Assembly: GCA_930367215.1 (NCBI GenBank)
Contig: OV884057.1
Span: 202,667,621-202,731,620, forward strand
From: Pollenia angustigena
Taxonomy: Eukaryota; Arthropoda; Insecta; Diptera; Polleniidae
DNA length: 64,000 nt
Direction: 5' to 3'
The notes under the pieces were generated by a model that was not told the origin of the DNA, ran no database searches, and saw nothing but the letters and a program-made list of their open reading frames with translations. Made by a program: the position numbers and the translations under genes. This document shows positions 1-64,000 of this stretch, piece by piece (position 1 is the stretch's first letter; each line of letters starts with the position of its first letter).

Positions 1-486
1 GTTGTTGTTTGTCGTTTGTTTAAAAGTTTAATTAATGGAAACAAAGTTAATAGAAATAGATACAGGTTTGAAATATACTCCTGTGCAGCTTTTGGTAAAT
101 AATTTAAATGTTATTTAACACTAAGGGCTAATAAATCAATAAATGATTAAACGTGGGTTTAACTGAATTAAGCTTAAATTTATATGTTATTTAAAATAAA
201 TTGCTGTTAATCAGTGTCCCATATATAAATGTAGTTAAATAAAATAATATAGTGGCAACACTACGATAAATGTTGTCAAATTCATAATATGACTATATTA
301 TAGTCTGCATTGGTAGTTTAAACGCCCAATTTTATGCGTCTGAAGAAAGTTTTTATGTTTATTGATTTATACTTTGCTTCTGTCACACCTTTAAACCAAA
401 AAGAGAATTTAGCTCGCTATGATATATTAGTCCTAAGATGCTTCGAGTTAAACTGATTAAGTAAGCACTTATGCTCATAGGAACAA
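1..486. other. AT-rich sequence, nothing recognised
   Basis: No coding potential, repeat pair or hairpin was recognised here. Confidence 0.5.
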
Positions 487-1110
487 CACACAGAAAAAAA
501 ATCAAGTTAAAAACGTCGAAAACAAGGTCGAATTAACATTTTTCGGTGGTGATTTTGCTTCATACGTTTTTCATGTTAATTCAACCGTATTTAACAATAA
601 CTTGCGAATAACATTTTTTTCTTTTAAAGTTACTATAATTCATGTTAATTTAACATTGCAGTAAAGTTAGAGCAAAATGTCATTCATATTGAAATAACAA
701 TCCGAATTATGTTGAATGAAAGTTATTTCAAGTTGAAACAGCGTGAATTTCATGTAGAATCAAATTGGTTGGAGTGTGATATAACAGTGTGAAGACAACA
801 TATGCATTTATTAAATAATAATTTAAAACACTTACCCCTTTAACACATGTTTCACTTATTTTGTATCTCCTTTGTTAACAGAAGCATCAGCAGAATGGCC
901 CGATATGGTTTTCGTCATCATTCTACTTTGAAAACTTGATGTACTATTTAACTAAATAATTTTAATTAAAATAATACGGGAATTGTCTTCTTTTTATTAC
1001 GTATTTTGAACATGAAAATACGCATGTTAATTTAACAAGATAAACATTTGATTTTAATATAAAACATGTTTTTATGGATTTAATATTGAACAATGTTATT
1101 TTAACAGAGA
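487..1110 (+). mobile_element. CACACAGA-family MITE-like repeat, copy 1
   Basis: Starts with CACACAGAAAAAA. Its interior is related in reverse orientation to 26228-26480 and 26873-27528. Shared blocks include a segment around ACGTCGAAAACAAGG near the start and the stretch 1018-1110, which reappears inverted at about 26385-26480. The right terminus, expected to read CTGTGTG, is missing, so this copy looks truncated. No protein is encoded. The odd-centred palindrome ATGTTAATTTAACAT recurs inside it. Confidence 0.6.
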
Positions 1111-1595
1111 ATAATATTCCATCTCCTTCTTCTATCTTCGAAGATCACCTGGATGATTCGTTGGAGATTGCTATACAAAAAAATAACAAACACTTTTTAA
1201 TTATCCATCTGTGCAAAATATGATCATAAATTACCAAAAAATAAATCACTTTTCGAACGCATGCATAATCAGTTTTTGATCAAACAGTTTAAAACCTTCT
1301 AGCTGCGCGAAATTTGATTATGAATAACGGATGAAATACTCATATTTTAAGCGCTAAGATGATCCATTTACGGTTTCAATACGATTCGTTATTGCATTTT
1401 AAATCAAACACTTAGTATCATAAGCGTGAGCCATTTTCGAGTCTAATTTTAAGCGTGTAGCTGATTAATCAGTTTTTGATCACTAAAAGTAATCGAAAAA
1501 GACTCAGTACTCTGATTTTTTAAAAAACAATCTTCCAAATGCTAGCAGGGTATGTATAAAACAGGATGTGTGTATGTATTTATGTATGTATGTAT
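1111..1595. other. Non-coding AT-rich stretch ending in a TATG microsatellite
   Basis: No gene seen. A short GTAT/TATG run at about 1573-1595 directly abuts the left end of the foldback element. A similar run follows that element's right end. Confidence 0.5.
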
Positions 1596-2014
1596 CAGAG
1601 AATGACAAAAGTATCATTTTAAGTACTCTTTCAATATTAGTGAGAAAACATGTACGGACATGTATGGGTAAAGATCAAAACCATACACATACGTACCAAT
1701 ACCAATTACAAGCTAAAGTTGAATATGTATAGGTATACGCTGCCAATGTGTATTTGCATATTCATTCTTCTTTTTGAATGTACATTCAGATATAAATAAA
1801 ATTTCTGTTAGCTATCTGTAATACCCATATAAGTATGTGTATTACCGTAAGTATAACGTAAATATACAGAGCGCGAGAGAGCGCAGAGATGGCAAATGCA
1901 ATTTTTAAAATGTTGAAACTAGGCAAATTTTTTTTGTGTTGTTATTCAGAAAAATATCAAGATAATTTTAAAGCTTTTTAACATTTGACTAAGGCGGTAA
2001 GCTTATTTTATTAG

Positions 2015-2310
2015 AACAACGAGGGGCGGTTGGCGGCAATTTCTGCTTCTCCGAAACTATCTAACAGATCTTAAGAAAATTTCAAACATAGATATACCAT
2101 ATTAATATGAACACACAAGCTTTATATATTTTTTTAAAACTAGGACCCCGAGGGAAGCTCGAGGGTATTTTCTGCCTCTCCAAAACTATCTAACAGATTT
2201 TAATGATATTTAAAACACAGATAGATACATATATGTGTAGACACATAAGCTATGTATTTTTAAAAAAATTAGGATAACGAGGGGAGATAGGGGGCGACTT
2301 ATGCCTCTCA
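2015..2310 (+). repeat. Left-arm tandem repeat, about 125-bp unit
   Basis: Two to three diverged units, with starts near 2018, 2148 and 2277. Each begins with a CGAGGG block, followed by a CTCTCC/CTTCTCC block and a CTATCTAACAGAT block. The inverse of these units forms the array at 3112-3548. Confidence 0.6.
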
Positions 2311-2498
2311 AAAATCATTTATTTTCTCTAAAATTTCTTGATTATTTTTCATATTTTAAATTTATAATTTTTCATATGCTACATACATACACTGGATGAA
2401 ATTTTTAAAGAAAAACTCTTCTTTACAACTTATTAAAAATAAATGTTTGAATTTTAAAACGTTACAGAAAGGCGTCTAAGCAAGCGCTAAATGTATTA

Positions 2499-2808
2499 AG
2501 TGGCGGTTACACTCTTTCTTATTAACACAACATACAAATCAACACTTTCATGCATACATACAAAACAATATCTGCCATCTCGTGTCGTCTACCTTTGCTT
2601 TGTGTGTGTGACAGCGATAAGTGCAAAAAAATTTTGCGGATGCGTAAAGGGTTTTACATGCAAAAATAAAAATGTCGTAGAGCCACTTGTTGCTGTCCCA
2701 CGCACATAGAATAGGTAGACGACACGAGATGGAAGATATTGTTTTTAATGTATGCATGTAAGTATTGATTGGTATGTTGTGCTAATAAGAAAGAGTGAAA
2801 CAACCACT
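2499..2808. mobile_element. Hairpin MITE with arms of about 100 bp
   Basis: 2499-2602 and 2700-2808 are inverted repeats with only scattered mismatches, separated by about 100 nt. Shared blocks include CACTCTTTCTTATTA and CCATCTCGTGTCGTCTACCT. Ends read AGTGG...CCACT. Apparent short reading frames across it on both strands are by-products of the symmetry. Confidence 0.7.
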
Positions 2809-2952
2809 CACTACATATTTATTTATAGTGTTTGCTTAAGATACATGTACACGACATGTTTTTTACATCTGACTTGTCAACTTTTCATGTCACATGTTGC
2901 TGTGCATGTGTGTTACAATTGCTGTTTAACAAAGTTTTTTTTTAATTATTGT

Positions 2953-3080
2953 TATTGTGTTTGGCGTATTTAAAATACGCCTACGACTGTTTGGTAATAG
3001 ATTAAAGAAAACAAATTCACGTTCTCTTTAATCTATAACCAAATAGTCGTAGACGTATTTTAAATACGTCAAACACAATA
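2953..3080. repeat. Near-perfect palindrome, about 60-bp arms
   Basis: TATTGTGTTTG(G/A)CGTATTT... pairs with its inverse, leaving only a short loop near AAATTCACG. A smaller palindrome (GCGTATTTAAAATACGC) lies inside each arm. One arm has a diverged relative at about 20670-20750, so it belongs to a dispersed family. Confidence 0.7.
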
Positions 3081-3111
3081 AGGGTGAATATTCGATCAAA
3101 AACGTACATGT

Positions 3112-3548
3112 AATTTGCCCCTCGTGGTCATAGTTTAAAAAAAAATACATAGCTAATGTGTCCAAATAAATAAAAACCTTTATATTTTTTAAGTTTTATT
3201 GAAATCTATTAAATAGTTTCGGAGAGGCAGAAATTGCCCCCTATAACCCTTTAAGTCATATTTTTTTAAAAATACATAGCTTTTGTGTCTATATAAATAT
3301 GGATCTATCTATGTTTTAAATTTCATTAAGATCTGTTGAATAGTTTTGGAGAGGAATTAATTGCTCCCTATCTCCCCTCGTTATCCTATTTTTTAAATAA
3401 ATACATAGCTCAAGTGTCTATATAAATATGAATCTATCTATGTTTTAAATTTCATTAAAATCTGTCAGATAGCTTCGGAGAGCAGAAATTGCTCCTTCCC
3501 ACCCCTCGTGGTCCTATTTTTTATAAAAATGTATAGCTTATGTGTAGT
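3112..3548 (-). repeat. Right-arm tandem repeat of the foldback element
   Basis: About three and a half units of roughly 125 bp in the opposite orientation to 2015-2310. Each contains TTTCATTAA(A/G)ATCTGT, a TCGGAGAG-like block and CCCCTCGTGGTC or a variant. Confidence 0.6.
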
Positions 3549-3947
3549 TTTACATAGGTACTGCTGATGTTACCGACAAATTTATTTTAAATATCATAAA
3601 TAATATGTACATGGTCCCATACCTGCCTAGTGCCAAAGCACATTTTTGGTAAATTTTTTTTTTTAATTTTTACACAGAAGTGCCAAAAATACTGAAGGTA
3701 TTTTTTTAAACATGGATATTTTATTTGTATGGCAGATAACCAAAACACATTTATTGGTATTGAATAACATCTGCATAATATTCATGTATTTTTGTTTACT
3801 GAATGTGGTTGCGTGAAGATATTGCCGTGCATAAGTATAAGTAATAACCATACTTTTTGCGTTATAAATATGTGTATACACAATAACGAAAAGCGTGGGT
3901 AAATACCTCTGTATATTATTCTTATGGGTACTTGTTGTCATTCTCTG

Positions 3948-4865
3948 GTTTGTATGTATGTATGTAACGTATGGACTCCAAAACGGCTAGGCCAATTTTG
4001 ATGAAATTTTCATGGAATCTTCAAAATATTCTGGCGGGTGACACTGTGATTTTTGATTTTCGGTCTGCGGGCGTTGGGGCGTGGCAAAATCCAAATTTCA
4101 TATTGGACCACCAATGACATCTATATGATTCGGACAATTTTTTCTTTAAAATGATCGCCATGGTCCAACTTTGATTTATACGAAAAGAAAATTTTGCCCC
4201 GCCCACTTTTACGCCCACTTTTTTCGAATTACCTACAATCAGAAAACGGCTCCATCGATTTGACAAATTTTTCTTTCAAATGGTCGTATTATTCCATTTT
4301 AAGTTTTCATCGAAAGAAACCGAAAAAATTGTGGAAACCGCAAGTTATTCTTACAAACAGTTTCATGAAAATAAGGAGAGAAGTCTTAGAACGTACACAT
4401 ACATACAAGACTTATCAAAGGTAGATTGCCATGGTCCAACTTGGGTTTTTACGGAAAGAAAATTTTGCCCCGCCCACTTTTTTTCGATTTACCTAGAATC
4501 AAAAAACGGCTCCATCGATTTGACAAATGTTTCTTTCAAATGGTCGTATTAATCCATTTTGAGTTCTCATCGAAAGAAAAATTTACCACGCCTACTTTTA
4601 CTCCCACTTTTTCTATTAAGCGTATAACTTGAGAACGGCTTGAGCCATTTTTTCTTTAAAATCATCGCCATTATCCAACTAAGGTTTTTACGGAAAGAAA
4701 ATTTTGCCCCGCCCACTATTTTTCGATTTACCTAAAATCAAAAAACGGCTCCATCGATTTGACAAATTTTGCTTTAAAATGTTCGTATCTTTTTAACGGG
4801 TTTTAAAAATCGAACTCAAACATTTTTCCTGATTTGGACAGGACAACACCGGTCGGGTTAGCTAG
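3948..4865 (+). mobile_element. Non-autonomous Helitron-like element
   Basis: The 3' end reads ACACCGGTCGGGTTAGCTAG followed by T. This fits the Helitron rule of a GC-rich short hairpin before CTRR and insertion next to T. Inside are three diverged tandem units (about 4155-4310, 4430-4560 and 4670-4800) sharing ATTTTGCCCCGCCCACTTT and a block around CGGCTCCATCGATTTGACAA. The 5' end is not certain; it may start at the edge of the preceding foldback element. No Rep/helicase is present. Confidence 0.5.
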
Positions 4866-5345
4866 TATTAAATAAACGTGATTTAAGTTTGTTTTAATAT
4901 TTTGCATTTAAAATTAATATGAAATAATGATAAATTTAAATAATTCTCAGTCAATATTTCGCCATGTTAGTTTTACATTGGCATTTTTTTTCTGTGTGTA
5001 CGTATGAGTAATATTCAATTATTTATATTATAAATTCATCACACGTCAGGTAAAAACCGGCCTGTTCTCGTTGACTTATCTACATTTTTACTAGTTGTAG
5101 CGCTGAGTTTATGGGAATGCAGAGTCATATAAATAAGATAAATAAGACGTTTTTTGAAGTCAATTTTCTTTGATATATTCGAGCTAATGCTATGTTAGTC
5201 ACTTACTTTTGGGTTTCTATACTATCGTCCTCGTTGATTTATTAATTATACATATTTTCTAATCAGACAATGTAGAAGCAGCTTTGCTTAGCCTCTTCAA
5301 AGTATCGAAGTAACCCAAATTTTCAGCAAAATTATTTTGATGTGC
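4866..5345. other. Non-coding stretch, nothing recognised
   Basis: AT-rich; no repeat partner or gene recognised. Confidence 0.4.
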
Positions 5346-5466
5346 CGTTCCACAATAAAAGCGATTGAACGTGTAGTAAAATTTGTATGAACAGCACTAA
5401 GTTTTTTTTAATGTGTTTTTCGTATAAATTTTACTACACGACCAATCCCTTGTATTGTGGAAACCG
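5346..5466. mobile_element. Short palindromic MITE (TTCCACAATA family)
   Basis: Inverted arms of about 42 bp share TTCCACAATA, GATTG and CGTGTAGTAAAATTT around a T-rich loop. Half copies occur near 16043-16085 (plus sense) and 33145-33190 (inverted), so this is a dispersed family. Confidence 0.6.
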
Positions 5467-5550
5467 CAAGTTATTCTTACAAACAGTTTCATGAAAATAA
5501 GCAGAGAAGTCTTAAAACGTACACATACATACACGATTTATCAAAGGTAG
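5457..5550 (+). repeat. Duplicate of an internal Helitron segment
   Basis: About 90 bp nearly identical to 4332-4424 of the Helitron-like element. Both share GTGGAAACCGCAAGTTATTC and AACGTACACATACATACA. It overlaps the right end of the adjacent palindromic MITE, whose terminal ATTGTGGAAACCGC also occurs in the Helitron copy. Confidence 0.6.
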
Positions 5551-5669
5551 AACGTTTCACTTTACAAAAAAAACTAAAGAAAAGAATCGCTTAAATCTTA
5601 ATAATTGCAACCAAATTATTTTTTTAAGAGATTATTTTATAATATCTCCTTAAACTATTTAATAAAATT

Positions 5670-6028
5670 TAGTGCTGTGGAGTCGTCAAGAAATTGTGAT
5701 AACTCCGACTCCATCCGTTGAAATTTTGTTGTTTCATAAAATTTTGTTTAAAAAAATTTGTTTGATATTAAAAATAAAAAAAATTACCTAAAGGATTTAT
5801 CTATTGAGATAAAGAATAATAAATATTTTTTTATATAAAAGTGACCATGAGCTTGAAGATTTATTGTTAAGAAATAGCATTTAAAAGGTCGAAGAAATTA
5901 AACTAAATAATTTTTTATTTTGAAAAATATTAGAAAAATTTTGAGTTCGGAGTCGCGAGCTTTTGTGGGGACCTTGACTTCGACTCCGACTCCGCTACAA
6001 AAATGCCAACTCCGACTCCATATCCCTA
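5670..6028. mobile_element. hAT-like MITE with GGAGTCGGAGT termini
   Basis: The right end, inverted, reads TAGGGATATGGAGTCGGAGT. The left end reads TAGTGCTGTGGAGTCG. Repeated GACTCC/GGAGTC motifs fill the subterminal parts. The ends resemble hAT termini, but no clean 8-bp duplication is visible, so the assignment is tentative. Confidence 0.4.
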
Positions 6029-6085
6029 GAAAAACTTAATAATAAAATGATCGCACAGTTTTTTTCTTTTAACAAATACATGATT

Positions 6086-6646
6086 GGGGTTTTCACAAGG
6101 TGTGCTATCATATTATACATATTGTCATAATGTTTAAATATTTTACAATGGTTTAAAAATATTGTTGTTGCTTGTAAACAACAAGTGTCTCAAATCAATA
6201 GAACTTTGCTTGCTATGTTTATTGTGCTGTCGTAATTAATCAGAAGAGAGCCGATCGGCACTAGTTTTTGTATCCGTCGCCGTTGATGGTGTATAGTTTT
6301 ACCCGGCTTATATCCGAATTTAACCTGCGGCTAGCAATTTTTGCAACAAAACACTTGCTGCGTCAAATAATATTGGCTTAGGTCTCTGATGTTTGGTAAA
6401 CAAACAAAGTAAAATCTATTTGTGATTTGCGTTTAAAAAATGGAAAATAGTCAGGTAAGATCTAATTTGATTTAGTAATTAATTTATGGATTAGAATTGA
6501 AACATATTTTGATTTTAGGTAAATATTTATGTTTTATATTTGTTTTAATTCAGCTGATTTAAATAGCACACTTAATCACAACAGTCGTATTTTTTCATGT
6601 TATTATTTTAAGACTTATGACTTTATGACACCTTGTGAATCCCCCA
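6086..6646. mobile_element. Inverted-repeat element with CACAAGGTGT ends
   Basis: Left GGGG(T)TTTCACAAGGTGT and right ACACCTTGTGAATCCCCC are inverted. The right end and its flank recur at 23835-23870. The left-hand TIR region is also related to about 23380-23400. No coding capacity. Confidence 0.5.
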
Positions 6647-7841
6647 AATATGTATAAAATGTGTATTATTTATAAATTACTTTTTTGTTTGCTCGTTTTA
6701 CTTTAAGAATTGTTTTGTTTATTATGTTATTGTTTATTTTTACTAATTAACTCCAAATAATAAATAATTTTTGCATTTTTATTTATTAAAACTAGTAATC
6801 GCCTAATGGTCAAAATTCGACCATAAATTTGTATGTAGATATGAAAAAAACATAGTACATCTAAGTACATATGAATTAATTTGCTTCGAGCATTTATTTT
6901 TTTCCTTCAAATTGGATCGATTTGGCGAGGGACCAACCTCCGATACATATTTTATCTTCCATATAAAAAATACCAATTGAAAAACAAAAAAGTATCAAAA
7001 AGTCTTGTTTATATATTGTCATCCACTCAGGACGTTTACGTTTAATTTTATGTTTATATGTCTAATATTAACGAAAATTAATCAAAGTACCAGCTGTTGA
7101 ACGAAAATGTTCCAAAAAGCTTCCCTTACATGTTCTTATTCACCCACTTTAATGTATAATTTTATCTTTATAGGTAGAATATTAACGAAAATTCAAAAAG
7201 TTCCAGATGAAAAACAAAAAAGTACCAACATATTTTATCTTATAGGTTATCACTCACTTAGGACCCTACACCTATAATATTATGTTTCTAAGTTCAATAT
7301 TATAGAAAATTTAAAAATTATCACATGAAGCACAGAAAAGTAAAAAAAAGAAATTTAGTTTCCCGTATTTCTCCTTTTTCCCCCATAGAGGTTCGGTTGA
7401 CAAACAAAGGAAGAAATCTTTCTGAACTGTTTTGCCTGGTTTGATTTATACATAAGATTTATATAGTCGAAATATTCGAAACCCTAATTTTTTATTATTT
7501 GATAATTGAAAAAAAAATTTTATTTATTTATTTTGCATTTGTGTTAGTAGCAATTTTGAACGCTAATAACTCTGAAATTATTGAACAGATTTTAATAAAA
7601 TATACATTCTGCACTTCTTTGAGTAAATACCTCTAAAATGGTGTATATTTTGTTTAAATCAGTTGACATACAGAAGAGGAAAGTGTTCTTAACTGTTTTG
7701 CCTTAGCCGATTTTATATAGATTACTAAATTAAAAAGAAAATTATTTATCGGTTAACGGATTAAAAACAAAATTAACCGATTAAAACAAAACCTCGGTTA
7801 AGACGATTGATTAAAGCAAAAGCCCGATTAAATGAATACCC
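6647..7841 (-). mobile_element. Degenerate GGGTATTC-family element
   Basis: The right end reads CGATTAAATGAATACCC, the inverse of the GGGTATTCATTTAATCG end at 23058. The interior 6655-6790 is the reverse complement of about 23220-23345 (GCTCGTTTTA, ACTCCAAATAATAA). The element is probably larger, with the CACAAGGTGT unit nested in it. Most of 6800-7700 is AT-rich and not assignable. Confidence 0.4.
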
Positions 7842-8177
7842 TTGTTGTTAGGCGACAATAAACATCGAAAATAAAATGGTTGTTCAAAAAAAAACTCTAA
7901 AAAAATTTTAGAAGTATCGTTGTGTCGACAAAAATTCGTTTTTTTAGAAAAACTTTTTCTTTTTAACTTAAACGATTTTTTCGCAAAATCTCGTTTTTTT
8001 CCAAAACTTGCTAAGGAATAATAAACTTTATTTTATTTATACAAAAAGCGATTTTTTTCATAAAAATCATTTATACCGCTAACTCTCTTTATATTTCCCT
8101 TTTTTTTTTGGATTAAACAGGGTTTGCAATATTTTAAAATTTTTTTTTCTTATTATTTTTTGGGACTTTCTATAATT

Positions 8178-10053
8178 CTGTGGCCGTATGGAAAAACTAG
8201 ATAACTCCATTTTTTGAAAACACGAGAAAAACACATTTAAAGTTTTAAACATATTTCGCTAATTATGAATTTATTATGCATGCGCATTAAACAAAACAAA
8301 ATTTAAGATTCAGTTAAAGATTTCTGGTACCATTAAACTGATTTTTGGACATTAAAACCAAAAATCAATGTCACTTATCTTGTTTTTTCGAAAAATGGAG
8401 TTATCTAGTTTTTCCGAAAAAATTGTTTTTTCTTAAATTATATTAGTATTTTATGGAATTAAGGCAACTTCAGTAATGATTTGTGGAAAAACATTAACTT
8501 TTTGACTCAACACGTTAATTAACCCGTTTTTCTACGAACAAATGGAGTTATCCAGTTTCTCCATAAAATATTTTTTTCTATTTATGCTTATATATCAAAA
8601 AACAAGCTGAGTTTTTGTCTGTTTTTATGCATAAATAAATTAAAATTTTGTATTCCCAAAAATTGAAATAACTTTTTGATAATAAACAGGCAAGTGCACG
8701 GCCTAAAAAACACTTAATTGACAACATCTTTTGTAAGTTGTTGTTGTTTTTATTTTGTTTTTCTTAACCTACTTACAACTACAATTAATGTTGAGAGAAT
8801 TTCAACTAATTGTAGTCAGGAATGAAACATGAGATAAACCCACTGTTGTTTATTGTTGATGTGTTTTGTTCAAGCTTTGATATTGTTACAGGTAGAACTG
8901 TTGCTATAATTCTTATACGTTTAACAGTTTTATTTAGTTTAATATCTTTAGTTTGTCTAAAATCTTTATGGATGAAGTTTCCTGATGATCTGGCCTAAGC
9001 AACCAGTGAAATGCATAGGAATAGCTTATCCCATCAACAATAAATTTCAAGTGTTTTTGTCAAGAATAAAAACTGGGAATTAAGCACGAATAACAAAATC
9101 TTTTGAAATTAAAATTTTTTATTCCCAAAAATTGAAATTACTTTTTGATAATTTTATAATATTAAAATTTTATTAGTATTAAATATCGTAAAGTGCAAAA
9201 AATATGAATATGTTCTTAGATTAATTTAAAAATAAAGAAATTTTCAACCAGGCTCACAATGTCGATAAGAACATTTCTTTCGCATATTTATATTTAAAAC
9301 AATAATAGAAAACTGAAATTATTTTTGTTTTCAATATAAATATACGAAATAAATGTTCTTGTCGACATCATGGGCCAGGCAGTTAACTTGTTCTTATTTT
9401 AAGAAAACTGTGGCCGTATATAAAAACTAGGTCACTCCAATTTTTAAGTAAAGTTTGTTTGTCTTCCAGATTCAAAAAATTTATTCTTAGAAAAAAAAAA
9501 CTGGATAAAAATAGTTTTTATTATTTTTGTACGTAAAAACACCTTACAATTTATTGTCTTTGCAACAGAAACAAATAAAAATAAGTATGTTAAAACATTT
9601 TTCAAAGTTGCTGTACCACATAGGGTACGGTAGATCAATATGGGCTAAAAACTATTACTCGGAAAGATTTCGGGTACAAAAGATGTAATATGCATATAAA
9701 GAATGCATAAATATATTCTTTGAATTCTCCAGAGTTGCATTTTGACCCGAATTTGTTCTATATCGCACTTTGTCTCTTAGTTTTCGAGACAATACAGTTT
9801 AAAACTTCTAATTTTTCTGTTTTCTAAGAGACTATGGAGTTAACTTGTTTTTTTCAAAAATGCATGGAGTTATCCAGTTTTTACATAAAAATTGATATTT
9901 TTCTGATTTTAGTTTTTCAAATAACTATTAAATGAAAAACTATATCAAAATTTCGGTCTGACAGAGTGCTAGTAAATGAAACTCGCTTTTTTTTTGGTGT
10001 TATCTTAATTTTCGCAAAAATTGGAGTTAACTTGTTTTTCCATACGGCCACAG
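8178..10053. mobile_element. DNA transposon relic with CTGTGGCCGTATGG inverted ends
   Basis: Terminal inverted repeats of nearly 40 bp begin CTGTGGCCGTATGGAAAAAC. Both sides are flanked by AATT (8174-8177 and 10054-10057), a possible 4-bp duplication. The subterminal motif GGAGTTATC(C/T)AGTTTTT recurs near 8397, 8541 and 9866. A second start-like copy at about 9411 suggests a shorter related element nested inside. No transposase frame survives. Confidence 0.6.
8655..9130 (+). repeat. Dispersed repeat, copy 1
   Basis: Reverse complement of about 11970-12440. Shared blocks include CTGGCCTAAGCAACCAGTGA and the segment from AACCTACTTACAACTACAAT through ATAAACCCACTG to AAGCTTTG. It lies inside the element at 8178-10053. 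Confidence 0.55.
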
Positions 10054-10488
10054 AATTATACCCTTCACCACAGGTGGTGAATAGGGTATATATAAGTTTG
10101 TCATTCCGTTTGTAATTCCTATAATATTGATGTAAGACCCTATGAAGTATATATATTCTGGGTCCTTATGAAGAGCGAAGTTGATTTAACGATGTCCGTC
10201 TGTCCGTTGAAATGGGTTTTCCGAAGACCCCATATACATGGTCCGGAATTGTTTGCTATTGAAATTCAGCAAGATCGGTCCACATATGGCTGAGATATGA
10301 GTAAAAAACCACGACTGCCTCAAATTTTTTCCTTTAAAGGTCCAATTAGACGTGACATTACCACACCAAGACTGTATTACCAAAACGACATAAACATACC
10401 ATACAAACCAATTAAATTTTGGTTTCTACGGTCATACAGTTGTTTTTTTATACCCTTCACTACAAGTGGTGGATTTAATTTGTAATGT

Positions 10489-11257
10489 CCCAGTTGGCCA
10501 CGTCTTTAAGACATCCTCGTAGACAGATGCACGACAATGTTAATTTCTGCACGACATGTGAGGAACAGCGGGAACAAATCGTCAACGACATTTTCGAACA
10601 AGTGTCGCGAAAATCGTGCACGACACAAAGAAAGACAACGTCGCCTACTTTATCATTAACGACTACCTGCATGACAATGTCTTCGACGTCCACGACAAAA
10701 ATTATTATATGGTTATCTTATTCAGATAGTTTTTTAGTATAGTTGGAATTTTAATTTCTGTTATATGTTTTATATTCGACTCCTATAAGCAATCCTAAAG
10801 TTGACAGTAAAGTACTAACTGCATGTTATCCATTTTCCCGCCCGCGAATAATTTCATCAATTTTGGTTTTACTGTTTAGAACTAATTTGTAACTTTTTTG
10901 CAGGTATTTAAATCAACAATTAAAAAAAAGAATATGAGAATTTTAAGAAAACCAAGCAAGTGAGTGAATAGCATTCAAGAAAACTTTGTCGTCAGTAGCT
11001 TTTATACAAGACAACTTATAAGACAGTGTCGCTCATACTGTCCCACATAGAGTTTAATAGAGGACAACTTATAAGACAAAGTCGCTCATACTGTCCCATA
11101 TAAAGCTAAACAGAAGACAACTTACAAAAAACGTCGCTCAAGATGTCGTGCACGACGATTTCCTGTAAATTATCTTCTAGAAAACCTAAACAACGGGGGA
11201 CAAGTCGTGCATACATCATTGACGACGATATCGTCAACGGCAATCTGGCCAACTGGG
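10489..11257. mobile_element. Nested element with CCCAGTTGGCCA inverted ends
   Basis: A perfect 12-bp inverted repeat (CCCAGTTGGCCA / TGGCCAACTGGG) bounds 769 bp inserted in the HINE. The interior is rich in CGTGCACGAC-like palindromes. It also contains three 53-bp tandem units starting with GACAAC at 11010, 11063 and 11116. The flanks show TGT on both sides if one extra G is counted on the right. The superfamily cannot be assigned. Confidence 0.55.
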
Positions 11258-11357
11258 GTGTTTAACTTTACGCATACACATACACATCAATGCATGTATA
11301 TGATATGCCGCTCAAAAAAAGAAACAAACTCATTGACTCAATATATTTTAATTTAAC

Positions 11358-11436
11358 GCTTCTTTAGTAAAAGCATTCGTATCCGTGTTTGTTAAGTTCT
11401 CTCCTGAGACTGACGATATTGCCAGTTCGAATCCCA
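11358..11436 (+). repeat. tRNA-like module inside HINE A
   Basis: Contains GCCAGTTCGAATCCC (11421-11435), close to a pol III B box, followed by A/T-rich DNA. The downstream sequence (TTTTTTTATGTTCTA, AACGATTT) is shared with the module in the inverted HINE at 33235-33370. The A-box half is weak here. It is not a functional tRNA gene. Confidence 0.4.
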
Positions 11437-11969
11437 AAAAGAACTTTTTTTTTCATTTTTTTATTTAATTTTTTTATGTTCTAAAAAAACGATTTTAAGA
11501 TTATAAAACGAATTCCAAAAATTAACTTTGGCAAAAGAGGAAACGGGCTTAGGTACATATATAAATTTTTTGTTTTTTTATATTCTCAATTAATATTTAT
11601 TTATACCTATCTAAAGAACGTTATTTATATATATAACTTTTTGTTCTTATCTCATCATGGTGAAGGGTATATAAGATTCGGCATAGCCGAATATAGCACT
11701 CTTACTGGTTTCAATTAAAGTTGTGTAATTTCTTAACAAACTATTCATAATTTACCACTTTCGATAAATTCTCTAATTCGTCAAAAATCATAAAGAATAA
11801 TGATTTTGAAATGATAAAAATGTGCTAGAATTTGGCTTTTTCTGCCAAGCGGGGCATCTGCTAGTGTTGCTAACATATTTCTTAAGTTAAGCTCTAGTTT
11901 TCGAGATTTACAGTTTTGAAAATGGAAGAGGTTGCACAACATATATTCGCGGAAATCAAAAACGGTTTA

Positions 11970-12440
11970 TTATTAATAAGATTTCTGTATGACGTGCTAA
12001 GTTCCCAATTTTTCATATTGGATAAATACACTGAAATTTATTGTTGAGGGAAAGCTAGCTTCTATGCGCATTTCACTGGTTGCTTAGGCCAGCTCATCAG
12101 GAAACCTTTTCCAAAGATTTTAGAAAAGCCAAAAATATTATAAAAATAAAACCCTAAAAGCGAATAAGTCTTACTTGTACCAATACCAAAGCTTAAACAA
12201 AACACCAACAATAAGGAGTGAGTTTATCTTTTCTTACATTCCCCTACAATTGGTTGGTTTTTTTCCGACTCGAATTGTAGTTGTAAGTGGGTTAAAAGAA
12301 AAACCAAAATTAAAAGACAAACTTCTTCATTCTATTGTCTTCGTAAGAAAACAACAAAAAAAAAAAACCATTTTTTTTTGCACGGGCACATGCAAGTATA
12401 TTATCAAAGTTATTTTTGGGTATACAAAATTAATTATTAA
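11970..12440 (-). repeat. Dispersed repeat, copy 2
   Basis: Inverted relative of 8655-9130. Shared blocks include CACTGGTTGCTTAGGCCAG, GAATTGTAGTTGTAAGTGGG and TTATCAAAGTTATTTTTGGG. Non-coding; an apparent frame of about 90 codons across it is not protein-like. Confidence 0.55.
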
Positions 12441-12585
12441 TAAGATTTCTGTATGACGTGACGTGCTAAATTCGGTTTAGTTTATTAAAAAAACTCCGTA
12501 ATAAAATTACATTTAAGCAAGGCGAAACCCTTTTCTAATCTGCGCAGACGTTTTGAGAAACGCAATTTTTTCTTTTTGGCAAAAA

Positions 12586-12590
12586 CGGCA
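12586..12590. repeat. 5-bp target-site duplication, left (CGGCA)
   Basis: CGGCA directly precedes the Transib left end and is matched by CGGCA at 15971-15975 after the right end. A GC-rich 5-bp duplication is the known Transib insertion signature. Confidence 0.85.
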
Positions 12591-12649
12591 CACAGAGGGA
12601 TTTGTCCATACAATGTTTGGCAAAAAATATAAGGAGTGCTCGTAGAATG

Positions 12650-13222
12650 TTGAAATTTTGCTCTGAGCCTTTGGTTAGCTCAATTAAGAAAAATATAAAG
12701 TTTCATCAAAATTGGCCACGCCCTCCACCCCCCGCCCATAGAACCCAAAATTTTTTTTTGGCCCAAAGTTTTTGAAATTTCGCTCTGAGCCTTTATTTAG
12801 CTCAATTAAGAAAAATATAAAGTTTCATCGAAATTGGCCACGCCCTCCACCCACCGCCCATAGAACCCAAAATTTTTTTTTGGCCCAAAGTTTTTGAAAT
12901 TTAGCGCTGAGCCTTTATTTAGCTCAATTAAGTAAAATATAAAGTTTCATCGAAATTGGCCACGCCCTCCACCCACCGCCCATAGAACCCAAAATTTTTT
13001 TTTGGCCCAAAGTTTTTGAAATTTAGCGCTGAGCCTTTATTTAGCTCAATTAAGTAAAATATAAAGTTTCATCGAAATTGGCCACGCCCTCCACCCACCG
13101 CCCATAGAACCCAAAATTTTTTTTTGGCCCAAAGTTTTTGAAATTTAGCGCTGAGCCTTTATTTAGCTCAATTAAGTAAAATATAAAGTTTCATCAAAAT
13201 TGACCACGCCCTCTACCCACCC
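12650..13222. repeat. 122-bp tandem array inside Transib
   Basis: Five units with exact 122-bp spacing: CCACGCCCTCC starts at 12716, 12838, 12960, 13082 and 13204. Each unit carries CCGCCCATAGAACCC, a T-run, GGCCCAAAGTTTTTGAAATT and AGCTCAATTAAG. The central units are nearly identical and the outer ones diverge, as expected from unequal exchange. The array lies between the left end and the 3' end of the transposase gene. Confidence 0.9.
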
Positions 13223-13244
13223 ACTCTACACATTTAAGAATAAT

Positions 13245-13250
13245 TTTATT
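13245..13250 (-). terminator. Polyadenylation signal of the Transib gene
   Basis: AATAAA on the minus strand, about 47 nt past the transposase stop codon. Suitable position for 3' end formation; inferred only. Confidence 0.5.
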
Positions 13251-13296
13251 TGAGTATAAACAAAATGAGTAAACTTTTAAACTCATTTTAAAGTTT

Positions 13297-15222
13297 TTAT
13301 TCATCAATTATCATTTCTTTTACTACATCATCTAGTTCCAAAATATGTTTACGTGGTTGACGTCTTATACTACTTATATAGGGATCAGATGATGCAAGCA
13401 AACGATGCAAAACATCAGTATTTGTTGCAGTTCTACTACATTTTCTGGAAAACATTAATCTATAATTTCTGTAATCCTTATTACGTGCTTCTTCCGCTTC
13501 CTCGGAGAGCATGCCTATAGGGAGCACTGCTGCTTCAATTATGTCATTTCCATGTATCAATACTTTATGGACAGTAGCTGGCATGAAGTACCAATTGTAT
13601 TTACGAACGAATAGCTCAGCAGTATCCCACGAATATTTCTTAAACTTCCCCGTATCAATTTTTTGCCCACATGTAATTATTTGGAGAATAATTCGGAAGC
13701 GATCTATTAGTTCTTCACTAATACCTGTTATATCTGCTACGAGAGCAGGATTCGAAAAGAAACGCCTTGAAGTATTTCCGTCATTCGACGACCCAGTTCC
13801 TTGTTGTACAGTATCCACTCGCAAGTTCATGCGTTCTTTAAATGCTGCTTGAATACGCTGTTTGTTTTCTTGTTTTAATATCTTATTTTTGGATTCAATT
13901 GCAGACCACTTTTGAAAAGGCATATTATAAGATATATGGAGTATGCACTCCATAAACTTTATTCGAGCGTGTAATGATGAAATACCTAATTTAAAAGCTT
14001 CACTATCAATGGTTTTTGTTGATATTATATCCAAATGGTTCATTTCAGAGGGCTTCGCTTTACAAATATAGCATACGGCTGCTGAAGCAGTATTTGTAAC
14101 TGTCTGAGCCGTTTTGCCATCTAGCATCGTGAACACTAAATTGTGTGTTACATTGAATTGTTTGCCGCATACTATAACAGTCGTATTTCCTAAAGCGGTA
14201 ATTTCGGACTTTATTTTCTCAACAACAGTTAAGACTTTTTCTTTAGTCTCCTTAGCGAATTCGAAAGAAATTGGACGACAATATCTTGTTGATGATGGAC
14301 TACTGTTACGCCAGTATTCATGTTCAGAGGTTGCTCGTAAACTTAAGGGCACCATCGATACTAATAGCAGGTTCTTGTCAGTAACATCAGGTACTAAACT
14401 TTGATTGTACTCTGAATGTCCAGAAGAGCCATCGCAACCCCATTTTGACATAAGAGTGCAATTCAAATTGACCATATTATTAATATTTTCGTGTGAAAAA
14501 CTTTCAAATAAACGCTTAGTGGTGTGATCCATTAAACTTTGCAAATTTACTGAGGCTTCTTTTTCTGATATTTTAACTTCACTAGGATAACACTTTTTCT
14601 TCTCATCTAGTACCTTTGCATACGGAGGTAAAATATTGTATCCCTCTTTATGCAAAACATATTTTATAGTTTCATACTGATACTTTGTTAACTCTGCATC
14701 TAGTAACAACGCCAGCGCAGTTGCGGGAGGAATATATGATTGCGATTTTAAATTTGAGCCTGCTAATGCACTTGCCATTTCTAAATGTTGTTTGCTGTAC
14801 TGGGACGCTAAATCAGCAGCTTTGTACCTTTTACTACGATCAGCGCAATCGCCGAATTCCTTAGCTGGCCTTCCAATTTTTGTTGAACAACTAGGTTGCT
14901 CATCAGCAAGCGATACTTCAAATATATCTAAAAATTTTCAATTATATTCAAAGTACACATTAATTATTTTGTTTTGAAACGTACTTTTTAGCCAAGTGTA
15001 ATTTTTCTCAAAGAAATAAGATTTGTTTCTGTGGGATTCGGCCCAACGTTTAAAAAAGTGACTAAGAAATCGCTTTTGAACTGATTTTTTCACAATTTGA
15101 ATTTCATTAATAGTAAGCACCATGTTTTTTGTTTTTATGAAATCAGTTAATAAATCCACATTATTATTGCAATTTATAAGTTCCTTGCACAATTCACTAT
15201 ATGAAACACAAAATGAACCCAT
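13297..15222 (-). CDS. Transib transposase (RAG1-core relative), two exons
   Basis: Catalyses DNA cut-and-paste of the surrounding element in the nucleus. Exon 1 is 15222-14985 and exon 2 is 14927-13297. Removing the 57-nt intron (14984-14928) gives 1,869 nt, or 622 residues plus stop, with no break; unspliced, one TGA at 14938-14940 interrupts the same frame. Motifs in the spliced protein: D245 in KWGCDGSSGHS, D349 in FTMLDGK, and E559 in SEEAEEARNK, which align by eye with the RAG1 catalytic D600, D708 and E962. C365 and C368 in VCYICKAK and H533 and H538 in VHKVLIHG match the RAG1 zinc site. SSLHARIKFMECILHISY is a typical Transib motif. The start is the first ATG of the long frame. The length suits the family. 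Family identity is strong; activity and splicing are inferred. Confidence 0.9.
14928..14984 (-). other. Predicted 57-nt intron of the Transib gene
   Basis: The donor is A|GTACGT and the acceptor TTTTTAG|AT, with AT-rich interior and the only in-frame stop of the gene. The length is typical for short fly introns. Splicing joins ...NYTWLK to NIFEVSLADEQPS without a frame change. The alternative is a single nonsense mutation, but the good splice sites make an intron more likely. Confidence 0.75.
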
Positions 15223-15970
15223 TTTGAAAATTAGTTACGTTTAATAATTTTCTTAAACTTTTTTTTGGCAAATATTATTATTTAAAATAATCATATGGTT
15301 TTGTTTTTCTTTTTTTGTTATGCACTTTTTCGATATTGCTGTCAATCAGTTATTAAAAAGTAAAGTAAAAGTAAAATCCTAAAAGTATGCAACACCTTTT
15401 ATTGTAAATATGCATTGCAGTTATTGTAAATATTCACAAAAAATACGTGAGTTTTATCACAAAATTTATAAGTTTGTTCAGCGATCGCAAAAAGTCGCAG
15501 AATTTTTTTACATAAAATGAAAGAAAACATTCCAAACTTTCATTTAGTAGTACTACCAACACGGAGGTAGACCGAGCTAACTTATTTTTTTTCTAATGAA
15601 AACTGCAAATGCTAAATTTTTTGGAGTAATTTTGATTTGCTCAGATCTCTTAAACTATATATGTAATTTAAATAATTTTTCTTTCATATTAAATTTAAAA
15701 TACTATATTTTAATAACAGTGCTCTAAATCTATTGGTAGTTAAACCATATTTATTGTATAAACAACTGAAATGTAGTAAAATTTTCATCAGTTTTCGTTG
15801 TATAATATTTAGATAACTTTACCACACTTTTTTTTATACAAAATTTTATTTTTTTCGAAAACAAATCATGGTTTTCTTCTAATGAAACAGTTCTCTACAG
15901 AATTGCATCATTACATTTCTAAAAAATAACTGTAAAAAATTGGACTTTTTGCCAAAAAAATACCACTGTG

Positions 15971-15975
15971 CGGCA
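15971..15975. repeat. 5-bp target-site duplication, right (CGGCA)
   Basis: Matches 12586-12590. The joined empty site would read GGCAAAAACGGCATAACG. Confidence 0.85.
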
Positions 15976-16392
15976 TAACGAATTGGATGGAAATGCAGAC
16001 ATGCTTTCTACACGTATAGTAAACAAACTTAGTTATGGGCGGTTTCCATAATACAGGCGATTGAATATGTAGTAAAAGTGATATGAGCAGCTCGCAATAA
16101 ACTGACTTTCAAAATAAATCAAAGAAAGAATGAAAATGTTAAATTGAGCGTTCTTTGCAGGTTAAAAAGAAATATTTTATATTACCGATTGCCATTTTCC
16201 TATATTGACAATTTTAATGCTTAACATCCTTCATTTGTATTCGATGCGTAAAATGTTGATATTGTTACAAAATTAGATTCATCTAAGAATTATTTATAGT
16301 TTAAGTTATAAGTTATCTTGTAAATTATAATTTATGTCGTATCAGTTTAAATTGTTATTTGCTCCACTGTTTTGTAAACTTTAGATTTAATT
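15976..16392. other. Non-coding flank with half of a TTCCACAATA-family MITE
   Basis: 16043-16085 (GGTTTCCATAATACAGGCGA...GTAGTAAAA) matches one arm of the palindromic MITE at 5346-5466. Nothing else recognised. Confidence 0.5.
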
Positions 16393-16555
16393 GTAGAATT
16401 TCGAATTCGAACAGAATGTAATGGAAGCGACTAGAAGGCTCTTGAATCTACTACTCTACAACTACTGCCTGTTGTGAACTATAAATAAAGGCTGATTTGT
16501 AAAGTTGAGTTGAGTTTGTTTTGAGACATTTAACGGTCCAGTTCGTTACTAACAA
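16393..16555 (+). repeat. Possible solo LTR fragment
   Basis: Starts TGTAGAATTTCG and ends TTACTAACA, giving TGT...ACA termini. It has ACTATAAATAAAGGC near the middle, which could serve as TATA box or polyadenylation signal. No matching second LTR, primer-binding site or clean target duplication was seen. Confidence 0.3.
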
Positions 16556-16590
16556 AATATTGGATAAGCCAATGAAAAATAGAGCTTCCA

Positions 16591-16816
16591 ACGAAGCAGG
16601 TTTGTAAGGGAGAAACATAAACGTTTCGCTTACCATTGCATTTATGGAAGACATACATTTTATATGGCGAGTTCCCACTTTGAAGCAATACATTTTGGAC
16701 ACATAAAGCGCATTATTTAGCGCATATAAAAATTGTTGGATGTAACGATCTGCTTTACACACTGAATGTTTTGATACAGTTATGTTTTAGTATTCTCCCT
16801 TACAAACTTGCTTCGT
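16591..16816. mobile_element. MITE with ACGAAGCA inverted ends
   Basis: The left ACGAAGCAGGTTTGTAAGGG and the right end's inverse ACGAAGCAAGTTTGTAAGGG form a TIR of about 24 bp around 226 bp. The minus-strand reading frame of about 100 codons across it does not resemble a protein family. Confidence 0.6.
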
Positions 16817-17260
16817 AGTATTGTTATTTTTTTTTTTATAAAATTCGTTGAGAGTTCTTTCACTTACTTTACTGCATTTCTGTATGTCTTATTGCGTAGC
16901 GCATAATTGTGTGCTTATTTTTACACCCTCCACCACAATTAGTTGTGAAGAGGGTATATTAAGTTTGTCCTTCCGTGTGAAACTTTTTTATTATTCATCT
17001 CAGACCCCATAAAGTATATATATTCTGGGTCCTTGAGTAATTCTAAGTCGATTTAGCCATGTCCGACTGTCTGTTCGTCTGTCCATCTGTTGAAAACACG
17101 CTCACTTCCGAACAACTCAAAGGAAATGAACAAACTTCGTGTCAAATTGCTTGTAGTTCTCCTAAGCAGTTTGGGATTGAAATCCAGCAAAATCGGTTCA
17201 GTAGGACCAGAGCTATGAATCAAAATGTGAAACCACCACCTAAAAAAATTGATAATTTTG

Positions 17261-17512
17261 AAATTTTAATAAACTTTTGAGCCTAAGGTCTTTTTTTATA
17301 AAAAACTTTTATCTTTTATTTAAAATCCAACATTTCGGCACTTCCTTGAGTGCCTTCTTCAGGGTTATTTTTTCTTTCCTTATTTTATAAATTATTTAAC
17401 ACAAATGTAACAATAAATGACAAATTAAAAAATTTTTCTTATTCAAAAACAAAATAAAATATTTTTCAAATCAAACTTGATCTATTACAATATAAATAAA
17501 TAAATAATAAAT
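17261..17512 (-). mobile_element. Penelope-like terminal fragment inserted in HINE B
   Basis: 252 bp flanked by a 15-bp direct repeat AAATTGATAATTTTG (17246-17260 and 17513-17527). Comparison with the uninterrupted HINE at 45690-45720 confirms the insertion point. The minus strand reads CCCTGAAGAAGGCACT, CAAGGA, AGTGCCGAAATGTTGG, the stem found near Penelope-like element termini. No reverse transcriptase is present. Confidence 0.55.
17333..17362 (-). ncRNA. Partial hammerhead-like core in the Penelope-like fragment
   Basis: On the minus strand, CTGAAGA, then a GGCACT/AGTGCC stem, then GAAA match the hammerhead motifs CUGANGA, stem II and GAAA. A convincing stem I and a UH cleavage site were not found, so it may be inactive or only reminiscent of the motif. 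Confidence 0.35.
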
Positions 17513-17599
17513 AAATTGATAATTTTGTTACAAAAAATAACATAAATGCTGGAACAAGGCACGGAATGAGATAAGATTTTGCAAAAATTTGTTTTATTT

Positions 17600-18190
17600 G
17601 ACTGGAAATCACGCTGTTAAATTTCTTGATGATCCGTCCATAATTTACCCTAAGCCCCGTATAAACAATTCTCCCGGAAAACAGTTTGGTACGCCTAAAA
17701 CCGTAAAAAATTACGCACGTCACAGTTTTTTAGTACTAGAAATAACACTGTGAAATTTCGTGACGATCGGTCCATAATTTACCATAGGCCCCATATAAAC
17801 CCTACTACCGTAAAACAGTTTAGTACGCCTTAAACCGTAAAAAATAATGCAATCATAACAAATTTTGGCTCGTCACAGTTTTATAAGACTATAAATGATA
17901 CTGTGAAATTTCGGGAAGATCGGTACATAATTTACCCTAGGCCCCATAGAAACCCTTCTCCCGGAAAACAGTTTAGTACACCTAAAACCATAATTAATAA
18001 TGCTATCATAACAGAAATTGGTACGTCACAGTTTTAAAGGAGTAGAAATGACGCTGTGAAATTTCGTGATGATCGGTCCATAATTTACCCTAGGCCCCAT
18101 ATAAACCCTACTACCGGAAAACAGTTTAGTCGCCTAAAACCATAAATTATAACAAATCGTCACAGTTTAAGATAATAATAACATCATACA
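17600..18190 (+). repeat. Central tandem array of HINE B
   Basis: About four diverged units of roughly 140-150 bp, each with (G/A)ATC(C/G)GTCCATAATTTACC, GGAAAACAGTTTAGTACGCC and CGTCACAGTTTTA. Homologous to the larger array of copy C. Confidence 0.7.
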
Positions 18191-18334
18191 GATATTATTC
18201 CTTAAACATTCGAACTGTCGGTGGAGGGTATCAAAGATTCGGCACAGCCGAATATAGCACTCTAACTTGTTTAAATGTACCATTAGTGCTTCGCAAAATG
18301 AATAAATTTTTTTTTGGGAAATCATGTGAACATT

Positions 18335-18464
18335 ATAATCAATTTCAATAAAGTCTGTTTAGTTGAATAAGTGTGTTTATTTATTTCGATTTGCAATTAA
18401 ATGAACTCAAAGGTTTATTACGGGAATAAACGGAACAGCGTTTATTAAAGGAAATAACGTAACA
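18335..18464 (+). repeat. LTR retrotransposon LTR 3' part
   Basis: AATAAAGTCTGTTTAGTTGA, GTGTGTTTATTTATTTCGAT and the end AACGTAACA match the inverted LTR at 44820-45064. It looks like the R-U5 portion of a solo LTR truncated on its 5' side. Confidence 0.5.
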
Positions 18465-19318
18465 ATACGTTTTTTTTTAAATTTTTTAACAATTATGCCC
18501 TCCTCCTTATTTTTTCATAATTAAAAATATCAGTTTCCAATCCAGTTTTACTCAATTAATTTTTTCCCTGTCATGGAAAACCACCAGCTAATAACTGACT
18601 TTTAATTAAAACATTTTCTTGAATCAAAATGAAACATATAAATAAAAATTCTCTCACTCATTTATGATTGTAATGATGATGGCGGTTAAGGTCAGAGTAC
18701 ATACATACAAAGAGCAGCTGGTGTACAATGCAAACAGTTTGAGAAAAATTAACTCAAATACATACAACAAAACATTACAAATATAGCAATGAAATGTCAC
18801 AATAAACAATTATTTTTATTTGTAAATCGCAAAAAAAAAACAAACATACACTGATAAACTCACACACACACACACAGCTACTAACAAACAGTTGTAAAAA
18901 TTTACAACAATAAATAAAAGAAAAAAAAATGCAAAAAAGTCGCCTACATTTGAATGGCGCAATCAGTTAAACAGCCTGGAAGTATGCAAAAATAAACGTT
19001 ATGAAAGCCGGAAACCAAATGTAAAATAAGAACATAGAAAAAAATGGAATATCGTAACGTAATGAAACTGTAGTAAATTAACAAGGTTCTTTCAAAAGTT
19101 ACACACAAACAAGCAGAGACAAAACTATTTTTTACGAACAATTTTCAAACATATTATGGGTACTATAACCATATTACTATTGTTAAATTAGTCCGCCATC
19201 CAGAAGCCAAGTTAAGCACTAATAATTGTATGGTTTTAAATTACAATAAAATATTCCTCTTATCCAAGAGCAACATGCTATTAAAAGTGCTAAGCGTAAC
19301 ATAACATGTACTGAGGCA
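18465..19318. other. Non-coding stretch, nothing recognised
   Basis: AT-rich. CA-rich short repeats occur near 18861-18878. No gene or partner repeat seen. Confidence 0.4.
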
Positions 19319-19462
19319 ACCATAATATGGTTGTTGCTCCCTGATGGAGAAATAACTTAACCATAATATGGCTGTCGTTAACAATAATATGGACGAAGTA
19401 ACCTAATATGTTTGCCGGTGACAAAAATATGGTTGAAGTAACCATAATATGTTTAAAAGCTT
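19319..19462. repeat. 20-bp minisatellite around CCATAATATGG
   Basis: Units with the AATATGG core recur at 20-bp spacing (19361, 19381, 19401, 19421, 19441), with an earlier one near 19320. The core is close to, but one base longer than, a CC(A/T)6GG box. Confidence 0.65.
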
Positions 19463-20157
19463 ATCCTTAAAAATAGTTTTGTCCGAGCTAAACATATCGA
19501 AAAATGTTTTTTCTTTACGTGCAAAAGCTCATTTAGGCAATCTCACAGCCTGTCACTTTATAACTACGACGAACAAACACAGTATGAGAGTCATTGTCAT
19601 TGTCTCTGTGCAGTGTATTTAGTCATTGGTTGTTGTTTTTGTTGTACATATTTCAAAGTATTTAACCCACATCAAAAGCAATTGAAATTGTTTTCGCGTT
19701 TTAATGGATTTTGCTTGGCTTTTTTTTATCGTATTTCAACTAATTCAATGTTAAGCTGCATTTTGTGAAACGTCGTCAGCGCCTTTTATTTTTAAGTATT
19801 TTTTTTTTAATGCAACAAATGACTGTCATTGAGACTCTTGTTGGTTGCTGCCTCGTTACATTTAATGCCAAAACAATCAACAAAATATAATCTCTGCCCA
19901 CGATTGTTACAATGTTGCAAAAAAGGAAAGAAAAGAAAAAAAAAAATAAATAAATAAAAAAACGGAAAACCGAATGAGGAACTAGAAAGAAACAAGACTT
20001 CAAAAACATATTTAACCTTTAAACCTGTAACGCTTTGAGGTAAAAGGTTAAAGGTAATATTTTAAATATATTTCTTTTGTGCTTTTAATTCCGGGCACCC
20101 TATAGTTTATTGTTGCAATAAATTGTTAATTATTTGAATGACAAGCATTGACGCACA

Positions 20158-20406
20158 TATCGAGCGCTAACCGCGAAAATAACGTAAGCATTAAAAACCA
20201 AATTTTACAGGAGAGAGTTTTTTTTATTTAATTCCTATGAATTTTGTCGCTTACGATAAAATTGTTATTGCTATTGTTACGGTACCTTATGCGACCATAA
20301 CATTTTAGGAGATGATGCAAGTGTTGCCAATAAAGTCATTTATTAAAAGAAAAACGAAAATTGAAAATAATGTCGCTTACGTTGTTTTTGCGGTTATTGC
20401 TCGATA
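20158..20406. mobile_element. MITE with TA flanks and TCGAGC inverted ends
   Basis: Imperfect TIR of about 30 bp: TATCGAGCGCTAACCGC on the left and its inverse TATCGAGCAATAACCGC on the right, followed on both sides by AACGTAAGC. TA flanks fit a Tc1/mariner-type target. Further inner inverted blocks (GTCGCTTACG) are present. Confidence 0.6.
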
Positions 20407-20669
20407 TACCGAGGTGCTGAAAAAATCGCTATATGAATCAAAGTATTAAATCAAGAAGAAAAAATTGTAAAACGTCAAACTAATAAAATGAATATGAATG
20501 GGGAAAATGTTAAAAATGAAAATATGTAAATGGATAAAACTGAAAAGAGTGGTAAAACAGATAAATAATTTTATTTATTACTAAAAATTGGCCAAAATAA
20601 AAATTTCGAACTTTAAAATTTGTTTTTTTAAATAAAAAGAGGAAAAAAGTAAAATAGATTTAAGGAAAA

Positions 20670-20750
20670 AAGTTGACGTTGTCTTTAATCTATTACCAAA
20701 CAGTCGCTGGCTTATTTTAAATTCGCCAACCCCGATAAGGGCAGGGACCG
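20670..20750 (+). repeat. Single arm of the 2953-3080 palindrome family
   Basis: GTCTTTAATCTATTACCAAA, CAGTCG, TATTTTAAAT and CGATAAGGG follow in the same order as at 3031-3090, with about 80 percent identity by eye. Confidence 0.5.
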
Positions 20751-21299
20751 TAACAGTTATTCCTTTTTTCATAAAAGTCACACTAAAATAAAAATTTAAA
20801 GTTAACTATATTATTAAATCATGTACATTTATTTTGCGAATAACTTTTATTTTTGCTTGGAAAATTATAATCAATATTAAACTGTTATTTTGTGCAAAAA
20901 AATAATAAAAACTGTTAAGTTTGATCGAAAATATAAAAAGCAAAATTCTAAAAATCAATATATTTTATCATTGGCAAGTGCATGAGGGACAATGTGGTAA
21001 ACTTGAATCAGTTTTCGACATTTATTTCTATATGCTTTTTTTGTTTTAAAATTTCAATATAACTGTTATTTTCGATCCCTGGATAAGGGTATTTAAAAAA
21101 AGTTGACATTTTAAATAATTTTATTAAAAAAGACATCAAAGTAAAAAAAATATAAATAGAGTTAAAAAACTCGCAAAAATAATAAAACATCAGAAATGTT
21201 GCAAAGATCACAAAAAAAGTTGAAATTAGATTTAAAGAAGTGAAAATATTTTCTTTTAATTTTTTATTTTTTAAATTAAGAAAAATCTTAAAAACTTAA

Positions 21300-21640
21300 A
21301 TTTACTCAAAATTTTATATAAAAAAATGGCTCCACAAAAAGCACCCCAATGATATAACGCCCAAGCGAGAAATGAAATATTCCCCAATTTTTTTCATACA
21401 TTTTTGGGTGTTATTTCATATGAAATAACTCCCAATTTTTTTGGGCCGTTTTTCATTCCTCATTTGGGGTTTTCAAATTATGACATAATCTCCAATGAAA
21501 TAACACCCAAAAAATTTTTAAAATTCGGGGCTTGTTTCATAGCGTGTTTAATTTGGGTGTAATTTCATTTTTTATTCGTGGGTTATTTCATTTTTAAAGC
21601 TGTTTGTTTTTGGGGCTTATTTCATTTGCTTAAGCTGTTA
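21300..21640. repeat. Degenerate ATGAAATAACCCC repeat cluster
   Basis: Many copies of GAAATAAC(T/A)CCCAA and the inverse TTGGGGTTATTTCAT in both orientations. They are relatives of the long inverted repeats of the MULE-like element at 55940-56771. Boundaries are not clear. Confidence 0.5.
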
Positions 21641-23057
21641 TGATACTTGCTATTTTTTGTATTTTTTCTATATTGGAGAACAGTGCAAATATATTTGCAT
21701 AGGAAAACTGACTAAGTGTAAAGAGTATGATTATATTATAAAAAATCTTTAAATGTCAAACAAATATACATGTGTTATCGATAAATAATCTAAGACTGTC
21801 AAAAAAATATAAAATTTTTTAACTTAAAATTGACATTTCCAGATTAATTGTTAGCACTGTTGCCAATTTTTTTAGTTTTTGATCGAAAGAAACGGGGTTT
21901 AACTTTTTTTTTTTGCGATTTTTAGCTTTTATGACGGTTTTTGTGGGGAAAAAACGTGGGCAATATTGTTTGTTTTGTTTACATTTTATCAAATTGTATT
22001 TCTTGTTCTTTCTCGCATTTGTTGTTTCATTCAGTCAATCCTAAAAATCCAATACAAAAAATAGCAAGTATGTATCATAACACCTTTAGTTTGATCTTTT
22101 TCCTTTTTTTTGAGAATTCAAATAACTGTTGTTTAGAATAACAGTGTCAACATATGAGTACAATCTGCCTTGCCTGTTGAGTTGAGTTGTTGTAAAACAT
22201 AAAATATTTTCAGTTGTGGATCATTTTCATTAATGTTAACATTTAAAAGGAATTTAAAGCTTTTTATAGATGGGAAAAAAATTTAATTTGCAGTAAAATA
22301 CCAACATAATAAGATGGTTTACGTACACAAAGAGTCTAATTTGGAAAGAAGTTTTATGGAGAATATGTAAAGATATAGATCGATTTTCACCATTTACATA
22401 GAATTCGTTCTTAGTGCAATTAAAATGTGTTTACCAAATTTGTCAAATTAACATGGACAGGCATTAACGTTGGCCAGACAGCCAAAATTTCGCAAGCAAA
22501 AATGCCTCGAAAACGCAAAATATTCGCTTAAAGTAAAAAATGTTTGCAAAAAGGTCTTTTATCTAAATTATGCAAAATAATGCTGCAAACGGTAAAATAT
22601 GCACTAACAAATCGATGCTTAAATTCATAAAAAGCTCTAAAATGGATAAATATATTGTTTCTGCCTTTATTGGTCGCACAAGGAAAAACATGCAATTCAG
22701 TGTTTGAAAATAAACACTAAATATCGTTTCCTAATGTTCGGTTCTGTAGATTTGTGGAAAACACAAACGCTAATAGTGTTTGTGTAGAAAATCATTAAAA
22801 AAATAACGTTTTCCTGATAGCCATCTTTCGAACACAAAAATATTACTGTTTTTAACAAACTTAACAAAAGATGTGAACATTTAATTCCGTTCGTTTTTTT
22901 TTTGAAAATCCACAAATTTCAATGTGTGCGGTTCGGCTCGTTAATGTTCGTCCCTTTTGGCTGGTAAAAAAAACCAAACATTTTTGACAAAAACAAAATA
23001 CACACACGAAAAAACATTAAAGAACATTAAAATATAATGTTTGTCTGCAGTATCACT
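21641..23057. other. Non-coding stretch, nothing recognised
   Basis: AT-rich. No domain, clear repeat partner or TIR recognised. Confidence 0.35.
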
Positions 23058-23870
23058 TAGGGTATTCATTTAATCGACCTTTTGCTTTAATCGGTTAATC
23101 GCTCGATTAATTAACCGAGGTTTTGGTTTAACCGGTTAATAATCGGTTAATTTAGTTTTTGATCGGTTAACCGATTAATACAGTTTTTTTTTATAAATTA
23201 AGTAATTTCAATATATAAAAATGCATTACATAATTGCTTATTATTTGGAGTTTATAAGCAAAAAAAAAAAAAAAAACAATAACATACCAAACATAACAAT
23301 TCTTGAACTAAAACGAGCAAGCAAAAAAAAAAACAATTCATAAATACATATGTAATATGCATTTTCCAATTAATGCACAAGGTGTTGTATCAAGCCATAT
23401 CGTCATAATATCCTAAATAAAATTTAAAATTGTTTAAAGTAAATATTGTTGTGTTTCAAAAAAATCAAAATTGTAATGCTGTGTTCATTGATTCGTCATA
23501 ACTGTATTGTAGAAATCTAAATTATAAGCTGTAGCTTACAACAGTCATATCGTTGGCTTAATATGCAAACCTGCTAACTCACTTTCAGCACATTTTACAG
23601 GAAAGAAAATAAACTTTTTATTTTTCCTATTTGAAGCTTGATAGAAAATTAAAATTACAGTCAGTTTTACACACTTCAAGACTTAAATAGAAGAAAAACT
23701 ACATGCTGGTCGACGAGTCGTATCTTTCTCTACCACACGGAATCAAAATCTAAATTTACATAAAAAGTGGATTTAGCCGGTTGGCATATTAAACCGACAA
23801 TATATATTTCCTGTAATTATTTTAAGACATAAGACTTTATGACTACCTTGTGAATCCCCCAAATATTTAC
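23058..23870 (+). mobile_element. GGGTATTC-family element, second copy
   Basis: Begins GGGTATTCATTTAATCG, followed by repeated CGGTTAA/TTAACCG motifs. Further segments are reverse complements of 6655-6790 and of the CACAAGGTGT element near 6086-6646, ending at CCTTGTGAATCCCCCAAATA. It supports one composite element with an internal TIR unit. Confidence 0.45.
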
Positions 23871-25200
23871 ATATTTATACAAAAATAAACTGAGATAATT
23901 TTATTAGTTATTTCAATCGTTAAAGGAGATCTTATAAAATGATCTTTAAGAAAAGTTATTTATTTTAAATGTTTAGGATTAAAGCGACTCTTTTCTTTAG
24001 TTAAACAAAATTTGACTTGGAAAATATTATTTCACTTATCGAAGATAAATGTCTAATTTTTCAGTCCTTTTCCGGGATTTCTCTTAACATATAAAATACT
24101 CCATTACGCCATTAAAGTTGTTTTAATTAAGAATTTTTACAAAAATTTAAAAAAATTATTGTTCTTTTCCCTATTTTTGTTGTATTATTTTGATGAACAA
24201 AAAGAAATTTGTTAACTGCTGGATTTTTCCGCCGTGGTTTTTTCTATTTATTATTTCTCTCTCTTGCCATTATATTTTATTCCATTCTGTGGCATTGCGT
24301 GGAATTCCGCTCTTGTCAAAATGATTGCCAAAAAAATGACTCAGAAAAAAAGAAATAAAACAAAGTAATAGAAACTGCAACAAAAAAAAAAAATCAACTT
24401 AAAAACTCTAAGAGCTCTTAATGTCATAATCATCATATTATTGCTGATGGCCTGGCCTCCCTCGTTATTATCATGTTTTAATAGCAACATCATCAACATC
24501 ATTATCACCTTTCAACACCATCATTGAGTATCATCAGCATTATCTCCACAGCCGGCCAGGCTTCCATCGCAATCATCAGCAGCAATTCGAGAAAGAATTG
24601 TGAGGAACAAAATATGATTTGTAGTCATAGAAGAAAAGGCGTGAAGGGGTGGCTGTAAGTATATCTTTTGACTCATATTTGTTTCTCATTTTTAGTAGTT
24701 TTTCTTCTTCATTTTGTTATTGCACTTGTATGTGTTCTTGTTTTTTGCACAAGGACGTGCTTGTTGATTTTTTTTTATTTTTTTTTATTATTCTATTCCT
24801 GTGTTTAACTATTTTTTGCATTTCAATTTTAACGGTTTCTTTTCAAAATTATACTTTTTTTTATTGAGATGTTACAAAAAGAAAGAAAAACAAAAGCAGT
24901 GGAAACTGCTTTGTAAGTTAAATTTTCTACTTTATTTAACTAAAATGAAATTGAGTTAAAGTAAAAATGTTAAAAAAAAGTTTATGATACCGAATTAGAA
25001 GTGCTTCAGATAAATAAAAAGATGAGGGGATCGTTTAAATAAGAAGTTATGCAGATATTAAAATTCAATCCTCATTTGGAAACTCAAAATGATGTAAAAT
25101 CCTAAATAATTATCATTTATAGAGCAGTAAAGAACAAAACTTAAGAACAAGTAGGAAAGTAAACCAATTGGGGTATTAGTATTTAATGCGATTATTATTT
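23871..25200. other. Non-coding stretch, nothing firmly recognised
   Basis: AT-rich. 24420-24620 is less AT-rich, with many CATCA/ATCATC trinucleotides. No open frame with family resemblance. Confidence 0.35.
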
Positions 25201-25224
25201 TTAAGATTTCCTTTGGATCCTTTA

Positions 25225-25425
25225 AGAATCTTAGGGCAAAAAAAAAACACATTTTTCCGTGCTCGTTTGTACAACGCCATAGCTTTTACTTTATTCTCAG
25301 TTTTGTCGAGTGTGTTGGCGTTAACTCCAGCTTCCCGACTCCAGGTGTGCGTGGGTCTGCCTTTTCTACGTGTGCCTTGTGGATTCCATTTAATAGCATT
25401 TCTTATGTCCTATCCATCACCTGGG
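25225..25425 (-). pseudogene. LINE ORF2 C-terminal fragment
   Basis: The minus strand reads IRNAIKWNPQGTRRKGRP then THTWSREAG, resembling the W-P-G-R-RKGRPxxTW motif at the C-terminus of many non-LTR reverse transcriptases. It continues open into degenerate sequence. The upstream part, higher in coordinate, meets a stop within about 20 codons. No RT core is left. Clade not assignable. Confidence 0.5.
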
Positions 25426-25759
25426 ACCTACGGGCAACTATGCCCCCGGCCAAACAAAATAATGTTAGGATCATATAAAAGTTCTTGGTGCCAAATATTA
25501 CCTAGTGAGTAATATCTATATAAGATTTGTCCGCCTAAGACGTGGTTTATATGGGATCTATAGTCAATTCTGGATCTTCCAGTACAAAATTTTGCCATGT
25601 CATAATAGTTATAAAAAAGTTATCATCATAACATTTAAAAGAAAGTTATGAAATTTTTAGTTTTTTTGCGGGAGTGGTATTTTGTTGGAGCTGCGGTCAA
25701 ATATGGATCGATTTAAAAAAAATTTGGAAGGCGATTTTGTGACAACAAAATCTCTCTGT

Positions 25760-26145
25760 GTAGGTTTGAAACAACCAAACAGCGTATTACGTTTATGGGT
25801 AGCCGTGAGTTCAATAATTTGCCGCAAAATTTAAAAAATATAACAAGAATATCAGTTTTCAAAAGATTAATAAAAGAATTTATAACACAACATGTTGCTT
25901 AAATTTAATGTAATGAATGATCTTGCTGATAATGTACAAAATTAAAATATATGGATATCATTTGTATTATATTATTAAAATATTTTATAAGATAAGTAGA
26001 ATTTATATGTACATTTTTGTATTTTATATATATTCCTGCCAACTCGCCTCAATAATGCCTTAAAGGCGCTGGGGCAACTGAAGTGATATGAATTAATAGG
26101 AAGAAATTTATATATAAATAAAAAAATAAAAAAAAAAAAGATAGT
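25760..26145 (+). pseudogene. 5'-truncated LINE: ORF2 tail, 3' UTR and A-rich end
   Basis: The plus strand reads GSREFNNLPQNLKNI then TRISVFKRLIKEFI and a stop at about 25901, a pattern (FNNLP-N-F-K) common at the end of CR1/Jockey-type RT ORFs. A 3' UTR of about 220 nt and an A-rich tail (26118-26141) follow. Everything upstream of the C-terminus is gone. It encodes no functional enzyme. Confidence 0.5.
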
Positions 26146-26227
26146 TTATAGCCACAGAGAATATATTCCGGAAACGAGTTTGTTTGAGTTTGGCCTGTCT
26201 AAAATAACGGACCCCTCAACATTTGCA

Positions 26228-26480
26228 CACACAGAAAAAAATACCAATGTTAAATTGACAGGGAAAATGCTGATTGAGAATCATAGTAAATTTCGACTAA
26301 AGTATGTCTTGTTTTTCAATTGATCATTATTTCATATTAATTTTAAATGAAAAATATTAAAATAACCTTTAATCACTTTATTATTATTCACTGTTAAAAT
26401 AACATTGTTCAATATTCAATCCATAAAAACTTGTTTTATATTAAAATCAAAAGTTTATCTGGTTAAATTAACATGCATAC
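26228..26480 (-). mobile_element. CACACAGA-family repeat, truncated copy
   Basis: Starts CACACAGAAAAAA. 26385-26480 is the reverse complement of 1018-1110, including TAACATTGTTCAATATT. The copy stops close to the MITE at 26493. Confidence 0.55.
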
Positions 26481-26492
26481 ATACTTAAGTAT

Positions 26493-26831
26493 CCCTGCAA
26501 ATAATATTGGACCACCTGATCCATTTTGATAAAATGGAATACTCCATGGACTGGTCCGATCTAATGCAAGCATGGACCTTGTCATTGTTAAAAAGTGTTT
26601 GTAGTGAGAAGACATGTCTTCGTTTTTTACCGACGTGCTTTCGTTTTTAAACGACTTCAAAACTAATCCTTTTGAGTATAGCAAAGCTGGGTTATATGGT
26701 CCTGCCCTAGGATATCGTAATGTTAAACAGGCCATGTTTTTCCATACGTTTGGGTTACTTTTGGACTAGTCCTAGTCCCTTGTGGGCTACACTTTAAACG
26801 CGTGTTTGGACTGGTCCTATTATTTGCAGGG
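26493..26831. mobile_element. CCCTGCA MITE, copy 1
   Basis: 339 bp with inverted ends CCCTGCAAATAATA and flanked by AT on both sides. The interior (TGCAAGCATGGACC, TGGTCCTGCCCTAGGA) is shared with 58173-58497. No coding capacity. Confidence 0.75.
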
Positions 26832-26872
26832 ATGTTTATTTGTATATATGTATGTTTGTGTGTATGCATGTA

Positions 26873-27528
26873 CACACAGAGAAAATATCAATGTTGAATT
26901 AAAAATAACGTTGTTCAATATTGAAACCATAAAAACCTGTTTTCTTGTTTTGTATAGAAAAAAAACAACATCATAAAAAGAAAACCATAAATTTTTTTAT
27001 TTTCATGTTTAAAATATGTTATAAAAAGAAGAAAATTCCCGTATTCTTTTAGTTAATATTATTAAGTTAAATACATCAAGTTTTCAAAGTAGAATGATGA
27101 CGAAAATTATATCGGGCGATTCTGCTGATGCTGCTGTTAACAAAGAGAAATACAAAATAAGTGAAACATGTGTTACAGGGGTAAGTGTTTTGAATTATTC
27201 CTTAATAAATGCATATGTTGTTGCTGAAGCTTCTTCTCACTGTTATATCACACTTAAACCAATTTGATTATACATGAAATTCACGTTGTATCAACTTGAA
27301 ATAACATTCATTCAACGTGATTTGGATTGCTATTTCAACATAAACGATATTTTGCTCTAACTTTACTGCAATGTTGTATTAACATGAATTATAGTTATTT
27401 TAAAAGCAAAAAAATGTTGCTCGCAAGTTATTGTAAAACCATGTTAAATTAACATGAAGTAACTATGCAGCAAAATCTCTAACGAAAACCTTGTTTTCGA
27501 CGATTTTACACAGACTTTTTTCTGTGTG
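26873..27528 (-). mobile_element. CACACAGA-family MITE, complete-looking copy
   Basis: Ends CACACAGAGAAAA and, inverted, CACACAGAAAAAA; 656 bp. The interior aligns in reverse to 487-1110. It lies next to a HINE fragment. Confidence 0.6.
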
Positions 27529-27791
27529 CAGATAAAAGTGTGCCGTTGAAATGTATAAATAAGGTTTCGCCTTGTGAACATTGAAACGTATGTACCAAAT
27601 ATCATCAAACTATTATCATAGCTGCGATCAGTACTTTGCGCACAAGGCTTACATAAACAGTCAACCATCCAGCTAGCCAGCAGGACGGACGGTATACTTA
27701 AATACGGTATACTAGCACCAATATTTGTATGTGCAACACACATCAATTCACATGCATAATACCCTCTACACTATTGTGGTGTGAGTATAAA
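27529..27791 (-). mobile_element. HINE 5' end fragment (E type), inverted
   Basis: The reverse complement begins TATACTCACACCACAATAGT, then GAGGGTATTATG, and matches the start of the element at 35860. Only the 5' portion is present. Confidence 0.5.
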
Positions 27792-27810
27792 AATTCTTTC
27801 TTACTCCCTG

Positions 27811-27936
27811 TTCATCTATTTGCGAACGAAGACTTCGATCGCTTAAATTACATTTAAAGCAAAAACAAATTAAAAAATACTGTTTTTGTTTTACATGTAA
27901 GTTAAGCGAACGAAATCTTCGTTCGAAATCGATGAA
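27811..27936. mobile_element. Palindromic MITE, about 60-bp arms
   Basis: The left arm TTCATCTATTTGCGAACGAA and the right arm's inverse TTCATCGATTTCGAACGAAG align, as do AAATTACATTTAAAG and AACTTACATGTAAAA further in. The loop is very short. Confidence 0.6.
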
Positions 27937-28146
27937 TCGGCCATTAAATCATTAGTTTAGTTTCTTTTGCTTTCTCTTTCGATTCTACTCACTATTCTAT
28001 GCTAAAAACACTTACCTAAAATATAAAAAAAAGTCTTCAGTTAATGAACTGACCTATTATTTTTTATAATTGATTGACTTTATTTAAGTTTTTATTTTCA
28101 AGATTGGTGTAGCTTTGTGATTTTGAGTTGTTTATGGAACTTTAAT

Positions 28147-28583
28147 TAGAGTTGTGCACGTGATTCGAGTCATGCGTGCTTTACTAGTGATTGTGTTTAC
28201 TTTAAATATTATTTAGGCGTATAGAGTGAGCGTGATTAAACAATTAAATTTGTTTGCACATTTAAAGTTCTAAGACTTGGCACAATATCTCCCGCACTCC
28301 CAAAGCCATTCTTAAGAAATTATGGAATACGTACATACAAATTAAATTTTTTATAATTGTTTTAAGGTATTTTTTATAAATAGTAAAATATTTAGTGTGT
28401 GTGCGTAATTGTGATACTTTGGAAATCATTTGTTCGAGTAATGGTGCGTGATTAATACAACTTTGTTAATGAGCATGCAGAATGGTGAACCTTTTAAAAT
28501 TCCTCGTATGTACGTGATTACATCTTCTTTCATCGAGAGCGTGCCTGAACGTGAGTTAAAAACAAATTTTATGCACAGCTCTA
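28147..28583. mobile_element. hAT MITE
   Basis: Inverted ends TAGAGTTGTGCA and TAGAGCTGTGCA fit the hAT consensus. The flanking octamers ACTTTAAT (28139-28146) and ATTTTAAT (28584-28591) match at 7 of 8 positions, as expected for an aged 8-bp duplication. GTGATTA motifs repeat inside. Confidence 0.65.
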
Positions 28584-29689
28584 ATTTTAATAGTGAAATT
28601 TGTGATGAATCGAAGATTCTTCTTTAAATTTTGTTTTATATCAGAGGTTTCACGATATTTTTATTATTTTCAAATTGTTGAATTTTTCACGATTATTTAT
28701 TAAAGTGTATTTTTTAGTTTTTTTTTTTTTTTTTTTGATAAAAGCTGAGTTGAAAAAAAATTATATAAAATACTATTCTGTATAAAATACTCACAATGTT
28801 TCAAAGGAGAAGGCATTCAAACAATAAATCATGTTTTTTCTTCTTTAAACTTTAACTAAACCTCTTACATTTGCTACCATTAAAAACTAAAGCCACTAAA
28901 ACTTTTCTTAAAAACAAAACTACATTCTAAAATTCATAAATTCAATTTATTCCATTTCAATTTTCATCCTGCAGACAACATGACGTTTAAGTGTTATAAA
29001 TTTGTCTGACATAATTAATGTTACTCATACGTTACGACGCACGATGCTGCATGATGTTTGTTAATGATGGATCATAAGAATTTTGCAAAGTTTTTCTTTA
29101 ACTTTTTAAAATTCTATAATACAATTTAAAAATGCAAATATATTTCAGAACGTCACGTTGTTGCAACTAGTTAAATTATTTGTGCAACATTTCATTACGT
29201 ATTTACTTGTTCGTTCATTTTTTTGAGCACATAAAAAAGTGAAAAATTATTTTAACATTTTTCATAGTTTTTTTTCTTCTTCTTTTTTAAAGATAAGTAT
29301 TCTAAAGTTATGCTGTACTACAAGTAAGTAAACAAGATATTTTTGAATTTCTTGCTGTAGCACGCACAAAAAAAGTTTTGGAATAAAAATGATTAAATTT
29401 GGTACTAAAACTACATAAATACTTTTGCAAACAAAATATTTTACAGAGTTTTAAAGGTGAAGTGAATAAACAAACATACAAACAAAGATTTAAAGAAGAA
29501 ATATGAAAAAAGTACCATTACGACAAAGAATACAAAAATGGCAGCAATAAAAAAGACAAAAAGTAATAATTCTTGTATGTAAAATATATTAACGCCATAT
29601 TGTGTAACCACAAAGGAATAAAAGGGATAGAATGTTGAGTTGATACAAAATTTTGTGACAAAATTAACTTTCTTCATACAACGAACACT
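28584..29689. other. Non-coding stretch, nothing recognised
   Basis: AT-rich with homopolymer runs. No gene or repeat partner recognised. Confidence 0.4.
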
Positions 29690-29855
29690 TTTTTTAAAGG
29701 ATAAAATTAGATTTTTGAGAAAAAAGTACTTTTTAGGATGTACACTTTTATGATATAAAATCCTTTTTTAAAAATAAACTTGTTATGATTTTTTTCCTTT
29801 TAAAGAAAAAGTACCTTTTTCAGAAGAAGTACCTTTTTAAGAAAAAGTACCTTTC
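29690..29855. repeat. Degenerate 18-bp AAGTACCTTTTT minisatellite
   Basis: Units such as AGAAAAAGTACCTTTTTA recur at about 18 bp. The array continues after the inserted hammerhead repeat (30569-31090), so that repeat interrupts it. Confidence 0.55.
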
Positions 29856-30347
29856 GATCCCCAGCCACGTCAGGAATGAAAGATTATCAATAACAATTTT
29901 AATTAATTTTCATGTTGTAAAATTCCTTTCTTCATAAAAATAATTTAATGAAAAATTAAATTTCATGAACTTAAGCCTAATTAAGAATATTAAAAATTTG
30001 GATTAAAAACCATAAATAGTTCAACAAAATAACCACAATACTAATTATTGTTAAAGCTAAGGCACGAGCTCTATGTGTACATTTGTCCTTCAAGTTGTGC
30101 TAAAAAAGGTCAACAGAAAGGAAAAAGACAAAATGAAAAAACAAAAAATGTACTTGGACTTCAAGAAAAATTCTTGACAAAAGTACGAAAAAACAGAAGT
30201 AAGGAAAAAAAACATGTAAAATCAATTAAAATGGATAATCCTTCAGGAAAGCAAATTTCGATCTACCAAATGTTAGAATACAATTTGGTTTAAGGATTGA
30301 TGTTTGACTATTGACGTCAGCAGTCGTCGATGGCTGCGGGTATAAAA

Positions 30348-30408
30348 CGGCAAATCCATCTGAGGAGATTGAGTGGTTGCAATCGAAACATGTCATGGTA
30401 ACCTGCCG
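30348..30408 (+). ncRNA. Type I hammerhead ribozyme, locus 1
   Basis: In order: stem I strand CGGCA-AAT-CCAT, core CTGAGGA (CUGANGA), stem II GATTG-loop-CAATC, core GAA, stem III AC-AT-GT, cleavage C at 30394, stem I return ATGG-TAACC-TGCCG. All conserved core positions are met. The two-base stem III with self-complementary ACATGT is typical of animal type I hammerheads, which may act as dimers. Self-cleavage is predicted, not shown. Confidence 0.8.
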
Positions 30409-30413
30409 GCCGG

Positions 30414-30424
30414 GGTTCGAGCCC
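30414..30424 (+). promoter_or_regulatory. Candidate pol III B box
   Basis: GGTTCGAGCCC inside a tRNA TPsiC-arm-like hairpin (GGGGTTCGAGCCCC). A weak A-box-like segment (TGAGTGGTTG) lies in hammerhead stem-loop II about 42 nt upstream. This suggests internal pol III transcription, as in other hammerhead SINE-like repeats. Confidence 0.45.
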
Positions 30425-30568
30425 CAGCCACGTCAAGAATGAAAGATTATCAATAACAATTTTAATTAATTTTCATGTTGTAAAATTCCTTTCTTCATAA
30501 AAATAATTTAATGAAAAATTAAATTTCATGAACTTAAGCCTAATTAAGAATATTAAAAATTTGGATTA

Positions 30569-31090
30569 GAAAAAATATATTTTTAGAAGAAGAAGTATCC
30601 TTTAAAAAAAAAATTAATTTTAGGGGAAAATTTCTTTTAAGAAAATATAATCTTTTCAGCAGAAATAACATTTTAAAATAGTTTAAATAACTACTTCTAA
30701 AAAATTACCTTTGTAAGAAAAAAAAAAAACCTTTTACAGAAGAAATACACTTTTAAATAAGTTATAAATTATTAAAATTTAGATTAAAAAATCACCTTTT
30801 AAAAAGAAACTCTTTGAAGAAAAAATATTTTTTTCAACGAGTACTTTCTTTTAGGAAATATGTAGTACTATTTCAGAAGAAAAAGTGCGTATTTAAAAAA
30901 AGTAGGTTTAAAAAAAAAAATTTTTTTTATTGAAAAATTACTATTTTAATTACCTTTTTAAGAAGAAGAACGTGCTTAAGATAGAATTCTTTAAGAGAAA
31001 AAATTACTTTTAAGAAAAATTACCTTTCTGACTTTTGTAAAAAAGGTAATGTAAGAATAAAAAGTGCGTTTTAAGAAAATCAACTTTAAA
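30569..31090. repeat. Degenerate 18-bp minisatellite, continued
   Basis: AGAAGAAGTA(C/T)CCTTT-like and TTTTAAGAAAA units of drifting sequence. Same family as 29690-29855. Confidence 0.45.
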
Positions 31091-31098
31091 AACACCTA

Positions 31099-31867
31099 CA
31101 GTCAAAGCCCGGTATAACGAATACGCAGTTTAACGAATATCCCATATGACGAATGGCCAAATTTTTACATTAACTACCTTATATAGCGAATGGCAAAATA
31201 AAATAATTCCGATTTAACGAATGAAAAAGCAAAATAAAAAAATCGTTACAGAACCGTTAGATTTTTGTGTGTGTTTTTGGCTTCTTTGCTTTTTATTGAA
31301 AGAACACGTGTGATTCGTTGCTTTTTTTCGTTAAAGTTTTCGTAGTTTGGTTTGGTTCATTGTGAAAACGAGATGTCAAATCTCTTTTGATAAAAAATTA
31401 AAGATTTTAGAAGAGTTTAAGAAAGGTGTAAATCTTTCAGTAATATCCCAAAAATATGGAATACCAAAATCTTCAATATGTATCTTGTACACGCAAGTGA
31501 TGGCTGGCTATCACGTTTTAAGAAAAGATATGGAATCAGGTTGCTAAAGCAAACCGGCGAAACACTTTCAGCTCGACAAGATTTAGTGGAGCCTTTTAAA
31601 AATCATTTCCATAACTTAATAAGCGAACAGAATTTAACAAGAAATGCAATTTTATGAATTTTAATGAAATTAATTATTAGAAATAAAAAAATTCTTAAAT
31701 AAACGTAAAATTTTAATTAAAATTTTATTTCTAGACTAAATTATAAATACAATTAAATTTTGATTCAAATTGTGTACCAAAAAATTACTGATCGATAGGT
31801 ATAACGAATATCTCGGTATAACGAAAGGTCTGAACATTATATCATTCGTTAAACCGGACTTTGACTG
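31099..31867 (+). mobile_element. pogo/Tigger-like deletion derivative
   Basis: TIRs CAGTCAAAG(C/T)CCGGT(A/T)TAA lie within TA dinucleotides at both ends; 769 bp. Such ends and TA targets are typical of the pogo branch of Tc1/mariner. It holds only the N-terminal DNA-binding part of a transposase. Confidence 0.75.
31373..31656 (+). pseudogene. pogo-like transposase, DNA-binding fragment
   Basis: The first frame reads ISFDKKLKILEEFKKGV then NLSVISQKYGIPKSSI, a Psq/CENP-B N-terminal helix-turn-helix. After a frame change near 31497 the sequence continues as GWLSRFKKRYGIRLLK and QTGETLSA, the second CENP-B-type DNA-binding helix region, then stops at 31656. The DDE catalytic domain is absent, so the element would need a transposase in trans. 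The fused 66-codon frame alone has no complete function. Confidence 0.65.
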
Positions 31868-32279
31868 TATTTTAAATAAATAAGAAAATGTATTCTAAGA
31901 AATTCTTTCATATTAACAGTGTTTCTTAAAACAGAAAAATATTTTTTTTCTTATTTTAACAATTTGGCGTTTAATTTTTCTGAACTAAATAAAACATTGC
32001 TATATTTAACTAGCGGTTTTTTTTTTTATTTTAAGTGATTAATACTTAGTTGAACAAGTTTTTGGTGATTTTTGTTTTTAAATTGTGTAACATTTGGGTT
32101 TTAAGTGATTTTTGCAAGCTGAGCGTTGTTTTTATTAACTTTGGCGTTAAGTTTGAAATTTTTAAAAGTAATATAAAACAAGTAAGAGTGCTATATTCGG
32201 CTGTGCCGAATCTTATATACCCTTCACCATTGTGCGAGCAGAATACAGAGCAACTAGACAAAAGCCGAATAATGTTTAC

Positions 32280-33095
32280 ATATCGTCATCTAAAATGCAA
32301 AAGGGCGTAACAACCAAAAAATTCAAAATCAAGTTTTGGTTGATTATGTTGCACTTCATAGACTAATGGTGTTTTCTTTTCTGACAATAATGTTCCATAT
32401 ATGCTACCATTCGTGCGGGTTTTTGTTCCATTCTAAAAATATATGCATAAATGTGAGAAGTTGTCGTTTTCCTTTCTAAACAAGTTGCAACAATAAATGG
32501 CAAATTTGTTCCATTTCTTACCCGCAGTTATAACTGAGTGGGAGATAATACCCTTTTTTGCATCTGCGTAAAGTACTTTTTTATGCAAGCAAGTATTTTT
32601 TTTCTTGTGTTTGCGGACAATTTGCGTTATATTGTGATTTTTAGTTATATTGTGATGGATATAAAAACTTTTTGTTTTTCGTTTGTTTTACTTTTATTAT
32701 ATTTTTTTTTTTTTTGTCGCAAAATGTTTAACAACAGCTGACATTAATTATTGAAAATCAGTGCTGTTAACGCTTATTGGTATTGTAATAAAATTTAATG
32801 TTGAAAATTGCTACAAGCGTGGTGAATATCGCTTTTAGTACAAACTTTGCATTCAATATTTAACACGCTAAATACACATTAGTGTTGAGTGTAAAACGTA
32901 GCTATTATTTTGTTCCATTGTAATTTAGAAAAATGTATCACTTTGTAAGGGTTCGTGTAACCTAATAAATATATTACACAACTATAATGCATCATTATTT
33001 TTTAGAAAAGAAAACACCATAAAATTATGATTATGATGCAATATAAAATTAAAAAAAAATTTTGTTACGCCCTTTTGCATTTTAGGTGACGATAT
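32280..33095. mobile_element. Nested MITE with TAAAATGCAAAAGGGCG inverted ends
   Basis: A TIR of about 35 bp, ATATCGTCA(T/C)CTAAAATGC then AAAAGGGCGTAACAA, is inverted at both ends of 816 bp inside HINE D. No transposase. Superfamily unclear. Confidence 0.65.
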
Positions 33096-33301
33096 ACTAC
33101 ATGCATATTTACAATACTTAAAACTTCATTATAAAAAACTGAGTGCTTTTCATATAAATTTTACTACACGTTCAGTCACTTGTCTTGTGAAAACAGCACA
33201 TAAATTTAAAAAGCGAAAACTGGTAAATATTTTTTTTAAATCGTTCTTAGAACATAAAAAAAATAAAAATTTAAAAAAAAAAAATTTATTTTTAAAAAAA
33301 C

Positions 33302-33368
33302 AAGATTCGAACTAGAGAACTCACAGTTTCTAACTTAACACACCCCCTAGACAACTGAACCATGAAGG
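33302..33368 (-). repeat. tRNA-like sequence inside HINE D
   Basis: The minus strand has A-box-like TGGTTCAGTTG (33352-33362) and B-box-like TAGTTCGAATC (33304-33314) at tRNA-like spacing, followed by a T-rich block shared with HINE A. It looks tRNA-derived but lacks a clean acceptor stem, so it is not called as a tRNA gene. Confidence 0.45.
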
Positions 33369-34681
33369 AACGTTGTTTGAATATCCTTAAAATGAAATAT
33401 GGCCCGTTTACTGTTCATAACTCAACACAGTTGAGTTATTTTGATCATAACTTAGCCATTTTTAAACCGAATTGACAGATTAAAATACCGACGTGTTTAG
33501 GAAGAAATTTACCATTTACTTGAGCTATAAAGCTTGGACTCGGGAAGATTTATGGTTCCCAAAAATGGGTATTTAAAAAAAAAATTAATTTTGGCCATAA
33601 CTTTTTCGTATCTGAACCGATTTTTCCGAAATTTTCAGAAAATATTTTCTGATAAATATTTCCGGTCTTTTGATATATAAGGCGTAACCATAGGTCATAT
33701 AACAGTCCACAAATTCAGGTTTTTATAAAATTTTTGATATTTTTTGTACGGTAGGTACCACGCCCACTTCTCCAAACCCGTCCACATTTTGTGGGATGGT
33801 GTGTATTGACAATTTTAATGTCTGTACCTAATTAGGAAACTTTGGCTCTTGCCCTTCTCTGGATATACAGAAAAAAGTAATAAAATTACAACAACAACAA
33901 GGGATTTTTAGAAAAAATTAGAGGAAGTCGTGGTTTTTTGCTCATATCTCAGCCATTTTTAGACCGATCTGGCTGAATTTCAATAGCAAAATTATAATAA
34001 GAATACCTGACATAAAGATACCCCAACCAAGCCCCCATAATATCTGGGGGCTTCGGAAAGCCCATTTCAACAGACAGACGGTCAGACGGACAACCGGATT
34101 TGAACTTCGCTTTTCATAAGGACCCAGAATATACTTACTTTATAGGGTGTATGATCAATATTGTAGAAATTACAAACGGAATGACAAACTTATATATACC
34201 GTTTTACCTTCGGTGAAGGGTATAAAAATGTAAAGGCCAATTTTACCAATTCTATTTAAATATACAGTTTTCATATTGTTTTCTTTTTATTTGACACGAA
34301 AAACGAATTTTAAACATAAATTGATATTTAAATAAATTGGTGTAATTGGAATTGTAAAGTAAAACAAATAAATCGCTTAAAGCCGTTTAAATGAAAAATG
34401 AGTTTTAAGTGACATATTAGGAAATATTTTAAATTTTAGAAATATTATGCCAAATAAGCGTTTTAATCAGAAAAGTGCAAAATGCTGAAAAAAATCGCGA
34501 AAAAATTTCATTTAAATCAAATAATTCACTTGAAATCAAAAATTACGAAGAAGTCACTTGATCATTAAGAGGGTATTATCTCAAAATTATCACAATTTTA
34601 ATTTACAATAATTTTTAAATCAACCGTTTCGATACCAAAAACTAGACCAAATGGCACGATATTTGTATAGTGGGATAGATA

Positions 34682-35190
34682 TAAGAATTCTTCTGGAAGT
34701 CCAAAGTACATTTGTTGTTTTTTTTTTTTTTTTTTGTTTGTACTTTGGACTTCAAGAAGAATTCTTGACAAAAGTACGAGAAAACAGAAGTAAGGAAAAC
34801 AACATGTTAAATCAATAGAAATTGATAATCATTCAGAAAAGCAAATTTCGATCTACCAAAGGTTAAAATACAGTTTGGTTTAAGGATTGATGTTTGACTA
34901 TTGACGTCAGCAGTCGTCGATGGCTGCGAGTGTAAGAAGGCAAATCCATCTGAAGAGATCGAGTGGTTGCGATCGAAACATGTCATGGTAACCTGCCGGC
35001 CAGGGTTCGAGCCCCAGCCACGGTCAGGAATGAAAGATTATCAATAACAATTTTAATTAATTTTCATGTTGTAAAATTCCCTTCTTCATAAAACTAATTT
35101 AATTAAAATTAAATTTGATGAAATTAAAAATATTGAAAATTTGGATTAAAACCCATAAATAGTTCAGCAAAATAACCACAACACTAATTA
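34682..35190 (+). mobile_element. Retrozyme-like hammerhead repeat, locus 2
   Basis: One 5'-truncated unit in plus orientation from TACTTTGGACTTCAAG (34741), through a hammerhead (34938-34998) and a B box, to ACTAATTATTA. It is preceded by an inverted copy of its own 5' segment (34684-34710) across a poly-T spacer, a 5' inversion. Non-coding. Confidence 0.7.
34938..34998 (+). ncRNA. Type I hammerhead ribozyme, locus 2
   Basis: Core CTGAAGA, stem II GATCG/CGATC, GAAAC-AT-GTC with cleavage C at 34984, stem I CCAT/ATGG and GGCA/TGCC. Compared with locus 1, stem II has a compensatory T-A to C-G change that keeps pairing. One outer stem I pair is lost. Confidence 0.8.
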
Positions 35191-35859
35191 TTAAAATAGA
35201 AAATCGTATTAATTCAAAAGCTTTCTAAGATTTAATAAAACCCTTAAAAATTCGCCGAAATTAGAAAAATTGCATAAATTCTGATTTCTAAAAAAAACAA
35301 AAGGGAATTGAAGATATTTAAAAACAAAATATGAGCCTGGAGTAATTTATAGTACAAGTCGTTTCAAAACCATTTGCTCCCTTTTGTCTCTACTACGTCT
35401 GCTGAAAAATGTGGCGCCAAGGAGAAGTACTCCCACATCCAACCGACTTGCTATTGTCACACTTAACCAATACTCGCCACGTAACCATTATCTTTAGTAA
35501 ACATTAATTTGATTTTGCATAACGTTTGCCACATATGTGTGTATACATGTATATCAAACAGCATTTAAAAGTTTACATTCAACTTCGATTTTTTTTTAGA
35601 AATAAAGTTTGGTAAATAAACAAAAATTGTTCAGATGAAAGTTAAAGGTTGATCAATTAAGTGGTCATGCTTCTCTTGGATGTTTTCGTCATATATTTGT
35701 TAAGTGCGAACATACCTTTAGAAACATTAAATCAAATAAAATTTTTTTCTGGGCCAATTTGTTGTTGTTGTTGTTCTTCTAACAATTGTTTGTTGAATTC
35801 GCAATGCAAAGTCAAATAAAAAAGCAAAACATGAAAGACGGACCACGCTCTACAATTTG
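35191..35859. other. Non-coding stretch
   Basis: Contains a GTT trinucleotide run at about 35760-35776. No gene recognised. Confidence 0.4.
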
Positions 35860-36858
35860 TATACTCACACCACAGTGGTAAAGAGCGTATTATACGTTTG
35901 TGCTGATGTTTGCAACACCTTAAAATATTGGTCCTATACCCACTTTTTAGTATACCTACCGACATAGAATCTCTCGTTGAGTCGATCTAACGATGTCTGT
36001 CTGTCCGGCAGGCTGACTGGATGGCTGCCCATGTAAACCTTGCTGTCAAAGTGCAGGACGCAATTCTGGAGATAATTTGATCAAATTTGGTACGCAGGTT
36101 TTAATTGTCACAACAATAACTTTTTCTTAAAATGGTGAGAGTCGGTCTTTAATTTCATATTGCGCCCATACAAGCTACTTTCCGGAATACAGTCTTTGTG
36201 TTTATAAAACATCGTATTTAGCTGGTATTTAGATTAAATTTGGTCCAAACCTTTTTTGTTGCAATCTTTATCATTTTATTATTTTTTTTGTGAATCGGTT
36301 CATATATTGACCCCTTTGCGCGAAATTATGGTACATGCCAATTTTGTTGAAATTGAGTTTTTGATGCAATCTTGTTCTACATTCAAAGAGACGTCACCTG
36401 ACAAAATATTGCAGGCGAATTCCACTTCATTGCTCCAAAAATTTAATGTATATTTTCATTTTGATATTGCAATCGAAAACAGAGAAAAGTAGAAAAATGG
36501 CTGTCCTGTAAAATTTGGTTTTTGTAACATACGATAATTTCGCTTAAATGTTGTATTGCTATAAAATTTTGCGACAATAGCTTTTACGATAACCACTCTG
36601 ACATGACAAGATGTTGTGCTGGTAAGTCCCATATAAATCCCCTTCCTAAGATCATATGAAATCTCATAAAGATGAATAATATTCGGCACAAAAAACTTTT
36701 ACATGAATCTTAACCTCATAACATAATTTAGTTTGGGACGGGTCCATGATAGCCTATGGGATCCCAATTTGGGTACACTACCGAAAACTTGTTTTTAAAT
36801 ACTCTGGTTAAGAGTATCATATGGTCGGGATTGACTGGCTATACTTTCTAACTTGTTC
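35860..36858 (+). mobile_element. Degenerate HINE, copy E
   Basis: Starts TATACTCACACCACAGTGGT, has TCGATCTAACGATGTCTGTCTGTCC-type sequence in two segments, and ends GACTGGCTATACTTTCTAACTTG, a decayed form of the HINE 3' end. Interior pieces recur at 55195-55645. Confidence 0.5.
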
Positions 36859-38594
36859 AAATTCAGTTTTTTTTTTTTTGTTATTTCTTGTGGTGGAAAA
36901 TTATATTTACATGTTCTACTCACGAGAGTGCCGGTGTGTGTGTGGTTGTGGTGTTGTAGTGCGATTTACTATTTTCCTTTCGTATTTATTCAACAATAAA
37001 TTGAGTCGTTTATGGTTAAAATACGATTTAGAACGACTGCTGTACGAACTAGTTGCAAACAAACGATTAAATCAGAAAAAATCAACGACAGGATGTGTGT
37101 TGTCGAGTTGAGTAGAGTAGAGAGCAGTCTTATTTGTGCAAAGTCAGAGTGTAGAGCAAGAGCACGACAGGCAGGCTGGCTGGCTGGCATCTCTTATGGT
37201 GAAGCACACAGAGCTGTTGATGGCTTTTCTAGCAAAATTGGTTTCAGTTTTCAGTTGACTGTGAAATAACTCGGTTTAAAAAAGGAAAATCTATTCAAAA
37301 TAGAAATTTAATAAATAAACTTTATAAAATAACGTGTGAATTTAAAAAAAAATATTTAGAAAAAAGTGAAATTGCAATAATAGTTTTTTAAAAAAACGAA
37401 GCCTTATTTTTTTATATAACAAAAAAATTTAAATATTTCTATCAAAAAGTTAATTAAAAATCTAAAATATGTCTTTAAATCTATTAAAAAGTTATTCAAT
37501 TTTAACGGTTTTCTTAGTAGTGCAGTTTTTTGCAAATGGTTGGTAAAATAAAAATTTCGAAAAAATTTAAAACAAAAAATTAAATATTTTAATATCCTTT
37601 TTCTTTTCTCTAATTTTATTGTGTGTGTACATTTTTTTTTGAAAAATATCTTGTTGATGATAATGGAAATGATGTGTTTTATTACTTTTACTGCTGCTGC
37701 TGCTGCTGCTTTTGTTGTGGCATCTTGGGGCAAATGCGTTTCTTTAACAAATTTTTCAAATTCAAATTTTGTGTGTTCTTGTGGTAAACTGTTGTTTGTG
37801 CTGCCAATTTCTGTGCGATAAATATTCAAAAAAATAAAATGAAAATTTTTTGCAATATTCCACTACTGCACTGCATCACGTATCCTTGATTTTCTTGTTG
37901 GTTCTTTAAATAAAGGCTTTGCCATAAAATGCTTTGTCTGCGACTCTAGTGATAATCCCAGTTGTGCAGATATTGAATCAAACAGCAGCATTGTTGCGGA
38001 GGTAAGTAAAATGCTTGAAATCAAATAAGTGTACGAATGAATGAACGACTTTTTCGACTTACAAGTTTGAGAATGAAAGATTCTTTGAGATTTAGCGGTA
38101 ACATTTTTTGGTTTTTAGCTGCCACGTAAGTGGGTTTAAATGAAAACCCCGAAGGAATGAAAAGTTAAGGTTTAATCAAATAATTGTTGGCACAAGTACA
38201 GTGGTTTTTTTGTATATATTTGCCAATTATTTTTATAAAGATATTTAATCTTACAAAATATTTTTTTCTGCTTTTTTAAATAGGCCCTCATTTAATCACG
38301 GACTTAATTTAAAGCAAAATTGTTGAAAAAATATAGAAATTAAATTTATTTCGAATGCCTGATTTTTATTACGACGTTTTTGACAGGCATGATTTTTATG
38401 TTTCGACAGGAAACGGTGTAAAAAGAACTTCTTAAATTTTCCACAAACTTCGTCTACTTTTTTTCAAGTCATGCCTTTTTTTATTTATTTATTTGTTAAA
38501 AGTTCTATTCAACATTTTTTATTTTTCGAATTTATTCTATGATCTGTCCAAAGGAAAGCTAAGGTAAAATGTAACAAGAAAATACAACAGCTGA
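36859..38594. other. Low-repeat region with an isolated splice-donor-like site
   Basis: 36900-37250 is less AT-rich than its surroundings. A strong donor-like GGAG|GTAAGT has its boundary after 38001. The preceding 37860-38001 could be an untranslated exon. No open frame with family resemblance is seen. A CTG run occurs near 37692-37710. This is the only place where a host exon is plausible. Confidence 0.25.
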
Positions 38595-38888
38595 ATTCAC
38601 ACCGAGCTTGTTAGTTTGTTAGTCGTGAATCGTTACTTTTTGGCAGTCAGTAAACGTTATTTGTGTCAAAGCATGAGTAATTAAATAGTTGACAATTGTT
38701 TTTTTAAACTTTCTCGTGGCATGTTTTATTTTTTCCAGAATAATAAATTGTGTCAGAACAATAAATCAGTTATTTTACTACGAAAGTTACCAGACTAACA
38801 AAGTTTTAAAAAGGGGGTCGTTCACAGTTGGTAACTTTCACAAATTAACAAACTGCCGAGTAACAAATTAACAAGTTCGGTGTGAATA
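38595..38888. mobile_element. MITE with TTCACACCGA inverted ends
   Basis: The left end TTCACACCGAGCTTGTTAG and the right end's inverse TTCACACCGAACTTGTTAA continue into TTTGTTA on both sides, about 27 bp of TIR. Non-coding. Confidence 0.6.
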
Positions 38889-40174
38889 CCACTAATATAA
38901 AAGTCTGTTAGTGTATAAAGTCATTTCTGAAAAATTGAAGAAATAGGACTATTACAAAAAACCTTTATAAAATACATAACTGAAATTTAGCTCATAGAAT
39001 AAATTCGAAATATAATAAATGTCGAATATAATATAAAGTAACCTTCGAAAGGAAATAATTCCCAGTTTCTATTATGAGAAAATTTTATCGATCGAAAAGT
39101 TCAAAGGAAAATGTATTGAAAACCTAAGCTTTTTGTAAAACTCAATTCTTATGAAGAACTTTTATTTAAATCTTTAAATTTCTTTAATTTAAAGAAATTT
39201 TGATAAAGAAATCTTATTATACTAACGGAAACTTTTCAATAACTTCTATTAAATAAACATTTTTCAATGACCTTCCAGGAAAATTTCATAAACACTAAAA
39301 TGTAGCCATTCTCAAATTTTGAAAAGTAGTTGACCGATTTCTAAAAAAACCCATAGAAAATTTTAAGCGCTAATTAAAATTTTTAATTTCTTTGATTTCC
39401 TAAAAAAATTGTGTTGTTTTTCCTTTAGAAAATAATTATTTATGTTGAAAGTTTATCGATTTCTTTAATTTTTTTACTTAAATTTTTTATCGAATATTTA
39501 TCGATAACTTATATTTCACAAAGAAAATTTAACGATTATTTCAAAGTTCAATATAAAATTTATCGATTACATAAATTTTTGATAAAAAACTTATCGATTA
39601 CTTCAATTTTCTATAGAACATCTATCGATAACTTAAGTTTTCCATAGACAATTATCGATTACTTCAATATTCTATAGAAAATTTATCGATCTATTAAATT
39701 ATTTTATAAAAAGTTTATCGATTACTTCGATTTTCTAAAGAGAATTTATCGATTACTTCAATTTAGTACCACTTAAATTGCTTAATATTTATCGGTTACT
39801 TAAATTGATCATACCAAAATTACGAATTAATTTAATTTTCTACAGAGCATTTATCGAATAATTAAATTTTCGCTACAACATTTTTTTATGCCCAATTTTC
39901 AGGATAGTATTTAAATCAATATTAAGTTAATTTTCATAACAAACTTAAATCGTATTTAAAACAGATTGGTTTTTTGAGTTTTATGTGAAAAGTCTTATTT
40001 AATTAAGATAAAAGTATGGTAGCACTACTAAATATAAAAAAGTGTATTTATTTACAAGCTGGTCTGAAAAAAAACAGCTGACTGTTAATGCTTTGCCTGT
40101 TGTTGTTGTTGTTTTGTTGTGATATTGAGGTCACCTTGCTAAAATATTACAATGGAAACTTAAGTTGAAATTAA

Positions 40175-40413
40175 GGCCCTAAATTTGTAAAACGCACACG
40201 CAACGCCAACAATTATATTGAGAGCAAAAACAAAATCGAAAATATTTCATAATTTTGTTGTTGTTTTCTATAGAAATGTATATTGAATTTTTAAATTTTA
40301 AACGCAATATGTATTTCTGTAGAAAGCAACAATAAAATTTTGAAAAATTTTTGACAATGTTTTTGCTTTCAATGTTATTTTTGGGATTGCGTTGCGTTTT
40401 ACAAATTTAGGGC
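40175..40413. mobile_element. Palindromic MITE with GGCCCTAAA ends
   Basis: Inverted arms of about 55 bp share GGCCCTAAATTTGTAAAACGC and AGCAAAAAC around a central 130 bp. Inserted in the 31-bp minisatellite. Confidence 0.65.
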
Positions 40414-41040
40414 CCAAGTGTACCACATCGGTGAATTAAGTTTCACTTAAGTTGTTAGTGAAGAAGAGAATTTTGTATTTAAAACGATTTTAAAAATAAA
40501 TGTGTTTTAATATCAATTCTGAAAATTGGCCATTAATCAATTAATTTTTTTTTTTAATTCTTGAATGTTGAAATTTTTTATAGAAAATGTATCGATTGCT
40601 TAAATTTTCAATATCCATTACTTTTATTGCTCTAAATAATTTATCGTTAGTTTTAGCTTTCTACAGAAAATTTATTGAATACTCTAATTTCTATAAAAAA
40701 AAATCATGATTGGCATAAATTTTCTATAGAAAAGTTATCGATTATCTTAATTTTCAATAGCAAATAATGGATTTCTTAAAGATTTATTCTTTTTTCCGGA
40801 TTCTGTGTTAATTTATATAGAAATTTTTGTCAGTTTATCGATTAATTTTCTATAAAGAATTTTTTATAATATCAATTTTCTATATAAATAATTCGATGAC
40901 TTACAATTTATAAATAAAATTTATTGATTACTTAAATTTTATCGATAAAAAATTTATCGATTACTTTATAATAATATAATTATTTATGAGTTGCATCCAT
41001 TTTCAATAGAAAATTTATCGATTACTAGAATTTGCTATAG

Positions 41041-42048
41041 TATCGGGTGATTTTTTAAGAGCTATGTGAAAGTTAAAAAAAGCACATAAAATTCAGAAAA
41101 TGCATGAAATCTTTATTTGAATCGATAGTACGGTCCATATAATTTAATGTTAAAAAAAGCACATAAAATTCAGAAAATGCATGAAATCTTTATTTGAATC
41201 GATAGTACGGTCCATATAATTTAATGTTTGAAGATTATTTCATGTAAATGTTGACCGTGAGTTCGCCTCAAATGGTCCATCCGCTTAGTCCAATTTTGGC
41301 ATACTCTTTCCAACATTTCGGCCGGTATCTCATGAATAAATGCTTCAATGTTGTCTTCCAATGCGTCAATTGAAGCGGGCATGTGTGTATAGACATGAGC
41401 TTTAACATAGCTTCACAAAAAATAGTCTAAAGGCGTTAAATCGCACGATCTAGGCGGCTAATTGACCGGTCCCGAACGTGAAATAAAATGTTCACCGATG
41501 TCGCCTCTCAATAAGTCCATTGTTAAGCGTGCTGAGTGGCATGTGGCACCGTTTTGTTGAAACCACATGTCATGCAAGTCAAGCTCTTGCATTTTGGGCA
41601 AACAAAAGTTGAATATCATCTCACGGTAGCGCTCACCATTCACAGTTACGTTACGATTCGCATCATCTTTGAAGAAGTACGGTCCAATGATGCCACCAGC
41701 CCATAAACCGCACCAAACTGTTACTTTTTCTGGATGCATTGGTAGCTCTTGCAATGCTTCTGGCTGATTTTCACTCCAAAATCGACAATTTTGCTTATTA
41801 ACGTACCCATTGAGCCAAAAATGAGTTTCGTCGCTGGACACAAGAAACGCGCGATGAACTTTCTTAACAGAGCGCGCATTTTGATAATAAAATTCAATAA
41901 TTTGCAAGCGTTGTTCGTTTGTAAGACGATTCATGGTAAAATTATAGACCAAACTGAAGATGTTTGACAGTGAAACAAAACACGAAACGTGCGTCAGCTG
42001 TTTAAACCAGTGTTGCCAAAAAGATAATAGCTAACAAATCATCCGATA
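41041..42048 (-). mobile_element. Mariner element, deletion derivative (DD41D type)
   Basis: Ends TATCGGGTGATTTTTTA and, inverted, TATCGGATGATTTGTTA, the outer TA being the target duplication. Carries a dead transposase (41218-41952). Near one end an 80-bp segment is duplicated in tandem (41068-41147 and 41148-41227). Confidence 0.8.
41218..41952 (-). pseudogene. Mariner transposase pseudogene
   Basis: Once catalysed cut-and-paste transposition. The N-terminus has the start of the HTH (NRLTNEQRLQIIEFYYQNA). A deletion of about 100 residues then joins VHRAFLV to SSDETHFWLNG, the first catalytic D region. The second catalytic aspartate motif reads QQNGATCH instead of QQDGATCH. The third is CDLTPLD, 41 residues later, giving DD41D spacing. 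Two Trp codons have become stops: one after SGPVN (TAG) and one after DYFL (TGA). The tail runs to IIFKH and a stop. It is clearly inactive. Spacing suggests the rosa-like DD41D group. Confidence 0.8.
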
Positions 42049-42090
42049 TTTTATAGATTTCTTCAAGAATTATTGATTACTTTAATGTTC

Positions 42091-42380
42091 TACACTGAAA
42101 GAATTTTCTTCGCAATACTAACGAATTTTGACATTAATCCCATGAAAAATTGCATTATAAAGGAACCTATGCAGCGCTTCGTTGGATCAATGAAACCTGT
42201 TTCATTAAAAGGACTTAATGAAACATTACATTAGATCCATGAATATTATTCATTGGATGAATACTTTCAATAAAGTAAAATTTTTATTTTTTTTTAATTT
42301 TTTTATTTTTCATTTACCCAAGGAAAACTTTTTTATGAAAATGATTCATTAAATATATGAAGCATTTTTCTTTCAGTGTA
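42091..42380. mobile_element. MITE with CACTGAAAGAA ends and TA flanks
   Basis: 290 bp including TA at both ends. The TIR is CACTGAAAGAA on the left and its inverse on the right, with a TTCATTA/TAATGAA-rich interior. Likely a Tc1/mariner-driven MITE. Confidence 0.65.
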
Positions 42381-42911
42381 TTGAAAATTTGTTGATAATT
42401 TATTTTTTATATAGAAAATTTGTTAATAATTTATCGACGAAATTTTCTACAAAAATCTTTTGATGACCTTAATTTTTCTTAAGCTATGTTTACACTTATT
42501 AAATATTTGACGTCCTACACGTAACCACTAGTTTGATTAAAAAATTGTTTTCGTTTGAAAAACATTTGATAGATCAAATATCACATAAAAGTTTCTAAAT
42601 TACATTACAAATAAAGCTTAGTAAATCAATGGTAAAAAATAAGGCAAAGGTTTGATCAATTAATTGGTCGCATTTGTTTTGGATTTTTTCGACAAATATT
42701 TGGTAGCTCTGAACACAGCTTTAGAATTGCTTCAAAATCCTTTAGAAAATTTATCGTTTCTTTAGAATTTCTTAAGAAATGTTTTCGATATCGTTCTTTG
42801 TCAATTAGATTGTGCCAGAAAAATCAAATAGTTAATTATGTTTGTGTTTTATCACTGATTTTTTAAAAAGCTTTCCTCTCTGTTCAAGTAACTCAAATCA
42901 GTACGCGAATA

Positions 42912-43643
42912 ACACTAAAAATTTTTAATTTGGAAAAGTACCAATTACGCCACATGCCTAGATAAGTTAATTGGGACCTCCTGAAAACGAAAAACGCTGT
43001 ATTTTTTTTCCTAAGTACCGTTTTTTAGATAACGGTACTTTTGTGTTTTTCGGTGTATGGTCCCACTCAAACCCTTGTGGAGCCCAACCGAAATCCAATC
43101 GAAACAAGTGATACAGTGTCGGAAAGGTAATTGAATGCCTTTTCCGTCGATATGCTGAAAATTTCTATCTGATAAGAAATGACTGAGTTGTAGCACCTTA
43201 AAATTTGCCTATTTTGTACGTTTTTTTTTTTACTACATTTTATTAAATATCTGGAATGTTTTATTTTTTAACCAAATACCAACATTTTAAGCGTAATTTG
43301 CAAAATAAAGTTTTTATTAAGGATTTTGTGGAACGACAATATTTTCATCTCATATAAAAATCCGTTTTTTTTAAATATGCACGTTAAAACTGATAGATTT
43401 GAGGTGCCATAACTCAGCCATTTCTTAGCATATCGACGGAAAAGGCATTCAATTACCTTTCCAACGATATGCCATTTATTTAGATCGGGTTTCGACCACA
43501 AGGGTTTGAGTGGGACCATACACAGAAAAACACAAAAGTACCGTTATCTAAAAAATTACACAGTTTTTCTTGTTCAGGAGGTCTCAATTAACTTATCTAG
43601 GCATGTGGCGTTCTTGGTATTTTTTTTGGCTGTAAACCAGTGT
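42912..43643. mobile_element. Long-armed palindromic element, copy Z1
   Basis: Arms of about 240 bp (near 42950-43195 and 43400-43625) share CACATGCCTAGATAAGTTAA, AGTACCGTT(A/T), GTGGGACCATAC and GGAAAAGGCATTCAATTACC in inverse. AATA flanks both sides (42908-42911 and 43644-43647). The outer right end reads GGCTGTAAACCAGTGT. The apparent short frames are arm-derived. Confidence 0.7.
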
Positions 43644-43647
43644 AATA

Positions 43648-44819
43648 AATCCCTAAACAAAACTATTAATTAAGAGTTGCATTTAAATGTCTTTTAAATA
43701 CATTTTATTTACATTGAAAAAAATTCTAATGAAAAATTTTATTTAAATTTCCATATTGAATTTTTTCTGATTTATTTTATATGCATATAAAATGCTTTCA
43801 TGCAATAAACTATTCAAATAACATTTACTTTGTATTTCAAATGTTGTCAACGTTTCTAATTGTTACAAACGTAACCCAATAAATTAAAAAAAGATGAAAC
43901 GAAAGCATGAAATTGATATACGTGCAACATACCATTACCGACACCTCCCATAGCCGATGCTGATCCAAGCGGGCAGGGATACTTAATTTAAAAAAATGCG
44001 TTGAAATACACGAACAAGGGTTGTATTTGCCCTGAAGGAAAACTGGGTGCAAGTGTTTCCAAGTCAATAGATTTGTCGGCTTTTTTGGTAACTTTTTGGC
44101 GACATTGTCAACGAAGTGTCTGCATTCTTGTATACGAATAACAACCTTTTTTCATAAGCAACTGAGACGCATAATTCCCGTTAAATTTTAAGCAATAATA
44201 AAAATAGAGTGTTATGAACTCTTATTTTTTTATTTATGTTTTAATAAAATAATTAAATCTTTAAAAATATTTACTAAAATGTGCGAGTGATTCTCTGCTT
44301 TCGGAAAGCTGGATTCTGATCAGCTAGTTATAAACTTCCGGATCTTAAAGCCTAGGATTATATCCCACTTGCAGCGTATGCTTTGGGGAATCTTTAAAAG
44401 TAGATAAAAGCGTCTACACTGAAGACGACTGTATAGAAATATTCACTTGACGCGAACTAGGGAAGTTTTGTCAGTCGATATACAAGTATAAATATCTGAT
44501 TCCATAAATTCTTATGATAAAGCATTAAAACAAGCTTATGAAATTCGCCACGGACTCCTTTGAAAGTCATTTTGAAAATCAACAGCTCATTTTGAACCTA
44601 CCTTAGTTAAAGTCTATTCAAAATAAATTTTTTCAACCACAATGTATACTACTAGTCTATCATTGCTTTAATCAAATGTATCATAATAAAATAAAATATT
44701 CAAAATAATAAATGTGTTTCTTTCTCATAACCGAATAAAACACCGCTATTGTGAGTGTCCGGTTATAAGTGGTTTTTACTGTACATACATTCATTAATTT
44801 TATTCACTATCAAATATAT
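43648..44819. other. Non-coding stretch with a possible pogo-like end
   Basis: 44751-44781 inverted reads CAGTAAAAACCACTTATAAC, resembling a pogo-type terminus, but no partner end was found. Nothing else recognised. Confidence 0.35.
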
Positions 44820-45064
44820 TGTAACGTTTTTGGCATAATAAACGCGTTTCGGTTTACTCCCTTTATAATGAACCTTGAGTTCTTTTAATTGCAAATCAAA
44901 ATAAATAAACACACTTATTCAACTTAACAAACTTTATTCAAATTAATTATAAAGTTCACAATTTTATCCAATACATAGTGTTAGTTTCGAACCGTATTCA
45001 TGAGTCACCCCTTTTTATATTTCATAATTATTTGTAGACTTTTCCTGAACCTCCCTGTAATAAC
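44820..45064 (-). repeat. Solo LTR
   Basis: In reverse: TGTTATTACAGGGAGG at the start, TATAAAAAGGGG as TATA box, GAATAAAGTTTG as polyadenylation signal, GTGTGTTTATTTATTTTGAT, and the end AAAACGTTACA, giving TGT...ACA termini. Related to the fragment at 18335-18464. Family not assigned; no internal region is present. Confidence 0.55.
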
Positions 45065-45359
45065 AATTTATTAGTGTTCTGGAACCATTTCTAGAAATGA
45101 TTGGGAAATTCATGTAGTAATTATTTTAAAATAACTGTTATAAGCAAACAGGCGTATTCATAAAAATTATTTAGAATTAATAAACCGTTTTTAAGCAAAA
45201 AATGCTAAAGTTGTATTCATTAACAAAAAATAGTCTATGTAACCTTTATTGTTGGATTTGCCCTTCTTTAAACTAAAAATTAAATGACATTTTGATAAGT
45301 GTTTGCATTTTATGATATTATTTTTGTGAAATGTTGAAAAATAATGAAAACAATGTTTT
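45065..45359. other. Non-coding stretch, nothing recognised
   Basis: AT-rich; no gene or partner repeat seen. Confidence 0.35.
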
Positions 45360-48300
45360 TATACCCTCCACCACAATAAGTTGTGAAGAGGGTAAACTAA
45401 GTTTGTCATTTCATTTGCAACTTTTTTATTATTCGTCTCAGACCCCATAAAGTATATATAATCTGGCTCCTTAAGTGATTTTCAGTCGATTTAGCCATGT
45501 CCGTCTGTCTGTCTGTCCGTCTGTTGAAAACATGCTCACTTTCGAAAAACTCAAAAGAAATGTAAAAGCTTGGTGTCAAATTACTTGTAGTTATCCTAAG
45601 CAGTTTGGGATTGAAATCCAGCAAAATCGGTTCACTAGGATCAGAGCTATGAATCAAAATGTTGAACCACCACCTCAAAAAATTGATAATTTTGTTACAA
45701 AAAGTAACATAAATGGTGGAAAAATGAACGGAATGATATAAGATTTTGCAAAAATTTGTTTCAGTCAACTGAAAATCACGCTGTTAAATTTCGCGAAGAT
45801 CCGTTCATAATTTACCTTAGGCCCCATATAAGCCCTACTTCCGGAAAACAGTTTAGTAAGCTTAAAACCCTAATTAATAATGCTATCATTACAAATCTAA
45901 GTAAATAACAGTTTCATAAGACTTAAATAATACTATAAAATTTCGTGAAGATCGGTCCATAATTTACCCTAGGCCTCATATAAACCCTACTACCGGAAAA
46001 CAGTTTAGTACGCCTAAAATCATAACTAATAATGCTATCATAACAAAATTAGGTACATCACAGTTTTATGGAACTAGAAATAAGATTATGAAATTTTGTG
46101 AAGATCGGTCCATTATTTACCCTAGGCCCCATATAAACCCTACTACCGGAAAACTATTTAGAACGCCTAAAATCATAATTGATAATGCTATCATAACAAA
46201 ATTTAGTACATCACAGTTTTATAGGACTAGAAACAAGACTGTAAGATTTCGTGAAGAGCGGTCCATAATTTACTCCAAGCCCCATATAAACCCTACTACC
46301 GAAAAACAGTTTAGTACGCCTAAAATCAAAATTAATAATGCTATCATAACAAAATTAGGTACATCACAGTTTTATGGAACTAGAAATAAGATTATGAAAT
46401 TTTGTGAAGATCGGTCCATTATTTACCATAGGCTCCATATAAACCCTACTACCGAAAAACAGTTTAGTACGCCTAAAATCAAAATTAATAATGCTATCAT
46501 AACAAAATTAGGTACATCACAGTTTTATGGAACTAGAAATAAGATTATGAAATTTTGTGAAGATCGGTCCATTATTTACCATAGGCTCCATATAAACCCT
46601 ACTACCGGAAAACAGTTTAGTACGCCTAAAATCAAAATTAATAATGCTATCATAACAAAATTAGGTAAATTACAGTTTCATAAGACTGTAAAATTTCGTT
46701 AAGATCGGTCCATAATTTACCCTAGGCCCCATATAAACCCTACTACCGGAAAACTATTTAGTACTCCTAAAATCATAATTGATAATGCTATCATAACAAA
46801 ATTTAGTACATCACAGTTTTATAGGACTAGAAACAAGATTGTAAAATTTCGTGAAGATCGGTCCATAATTTACTCCAAGCCCCATATAAACCCTACTACC
46901 GAAAAACAGTTTAGTACGCCTAAAATCAAAATTAATAATGCTATCATAACAAAATTAGGTACATCACAGTTTTATGGAACTAGAAATAAGATTATGAAAT
47001 TTTGTGAAGATCGGTCCATTATTTACCATAGGCTCCATATAAACCCTACTACCGGAAAACAGTTTAGTATGCCTAAAATCAAAATTAATAATGCTATCAT
47101 AACAAAATTAGGTAAATTACAGTTTCATAAGACTGTAAAATTTCGTTAAGATCGGTCCATAATTTACCCTAGGCCCCATATAAATCCTACTACCGGAAAA
47201 CTATTTAGTACTCCTAAAATCATAATTGATAATGCTATCATAACAAAATTTAGTACATCACAGTTTTATAGGACTAGAAACAAGATTGTAAAATTTCGTG
47301 AAGATCGGTCCATAATTTACTCCAAGCCCCATATAAACCCTACTACCGAAAAACAGTTTAGTACGCCTAAAATCAAAATTAATAATGCTATCATAACAAA
47401 ATTAGGTACATCACAGTTTTATGGAACTAGAAATAAGATTATGAAATTTTGTGAAGATCGGTCCATTATTTACCATAGGCTCCATATAAACCCTACTACC
47501 GGAAAACAGTTTAGTACGCCTAAAATCAAAATTAATAATGCTATCATAACAAAATTAGGTAAATTACAGTTTCATAAGACTGTAAAATTTCGTGAAGATC
47601 GGTCCATAATTTACCCTAGGCTCCATATAAACCCTACTACCGGAAAACTATTTAGTACGCCTAAAATCATAAGTGATAATGCTATCATAACAAAATTTAG
47701 TACATCACAGTTTTATAGGACTAGAAACAAGATTGTAAAATTTCGTGAAGATCGGTCCATAATTTACTCCAAGCCCCATATAAACCCTACTACCGAAAAA
47801 CAGTTTAGTACGCCTGAAATCATAATTGATAATGCTATCATAACAAAATCTGGTACAGTACAGTTTATAGGACTAGAAATAACACTATAAAATTTTGTGA
47901 AGATCGGACCATTATTTAACATAGGACCAATTTAAGCCCTACTCCCGGAAAACAGTTTAGTACGCCTAAAACCGTACAAAATAATGCTATCAGAATAAAA
48001 TTTAATATTTCAAAGTTTTATATTACTAAAAATCACTCTAATAAATTTCGTGATGATCGGTCCATAATTTACTATAGACCTCATATAAAGCCCACTCTGG
48101 TATAATAATTTAATACGCCTAAAACCGTAGCAAATATAGATATTGCGGTAAACTTTCTTCCAACTTAGCTTCATATGGCCAGAACAAATGTTGTGCAATT
48201 TTGTGATATACGGTCCACAATAACCCTAAGATCCATTTAAAGCAGCCTTCTGAATTCAACGCTAAAACTAATTTATGTCTTTTAAGACCAGAAATCACTC

Positions 48301-48600
48301 TACAGAATTTTGGGATGATTGTTTCATAGCTTACCATGGCTCCAATGTAAATTCTTCTCCTGAAAATCATTTAAGTTTGGCTTAAACTGTTACGAATCAT
48401 GATATTTTACTCAAGCTAGTAAGAAATGCTTAAAAAAAATTCATAAAACTTTCAGATTGTCAGTCAATTATTTAATATATGTCTAAGCCGCTACCAATTT
48501 TAATGCAGATGTCTGTCTTTTAAAAGATAAATTAATAATAAATAGACATCATATAGATATTACTCTTAAAACATTTGAACTGTCGGTGGAGGGTATCAAA
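45360..48600 (+). mobile_element. HINE (mini-me/DINE-1-like), copy C, with expanded array
   Basis: 5' TATACCCTCCACCACAATAA, AAGTATATATAATCTGGCTC and GTCCGTCTGTCTGTCTGTCC-type run; 3' subterminal GTCGGTGGAGGGTATCAAA. The terminal TTCGGC hairpin and CTAACTTG end of copy B are missing, so the 3' end is truncated. The central array is much longer than in copy B. Confidence 0.7.
45780..48540 (+). repeat. 153-bp tandem array with 447-bp higher-order repeat
   Basis: The CGGTCCAT motif recurs at 46107, 46260, 46413 and 46566, each 153 bp apart, then at 141 bp (46707), then 153 bp (46860). A three-unit block of 447 bp repeats at 46707, 47154 and 47601. Because 153 is divisible by three, long open frames (46088-46702 and 47441-47890) arise without coding meaning. 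Outer units are more diverged. Confidence 0.85.
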
Positions 48601-49220
48601 AAACAAAAAAATGTTATATGATTTAAAAGAATATGTTCAGGGGCAAATGCACATATTCTCTTTAATTATATTTTTAAATTATTGGAACTAGTTGTTTTTT
48701 TGTTTAAAACAACAACAAATTATTGTTCAAAAATATAAAAAAAAAAATAACATAAGCAAATCATAATAATAATGATGTTAATAAGAAGTAAACAAATTAT
48801 TTTATTCAAATACTTTCTTATCGCATATTTAAAAAAGGTTCAAACAAAAGTTTTTATGATACCTTTCGGCAACATTCTGTTCAGAAACGAAAATAATATG
48901 CAGTTTTATTTAATAAGAATAATTTTTATGTTCTACAATTAAAAAAAAAATTATAAAAAAAATTCAATAATGAATATCATGTAAACCGAATATAAGTTTC
49001 ATGCATTACTAGAAATAAAATGGCAGAAAAATATAAAGAAAGTGCCATACTTAAATACAAAATCGCGTCAAACAGTAGTGGAAAAAAAGCTGTTAATGTA
49101 CATACGTTTATGAATACCTACATACAAATTTGTATAGGAGGCTTATAAGACAAAAAGCGTTTGATAGTAATTACATACTTTAAGCTTAAAATAAGACTTT
49201 TTTATGAATATGGCTGTAAG
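48601..49220. other. Non-coding stretch, nothing recognised
   Basis: AT-rich; no gene or partner repeat seen. Confidence 0.4.
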
Positions 49221-49767
49221 TCTGCGATCGGCAACATATACTATTACATATTGCGATTGTATGCGTTGTAAATGTTTCCAGCGGGATGCCTTCTGGAAGG
49301 CCTCTGTACTCCTTCCTTTGGATATACAAGGCATGCTCGTTCCATTCCATACTCATATCTTTTTTACACACGTTGTCATTGCGGAGAAGGCCTTCCGCTC
49401 TCGCTTCTTTAGCAGGTACATAAGAATGGTAACGGGATCAAAAAAAAACATTAATTTGCTTTTGCTTGTGCAAAAAAACAAAGAAAAAATGGAACTCCTT
49501 CTCTACTCCCTTCTCATAGAAGCGAGTGTGGAAGGTGTATCTTATCTTTTATACCAAAGAGCCGAGGCCTTATATGAGGCATTCTTTAGCCGTTAGATAA
49601 GAATAGTAATTAAATCAAATCAAAATTTCAAAGCAGGCCTTTAAAAAGGCCTAAAGTAGGAAGGTCTTCTGAGTTTTCCCGCTGGGTTGTTAAATTCTCT
49701 TCAATGCGTGTGCACACGTACGAAAAAAAGCATAAAATAAAATAAAAGAGACATTGCCGATCGCAGA
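49221..49767. mobile_element. Element with TCTGCGATCGGCAA inverted ends
   Basis: TCTGCGATCGGCAA at 49221 is exactly inverted as TTGCCGATCGCAGA at 49754-49767; 547 bp. GC content is slightly raised inside (CAGCGGGATGCC..., GGAGAAGGCCTTCCG). A plus-strand frame of 130 codons (49204-49596) spans it but resembles no family known to me. Confidence 0.45.
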
Positions 49768-50897
49768 TCTTAGTACACTTTTAGGCAGTAATACAGTTGT
49801 GTTGAAAATTATACATGACAATGTTAAGTTACTAATATGACATTAAACTATAACTTGCAAGATAACTTATTACTATAACTATTAATAATTCTTATATAAT
49901 TTAACTTTCGTAACAATATTAACAAAATTGCAAAATTCTTAAAGGTTTCTTAAAAGGCCCTAAGATAGGCTATAGAAAAAATGTATGTAACGTTCGAATT
50001 AATTATAAATCATTAGCCCAATTCACGATCTTGTGCAATTGAGTTTGAAAATTAATGCAATTGAAATATTTTCTATGAATTGTAAATTATCTCTTTGGTT
50101 AAGTTTGCAAAACACGAAATTTCCAGGTGCCTAATAAATATAATTTTTTTTTAAAGAAAAATTATCTTGTGTCTACTTTTTTTTGAGGCTTATTTTTTTT
50201 GGATTCTCCATGGTACTATATTTTTACTTTAACTTTTTAATTTTTTTTTTTTGTTATTGTCAGCAAAATTAACCAAGCCGGAACAATATTATCGACAGCA
50301 GTGACAACTCAAGCGGTCTTTTAAGCCGCCTTAGCTTTTAAGAAAATAAAGTCAGCGTTGCCGGGTATGAGTGAGATTTACGCGCTAAGCCACCGATTGC
50401 AAGCCGATCGGCTTGGTTCACTGAGTGTTAGCTGTCGGTTTGCAATCAAGTGTTGCATAAGTCGAAAAAAATATAAACTATTGCAAAAGAGTTTCTGTAT
50501 TATGTTTTGTTGGTGTAGAGAAAATATACTATGCCATTTGGAAAATGCTACGATGCAAGACCATAAGAGTGTGAATTGGGCTGTTATTTAAATCATGTTT
50601 AACACTTACTTAAGGCTACTTTACACTATCATACAAGTCTTTCGTATTTCAAAATACTTTGTAAGATAAAAATCTAATGAGTTTTGTTGCGACTGCCAAA
50701 AAATCTAATTTAACATTACAGTTTGTATTCACACTAACACACAAAATTGCAAAAAACGATGAAGTCGTATTTAATGCAAAATTTATTTTCGTGATACTTG
50801 CCATTTTTACAACACATTGCATTTACAATATCAAACTTTTAGATATTACTTGAGTTTTTAACATGTATTTAATACTAAGTAGTGTCAAGTACCTTTA
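49768..50897. other. Non-coding stretch with one hairpin
   Basis: GATTGCAAGCCGA at 50394 is nearly inverted as TCGGTTTGCAATC at 50436, forming a stem with a loop of about 30 nt. Nothing else recognised. Confidence 0.4.
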
Positions 50898-52572
50898 ACC
50901 CATTAAGGCCCTGCGTTGCGTTTTCGCAACGTTCACTTAAACCTCCCCTCAGGCATTTTGTTGTTACGTGATATTGTTTTAAAGCACAGTGAAATAAAAT
51001 TTAACTTAATATCTAATCGACCTGTTTTTGGATTTGTATCATACATAAGTTTTTTTTATAAAAATTTTTAATCTAAATTTTTAATTTTTCCTGTTTTTTT
51101 TGGGCACTTTTGAAAAAAGTTAAAAAAAAATAAAGTAATATATCCTATCGGAAACTTCTGAAGGAGGTAGCTAACATACGAACATTATTATTTCTACTGA
51201 AAAATCCAATCATCGTAGACATTTGAGACATTTTTTATGATTGTATATATCAGTGATGCGAAAACGCAACACTGGGCCTAAACGATATACAAATTACATA
51301 CAATTTTCAAATACAAACATATTTATACAATCACTTGCTATTTAAAACAGCATAATAAAAACATGTTTGTATGTTAATTATAAGTTGTTGTTATTTATGT
51401 GTTTTGAAATTTTCGATAATTTTTTTACCTTTTTCAAACTAATTTCCAATTTTTAAAATGCAGGATATTTCGCAGAAGGTAAATTCTTTATGACAATTTC
51501 TTTTTTTTCTTATGCCCAAATTGTGTTATTTTCCTAAAGGAAAGCGAACTTACACCAAAGTAGTCCCGTGATAGGTCTTTGGTGATAAGATAAGAAATAT
51601 CACTTTAACATGGGGTTGTCATTGGTCAATTGACACTATTTGACCAGTCTAACATCTATTCTCAATGAACGTGTTTAGTGTTAGTTATAACAATGTTAGA
51701 TTATTTCGATACAATGTAGTATGTCAATAAAACAAGTCCTCAGAACTAGATTTAAGAATCAAATTTTAGAAAGTCCCAAAAAAAAAGTGTCACACCATCG
51801 GTAAAGAATGTACTGTAATTCATTAGTTTTTAACCTTTCTATTTTCACAAATCCCGGGACCAGTCTGGTGGAACAATTGACACAAATTTCCCCCAGGGTT
51901 ATTCAATAGGTACAATAAGAGAAAATCGAACAATTAATGTGAAATTATCCTCTCCCAGGATATTAAAGAAAAACCAGTAAGAGTGATATATTCGGCTATG
52001 CCAAATATTTGATACCATCCACTGATAGCTAGGATATTTCACGAGTGGGCATTATATTGGACCTGTGGTAAATTATGAACCGATCTTTTCGAAAGTTGAC
52101 AGTGTGATTTCTAGTCATTATAAAACTGTGACAGAACAAAATTTGTTACAATAGAAATATTTGTTATGGTTTTATACTACTAAAGTGTTTTTCGAGAATG
52201 AGCTTTATATGGGACCTATGGTAAATAATGGGCCAATCAATTACAAACGTAAGAAATGTGACGTAGCAGTGCACCCAAAGTGCTTTGGAACATATCATAA
52301 TTGAATTAAAAATGAAATGTATATGAATATCTTTTTTAATTTTTTTTTTTCCTAAAGACGTGAATAAAAAATTTTAATTTAAAATGTTTGCAAATGCGCT
52401 TAATTTTTATATCGTTAAGGCCCAACGTTGCGTTTTCGCAACGGGGGTTATCTGGGCTCCCACGTATCCGATTTGCCCAAATTTGTTTTCTTTCATATTT
52501 AGGTATAAACAATAAAATTTTAAAAGTTTCGTCATTATAACTCAACGGGATCATGGCTCGGGCCTAAATGGG
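50898..52572. mobile_element. piggyBac-like element with TTAA flanks
   Basis: TTAA at 50894-50897 and 52573-52576 flanks inverted ends CCCATTAAGGCCC and CCCATTTAGGCCC. TTAA targets with CCC ends are piggyBac hallmarks. The hairpin GTTGCGTTTTCGCAAC occurs near 50911 and 52428, with a third half-copy near 51259. No transposase frame. An inverted HINE fragment (51971-52300) lies inside. Confidence 0.7.
51971..52300 (-). mobile_element. HINE 3' end fragment, inverted
   Basis: CCAGTAAGAGTGATATATTCGG-like start in two parts, then a decayed GATACC(A/C)TCCAC motif and one or two degenerate array units with GGACCTATGGTAAAT. The TTCGGC hairpin is damaged (GCCAAA instead of GCCGAA). Confidence 0.55.
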
Positions 52573-52576
52573 TTAA

Positions 52577-54325
52577 TGTATATTTATGTATTATATGAAC
52601 TAAATCTAAGCATTATTTACTAACACATTAGCGTTAGAGCTTATTTTATCTAAGCCAAAAAAGCTTCCATAAGTTTCTGCATATGTTTGATCAATTTTTA
52701 AGTACGTCGACAACTGCATTTATTTGCACATGCATTTAAATGATATTTAAATGTATATCTTTACATTTCGGTATATTGGGTTACTGCGTGTATTTAAATG
52801 ACATATTCCATTAAAAATTTTGTTCGTACATAGTTAACGTCAACCTGCTTTAAAATAAAGTTTTGTCAGGTTTTTTATTGCTGTCTGTTTCAAGTATGTG
52901 ATAGATAATGTCGATAAAATATATTGAAAGTAATTGGTTAGTACCAACATACAGTTTGTACCTTTGATTCAATTAGGGAGGGATTAAATATTGAAGAGTA
53001 AATATTTTAGACTTATTGGTTTTTCATATTAAGTTTTTTGCTTCCGATTGGCAGACTTTACTCATTTTAAGTCCTTGGTTGTATGAAGTTTCAAACACTA
53101 GTTGATAGGCAACATGTATGGCAGTGAAAATAGATTTTCAAGGCGACATAGTGTAGGTCGCAGGTTTAGCTGTGCTTTATTTCAATTACACCCTTAAAAT
53201 GTGAAATAATCTATAAAACAAACTTGCTTTTAAAATTTTGAAGACAAAAACCTCTTAACCTAAATAAGGTTTAGAAAGCTGCTTAGTTTTTTCAAGATAT
53301 AGTAACAGCATTGTTTGCTTAAATATATTTTTAAAAAAGCATTCCTAGAAATACCTCTAATATTTCCTATTTTTTTTTTTGTATTTTTACCTTTAATATC
53401 CATTTTATTTACAATAGCGGAGTTCAGACTTTGATACAAATGCAAAATATTGTAGCTTTTGTTTGGAATCCAACAAAAAAAATACCCAGGACTGCAATTG
53501 TCACATCATTGCTTTTGGCCAGTACTAAAACTGCATAGCTTTTTCTGCTACGTGTATTGCGTCCCTGATACTTGAATAGCTGACATTTGTAAACAAATTT
53601 GTTGACAGAATTGCCAAACAAATCTACAAATGATTCAATAATAAATATTTTCCTTTTTCTTATCGCATCGCATAGATGATTAAAATACCACTAACTGTTA
53701 ATGATTAACTTATTGCAAAAACAAACAGTTGCTACCTAAAACGCACTAAACACTGAATACCGCTAATGTATTACTTTATTACGATTTGCGAATGCACAAT
53801 TGATAGCGAGTAAACTGTAATATCAGTTGCTGTAATCGCGTAATTATTTAATACTACACAGAAAAAATTAAAAATTGTCTCTAATCACCAAATTTGTTCC
53901 AAATTCATATAATCAAGCAACCCATTTGTTGATTTTGCACCTATTACCTATTGATTACTAAAAATTGTAAAAATTTAATATTTTTAATATTTTTTTCTCA
54001 ATAAATAATATTTTTAAATTTAATTAAAAAAATGTTAAAAAAAAACTTTACCGTTTCGAACAATGTGTTGATTGATTTCGACAATTTCCAACAACAATTT
54101 CACAAGTTTGAATTATTTTGTTTTAAACGAAATAATTTTTTGTTATTTAATTAGTTTTTTAATTCCAAATTTATTTAAAAACAACTAAAATGTTAATTAA
54201 ATCAAAATTATATTTTAAGTTTTCATTCAACAAAATAAAAAAATAAATAATTGATTCAATTATCATATTAATTAAATTTAAATACTTTTTAAATAATTTG
54301 TTTGATTGATAAAAAACTACTAATA
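52577..54325. other. Non-coding stretch
   Basis: A CACAGAAAAAATTAAAA segment at 53859 resembles a CACACAGA-family end, but no body follows. Nothing else recognised. Confidence 0.4.
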
Positions 54326-55110
54326 ACACTGGTTTACAGCCAAAAAATACCAAGAACACCACATGCCTAGATAAGTTAATTGGGACCTCCTGAACACGAA
54401 AATCGCTGTAATTTTTTTCCTAAGTACCGTTTTTTAGATAACGGTACTTTTGCGTTTTTCGTTGTGTCAGTTGAAAAAAATCGGATGAAAAATAAAGTTT
54501 TTATTAAGGATTTTGTGGAACGACAATGTTTTCATCTCATATAAAATTCCTTGTTTTTTAAATACGTTAAAACTGATGGATTTAAAAAACACGGAATTTT
54601 ATATGAGATGAAAATATTGTCGTTCCACAAAATCCTTAATAAAAACTTTATTTTTCATCCGATTTTTTCAAATTACGCTTAAAATGTTGGTAATTAAATA
54701 TACTATTTGATTAAGAAATAAAACATTCAAGATATTTAATATAACGTAGTAAAAAAACGAAATAAAAATGAAAAATTTTGAAAAAAACGTAAAAAATAGA
54801 CATTTTTTGAAATTTGAAGTGCCATTACTCAGCCTTTTCTTATCAGATAGAAATTTGTAGCATATCGATGGAAAAGGCATTCGATTACCTTTCTTACGAT
54901 ATGCCATTTATTTCGACCGGGCTTTTTGGTTGGGCTCCACAAGGGTTTGAGTGGGACCATACACCAAAAACGCAAAAGTACCGTTATTTAAAAAACGGTA
55001 CTTAGGAAAAAAAATTACAGCGATTTTCGTGTTCAGGAGGTCCCAATTAACTTATCTAGGCATGTGGTGTTCTTGGTATTTTTCCAAATTAAAAATTTGT
55101 AAAGCAGTGT
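54326..55110. mobile_element. Long-armed palindromic element, copy Z2
   Basis: Outer ends ACACTGGTTTACA and, inverted, ACACTGCTTTACA. Flanks AATA (54322-54325) and AATG (55111-55114). Arms shared with Z1. A second inner inverted pair (GGATTTTGTGGAACGACAAT at about 54507 and its inverse at about 54615) makes a nested hairpin. Confidence 0.7.
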
Positions 55111-55194
55111 AATGCAATCGAGAAATGCTGACTTTGCTTCGTGTATACAAGCCAGCCAAACGGACTTAATTGATTAATACACTGAAGGGGGTTC

Positions 55195-55645
55195 AGAACC
55201 AATATTTTTATCTGTTACATACTTCGGTGCAATCGCATAATATCCTCTCTATTTTAATCGAAATAATTTTTAATAATCTTTTTGGAAAATTTGTTTTTCT
55301 ACCCACACCACTAAAGGTAGAATGTATATTATGTGTTTATGCTGAACAAAAATGGTGCTTATTATAAATTGTATGCATTGGTCCAAAATTACACATACCC
55401 CTCATACAAAAGTCTTTCTGGAAAATACTTCCTTAGAAATGTTGGTATTAATATCAAATTTGGCAGCGATAACTTTTGTAACATTTACTATGTGCACTTC
55501 ATGTTGGAACATCCATTTACACCATTGGTTCCATATGAACACCCTCCCTAAAATCACTTTAATATAAAAAAAATCTCATAAAGATGTAGATACTTAGAAA
55601 ATATTGGGCATAAAGAACTTTTACATGAATCCTAAACTCATTACT
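55195..55645 (+). repeat. Degenerate HINE-E-like interior
   Basis: AATCTCATAAAGATG and AACTTTTACATGAATC are in the same order as at 36660-36710. No ends recognised. Confidence 0.35.
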
Positions 55646-55930
55646 GCAATTCGTGATTCCCATGATTAATAGTTTTATTTAATACACACATCAGTACAAT
55701 CGAATCATTGTAAATTCTTTTTCTGTTGGTATTTCGATTGAATTCGACCAACATTTATTGTATTGCAACTCTATTTATCTTACCAGATTTTCTTGAAATC
55801 GGGCCAGCCCCGAAAATAGTAATGCAATAAAATGCAGTAAAAATTTCGAAAATTTAGTGTGATTGAGTTTAAGCCACACTTAAAAGAAACATCTAAGATA
55901 TCAGTATTATCATTCGATTTGTTGAGGACT
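55646..55930. other. Non-coding stretch
   Basis: Nothing recognised. Confidence 0.35.
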
Positions 55931-56780
55931 GCATTACATGGCGGCATGAAATAACCCCCCAAAATATAACCCCCCAAAAACATAATGAAATAACCCCCCA
56001 AAAGTTTGTACAGAGAACAACAAAAACGATTTTTGGGGGGTTATTTCATTTTCTTTGGGGAGTTATTTCATTCTTTTAAATCATAATGAAATAAAGCCCC
56101 AATATATTTTTTGGGGGATTATTTAATTTTCAAATTTATAATGAAAACGTTTTTGGGCGCAAGGATTTATCCACTTTGGTATACAGAACACCGGCTTCAA
56201 TAAATAAAGCTACCCTGCATAAACGCCCTTCGGCCGGGCGCAATGACTTTTACCTCTATGGTATAACAAACACCGGCTACGCTAACTAAAGCTTCTCTGC
56301 GTAGCCGGGTCGAGTCGGTATTTTTATACTATAGAGGAGAAAATAATGGCGCAATGCAGAGAAGCTTTAGTTAGCGAAGCCGGTCTTTGTTATACCACAA
56401 ATGAAAAAGCCATTGCGCCCGGTCGAAGGCCGGCTATGCAGAAAAGCCAAGGTTGGCGAAGCTTGTGTTTGGTATATCATATCATGACATCTATCGCGTG
56501 ATTCTTTAAAGCAAAACTGTATAATTAATTGTATTACATATATTGTGCTCTTATTTCATTTCAGAAATTGGGGTTTTATTTCATATGAAATAAGCCCCCA
56601 AAAATTAGGGAATTATTTCACATATGTTTGGGGCGTTATTTCATTTCGTTGGGGGCTAATTTCATTTTCAAAATTGGGGCTTTATTGCATATGAAATATG
56701 GCCCCACGCTTTGGGGGGTTATTTCATTATTTTTTTAGGGGGTTATATTTTGGGGGTTATTTCATGCCGCCGCATTACAT
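55931..56780. mobile_element. MULE-like foldback element with 9-bp duplication
   Basis: The 832-bp element 55940-56771 is bounded by GCATTACAT on both sides (55931-55939 and 56772-56780). Perfect ends read GGCGGCATGAAATAACCCCC. The long TIRs are built of repeated ATGAAATAACCCCCCAAAA units. A 9-bp duplication and long TIRs fit Mutator-like elements. A second hairpin (56150-56470) with CTTTAGTTAGCG and GGTATAAC arms sits in the centre. No transposase. Confidence 0.75.
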
Positions 56781-57603
56781 ATTCGGTAATATTGTGGAAT
56801 GTTCTCTTCAAAGCCTATCTACCCCATTCGTCTTGTTACCACCGCGAGGCATTTTTAAAGAATTTTAGTTTTTTATAAATCAGTATAAATTTAAAATTAT
56901 ATTATTTCATGCAATTATAAATTTCGTCGATAAATACTTTACTAAAATTAAGTCTAAACCAAACACTAAATTATTAAGAGTAACACCAAAACATATTACA
57001 ACACTTTCTAACGCCTATAACTCCTCAAATACTGAACCGATTTTGATAAAATATAAAAAATCTTTCGAATGATGTATCATTTGTTTAAATCCAGTTAATA
57101 GTATAGTCGTAAAAGGGAGCAAAAGAAATCAACTTGCCTATTAATATATATGATGATGTTATGCATATTTTTTATGATAAAAACAAACTTAAGTCTCTCT
57201 AAAAAAATCAACTCAATCAATAAATTTTTTTTTAAGAATTACTTTGAATTGAACAATGCTTTTTAAGTAACTGTGTTATAGCGTTGTGAAAAATTTGGCG
57301 ATTTTAACAAACTATATTTTGTTCTACTTAATATAAACCAGACTTTTAGAATAATTCAAGAAATGTTTGGCAATTATAGCAAAACTTAACAAGAAATATG
57401 CAAAAATTTAAGGAAAATTAGAAAAACAAATACGAATATTGCAGATATAATTTAGAAATTCAAATTGAATTTTTAATATTTGAGGGCTGCGTTTTCATTT
57501 GATTTGTTGAGCACAAATCATTTATAGTCCTTTTTAAGTACCTGAAACTCGAAAAAAAAAACATTTGCCATAAACTTAAAAAACTGGCATTTTCGGCTGT
57601 TTT
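56781..57603. other. Non-coding stretch, nothing recognised
   Basis: AT-rich; no gene or partner repeat seen. Confidence 0.4.
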
Positions 57604-57835
57604 TAAACCCACAACAATTAGTCAAGAAGAGGGTGTACTTTGTTTGTCATTCCGTATAAAATTTTTTTTATTATTCATCTCAGACCCCATTAAGTACATA
57701 TATTCTGGCTCCTTGAGTAAATCTAAGTCGATTTAGCCATGTCCGTCCGTCTGTCTGTCCGTCTGTTCGTTGAAAACACTCTCACTTATGAAAAACTCAA
57801 AAGAAATGAACAAACTTGATGTCAAACAGAGAACT
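57604..57835 (+). mobile_element. HINE 5' end fragment
   Basis: AGAAGAGGGTGTACTTTG, CATATATTCTGGCTCCTTGA and GTCCGTCCGTCTGTCTGTCC. Matches the starts of copies B and C and then ends. No 3' part. Confidence 0.6.
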
Positions 57836-58172
57836 GCAAAATCCACCATTTTTGTTGATTTACTCATACGATATAATTTACATTAACTCTATGCCTGCAA
57901 AACAAAGTTCAACGTTGGTAATTTTGACATCGTTTTGTACACATTTGATTTGTGCATTTGTAAGTTTTTTAATGAAAGTGCTTTGTTTGCATTTATTGTT
58001 GCGCACACAATAACACAATTTTTTAAGTCAAATGGCATTTATTCTTTTGCTTTTGCATATAAGTAGTCATTATCCACTCGATGACACAACGACGAATGTA
58101 AATTGGTATGAGTACGAGTCGCTTTGTTGTTCAAATAAACTAGTTGTATTGTCCAATTTGTTTTTGTGTTTA
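57836..58172. other. Non-coding stretch, nothing recognised
   Basis: AT-rich; no gene or partner repeat seen. Confidence 0.35.
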
Positions 58173-58497
58173 CCCTGCATATAATATTGGACCACCTGAT
58201 TTTGATCAAATGGACTACTCATTGGACTAGTCCGATGCAATGCAAGCATGGACCATGTCATTGTTAAAAAGTGTTTGTAGTGAGACTTCAAAACTAATCC
58301 TCTTGAGTATACCATGGAGTAGTTTTAATACTACTCCTTTGTAATCCAAAGCTGGGTTGTATGGTCCTGCCCTAGGACATCGTAATGTTAAATAGACCAT
58401 GTTTTTTCCATACGTTTGGGTTACTTTTGGACGAGTCCTAGTCCCTTGTGGGCTACATTTTACACGCGTGTTTGGACTAGTCCTATTATTTGCAGGG
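58173..58497. mobile_element. CCCTGCA MITE, copy 2
   Basis: 325 bp, ends CCCTGCATATAATATTGG and, inverted, CCCTGCAAATAATAGG. Flanked by TA on both sides. The interior is close to copy 1, with an internal length difference around 58270-58350. Confidence 0.75.
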
Positions 58498-58823
58498 TAT
58501 TTTTTTAAAAGCGTAACAAGCAACATTAACAACAATAACAACAATGTATTGTACATACAGAACTACTGTACTTTTAAGAAATGATTAAAAATAAAAACGT
58601 CTTCTGTTTCTATGGAAATTATTTCAGCTGCTGAATAGTCATCAGAGCAATGATTTTTGTGTATTTTTCTTAGTATATGTATGTATGTTTTTTATCAAAG
58701 CAATAATTGGCGAACGAAGCTAAACATGGTATGAATGGCAAAGCCAATTCGCTGTGCATGACTTGAATGAATTTTAAAACAACACCGATGTGTGTGGCTG
58801 AGTAAGTTTGATTGCATGAACAC

Positions 58824-59380
58824 CCCTACAGATAATATTGGACTACGTGGTCCATTGCGTCCATTGTACTGTAGTATGGGTCATGTTATAAGAAATTAAC
58901 ATGCAGTGATGCCAACAACTGCATGATGTATACTTTTCTATAGTTTACAGTATTCCACACTGGTAGCCCTGATGGTGTCCATTATTAAAAATTTATTTAA
59001 AAGTGAAAGTTTGTGAAATTTGTGGAAAAAAGTTTAAAAAATTAAAAATACCAAGTAAAAATATTTAATAATAGCAATAATAGTCTTCAGTTTACACCAT
59101 AAAAAGCGATTAGTAAAAAATGAAAAAGAAAAATGCCTTAACTACCCCTTAAGTGTACTCCATACTGTAGTAACATGGAGTAGCTTTAAAACTAACCAAC
59201 TTTAGTACTCCATGGAGTAGTTTATGGACTACTTTGGTGGGTTATATGGTCCCCTCCTAGGACATCGTAATATTAAATGGACCACCTTTTACCCATATAT
59301 TTGTAGTAGTTTTGGAGTACTCCTACTCCTTTATGGACTACTCTTTACATGCATGTATGGACTAGTCTTTATCTGCAGGG
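58824..59380. mobile_element. CCCTGCA MITE, diverged copy 3
   Basis: 557 bp, ends CCCTACAGATAATATTGG and, inverted, CCCTGCAGATAAAGAC. Flanked by AC on both sides. The interior has many GGACTAC/GTAGTCC-type short inverted motifs (GGAGTACTCCTACTCC). Confidence 0.65.
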
Positions 59381-60851
59381 ACAAATGAGTGTATTTGATG
59401 TTTTTGATTTAATGCGAATTTTTTGCAATCGCACAAAGCCGTTCTCTGTTGAATTCTTTAGTTGTAAAATCATTCATAAAAAATCAATTAGCTTAAGTAT
59501 TTTGTTCCCCTTTGTCGTCCAGTGGGAAAAATATTTTCCAAAAAAATTCCACAAAATCTAACCCCGAGATTTTTATTTCATTGCAATTTTAGTTTATTTT
59601 GTATAAAAATCAATTAAAAGCATCCATTGGATATTAAAAAATAACCAGAGTTTCCTTATGGACGTGAAAGAGTCAAAAAATTAATCATTGCACAATTGCA
59701 AAATTGTAAATATTTAAGGTAACACCTTAATAACTGCAATTAAGTCATCGAACGATTAACACCATTAACATTTTGAGAACTGTACATATAAAAATTTTAT
59801 TCGGCGAATATTTGTAATTAAAAATATGGAGTTTATTATCCAATTTTTTTTTCTAAATAGGTACATATTTGATATCTTAACAGAAAAAACTTTTTAATTG
59901 TTTCAAATCCTGCTACATTTTCGTATTTTCACCTTTTAATTACTCAATTAAAAAAATTGCAACTGAAAGGTTAAAGAACAGTATTATTTGTCTAGGGATT
60001 TGGTATTAAACATTTTAAAATTTTTATTGTTTATCTGCGGTTTTTGTCAACTTAAGAGGCACTTTAAGCAACATACTTATACATACAGCACAGATAATAA
60101 ATATTTAGTATGAATACAAAAATAATACTTTATCTTCTTCTATCTGAGAAGAGTGTAACCACATTCCGATACACAAGTGTTGAGAGCATATTTATTTTAA
60201 GAGCAAAAACAAAAGATAGATTTTATTGTAGTTGTTGACTTAACAATTGTTAACATTTTCAAAATAAACATTCTTATTCTGGTTTTTTGTGGTTTTTGTT
60301 TCTTGTGTTATTTTGTCTTGTATCTGTGATTTGCAACAAACAAGTCATTTTCGTAGTTGTTAGAACAGATTGAAGTGAAAAGACTTTCCGACCTGTTCGA
60401 TTTTTTCTTTTGTTTTTATTATTAAATATTGTTTTTGTTTTATCAATAAAATTGAATTGAGTTTGAAATCAATTTTGAAGAGAAACAATTCCGTTGTAGT
60501 CTTTACTTAATCACTTGGATAATTTTTATTAAAATTAAAAAAAATGTCTTAAATTATTGATTCTTGAACAGGAACTAAATACTTTAAAAGTAGTTTAAAT
60601 AAGTTTTAATTAAAAACCTAATGAAATTTAGTAGAAAAAACTTAGAAAACTGGAAGTTTTAAATTTTATCTCAAACATCAAATTAAAAATAAACTCTCAG
60701 AAAACTTCACTTCACTTATCAGTGGATACAGCATGGTGTACTCGCTAGGCCATTCAATTGAGTCTGTGGTGAAAATAAACAGTTAAGTACTTTGGTTTTT
60801 ATTTTAAGTATTTTGAAAGTTACCAAATACCGCAATACCCCCATGATAATT
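59381..60851. other. Non-coding stretch, nothing recognised
   Basis: AT-rich; no gene or partner repeat seen. Confidence 0.4.
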
Positions 60852-61331
60852 TTTTAGTACTAATAATTAGTATTGTGGTTATTTTGTTGAACTATTTATG
60901 GTTTTTAATCCAAATTTTTAATATTTTTAATTAGGCTTAAGTTCATGAAATTTAATTTTTATTAAATTATTTTTGTGAAGAAAGGAATTTTTACAACATG
61001 AAAATTAATTAAAATTGTTATTGATAATCTTTCATTCTTGACGTGGCTCGGGCTCGAACCCTGGCCGGCAGGTTAAGCACAACTTGAAGGACAAATGTAC
61101 ACATAGAGCTCGTGCCTTAGCTTTAACAATAATTAGTATTGTGGTTATTTTGTTGAACTATTTATGGTTTTTAATCCAAATTTTTAATATTTTTAATTAG
61201 GCTTAAGTTCATGAAATTAAATTTTTATTAAATTATTTTTGTGAAGAAAGGAATTTTTACAACATGAAAATTAATTAAAATTGTTATTGATAATCTTTCA
61301 TTCTTGACGTGGCTCGGGCTCGAACCCTGGC

Positions 61332-61392
61332 CGGCAGGTTACCATGACATGTTTCGATCGCAACCACTCGATCTCCTCAGATGGATTTGCCG
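61332..61392 (-). ncRNA. Type I hammerhead ribozyme, locus 3 unit 1
   Basis: Minus strand: CGGCA-AAT-CCAT, CTGAGGA, GATCG-loop-CGATC, GAAAC-AT-GTC, ATGG-TAACC-TGCCG. All core and stem positions match; cleavage is predicted between 61346 and 61345. The best-conserved copy. Confidence 0.85.
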
Positions 61393-61894
61393 TCTTACAC
61401 TCGCAGCCATCGACGACTGCTGACGTCACTAGTCAAACATCAATCCTTAAACCAAATTGTATTTTAACATTTGGTAGATCGAAATTTGCTTTCCTGAATG
61501 ATTATCCATTTTAATTGATTTTACATGTTTTTTCCTTTACTTCTGTTTTTTCGTACTTTCGTCAAGAATTTTTCTTGAAGTCCAAGTACATTTTTTGTTT
61601 TTTCACTTTGTCTTTCTCTTTTCTGTTGACCTTTTTCAGCACAACTTGAAGGACAAATGTACACATAGAGCTCGTGCCTTAGCTTTAACAATAATTAGTA
61701 TTGTGGTTATTTTGTTGAACTATTTATGGGTTTTAATCCAAATTTTTAATATTTTTAATTAGGCTTAAGTTCATGAAATTTAATTTTTATTAAATTATTT
61801 TTGTGAAGAAAGGAATTTTTTACAACATGGAAATTAATTAAAATTGTTATTGATAATCTTTCATTCTTGACGTGGCTCGGGCTCGAACCCTGGC

Positions 61895-61955
61895 CGGCAG
61901 GTTACCATGACATGTTTCGATCGCAACCACTCGATCTCCTCAGATGGATTTGTCG
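61895..61955 (-). ncRNA. Type I hammerhead ribozyme, locus 3 unit 2
   Basis: Same as unit 1 except CGACA in place of CGGCA, which weakens one outer stem I pair. Cleavage is predicted between 61909 and 61908; cutting at both sites would release a 563-nt RNA. Confidence 0.83.
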
Positions 61956-62215
61956 TCTTACACTCGCAGCCATCGACGACTGCTGACGTCACTAGTCAAA
62001 CATCAATCCTTAAACCAAATTGTATTTTAACATTTGGTAGATCGAAATTTGCTTTCCTGAATGATTATCCATTTTAATTGATTTTACATGTTTTTTCCTT
62101 TAAAAAAAACAGAAGTAAAATTCCTTTCTTCACAAAAATAATTTAATAAAAATTAAATTTCATGAACTTAAGCCTAATTAAAAATATTAAAAATTTGGAT
62201 TAATGTTTTAGTACT

Positions 62216-62660
62216 TTTTTTGAAAGCAAACTTCAAACAAACGTTGCCTGTTTAAGTACGACATAAAGAAAATATTTTAAATTTTTTTTAAGTTATTTAA
62301 CTGTGAACATAAATTTTCATTTTCTACTAATTTAATTTAAAAAATGCATATTTTTTCGTTTGTCCTTAAAGTATAACCAAGAATTTTCTTAAACAGTGGG
62401 CTGAAGTAGTTAAAGAATATTTGTTTTTTAGTTTTGAAATTCCAAAGAAGTTTTTATTATTTAAACCAATTTTATTTTTCGTATGAGTATAATGATTTAG
62501 TTGTCTTAAGCAAAAAATATGTGAAATATTGAAGGAATAGGACTATTGCAAAAAAGCGTTATAAATTGAAATTTTAATCATTGAACACATTCGAAAAATA
62601 ATTTCAAAGAAATTTTTGTGAAATATTTCTCTATATTTGAATTACTATTTTTAAAAGTTT
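62216..62660. other. Non-coding stretch, nothing recognised
   Basis: AT-rich; no gene or partner repeat seen. Confidence 0.4.
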
Positions 62661-62664
62661 TTCA

Positions 62665-64000
62665 GTAGGTTAGGTACCATTGGCAGCCGTGATCAAGCAC
62701 AGCTCACGTGGGTCCATTAATTAGTTCCCGTTGTGTTACCATATCACACCGTCTCCCATGGGTCCTATGAAATCTGGCTGCTAGTTTTCCCATGCAGCCA
62801 TCCGGTCGATTCACTAAAGGAGCGGATGCTGTTTACATCAACATCAGAGAGACAAGTTTTGTCCCCAAGGGCTCTTCGACCAAACATTTTGTGTCTCAAG
62901 TCTCCAAATGCCGGGCAATTACAGAGAAGATGTTCCGTTGACTCTTCCTCCTCCTCATCGCCGCAACTTCTACACAAGCCCCAGCCTCTGGGCGTGCCTT
63001 CCAATGGGCCAGTGGCCAGTTATAACCGCAGTTATGTCCTTTTACCATCTATGAGGGGCCAGATTTTCCTGGTTTCCCCACAGGTGGTTTCATCGTGCCA
63101 CCTCTGACTGACGATAAGATGAAACTTGATCGCCATAAGTTGCTTACACCTTGGGAGTGAAGCACCTACATAATATGTGGAACCGTCCCGATTCAAGGTG
63201 GTACCTGCATACGCCAACGAATCCGCCATGCAGTTCGCATGTATGTCCCTGTGTCCGGGGACCCAATTAAGGGTGACCAGTGAATGTCTCGCAATCTCCT
63301 CCAGAGACATCCGGCGTTCTCGGACAATTCTCGATGTGATGAACACATTCTCCAGGGATCTTATGGCCGCCTTGCTATCGGTAATAATGTGAATATCCCT
63401 TCCAGATATTTCACCGTGCCTGATGCGTCTCGCGGCTGTGTGGATGGCCATTATCTCGGCCTGGATGACACTGCAGTGGTTCGGCAGCCTTATAGGAATG
63501 CTCCAGTTTAGCTGCTCGAAGTATATGCCAGAACCGACAGCATACAGTGTTTTAGACCCGTCCGTGAAAATTCGAATTGCATTCGCGGGAATTTGCAGGT
63601 CATCATAGTGGACCAAAATGCTTACCGTGCAGCCAGGACCAAAGATTGGCTCGGGTGTGACATAATAAACAACCATGTGCCAATTAACTTCGTTCAGAAT
63701 GTTAGTATGTCCGATATTGTAATCCATCCATGCTTCGGCGGCCCTTAGTCTTACCGCCGCGTTCGCAGCTAGCCTTTTCGCCAAAATGTGTGGTGGTAAC
63801 CAGTTTAAAATCGTAAACAATGCCTTAGAGGGGGTTGTTCTAATGGCACCTGTTACCGCTATCGCCACCATTCTCATTGTACGTTCAAAACGGGTTTGAT
63901 GACTCTTCACCTTGAGCACCGGCCACCAAACAGCTGCACCGTAGAAAAGAATAGGTTTAATGACACATTCGTATAGCCAGTATACATTCCTCGGGTTATT
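62665..64000 (-). mobile_element. I-like LINE, 3' part, continues beyond the window
   Basis: Minus strand: end of the RT domain, RNase H, a zinc-knuckle-like tail, then a 3' UTR (62765 down to about 62665, with GGCAGCCGTGATCAAGCACA on the plus strand). GC content is clearly higher than the surroundings. The 5' part is outside the window. Confidence 0.7.
62765..64000 (-). pseudogene. I-like LINE ORF2: RT thumb, RNase H and CCHC tail
   Basis: Encodes the end of the enzyme that copies LINE RNA into DNA at the target site. From the window edge the frame is open: YECVIKPILFYGAAVWWPVL, the conserved RT C-terminal (Y-G-A-VWW) motif. RNase H follows with its four acidic residues visible: D in IFTDGSK, E in QAEIMAI, D in ITDSKAA and D in CMADSLA (about residues 120, 155, 181 and 233 counting from 63919). 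After WPLIDGKR two frame shifts occur: the conserved ITAVITGHWPIGRHAQRLGL lies in another frame, then CRSCGDEEEEESTEHLLC returns to the first. Unshifted, two TAA codons interrupt (63032-63034 and about 63020). RNase H points to the I superfamily. Inactive as read. Confidence 0.75.

What the first reader, a model, noticed from the sequence alone, without database searches (positions are those of the whole stretch)
60862..62205. Retrozyme-like family: 563-bp tandem units each carrying a hammerhead ribozyme
Seen: three loci (29856-30568, 34682-35190, 60862-62205) share a non-coding unit whose tandem period is 563 bp at two independent loci. Every unit not truncated or deleted contains CUGANGA, stem II, GAAA, a 2-bp stem III and GUC in the right order, plus a two-part stem I. 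Known: hammerheads occur in animal retrozymes, Penelope-like elements, schistosome Sm-alpha SINE-like repeats and the cave-cricket pDo500 satellite. Inference: transcripts self-cleave into 563-nt monomers that may circularise and be reverse transcribed in trans. I know of no such family described in flies, but could not search.
Basis: partly seen in the sequence, partly recalled or inferred. Interest (0 to 1): 0.92.

Follow-up and report, generated by a model that had tools for sequence, protein, structure and literature searches.

The report
Hammerhead retrozyme with Penelope footprint
A non-coding mobile repeat, present in tens of thousands of copies in a fly genome, carries a predicted self-cutting RNA motif and inserts with the footprint of Penelope retrotransposons, which suggests which enzyme copies this kind of element.

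Summary
Four hammerhead cores lie in a 563-bp unit at the three loci; shuffled windows average 0.017 hits. The window's genome has 31,489 places matching the core with up to 3 mismatches. Two subfamilies and an older relative (68% identical) keep the core while stems I and II change by compensation. Rfam's hammerhead models nevertheless find nothing.

New here: (1) stem III is a loopless palindrome, ACAUGU, so cleavage probably needs two copies; (2) insertions are dispersed, 11 of 21 with target duplications of 10-18 bp (control 4 of 400), and two-armed ones are head-to-head; (3) outer ends are internal to the unit: one fixed at ~214-221, the other shorter, in 16 of 16 two-armed insertions scored by eye. 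This is the published footprint of Penelope-like elements (PLEs). The genome also has PLEs with long open frames, and the one PLE insertion read at both ends has the same footprint.

Best reading: a non-autonomous retrozyme copied by a PLE enzyme. Self-cleavage, circular RNA and the enzyme's identity are inferred, not shown. New variant of a known kind.

The parts
60862..62203 (-). Retrozyme insertion C: minus-sense tandem units (62102-60862) plus an inverted piece at its right end
   Evidence: BLAST of the unit against the window; boundaries
61346..61908 (-). One complete 563-bp unit from predicted cleavage site to predicted cleavage site
   Evidence: GC 0.327
61909..61943 (-). Hammerhead core; predicted cleavage 3' of the C at 61909
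   Evidence: outer stem I weakened here by G to A (GACA); 84.5 bits with my own model
61346..61380 (-). Hammerhead core; predicted cleavage 3' of the C at 61346
   Evidence: (86.4 bits, own model)
62117..62203 (+). Inverted piece of the unit (positions 90-176): the short outer end of a head-to-head insertion
   Evidence: 100% identity over 87 bp
60852..60861 (.). Left target-site duplication TTTTAGTACT
62206..62215 (.). Right target-site duplication TTTTAGTACT
29853..30568 (+). Retrozyme copy A, one hammerhead, right end at unit 175 (short end)
   Evidence: no target duplication of 10 bp or more
30360..30394 (+). Hammerhead core of copy A (stem II GATTG/CAATC)
34683..35190 (+). Retrozyme copy B; 34683-34750 is an inverted piece
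   Evidence: no target duplication of 10 bp or more
34950..34984 (+). Hammerhead core of copy B (stem II GATCG/CGATC)
61317..61327 (-). B-box-like GGTTCGAGCCC just 3' of the ribozyme (also at 61879-61889 and 61050-61060 on '-', 30414-30424 and 35004-35014 on '+')
   Evidence: read by eye; pol III consensus recalled; promoter activity untested; ARAGORN finds no tRNA in the window

Best explanation
A non-autonomous retrozyme. Tandem units are transcribed in the ribozyme sense, possibly by RNA polymerase III from boxes flanking the ribozyme. In a transcript with two or more units, two hammerheads pair through the palindrome ACAUGU and cleave after GUC, giving 563-nt monomers; a lone monomer lacks a closed stem III and stays whole. 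The monomer may be circularised by a host ligase. A Penelope-like protein cuts both strands of AT-rich DNA and starts reverse transcription inside the RNA: from one DNA end at a fixed site (unit ~214-221, after TACTAA), from the other usually 38-54 nt upstream. Each cDNA can run past the unit boundary and round again, and the two cDNAs meet head-to-head between target duplications. Shown here: cores, compensatory changes, copy number, array and end anatomy, target duplications, PLEs with long open frames in the same genome, one PLE insertion with the same footprint. Inferred: cleavage, dimer requirement, circle, pol III promoter, and which enzyme does it.
For: Cores far above chance. 31,489 genome places, reversed-pattern control 0. 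On seven hand-picked sequences 98.4% of cells pair, 5 of 9 pairs change on both sides, covariation 0.550 against at most 0.169 for slid partners. In 57 core matches of window and fetched loci the variable stem II pair is T-A 37 and C-G 20, never mixed. In 100 listed copies, 11 adjacent '-+' pairs and 0 '+-' within 2.5 kb. 16 of 16 two-armed insertions with both ends in the 3' zone have exactly one long end (by eye). Target duplications of 10 bp or more in 11 of 21 insertions against 4 of 400 controls. Opposite arms of one insertion: median identity 100% (21 pairs, 6 insertions) against 97.4 and 98.5 between insertions. PLE enzyme PAc cuts and extends both strands and starts at two adjacent internal RNA sites that define the tail (PMC11167929); typical Penelope copies have a head-to-head inverted pLTR, a one-sided tail and short target duplications (PMC3846280 passages). 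PLEs with open frames of 832 aa or more in 26 of 150 scored places; a PLE insertion on contig 3 is head-to-head with ends 39 bp apart and a 13-bp duplication.
Against: No Rfam hammerhead match. The hammerhead is not the minimum-energy fold of a monomer, nor is the double hammerhead the co-fold minimum (-27.4, -24.6, -23.2 against -35.0, -34.4, -31.4). No RNA or cleavage data. 10 of 21 insertions show no duplication of 10 bp, and the 10-bp one of L047 is nearly all T. The target duplications here reach 18 bp while the PLE passages give 8-10 bp. Opposite-arm identity is low in two pairs (L032 92.5, L035 87.4). Some units have lost the GAAA box and cleavage site by a 24-nt deletion. Only one PLE insertion could be read at both ends; two further stretches fetched for ends (L054, L058) did not show them. 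For the PLE PAc, ribozyme cleavage was not needed for insertion in vitro.
Confidence: 0.72

Rival explanations
1. The template is a linear multimer transcribed from a genomic array, not a circle; the ribozyme is a minor or dispensable part of transposition.
For: Arrays of up to 13 units exist, so multimeric transcripts are possible; PAc inserts without ribozyme cleavage in vitro (PMC11167929); units lacking the cleavage site sit inside arrays.
Against: Monomeric circles are the abundant form of other animal retrozymes (PMC7229834). Compensatory changes imply selection on the ribozyme. None of my data separates circle from multimer directly.
Confidence: 0.3
2. A tRNA-related SINE moved by a LINE enzyme, with 5' inversions by twin priming.
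For: B box after the ribozyme and, in a divergent copy, an A box before it; 13-15-bp target duplications; inverted 5' parts.
Against: No poly(A) or fixed microsatellite end; tandem units; two kinds of internal end with one long end per two-armed insertion, which matches PLEs of the same genome. No LINE was tested as a partner.
Confidence: 0.12
3. Ordinary satellite DNA spread by unequal exchange; the hammerhead is a relic.
For: Head-to-tail arrays at a fixed period (41 of 43 same-strand spacings 560-582 bp); Rfam negative.
Against: 24 of 46 clusters among the listed copies hold a single core; target duplications; head-to-head arms with fixed ends; covariation.
Confidence: 0.06
4. The unit is itself a shortened PLE (its pLTR), that is, an internal-deletion derivative of an autonomous PLE.
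For: Same insertion footprint; weak colinear similarity around the end region to one PLE: shuffle fraction 0.0045 and 0.0105 against L051.
Against: Against L052 the fractions are 0.14 and 0.19, and 0.017 to 0.98 in a stricter test. The apparent continuation of a PLE frame into the unit at L037 is an insertion: the PLE units L051 and L052 have another C-terminus. Only a few PLE pLTRs were read.
Confidence: 0.2

Closest known systems
Non-LTR retrozymes of animals (Cervera and de la Pena 2020, PMC7229834; parts 1-4 of 6 read)
   Same: Type I hammerhead per unit, short AT-rich tandem units without coding, target duplications, thousands of copies; PLEs proposed there as mobiliser
   Different: Unit of 561-567 bp against the 150-450 bp reported there; loopless palindromic stem III; head-to-head arms and a one-sided tail, not mentioned in the parts I read; circles shown there, not tested here
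Newt and axolotl satellite hammerheads (PMC7229834; PMC6155905 passages)
   Same: Very weak stem III with palindrome, thought to act as dimers, two-part stem I
   Different: Newt-type stem III is a single pair with a palindromic tetraloop; here the palindrome has no loop at all
Penelope-like elements (PMC11167929 parts 1-2 of 4; PMC3846280 passages)
   Same: Head-to-head inverted repeats, tail on one side, internal start of reverse transcription, target duplications, hammerheads
   Different: No protein coding in the unit; no convincing sequence homology to the PLE units read here
SM-alpha SINE-like repeats of schistosomes (Ferbeyre 1998, recalled, not held; PMC8490949 passages)
   Same: Dispersed short elements with a hammerhead; pol III promoter recalled
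   Different: Other phylum; closed stem III (recalled); tail signature not examined
Type III hammerheads of flies (PMC7936874 passages)
   Same: Hammerheads in dipteran genomes, housefly included
   Different: Other topology (type III, stem III open), related to delta-like agents

Membership tests
Hammerhead ribozyme, type I | CUGANGA and GAAA boxes, NUH cleavage site and three helices with stem I open | tested here: met
   stem III only as a palindrome (dimer)
Hammerhead ribozyme, type I | Compensatory changes in the helices | tested here: met
   stems I and II, (7 hand-picked sequences; 57 core matches)
Hammerhead ribozyme, type I | Match to Rfam hammerhead models | tested here: not met
   I treat this as a limit of models built on closed stem III, without a positive control
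Hammerhead ribozyme, type I | Self-cleavage | not testable with these tools
   no wet work possible
Non-LTR retrozyme | Short tandem units with a type I hammerhead, no coding, low GC | tested here: met
   (GC 0.327); frames of the unit full of stops
Non-LTR retrozyme | Unit size 150-450 bp as reported | tested here: not met
   561-567 bp in most arrays; a size range, not an essential feature
Non-LTR retrozyme | Expressed as linear and circular RNA | not testable with these tools
   no RNA data at hand
Penelope-like element | Reverse transcriptase with or without GIY-YIG endonuclease | tested here: not met
   unit has no such frame; so it is at most a non-autonomous passenger
Penelope-like element | Head-to-head arms, one-sided tail, target duplication | tested here: met
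   same in one PLE of this genome
tRNA-related SINE | pol III A and B boxes | tested here: inconclusive
   B box clear by eye; A box clear only in the divergent copy; no activity test

The most novel reading that the evidence does not exclude
A circular retrozyme RNA is the template for two-sided reverse transcription by a Penelope enzyme: both ends of the cut target prime inside the RNA at two start zones about 38-54 nt apart, one each; each cDNA can run round the circle, and they join head-to-head. The loopless palindromic stem III is a safety catch that lets multimers cleave but leaves the monomer circle whole, which would explain how such circles escape their own ribozyme.
Probability: 0.45. 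Interest if true: 0.85.

Novelty: new variant of a known kind. Interest (0 to 1): 0.72.

Why it matters
How animal retrozymes are mobilised is open: the 2020 paper names PLEs only as a strong candidate (PMC7229834). Here genomic copies record both ends of insertion events and match the two-start-site biochemistry of a PLE enzyme (PMC11167929), in a genome that also holds PLEs with long open frames. That makes the question testable with one protein and one RNA. The same paper also leaves open why monomeric circles do not re-cleave; a stem III that forms only between two copies would be a simple answer. I found no description of such a family in flies in eight paper searches, in a library without most subscription papers.

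Tried and rejected
Rejected: that the unit codes the C-terminus of a PLE protein. At L037 the PLE endonuclease frame runs on into a unit, but PLE units L051 and L052 have another C-terminus and the PLE sequence resumes after the unit, so L037 is a PLE copy with a retrozyme inserted and about 50 bp of target lost. Rejected: selection against pol III terminators; the few T runs of the sense strand follow from its composition. Rejected by eye: type III topology, for which I saw no matching cleavage site. Inconclusive: sequence homology of the unit with the PLE start region. Left open: the second hammerhead-like site at 12063-12100; its genome search did not complete. A first DNA search of the genome with a 100-base piece returned nothing, because that tool skips very common words. 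A PDB search with the PLE reverse-transcriptase piece gave nothing useful; Pfam gave RVT_1 for that piece below its cut-off (19.6 against 29.6 bits) and nothing for the endonuclease piece, which I name GIY-YIG by eye. Look-ups of PMC108972, PMC110794, PMC5785218 and PMC2941103 found them not held.

Full report
Check of the observation. The three loci share one unit, and the third holds two predicted cleavage sites exactly 563 bp apart. A strict descriptor finds four cores, at 30360-30394(+), 34950-34984(+), 61943-61909(-) and 61380-61346(-), and one unrelated site at 12100-12063(-); 60 dinucleotide shuffles of the window give a mean of 0.017 hits. Stem I is two-part, CCAU/AUGG and GGCA/UGCC (the latter broken by one change in the 61909 copy), with UAACC on the 3' side between the parts.

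Rfam. No hammerhead family reaches its gathering score in the window, nor E 10 around the loci, nor E 1 in six fetched loci including arrays, the divergent copy and PLE units. I think it reflects the missing closed stem III, but I had no positive control.

Copies. A 35-base core pattern with up to three mismatches has 15,866 + 15,623 places, and none when read backwards. The organism is a fly by inference: named relatives of a PLE reverse transcriptase of this genome come from Haematobia irritans and Musca autumnalis, at 46-63% identity.

Compensation. Subfamily 1 has CCAU/AUGG and GAUCG/CGAUC; subfamily 2 has CCCU/AGGG and GAUUG/CAAUC; two copies mix CCAU/AUGG with GAUUG/CAAUC. A copy 68-69% identical (L045:5811-6870) has, by eye, stem I GAUCUU/AAGAUU, outer stem GAACUC/GGGUUC and stem II AGAAA/UUUCU with a U-U at its base, around the same CUGANGA...GAAACAUGU core and NUA at the cleavage site. 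On seven distinct hand-picked sequences 98.4% of cells pair, five of nine pairs change on both sides, and the covariation score is 0.550 against at most 0.169 when partners are slid. In 57 core matches of the window and the fetched loci (overlap of L045 and L046 removed; the pattern fixes the rest of the core) the variable stem II pair is T-A 37 times and C-G 20 times, never mixed; in stem I a few copies break a pair. My own model finds 72 matches at E 5 or better over window and 20 loci, 61 of them at 74 bits or more; it was built from these types, so this is not independent, and L045 and L046 overlap, so at least two matches are counted twice. Four matches at 25.6 or 18.4 bits are deletion variants; three of them (one in L033, two in L034) share a 24-nt deletion that removes GAAA and the cleavage site.

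Anatomy of insertions. Units lie head-to-tail: 41 of 43 same-strand spacings among the first 100 listed copies are 560-582 bp. Those copies form 46 clusters, 24 with a single core. Two-armed clusters are head-to-head: 11 adjacent '-+' pairs and no '+-' pair within 2.5 kb. Outer ends are internal to the unit. One is fixed after ...CACAATACTAA (unit ~214-221, the long end). The other is shorter and variable. By eye, sixteen two-armed insertions have both outer ends in this 3' zone (L032, L034, L035, L036, L038, L039, L040, L041, L042, two in L045, L046, L047, L048, L050 and window C), and all sixteen have exactly one long end; of the fifteen that align to the two reference units, the short end lies at 163-181 in ten and at 89-155 in five. 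Two more two-armed insertions (L031, window B) have one long end and an inverted piece ending at 406 or 354. One-armed, truncated or interrupted copies (L033, the first in L035, L037, L043, L044, L049, window A) were left out of this count; L045:9398 is the same insertion as L046. Target duplications of 10 bp or more occur in 11 of the 21 insertions that I gave to the test, against 4 of 400 random pairs; L033, L044, the first in L035 and the divergent copy were not given. One of the 11 (L047) is nearly all T. Opposite arms of one insertion are nearly identical (median 100%, 21 pairs from six insertions; lowest 87.4 in L035 and 92.5 in L032) against medians of 97.4 and 98.5 between insertions, as expected if both arms were copied from one RNA.

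Penelope link. A purified PLE protein cuts and extends both strands of AT-rich DNA and starts reverse transcription at two adjacent sites inside the RNA; the stretch between them is the PLE 'tail' (PMC11167929, parts 1 and 2 of 4 read). Typical Penelope copies have an inverted, most often head-to-head pLTR, a tail of about 31 bp on one side and target duplications of 8-10 bp (PMC3846280, passages). The retrozyme insertions look the same, with a 38-54-bp tail where the short end lies at 163-181. The same genome holds PLEs: 150 places scored of 4,443 candidates; by eye 26 of the 150 lie in open frames of 832 aa or more, and some form head-to-head arrays with a period of about 2.9 kb. One PLE insertion on contig 3 was read at both ends: head-to-head, ends 39 bp apart on the unit (L051 1433 and 1472), 13-bp duplication. 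Two other PLE ends fall at L051 1477 and 1481; two further stretches (L054, L058) did not show the expected end. Sequence similarity around the start sites is weak: shuffle fractions 0.0045 and 0.0105 for two units against L051, 0.14 and 0.19 against L052, and 0.017 to 0.98 in a stricter test. So the footprint is shared; common ancestry of the RNAs is not shown.

Mechanism of cleavage. The hammerhead is not the minimum-energy fold of one copy. Two copies can form a nested double hammerhead sharing a 6-bp stem III at -27.4, -24.6 and -23.2 kcal/mol, above co-fold minima of -35.0, -34.4 and -31.4; the intermolecular ACAUGU helix itself is part of the minimum for subfamily 2 and the divergent copy. 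Dimeric cleavage is reported for newt and axolotl (PMC7229834; PMC6155905 passages), and palindromic stem III sequences that allow dimers for other hammerheads (PMC3088659, one passage). I infer the same here. Protein help is an alternative: the ribozyme of the PLE PAc cleaved only with its protein.

Transcription. GGTTCGAGCCC follows the ribozyme in the window copies; the divergent copy has GGTTCAAATCC after it and TGGTGCAGTGG before it, so the ribozyme would sit between pol III boxes A and B (consensus recalled). In the main subfamilies the A box is unclear. Promoter activity is untested.

Novelty. Eight paper searches list no fly retrozyme; PMC7229834 names insects only as a group. PMC7936874 reports type III hammerheads in flies (passages). 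PMC7761336 has only passing mentions of insects (passages). The library lacks most subscription papers, so an earlier description is possible.

Noticed in passing
window 12063-12100 (-): A second, unrelated hammerhead-like site: CTGATGA, stem II GCTGG/CCAGT, GAAA, loopless palindromic stem III ATGCGCAT, stem I of 6 bp and a further 5-bp GGAAA/TTTCC outside the descriptor. No Rfam match; nine or more genome searches for it did not complete.
   Followed up: partly
L051 around 1332, L052 around 1301, L053 (reverse strand): PLE units of this genome carry their own hammerhead-like motif, CTGAAGA-A-stem II-GAAATAT, with different stem II sequences (GATTTCC/GGAAATC, GGCAC/GTGCC) and a 4-nt palindrome AUAU in place of stem III (by eye).
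   Followed up: partly
L033 6990-7046, L034 5034-5090 and 6518-6574: Units that lack 24 nt, including GAAA and the cleavage site, inside arrays of intact units.
   Followed up: partly
L037 3330-5133: A PLE copy (frames broken) with a retrozyme inserted near the end of its ORF and about 50 bp of target missing.
   Followed up: yes
L058 (C2:242768170-242768470): The stretch expected to hold a PLE end instead holds a piece of a subfamily 2 retrozyme unit on the reverse strand (read by eye): another case of the two elements side by side.
   Followed up: no
window 45781-48124, 17601-18146, 12650-13221: Unrelated tandem arrays with periods of about 153 bp (two places) and 122 bp.
   Followed up: no
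window 13300-14937 (-): A 546-aa open frame with 394 relatives at E 0.001 or better among the candidates scored, many with Pfam PF26100; one Helicoverpa relative bears a V(D)J recombination-activating name in UniRef. Probably a transposon gene.
   Followed up: no
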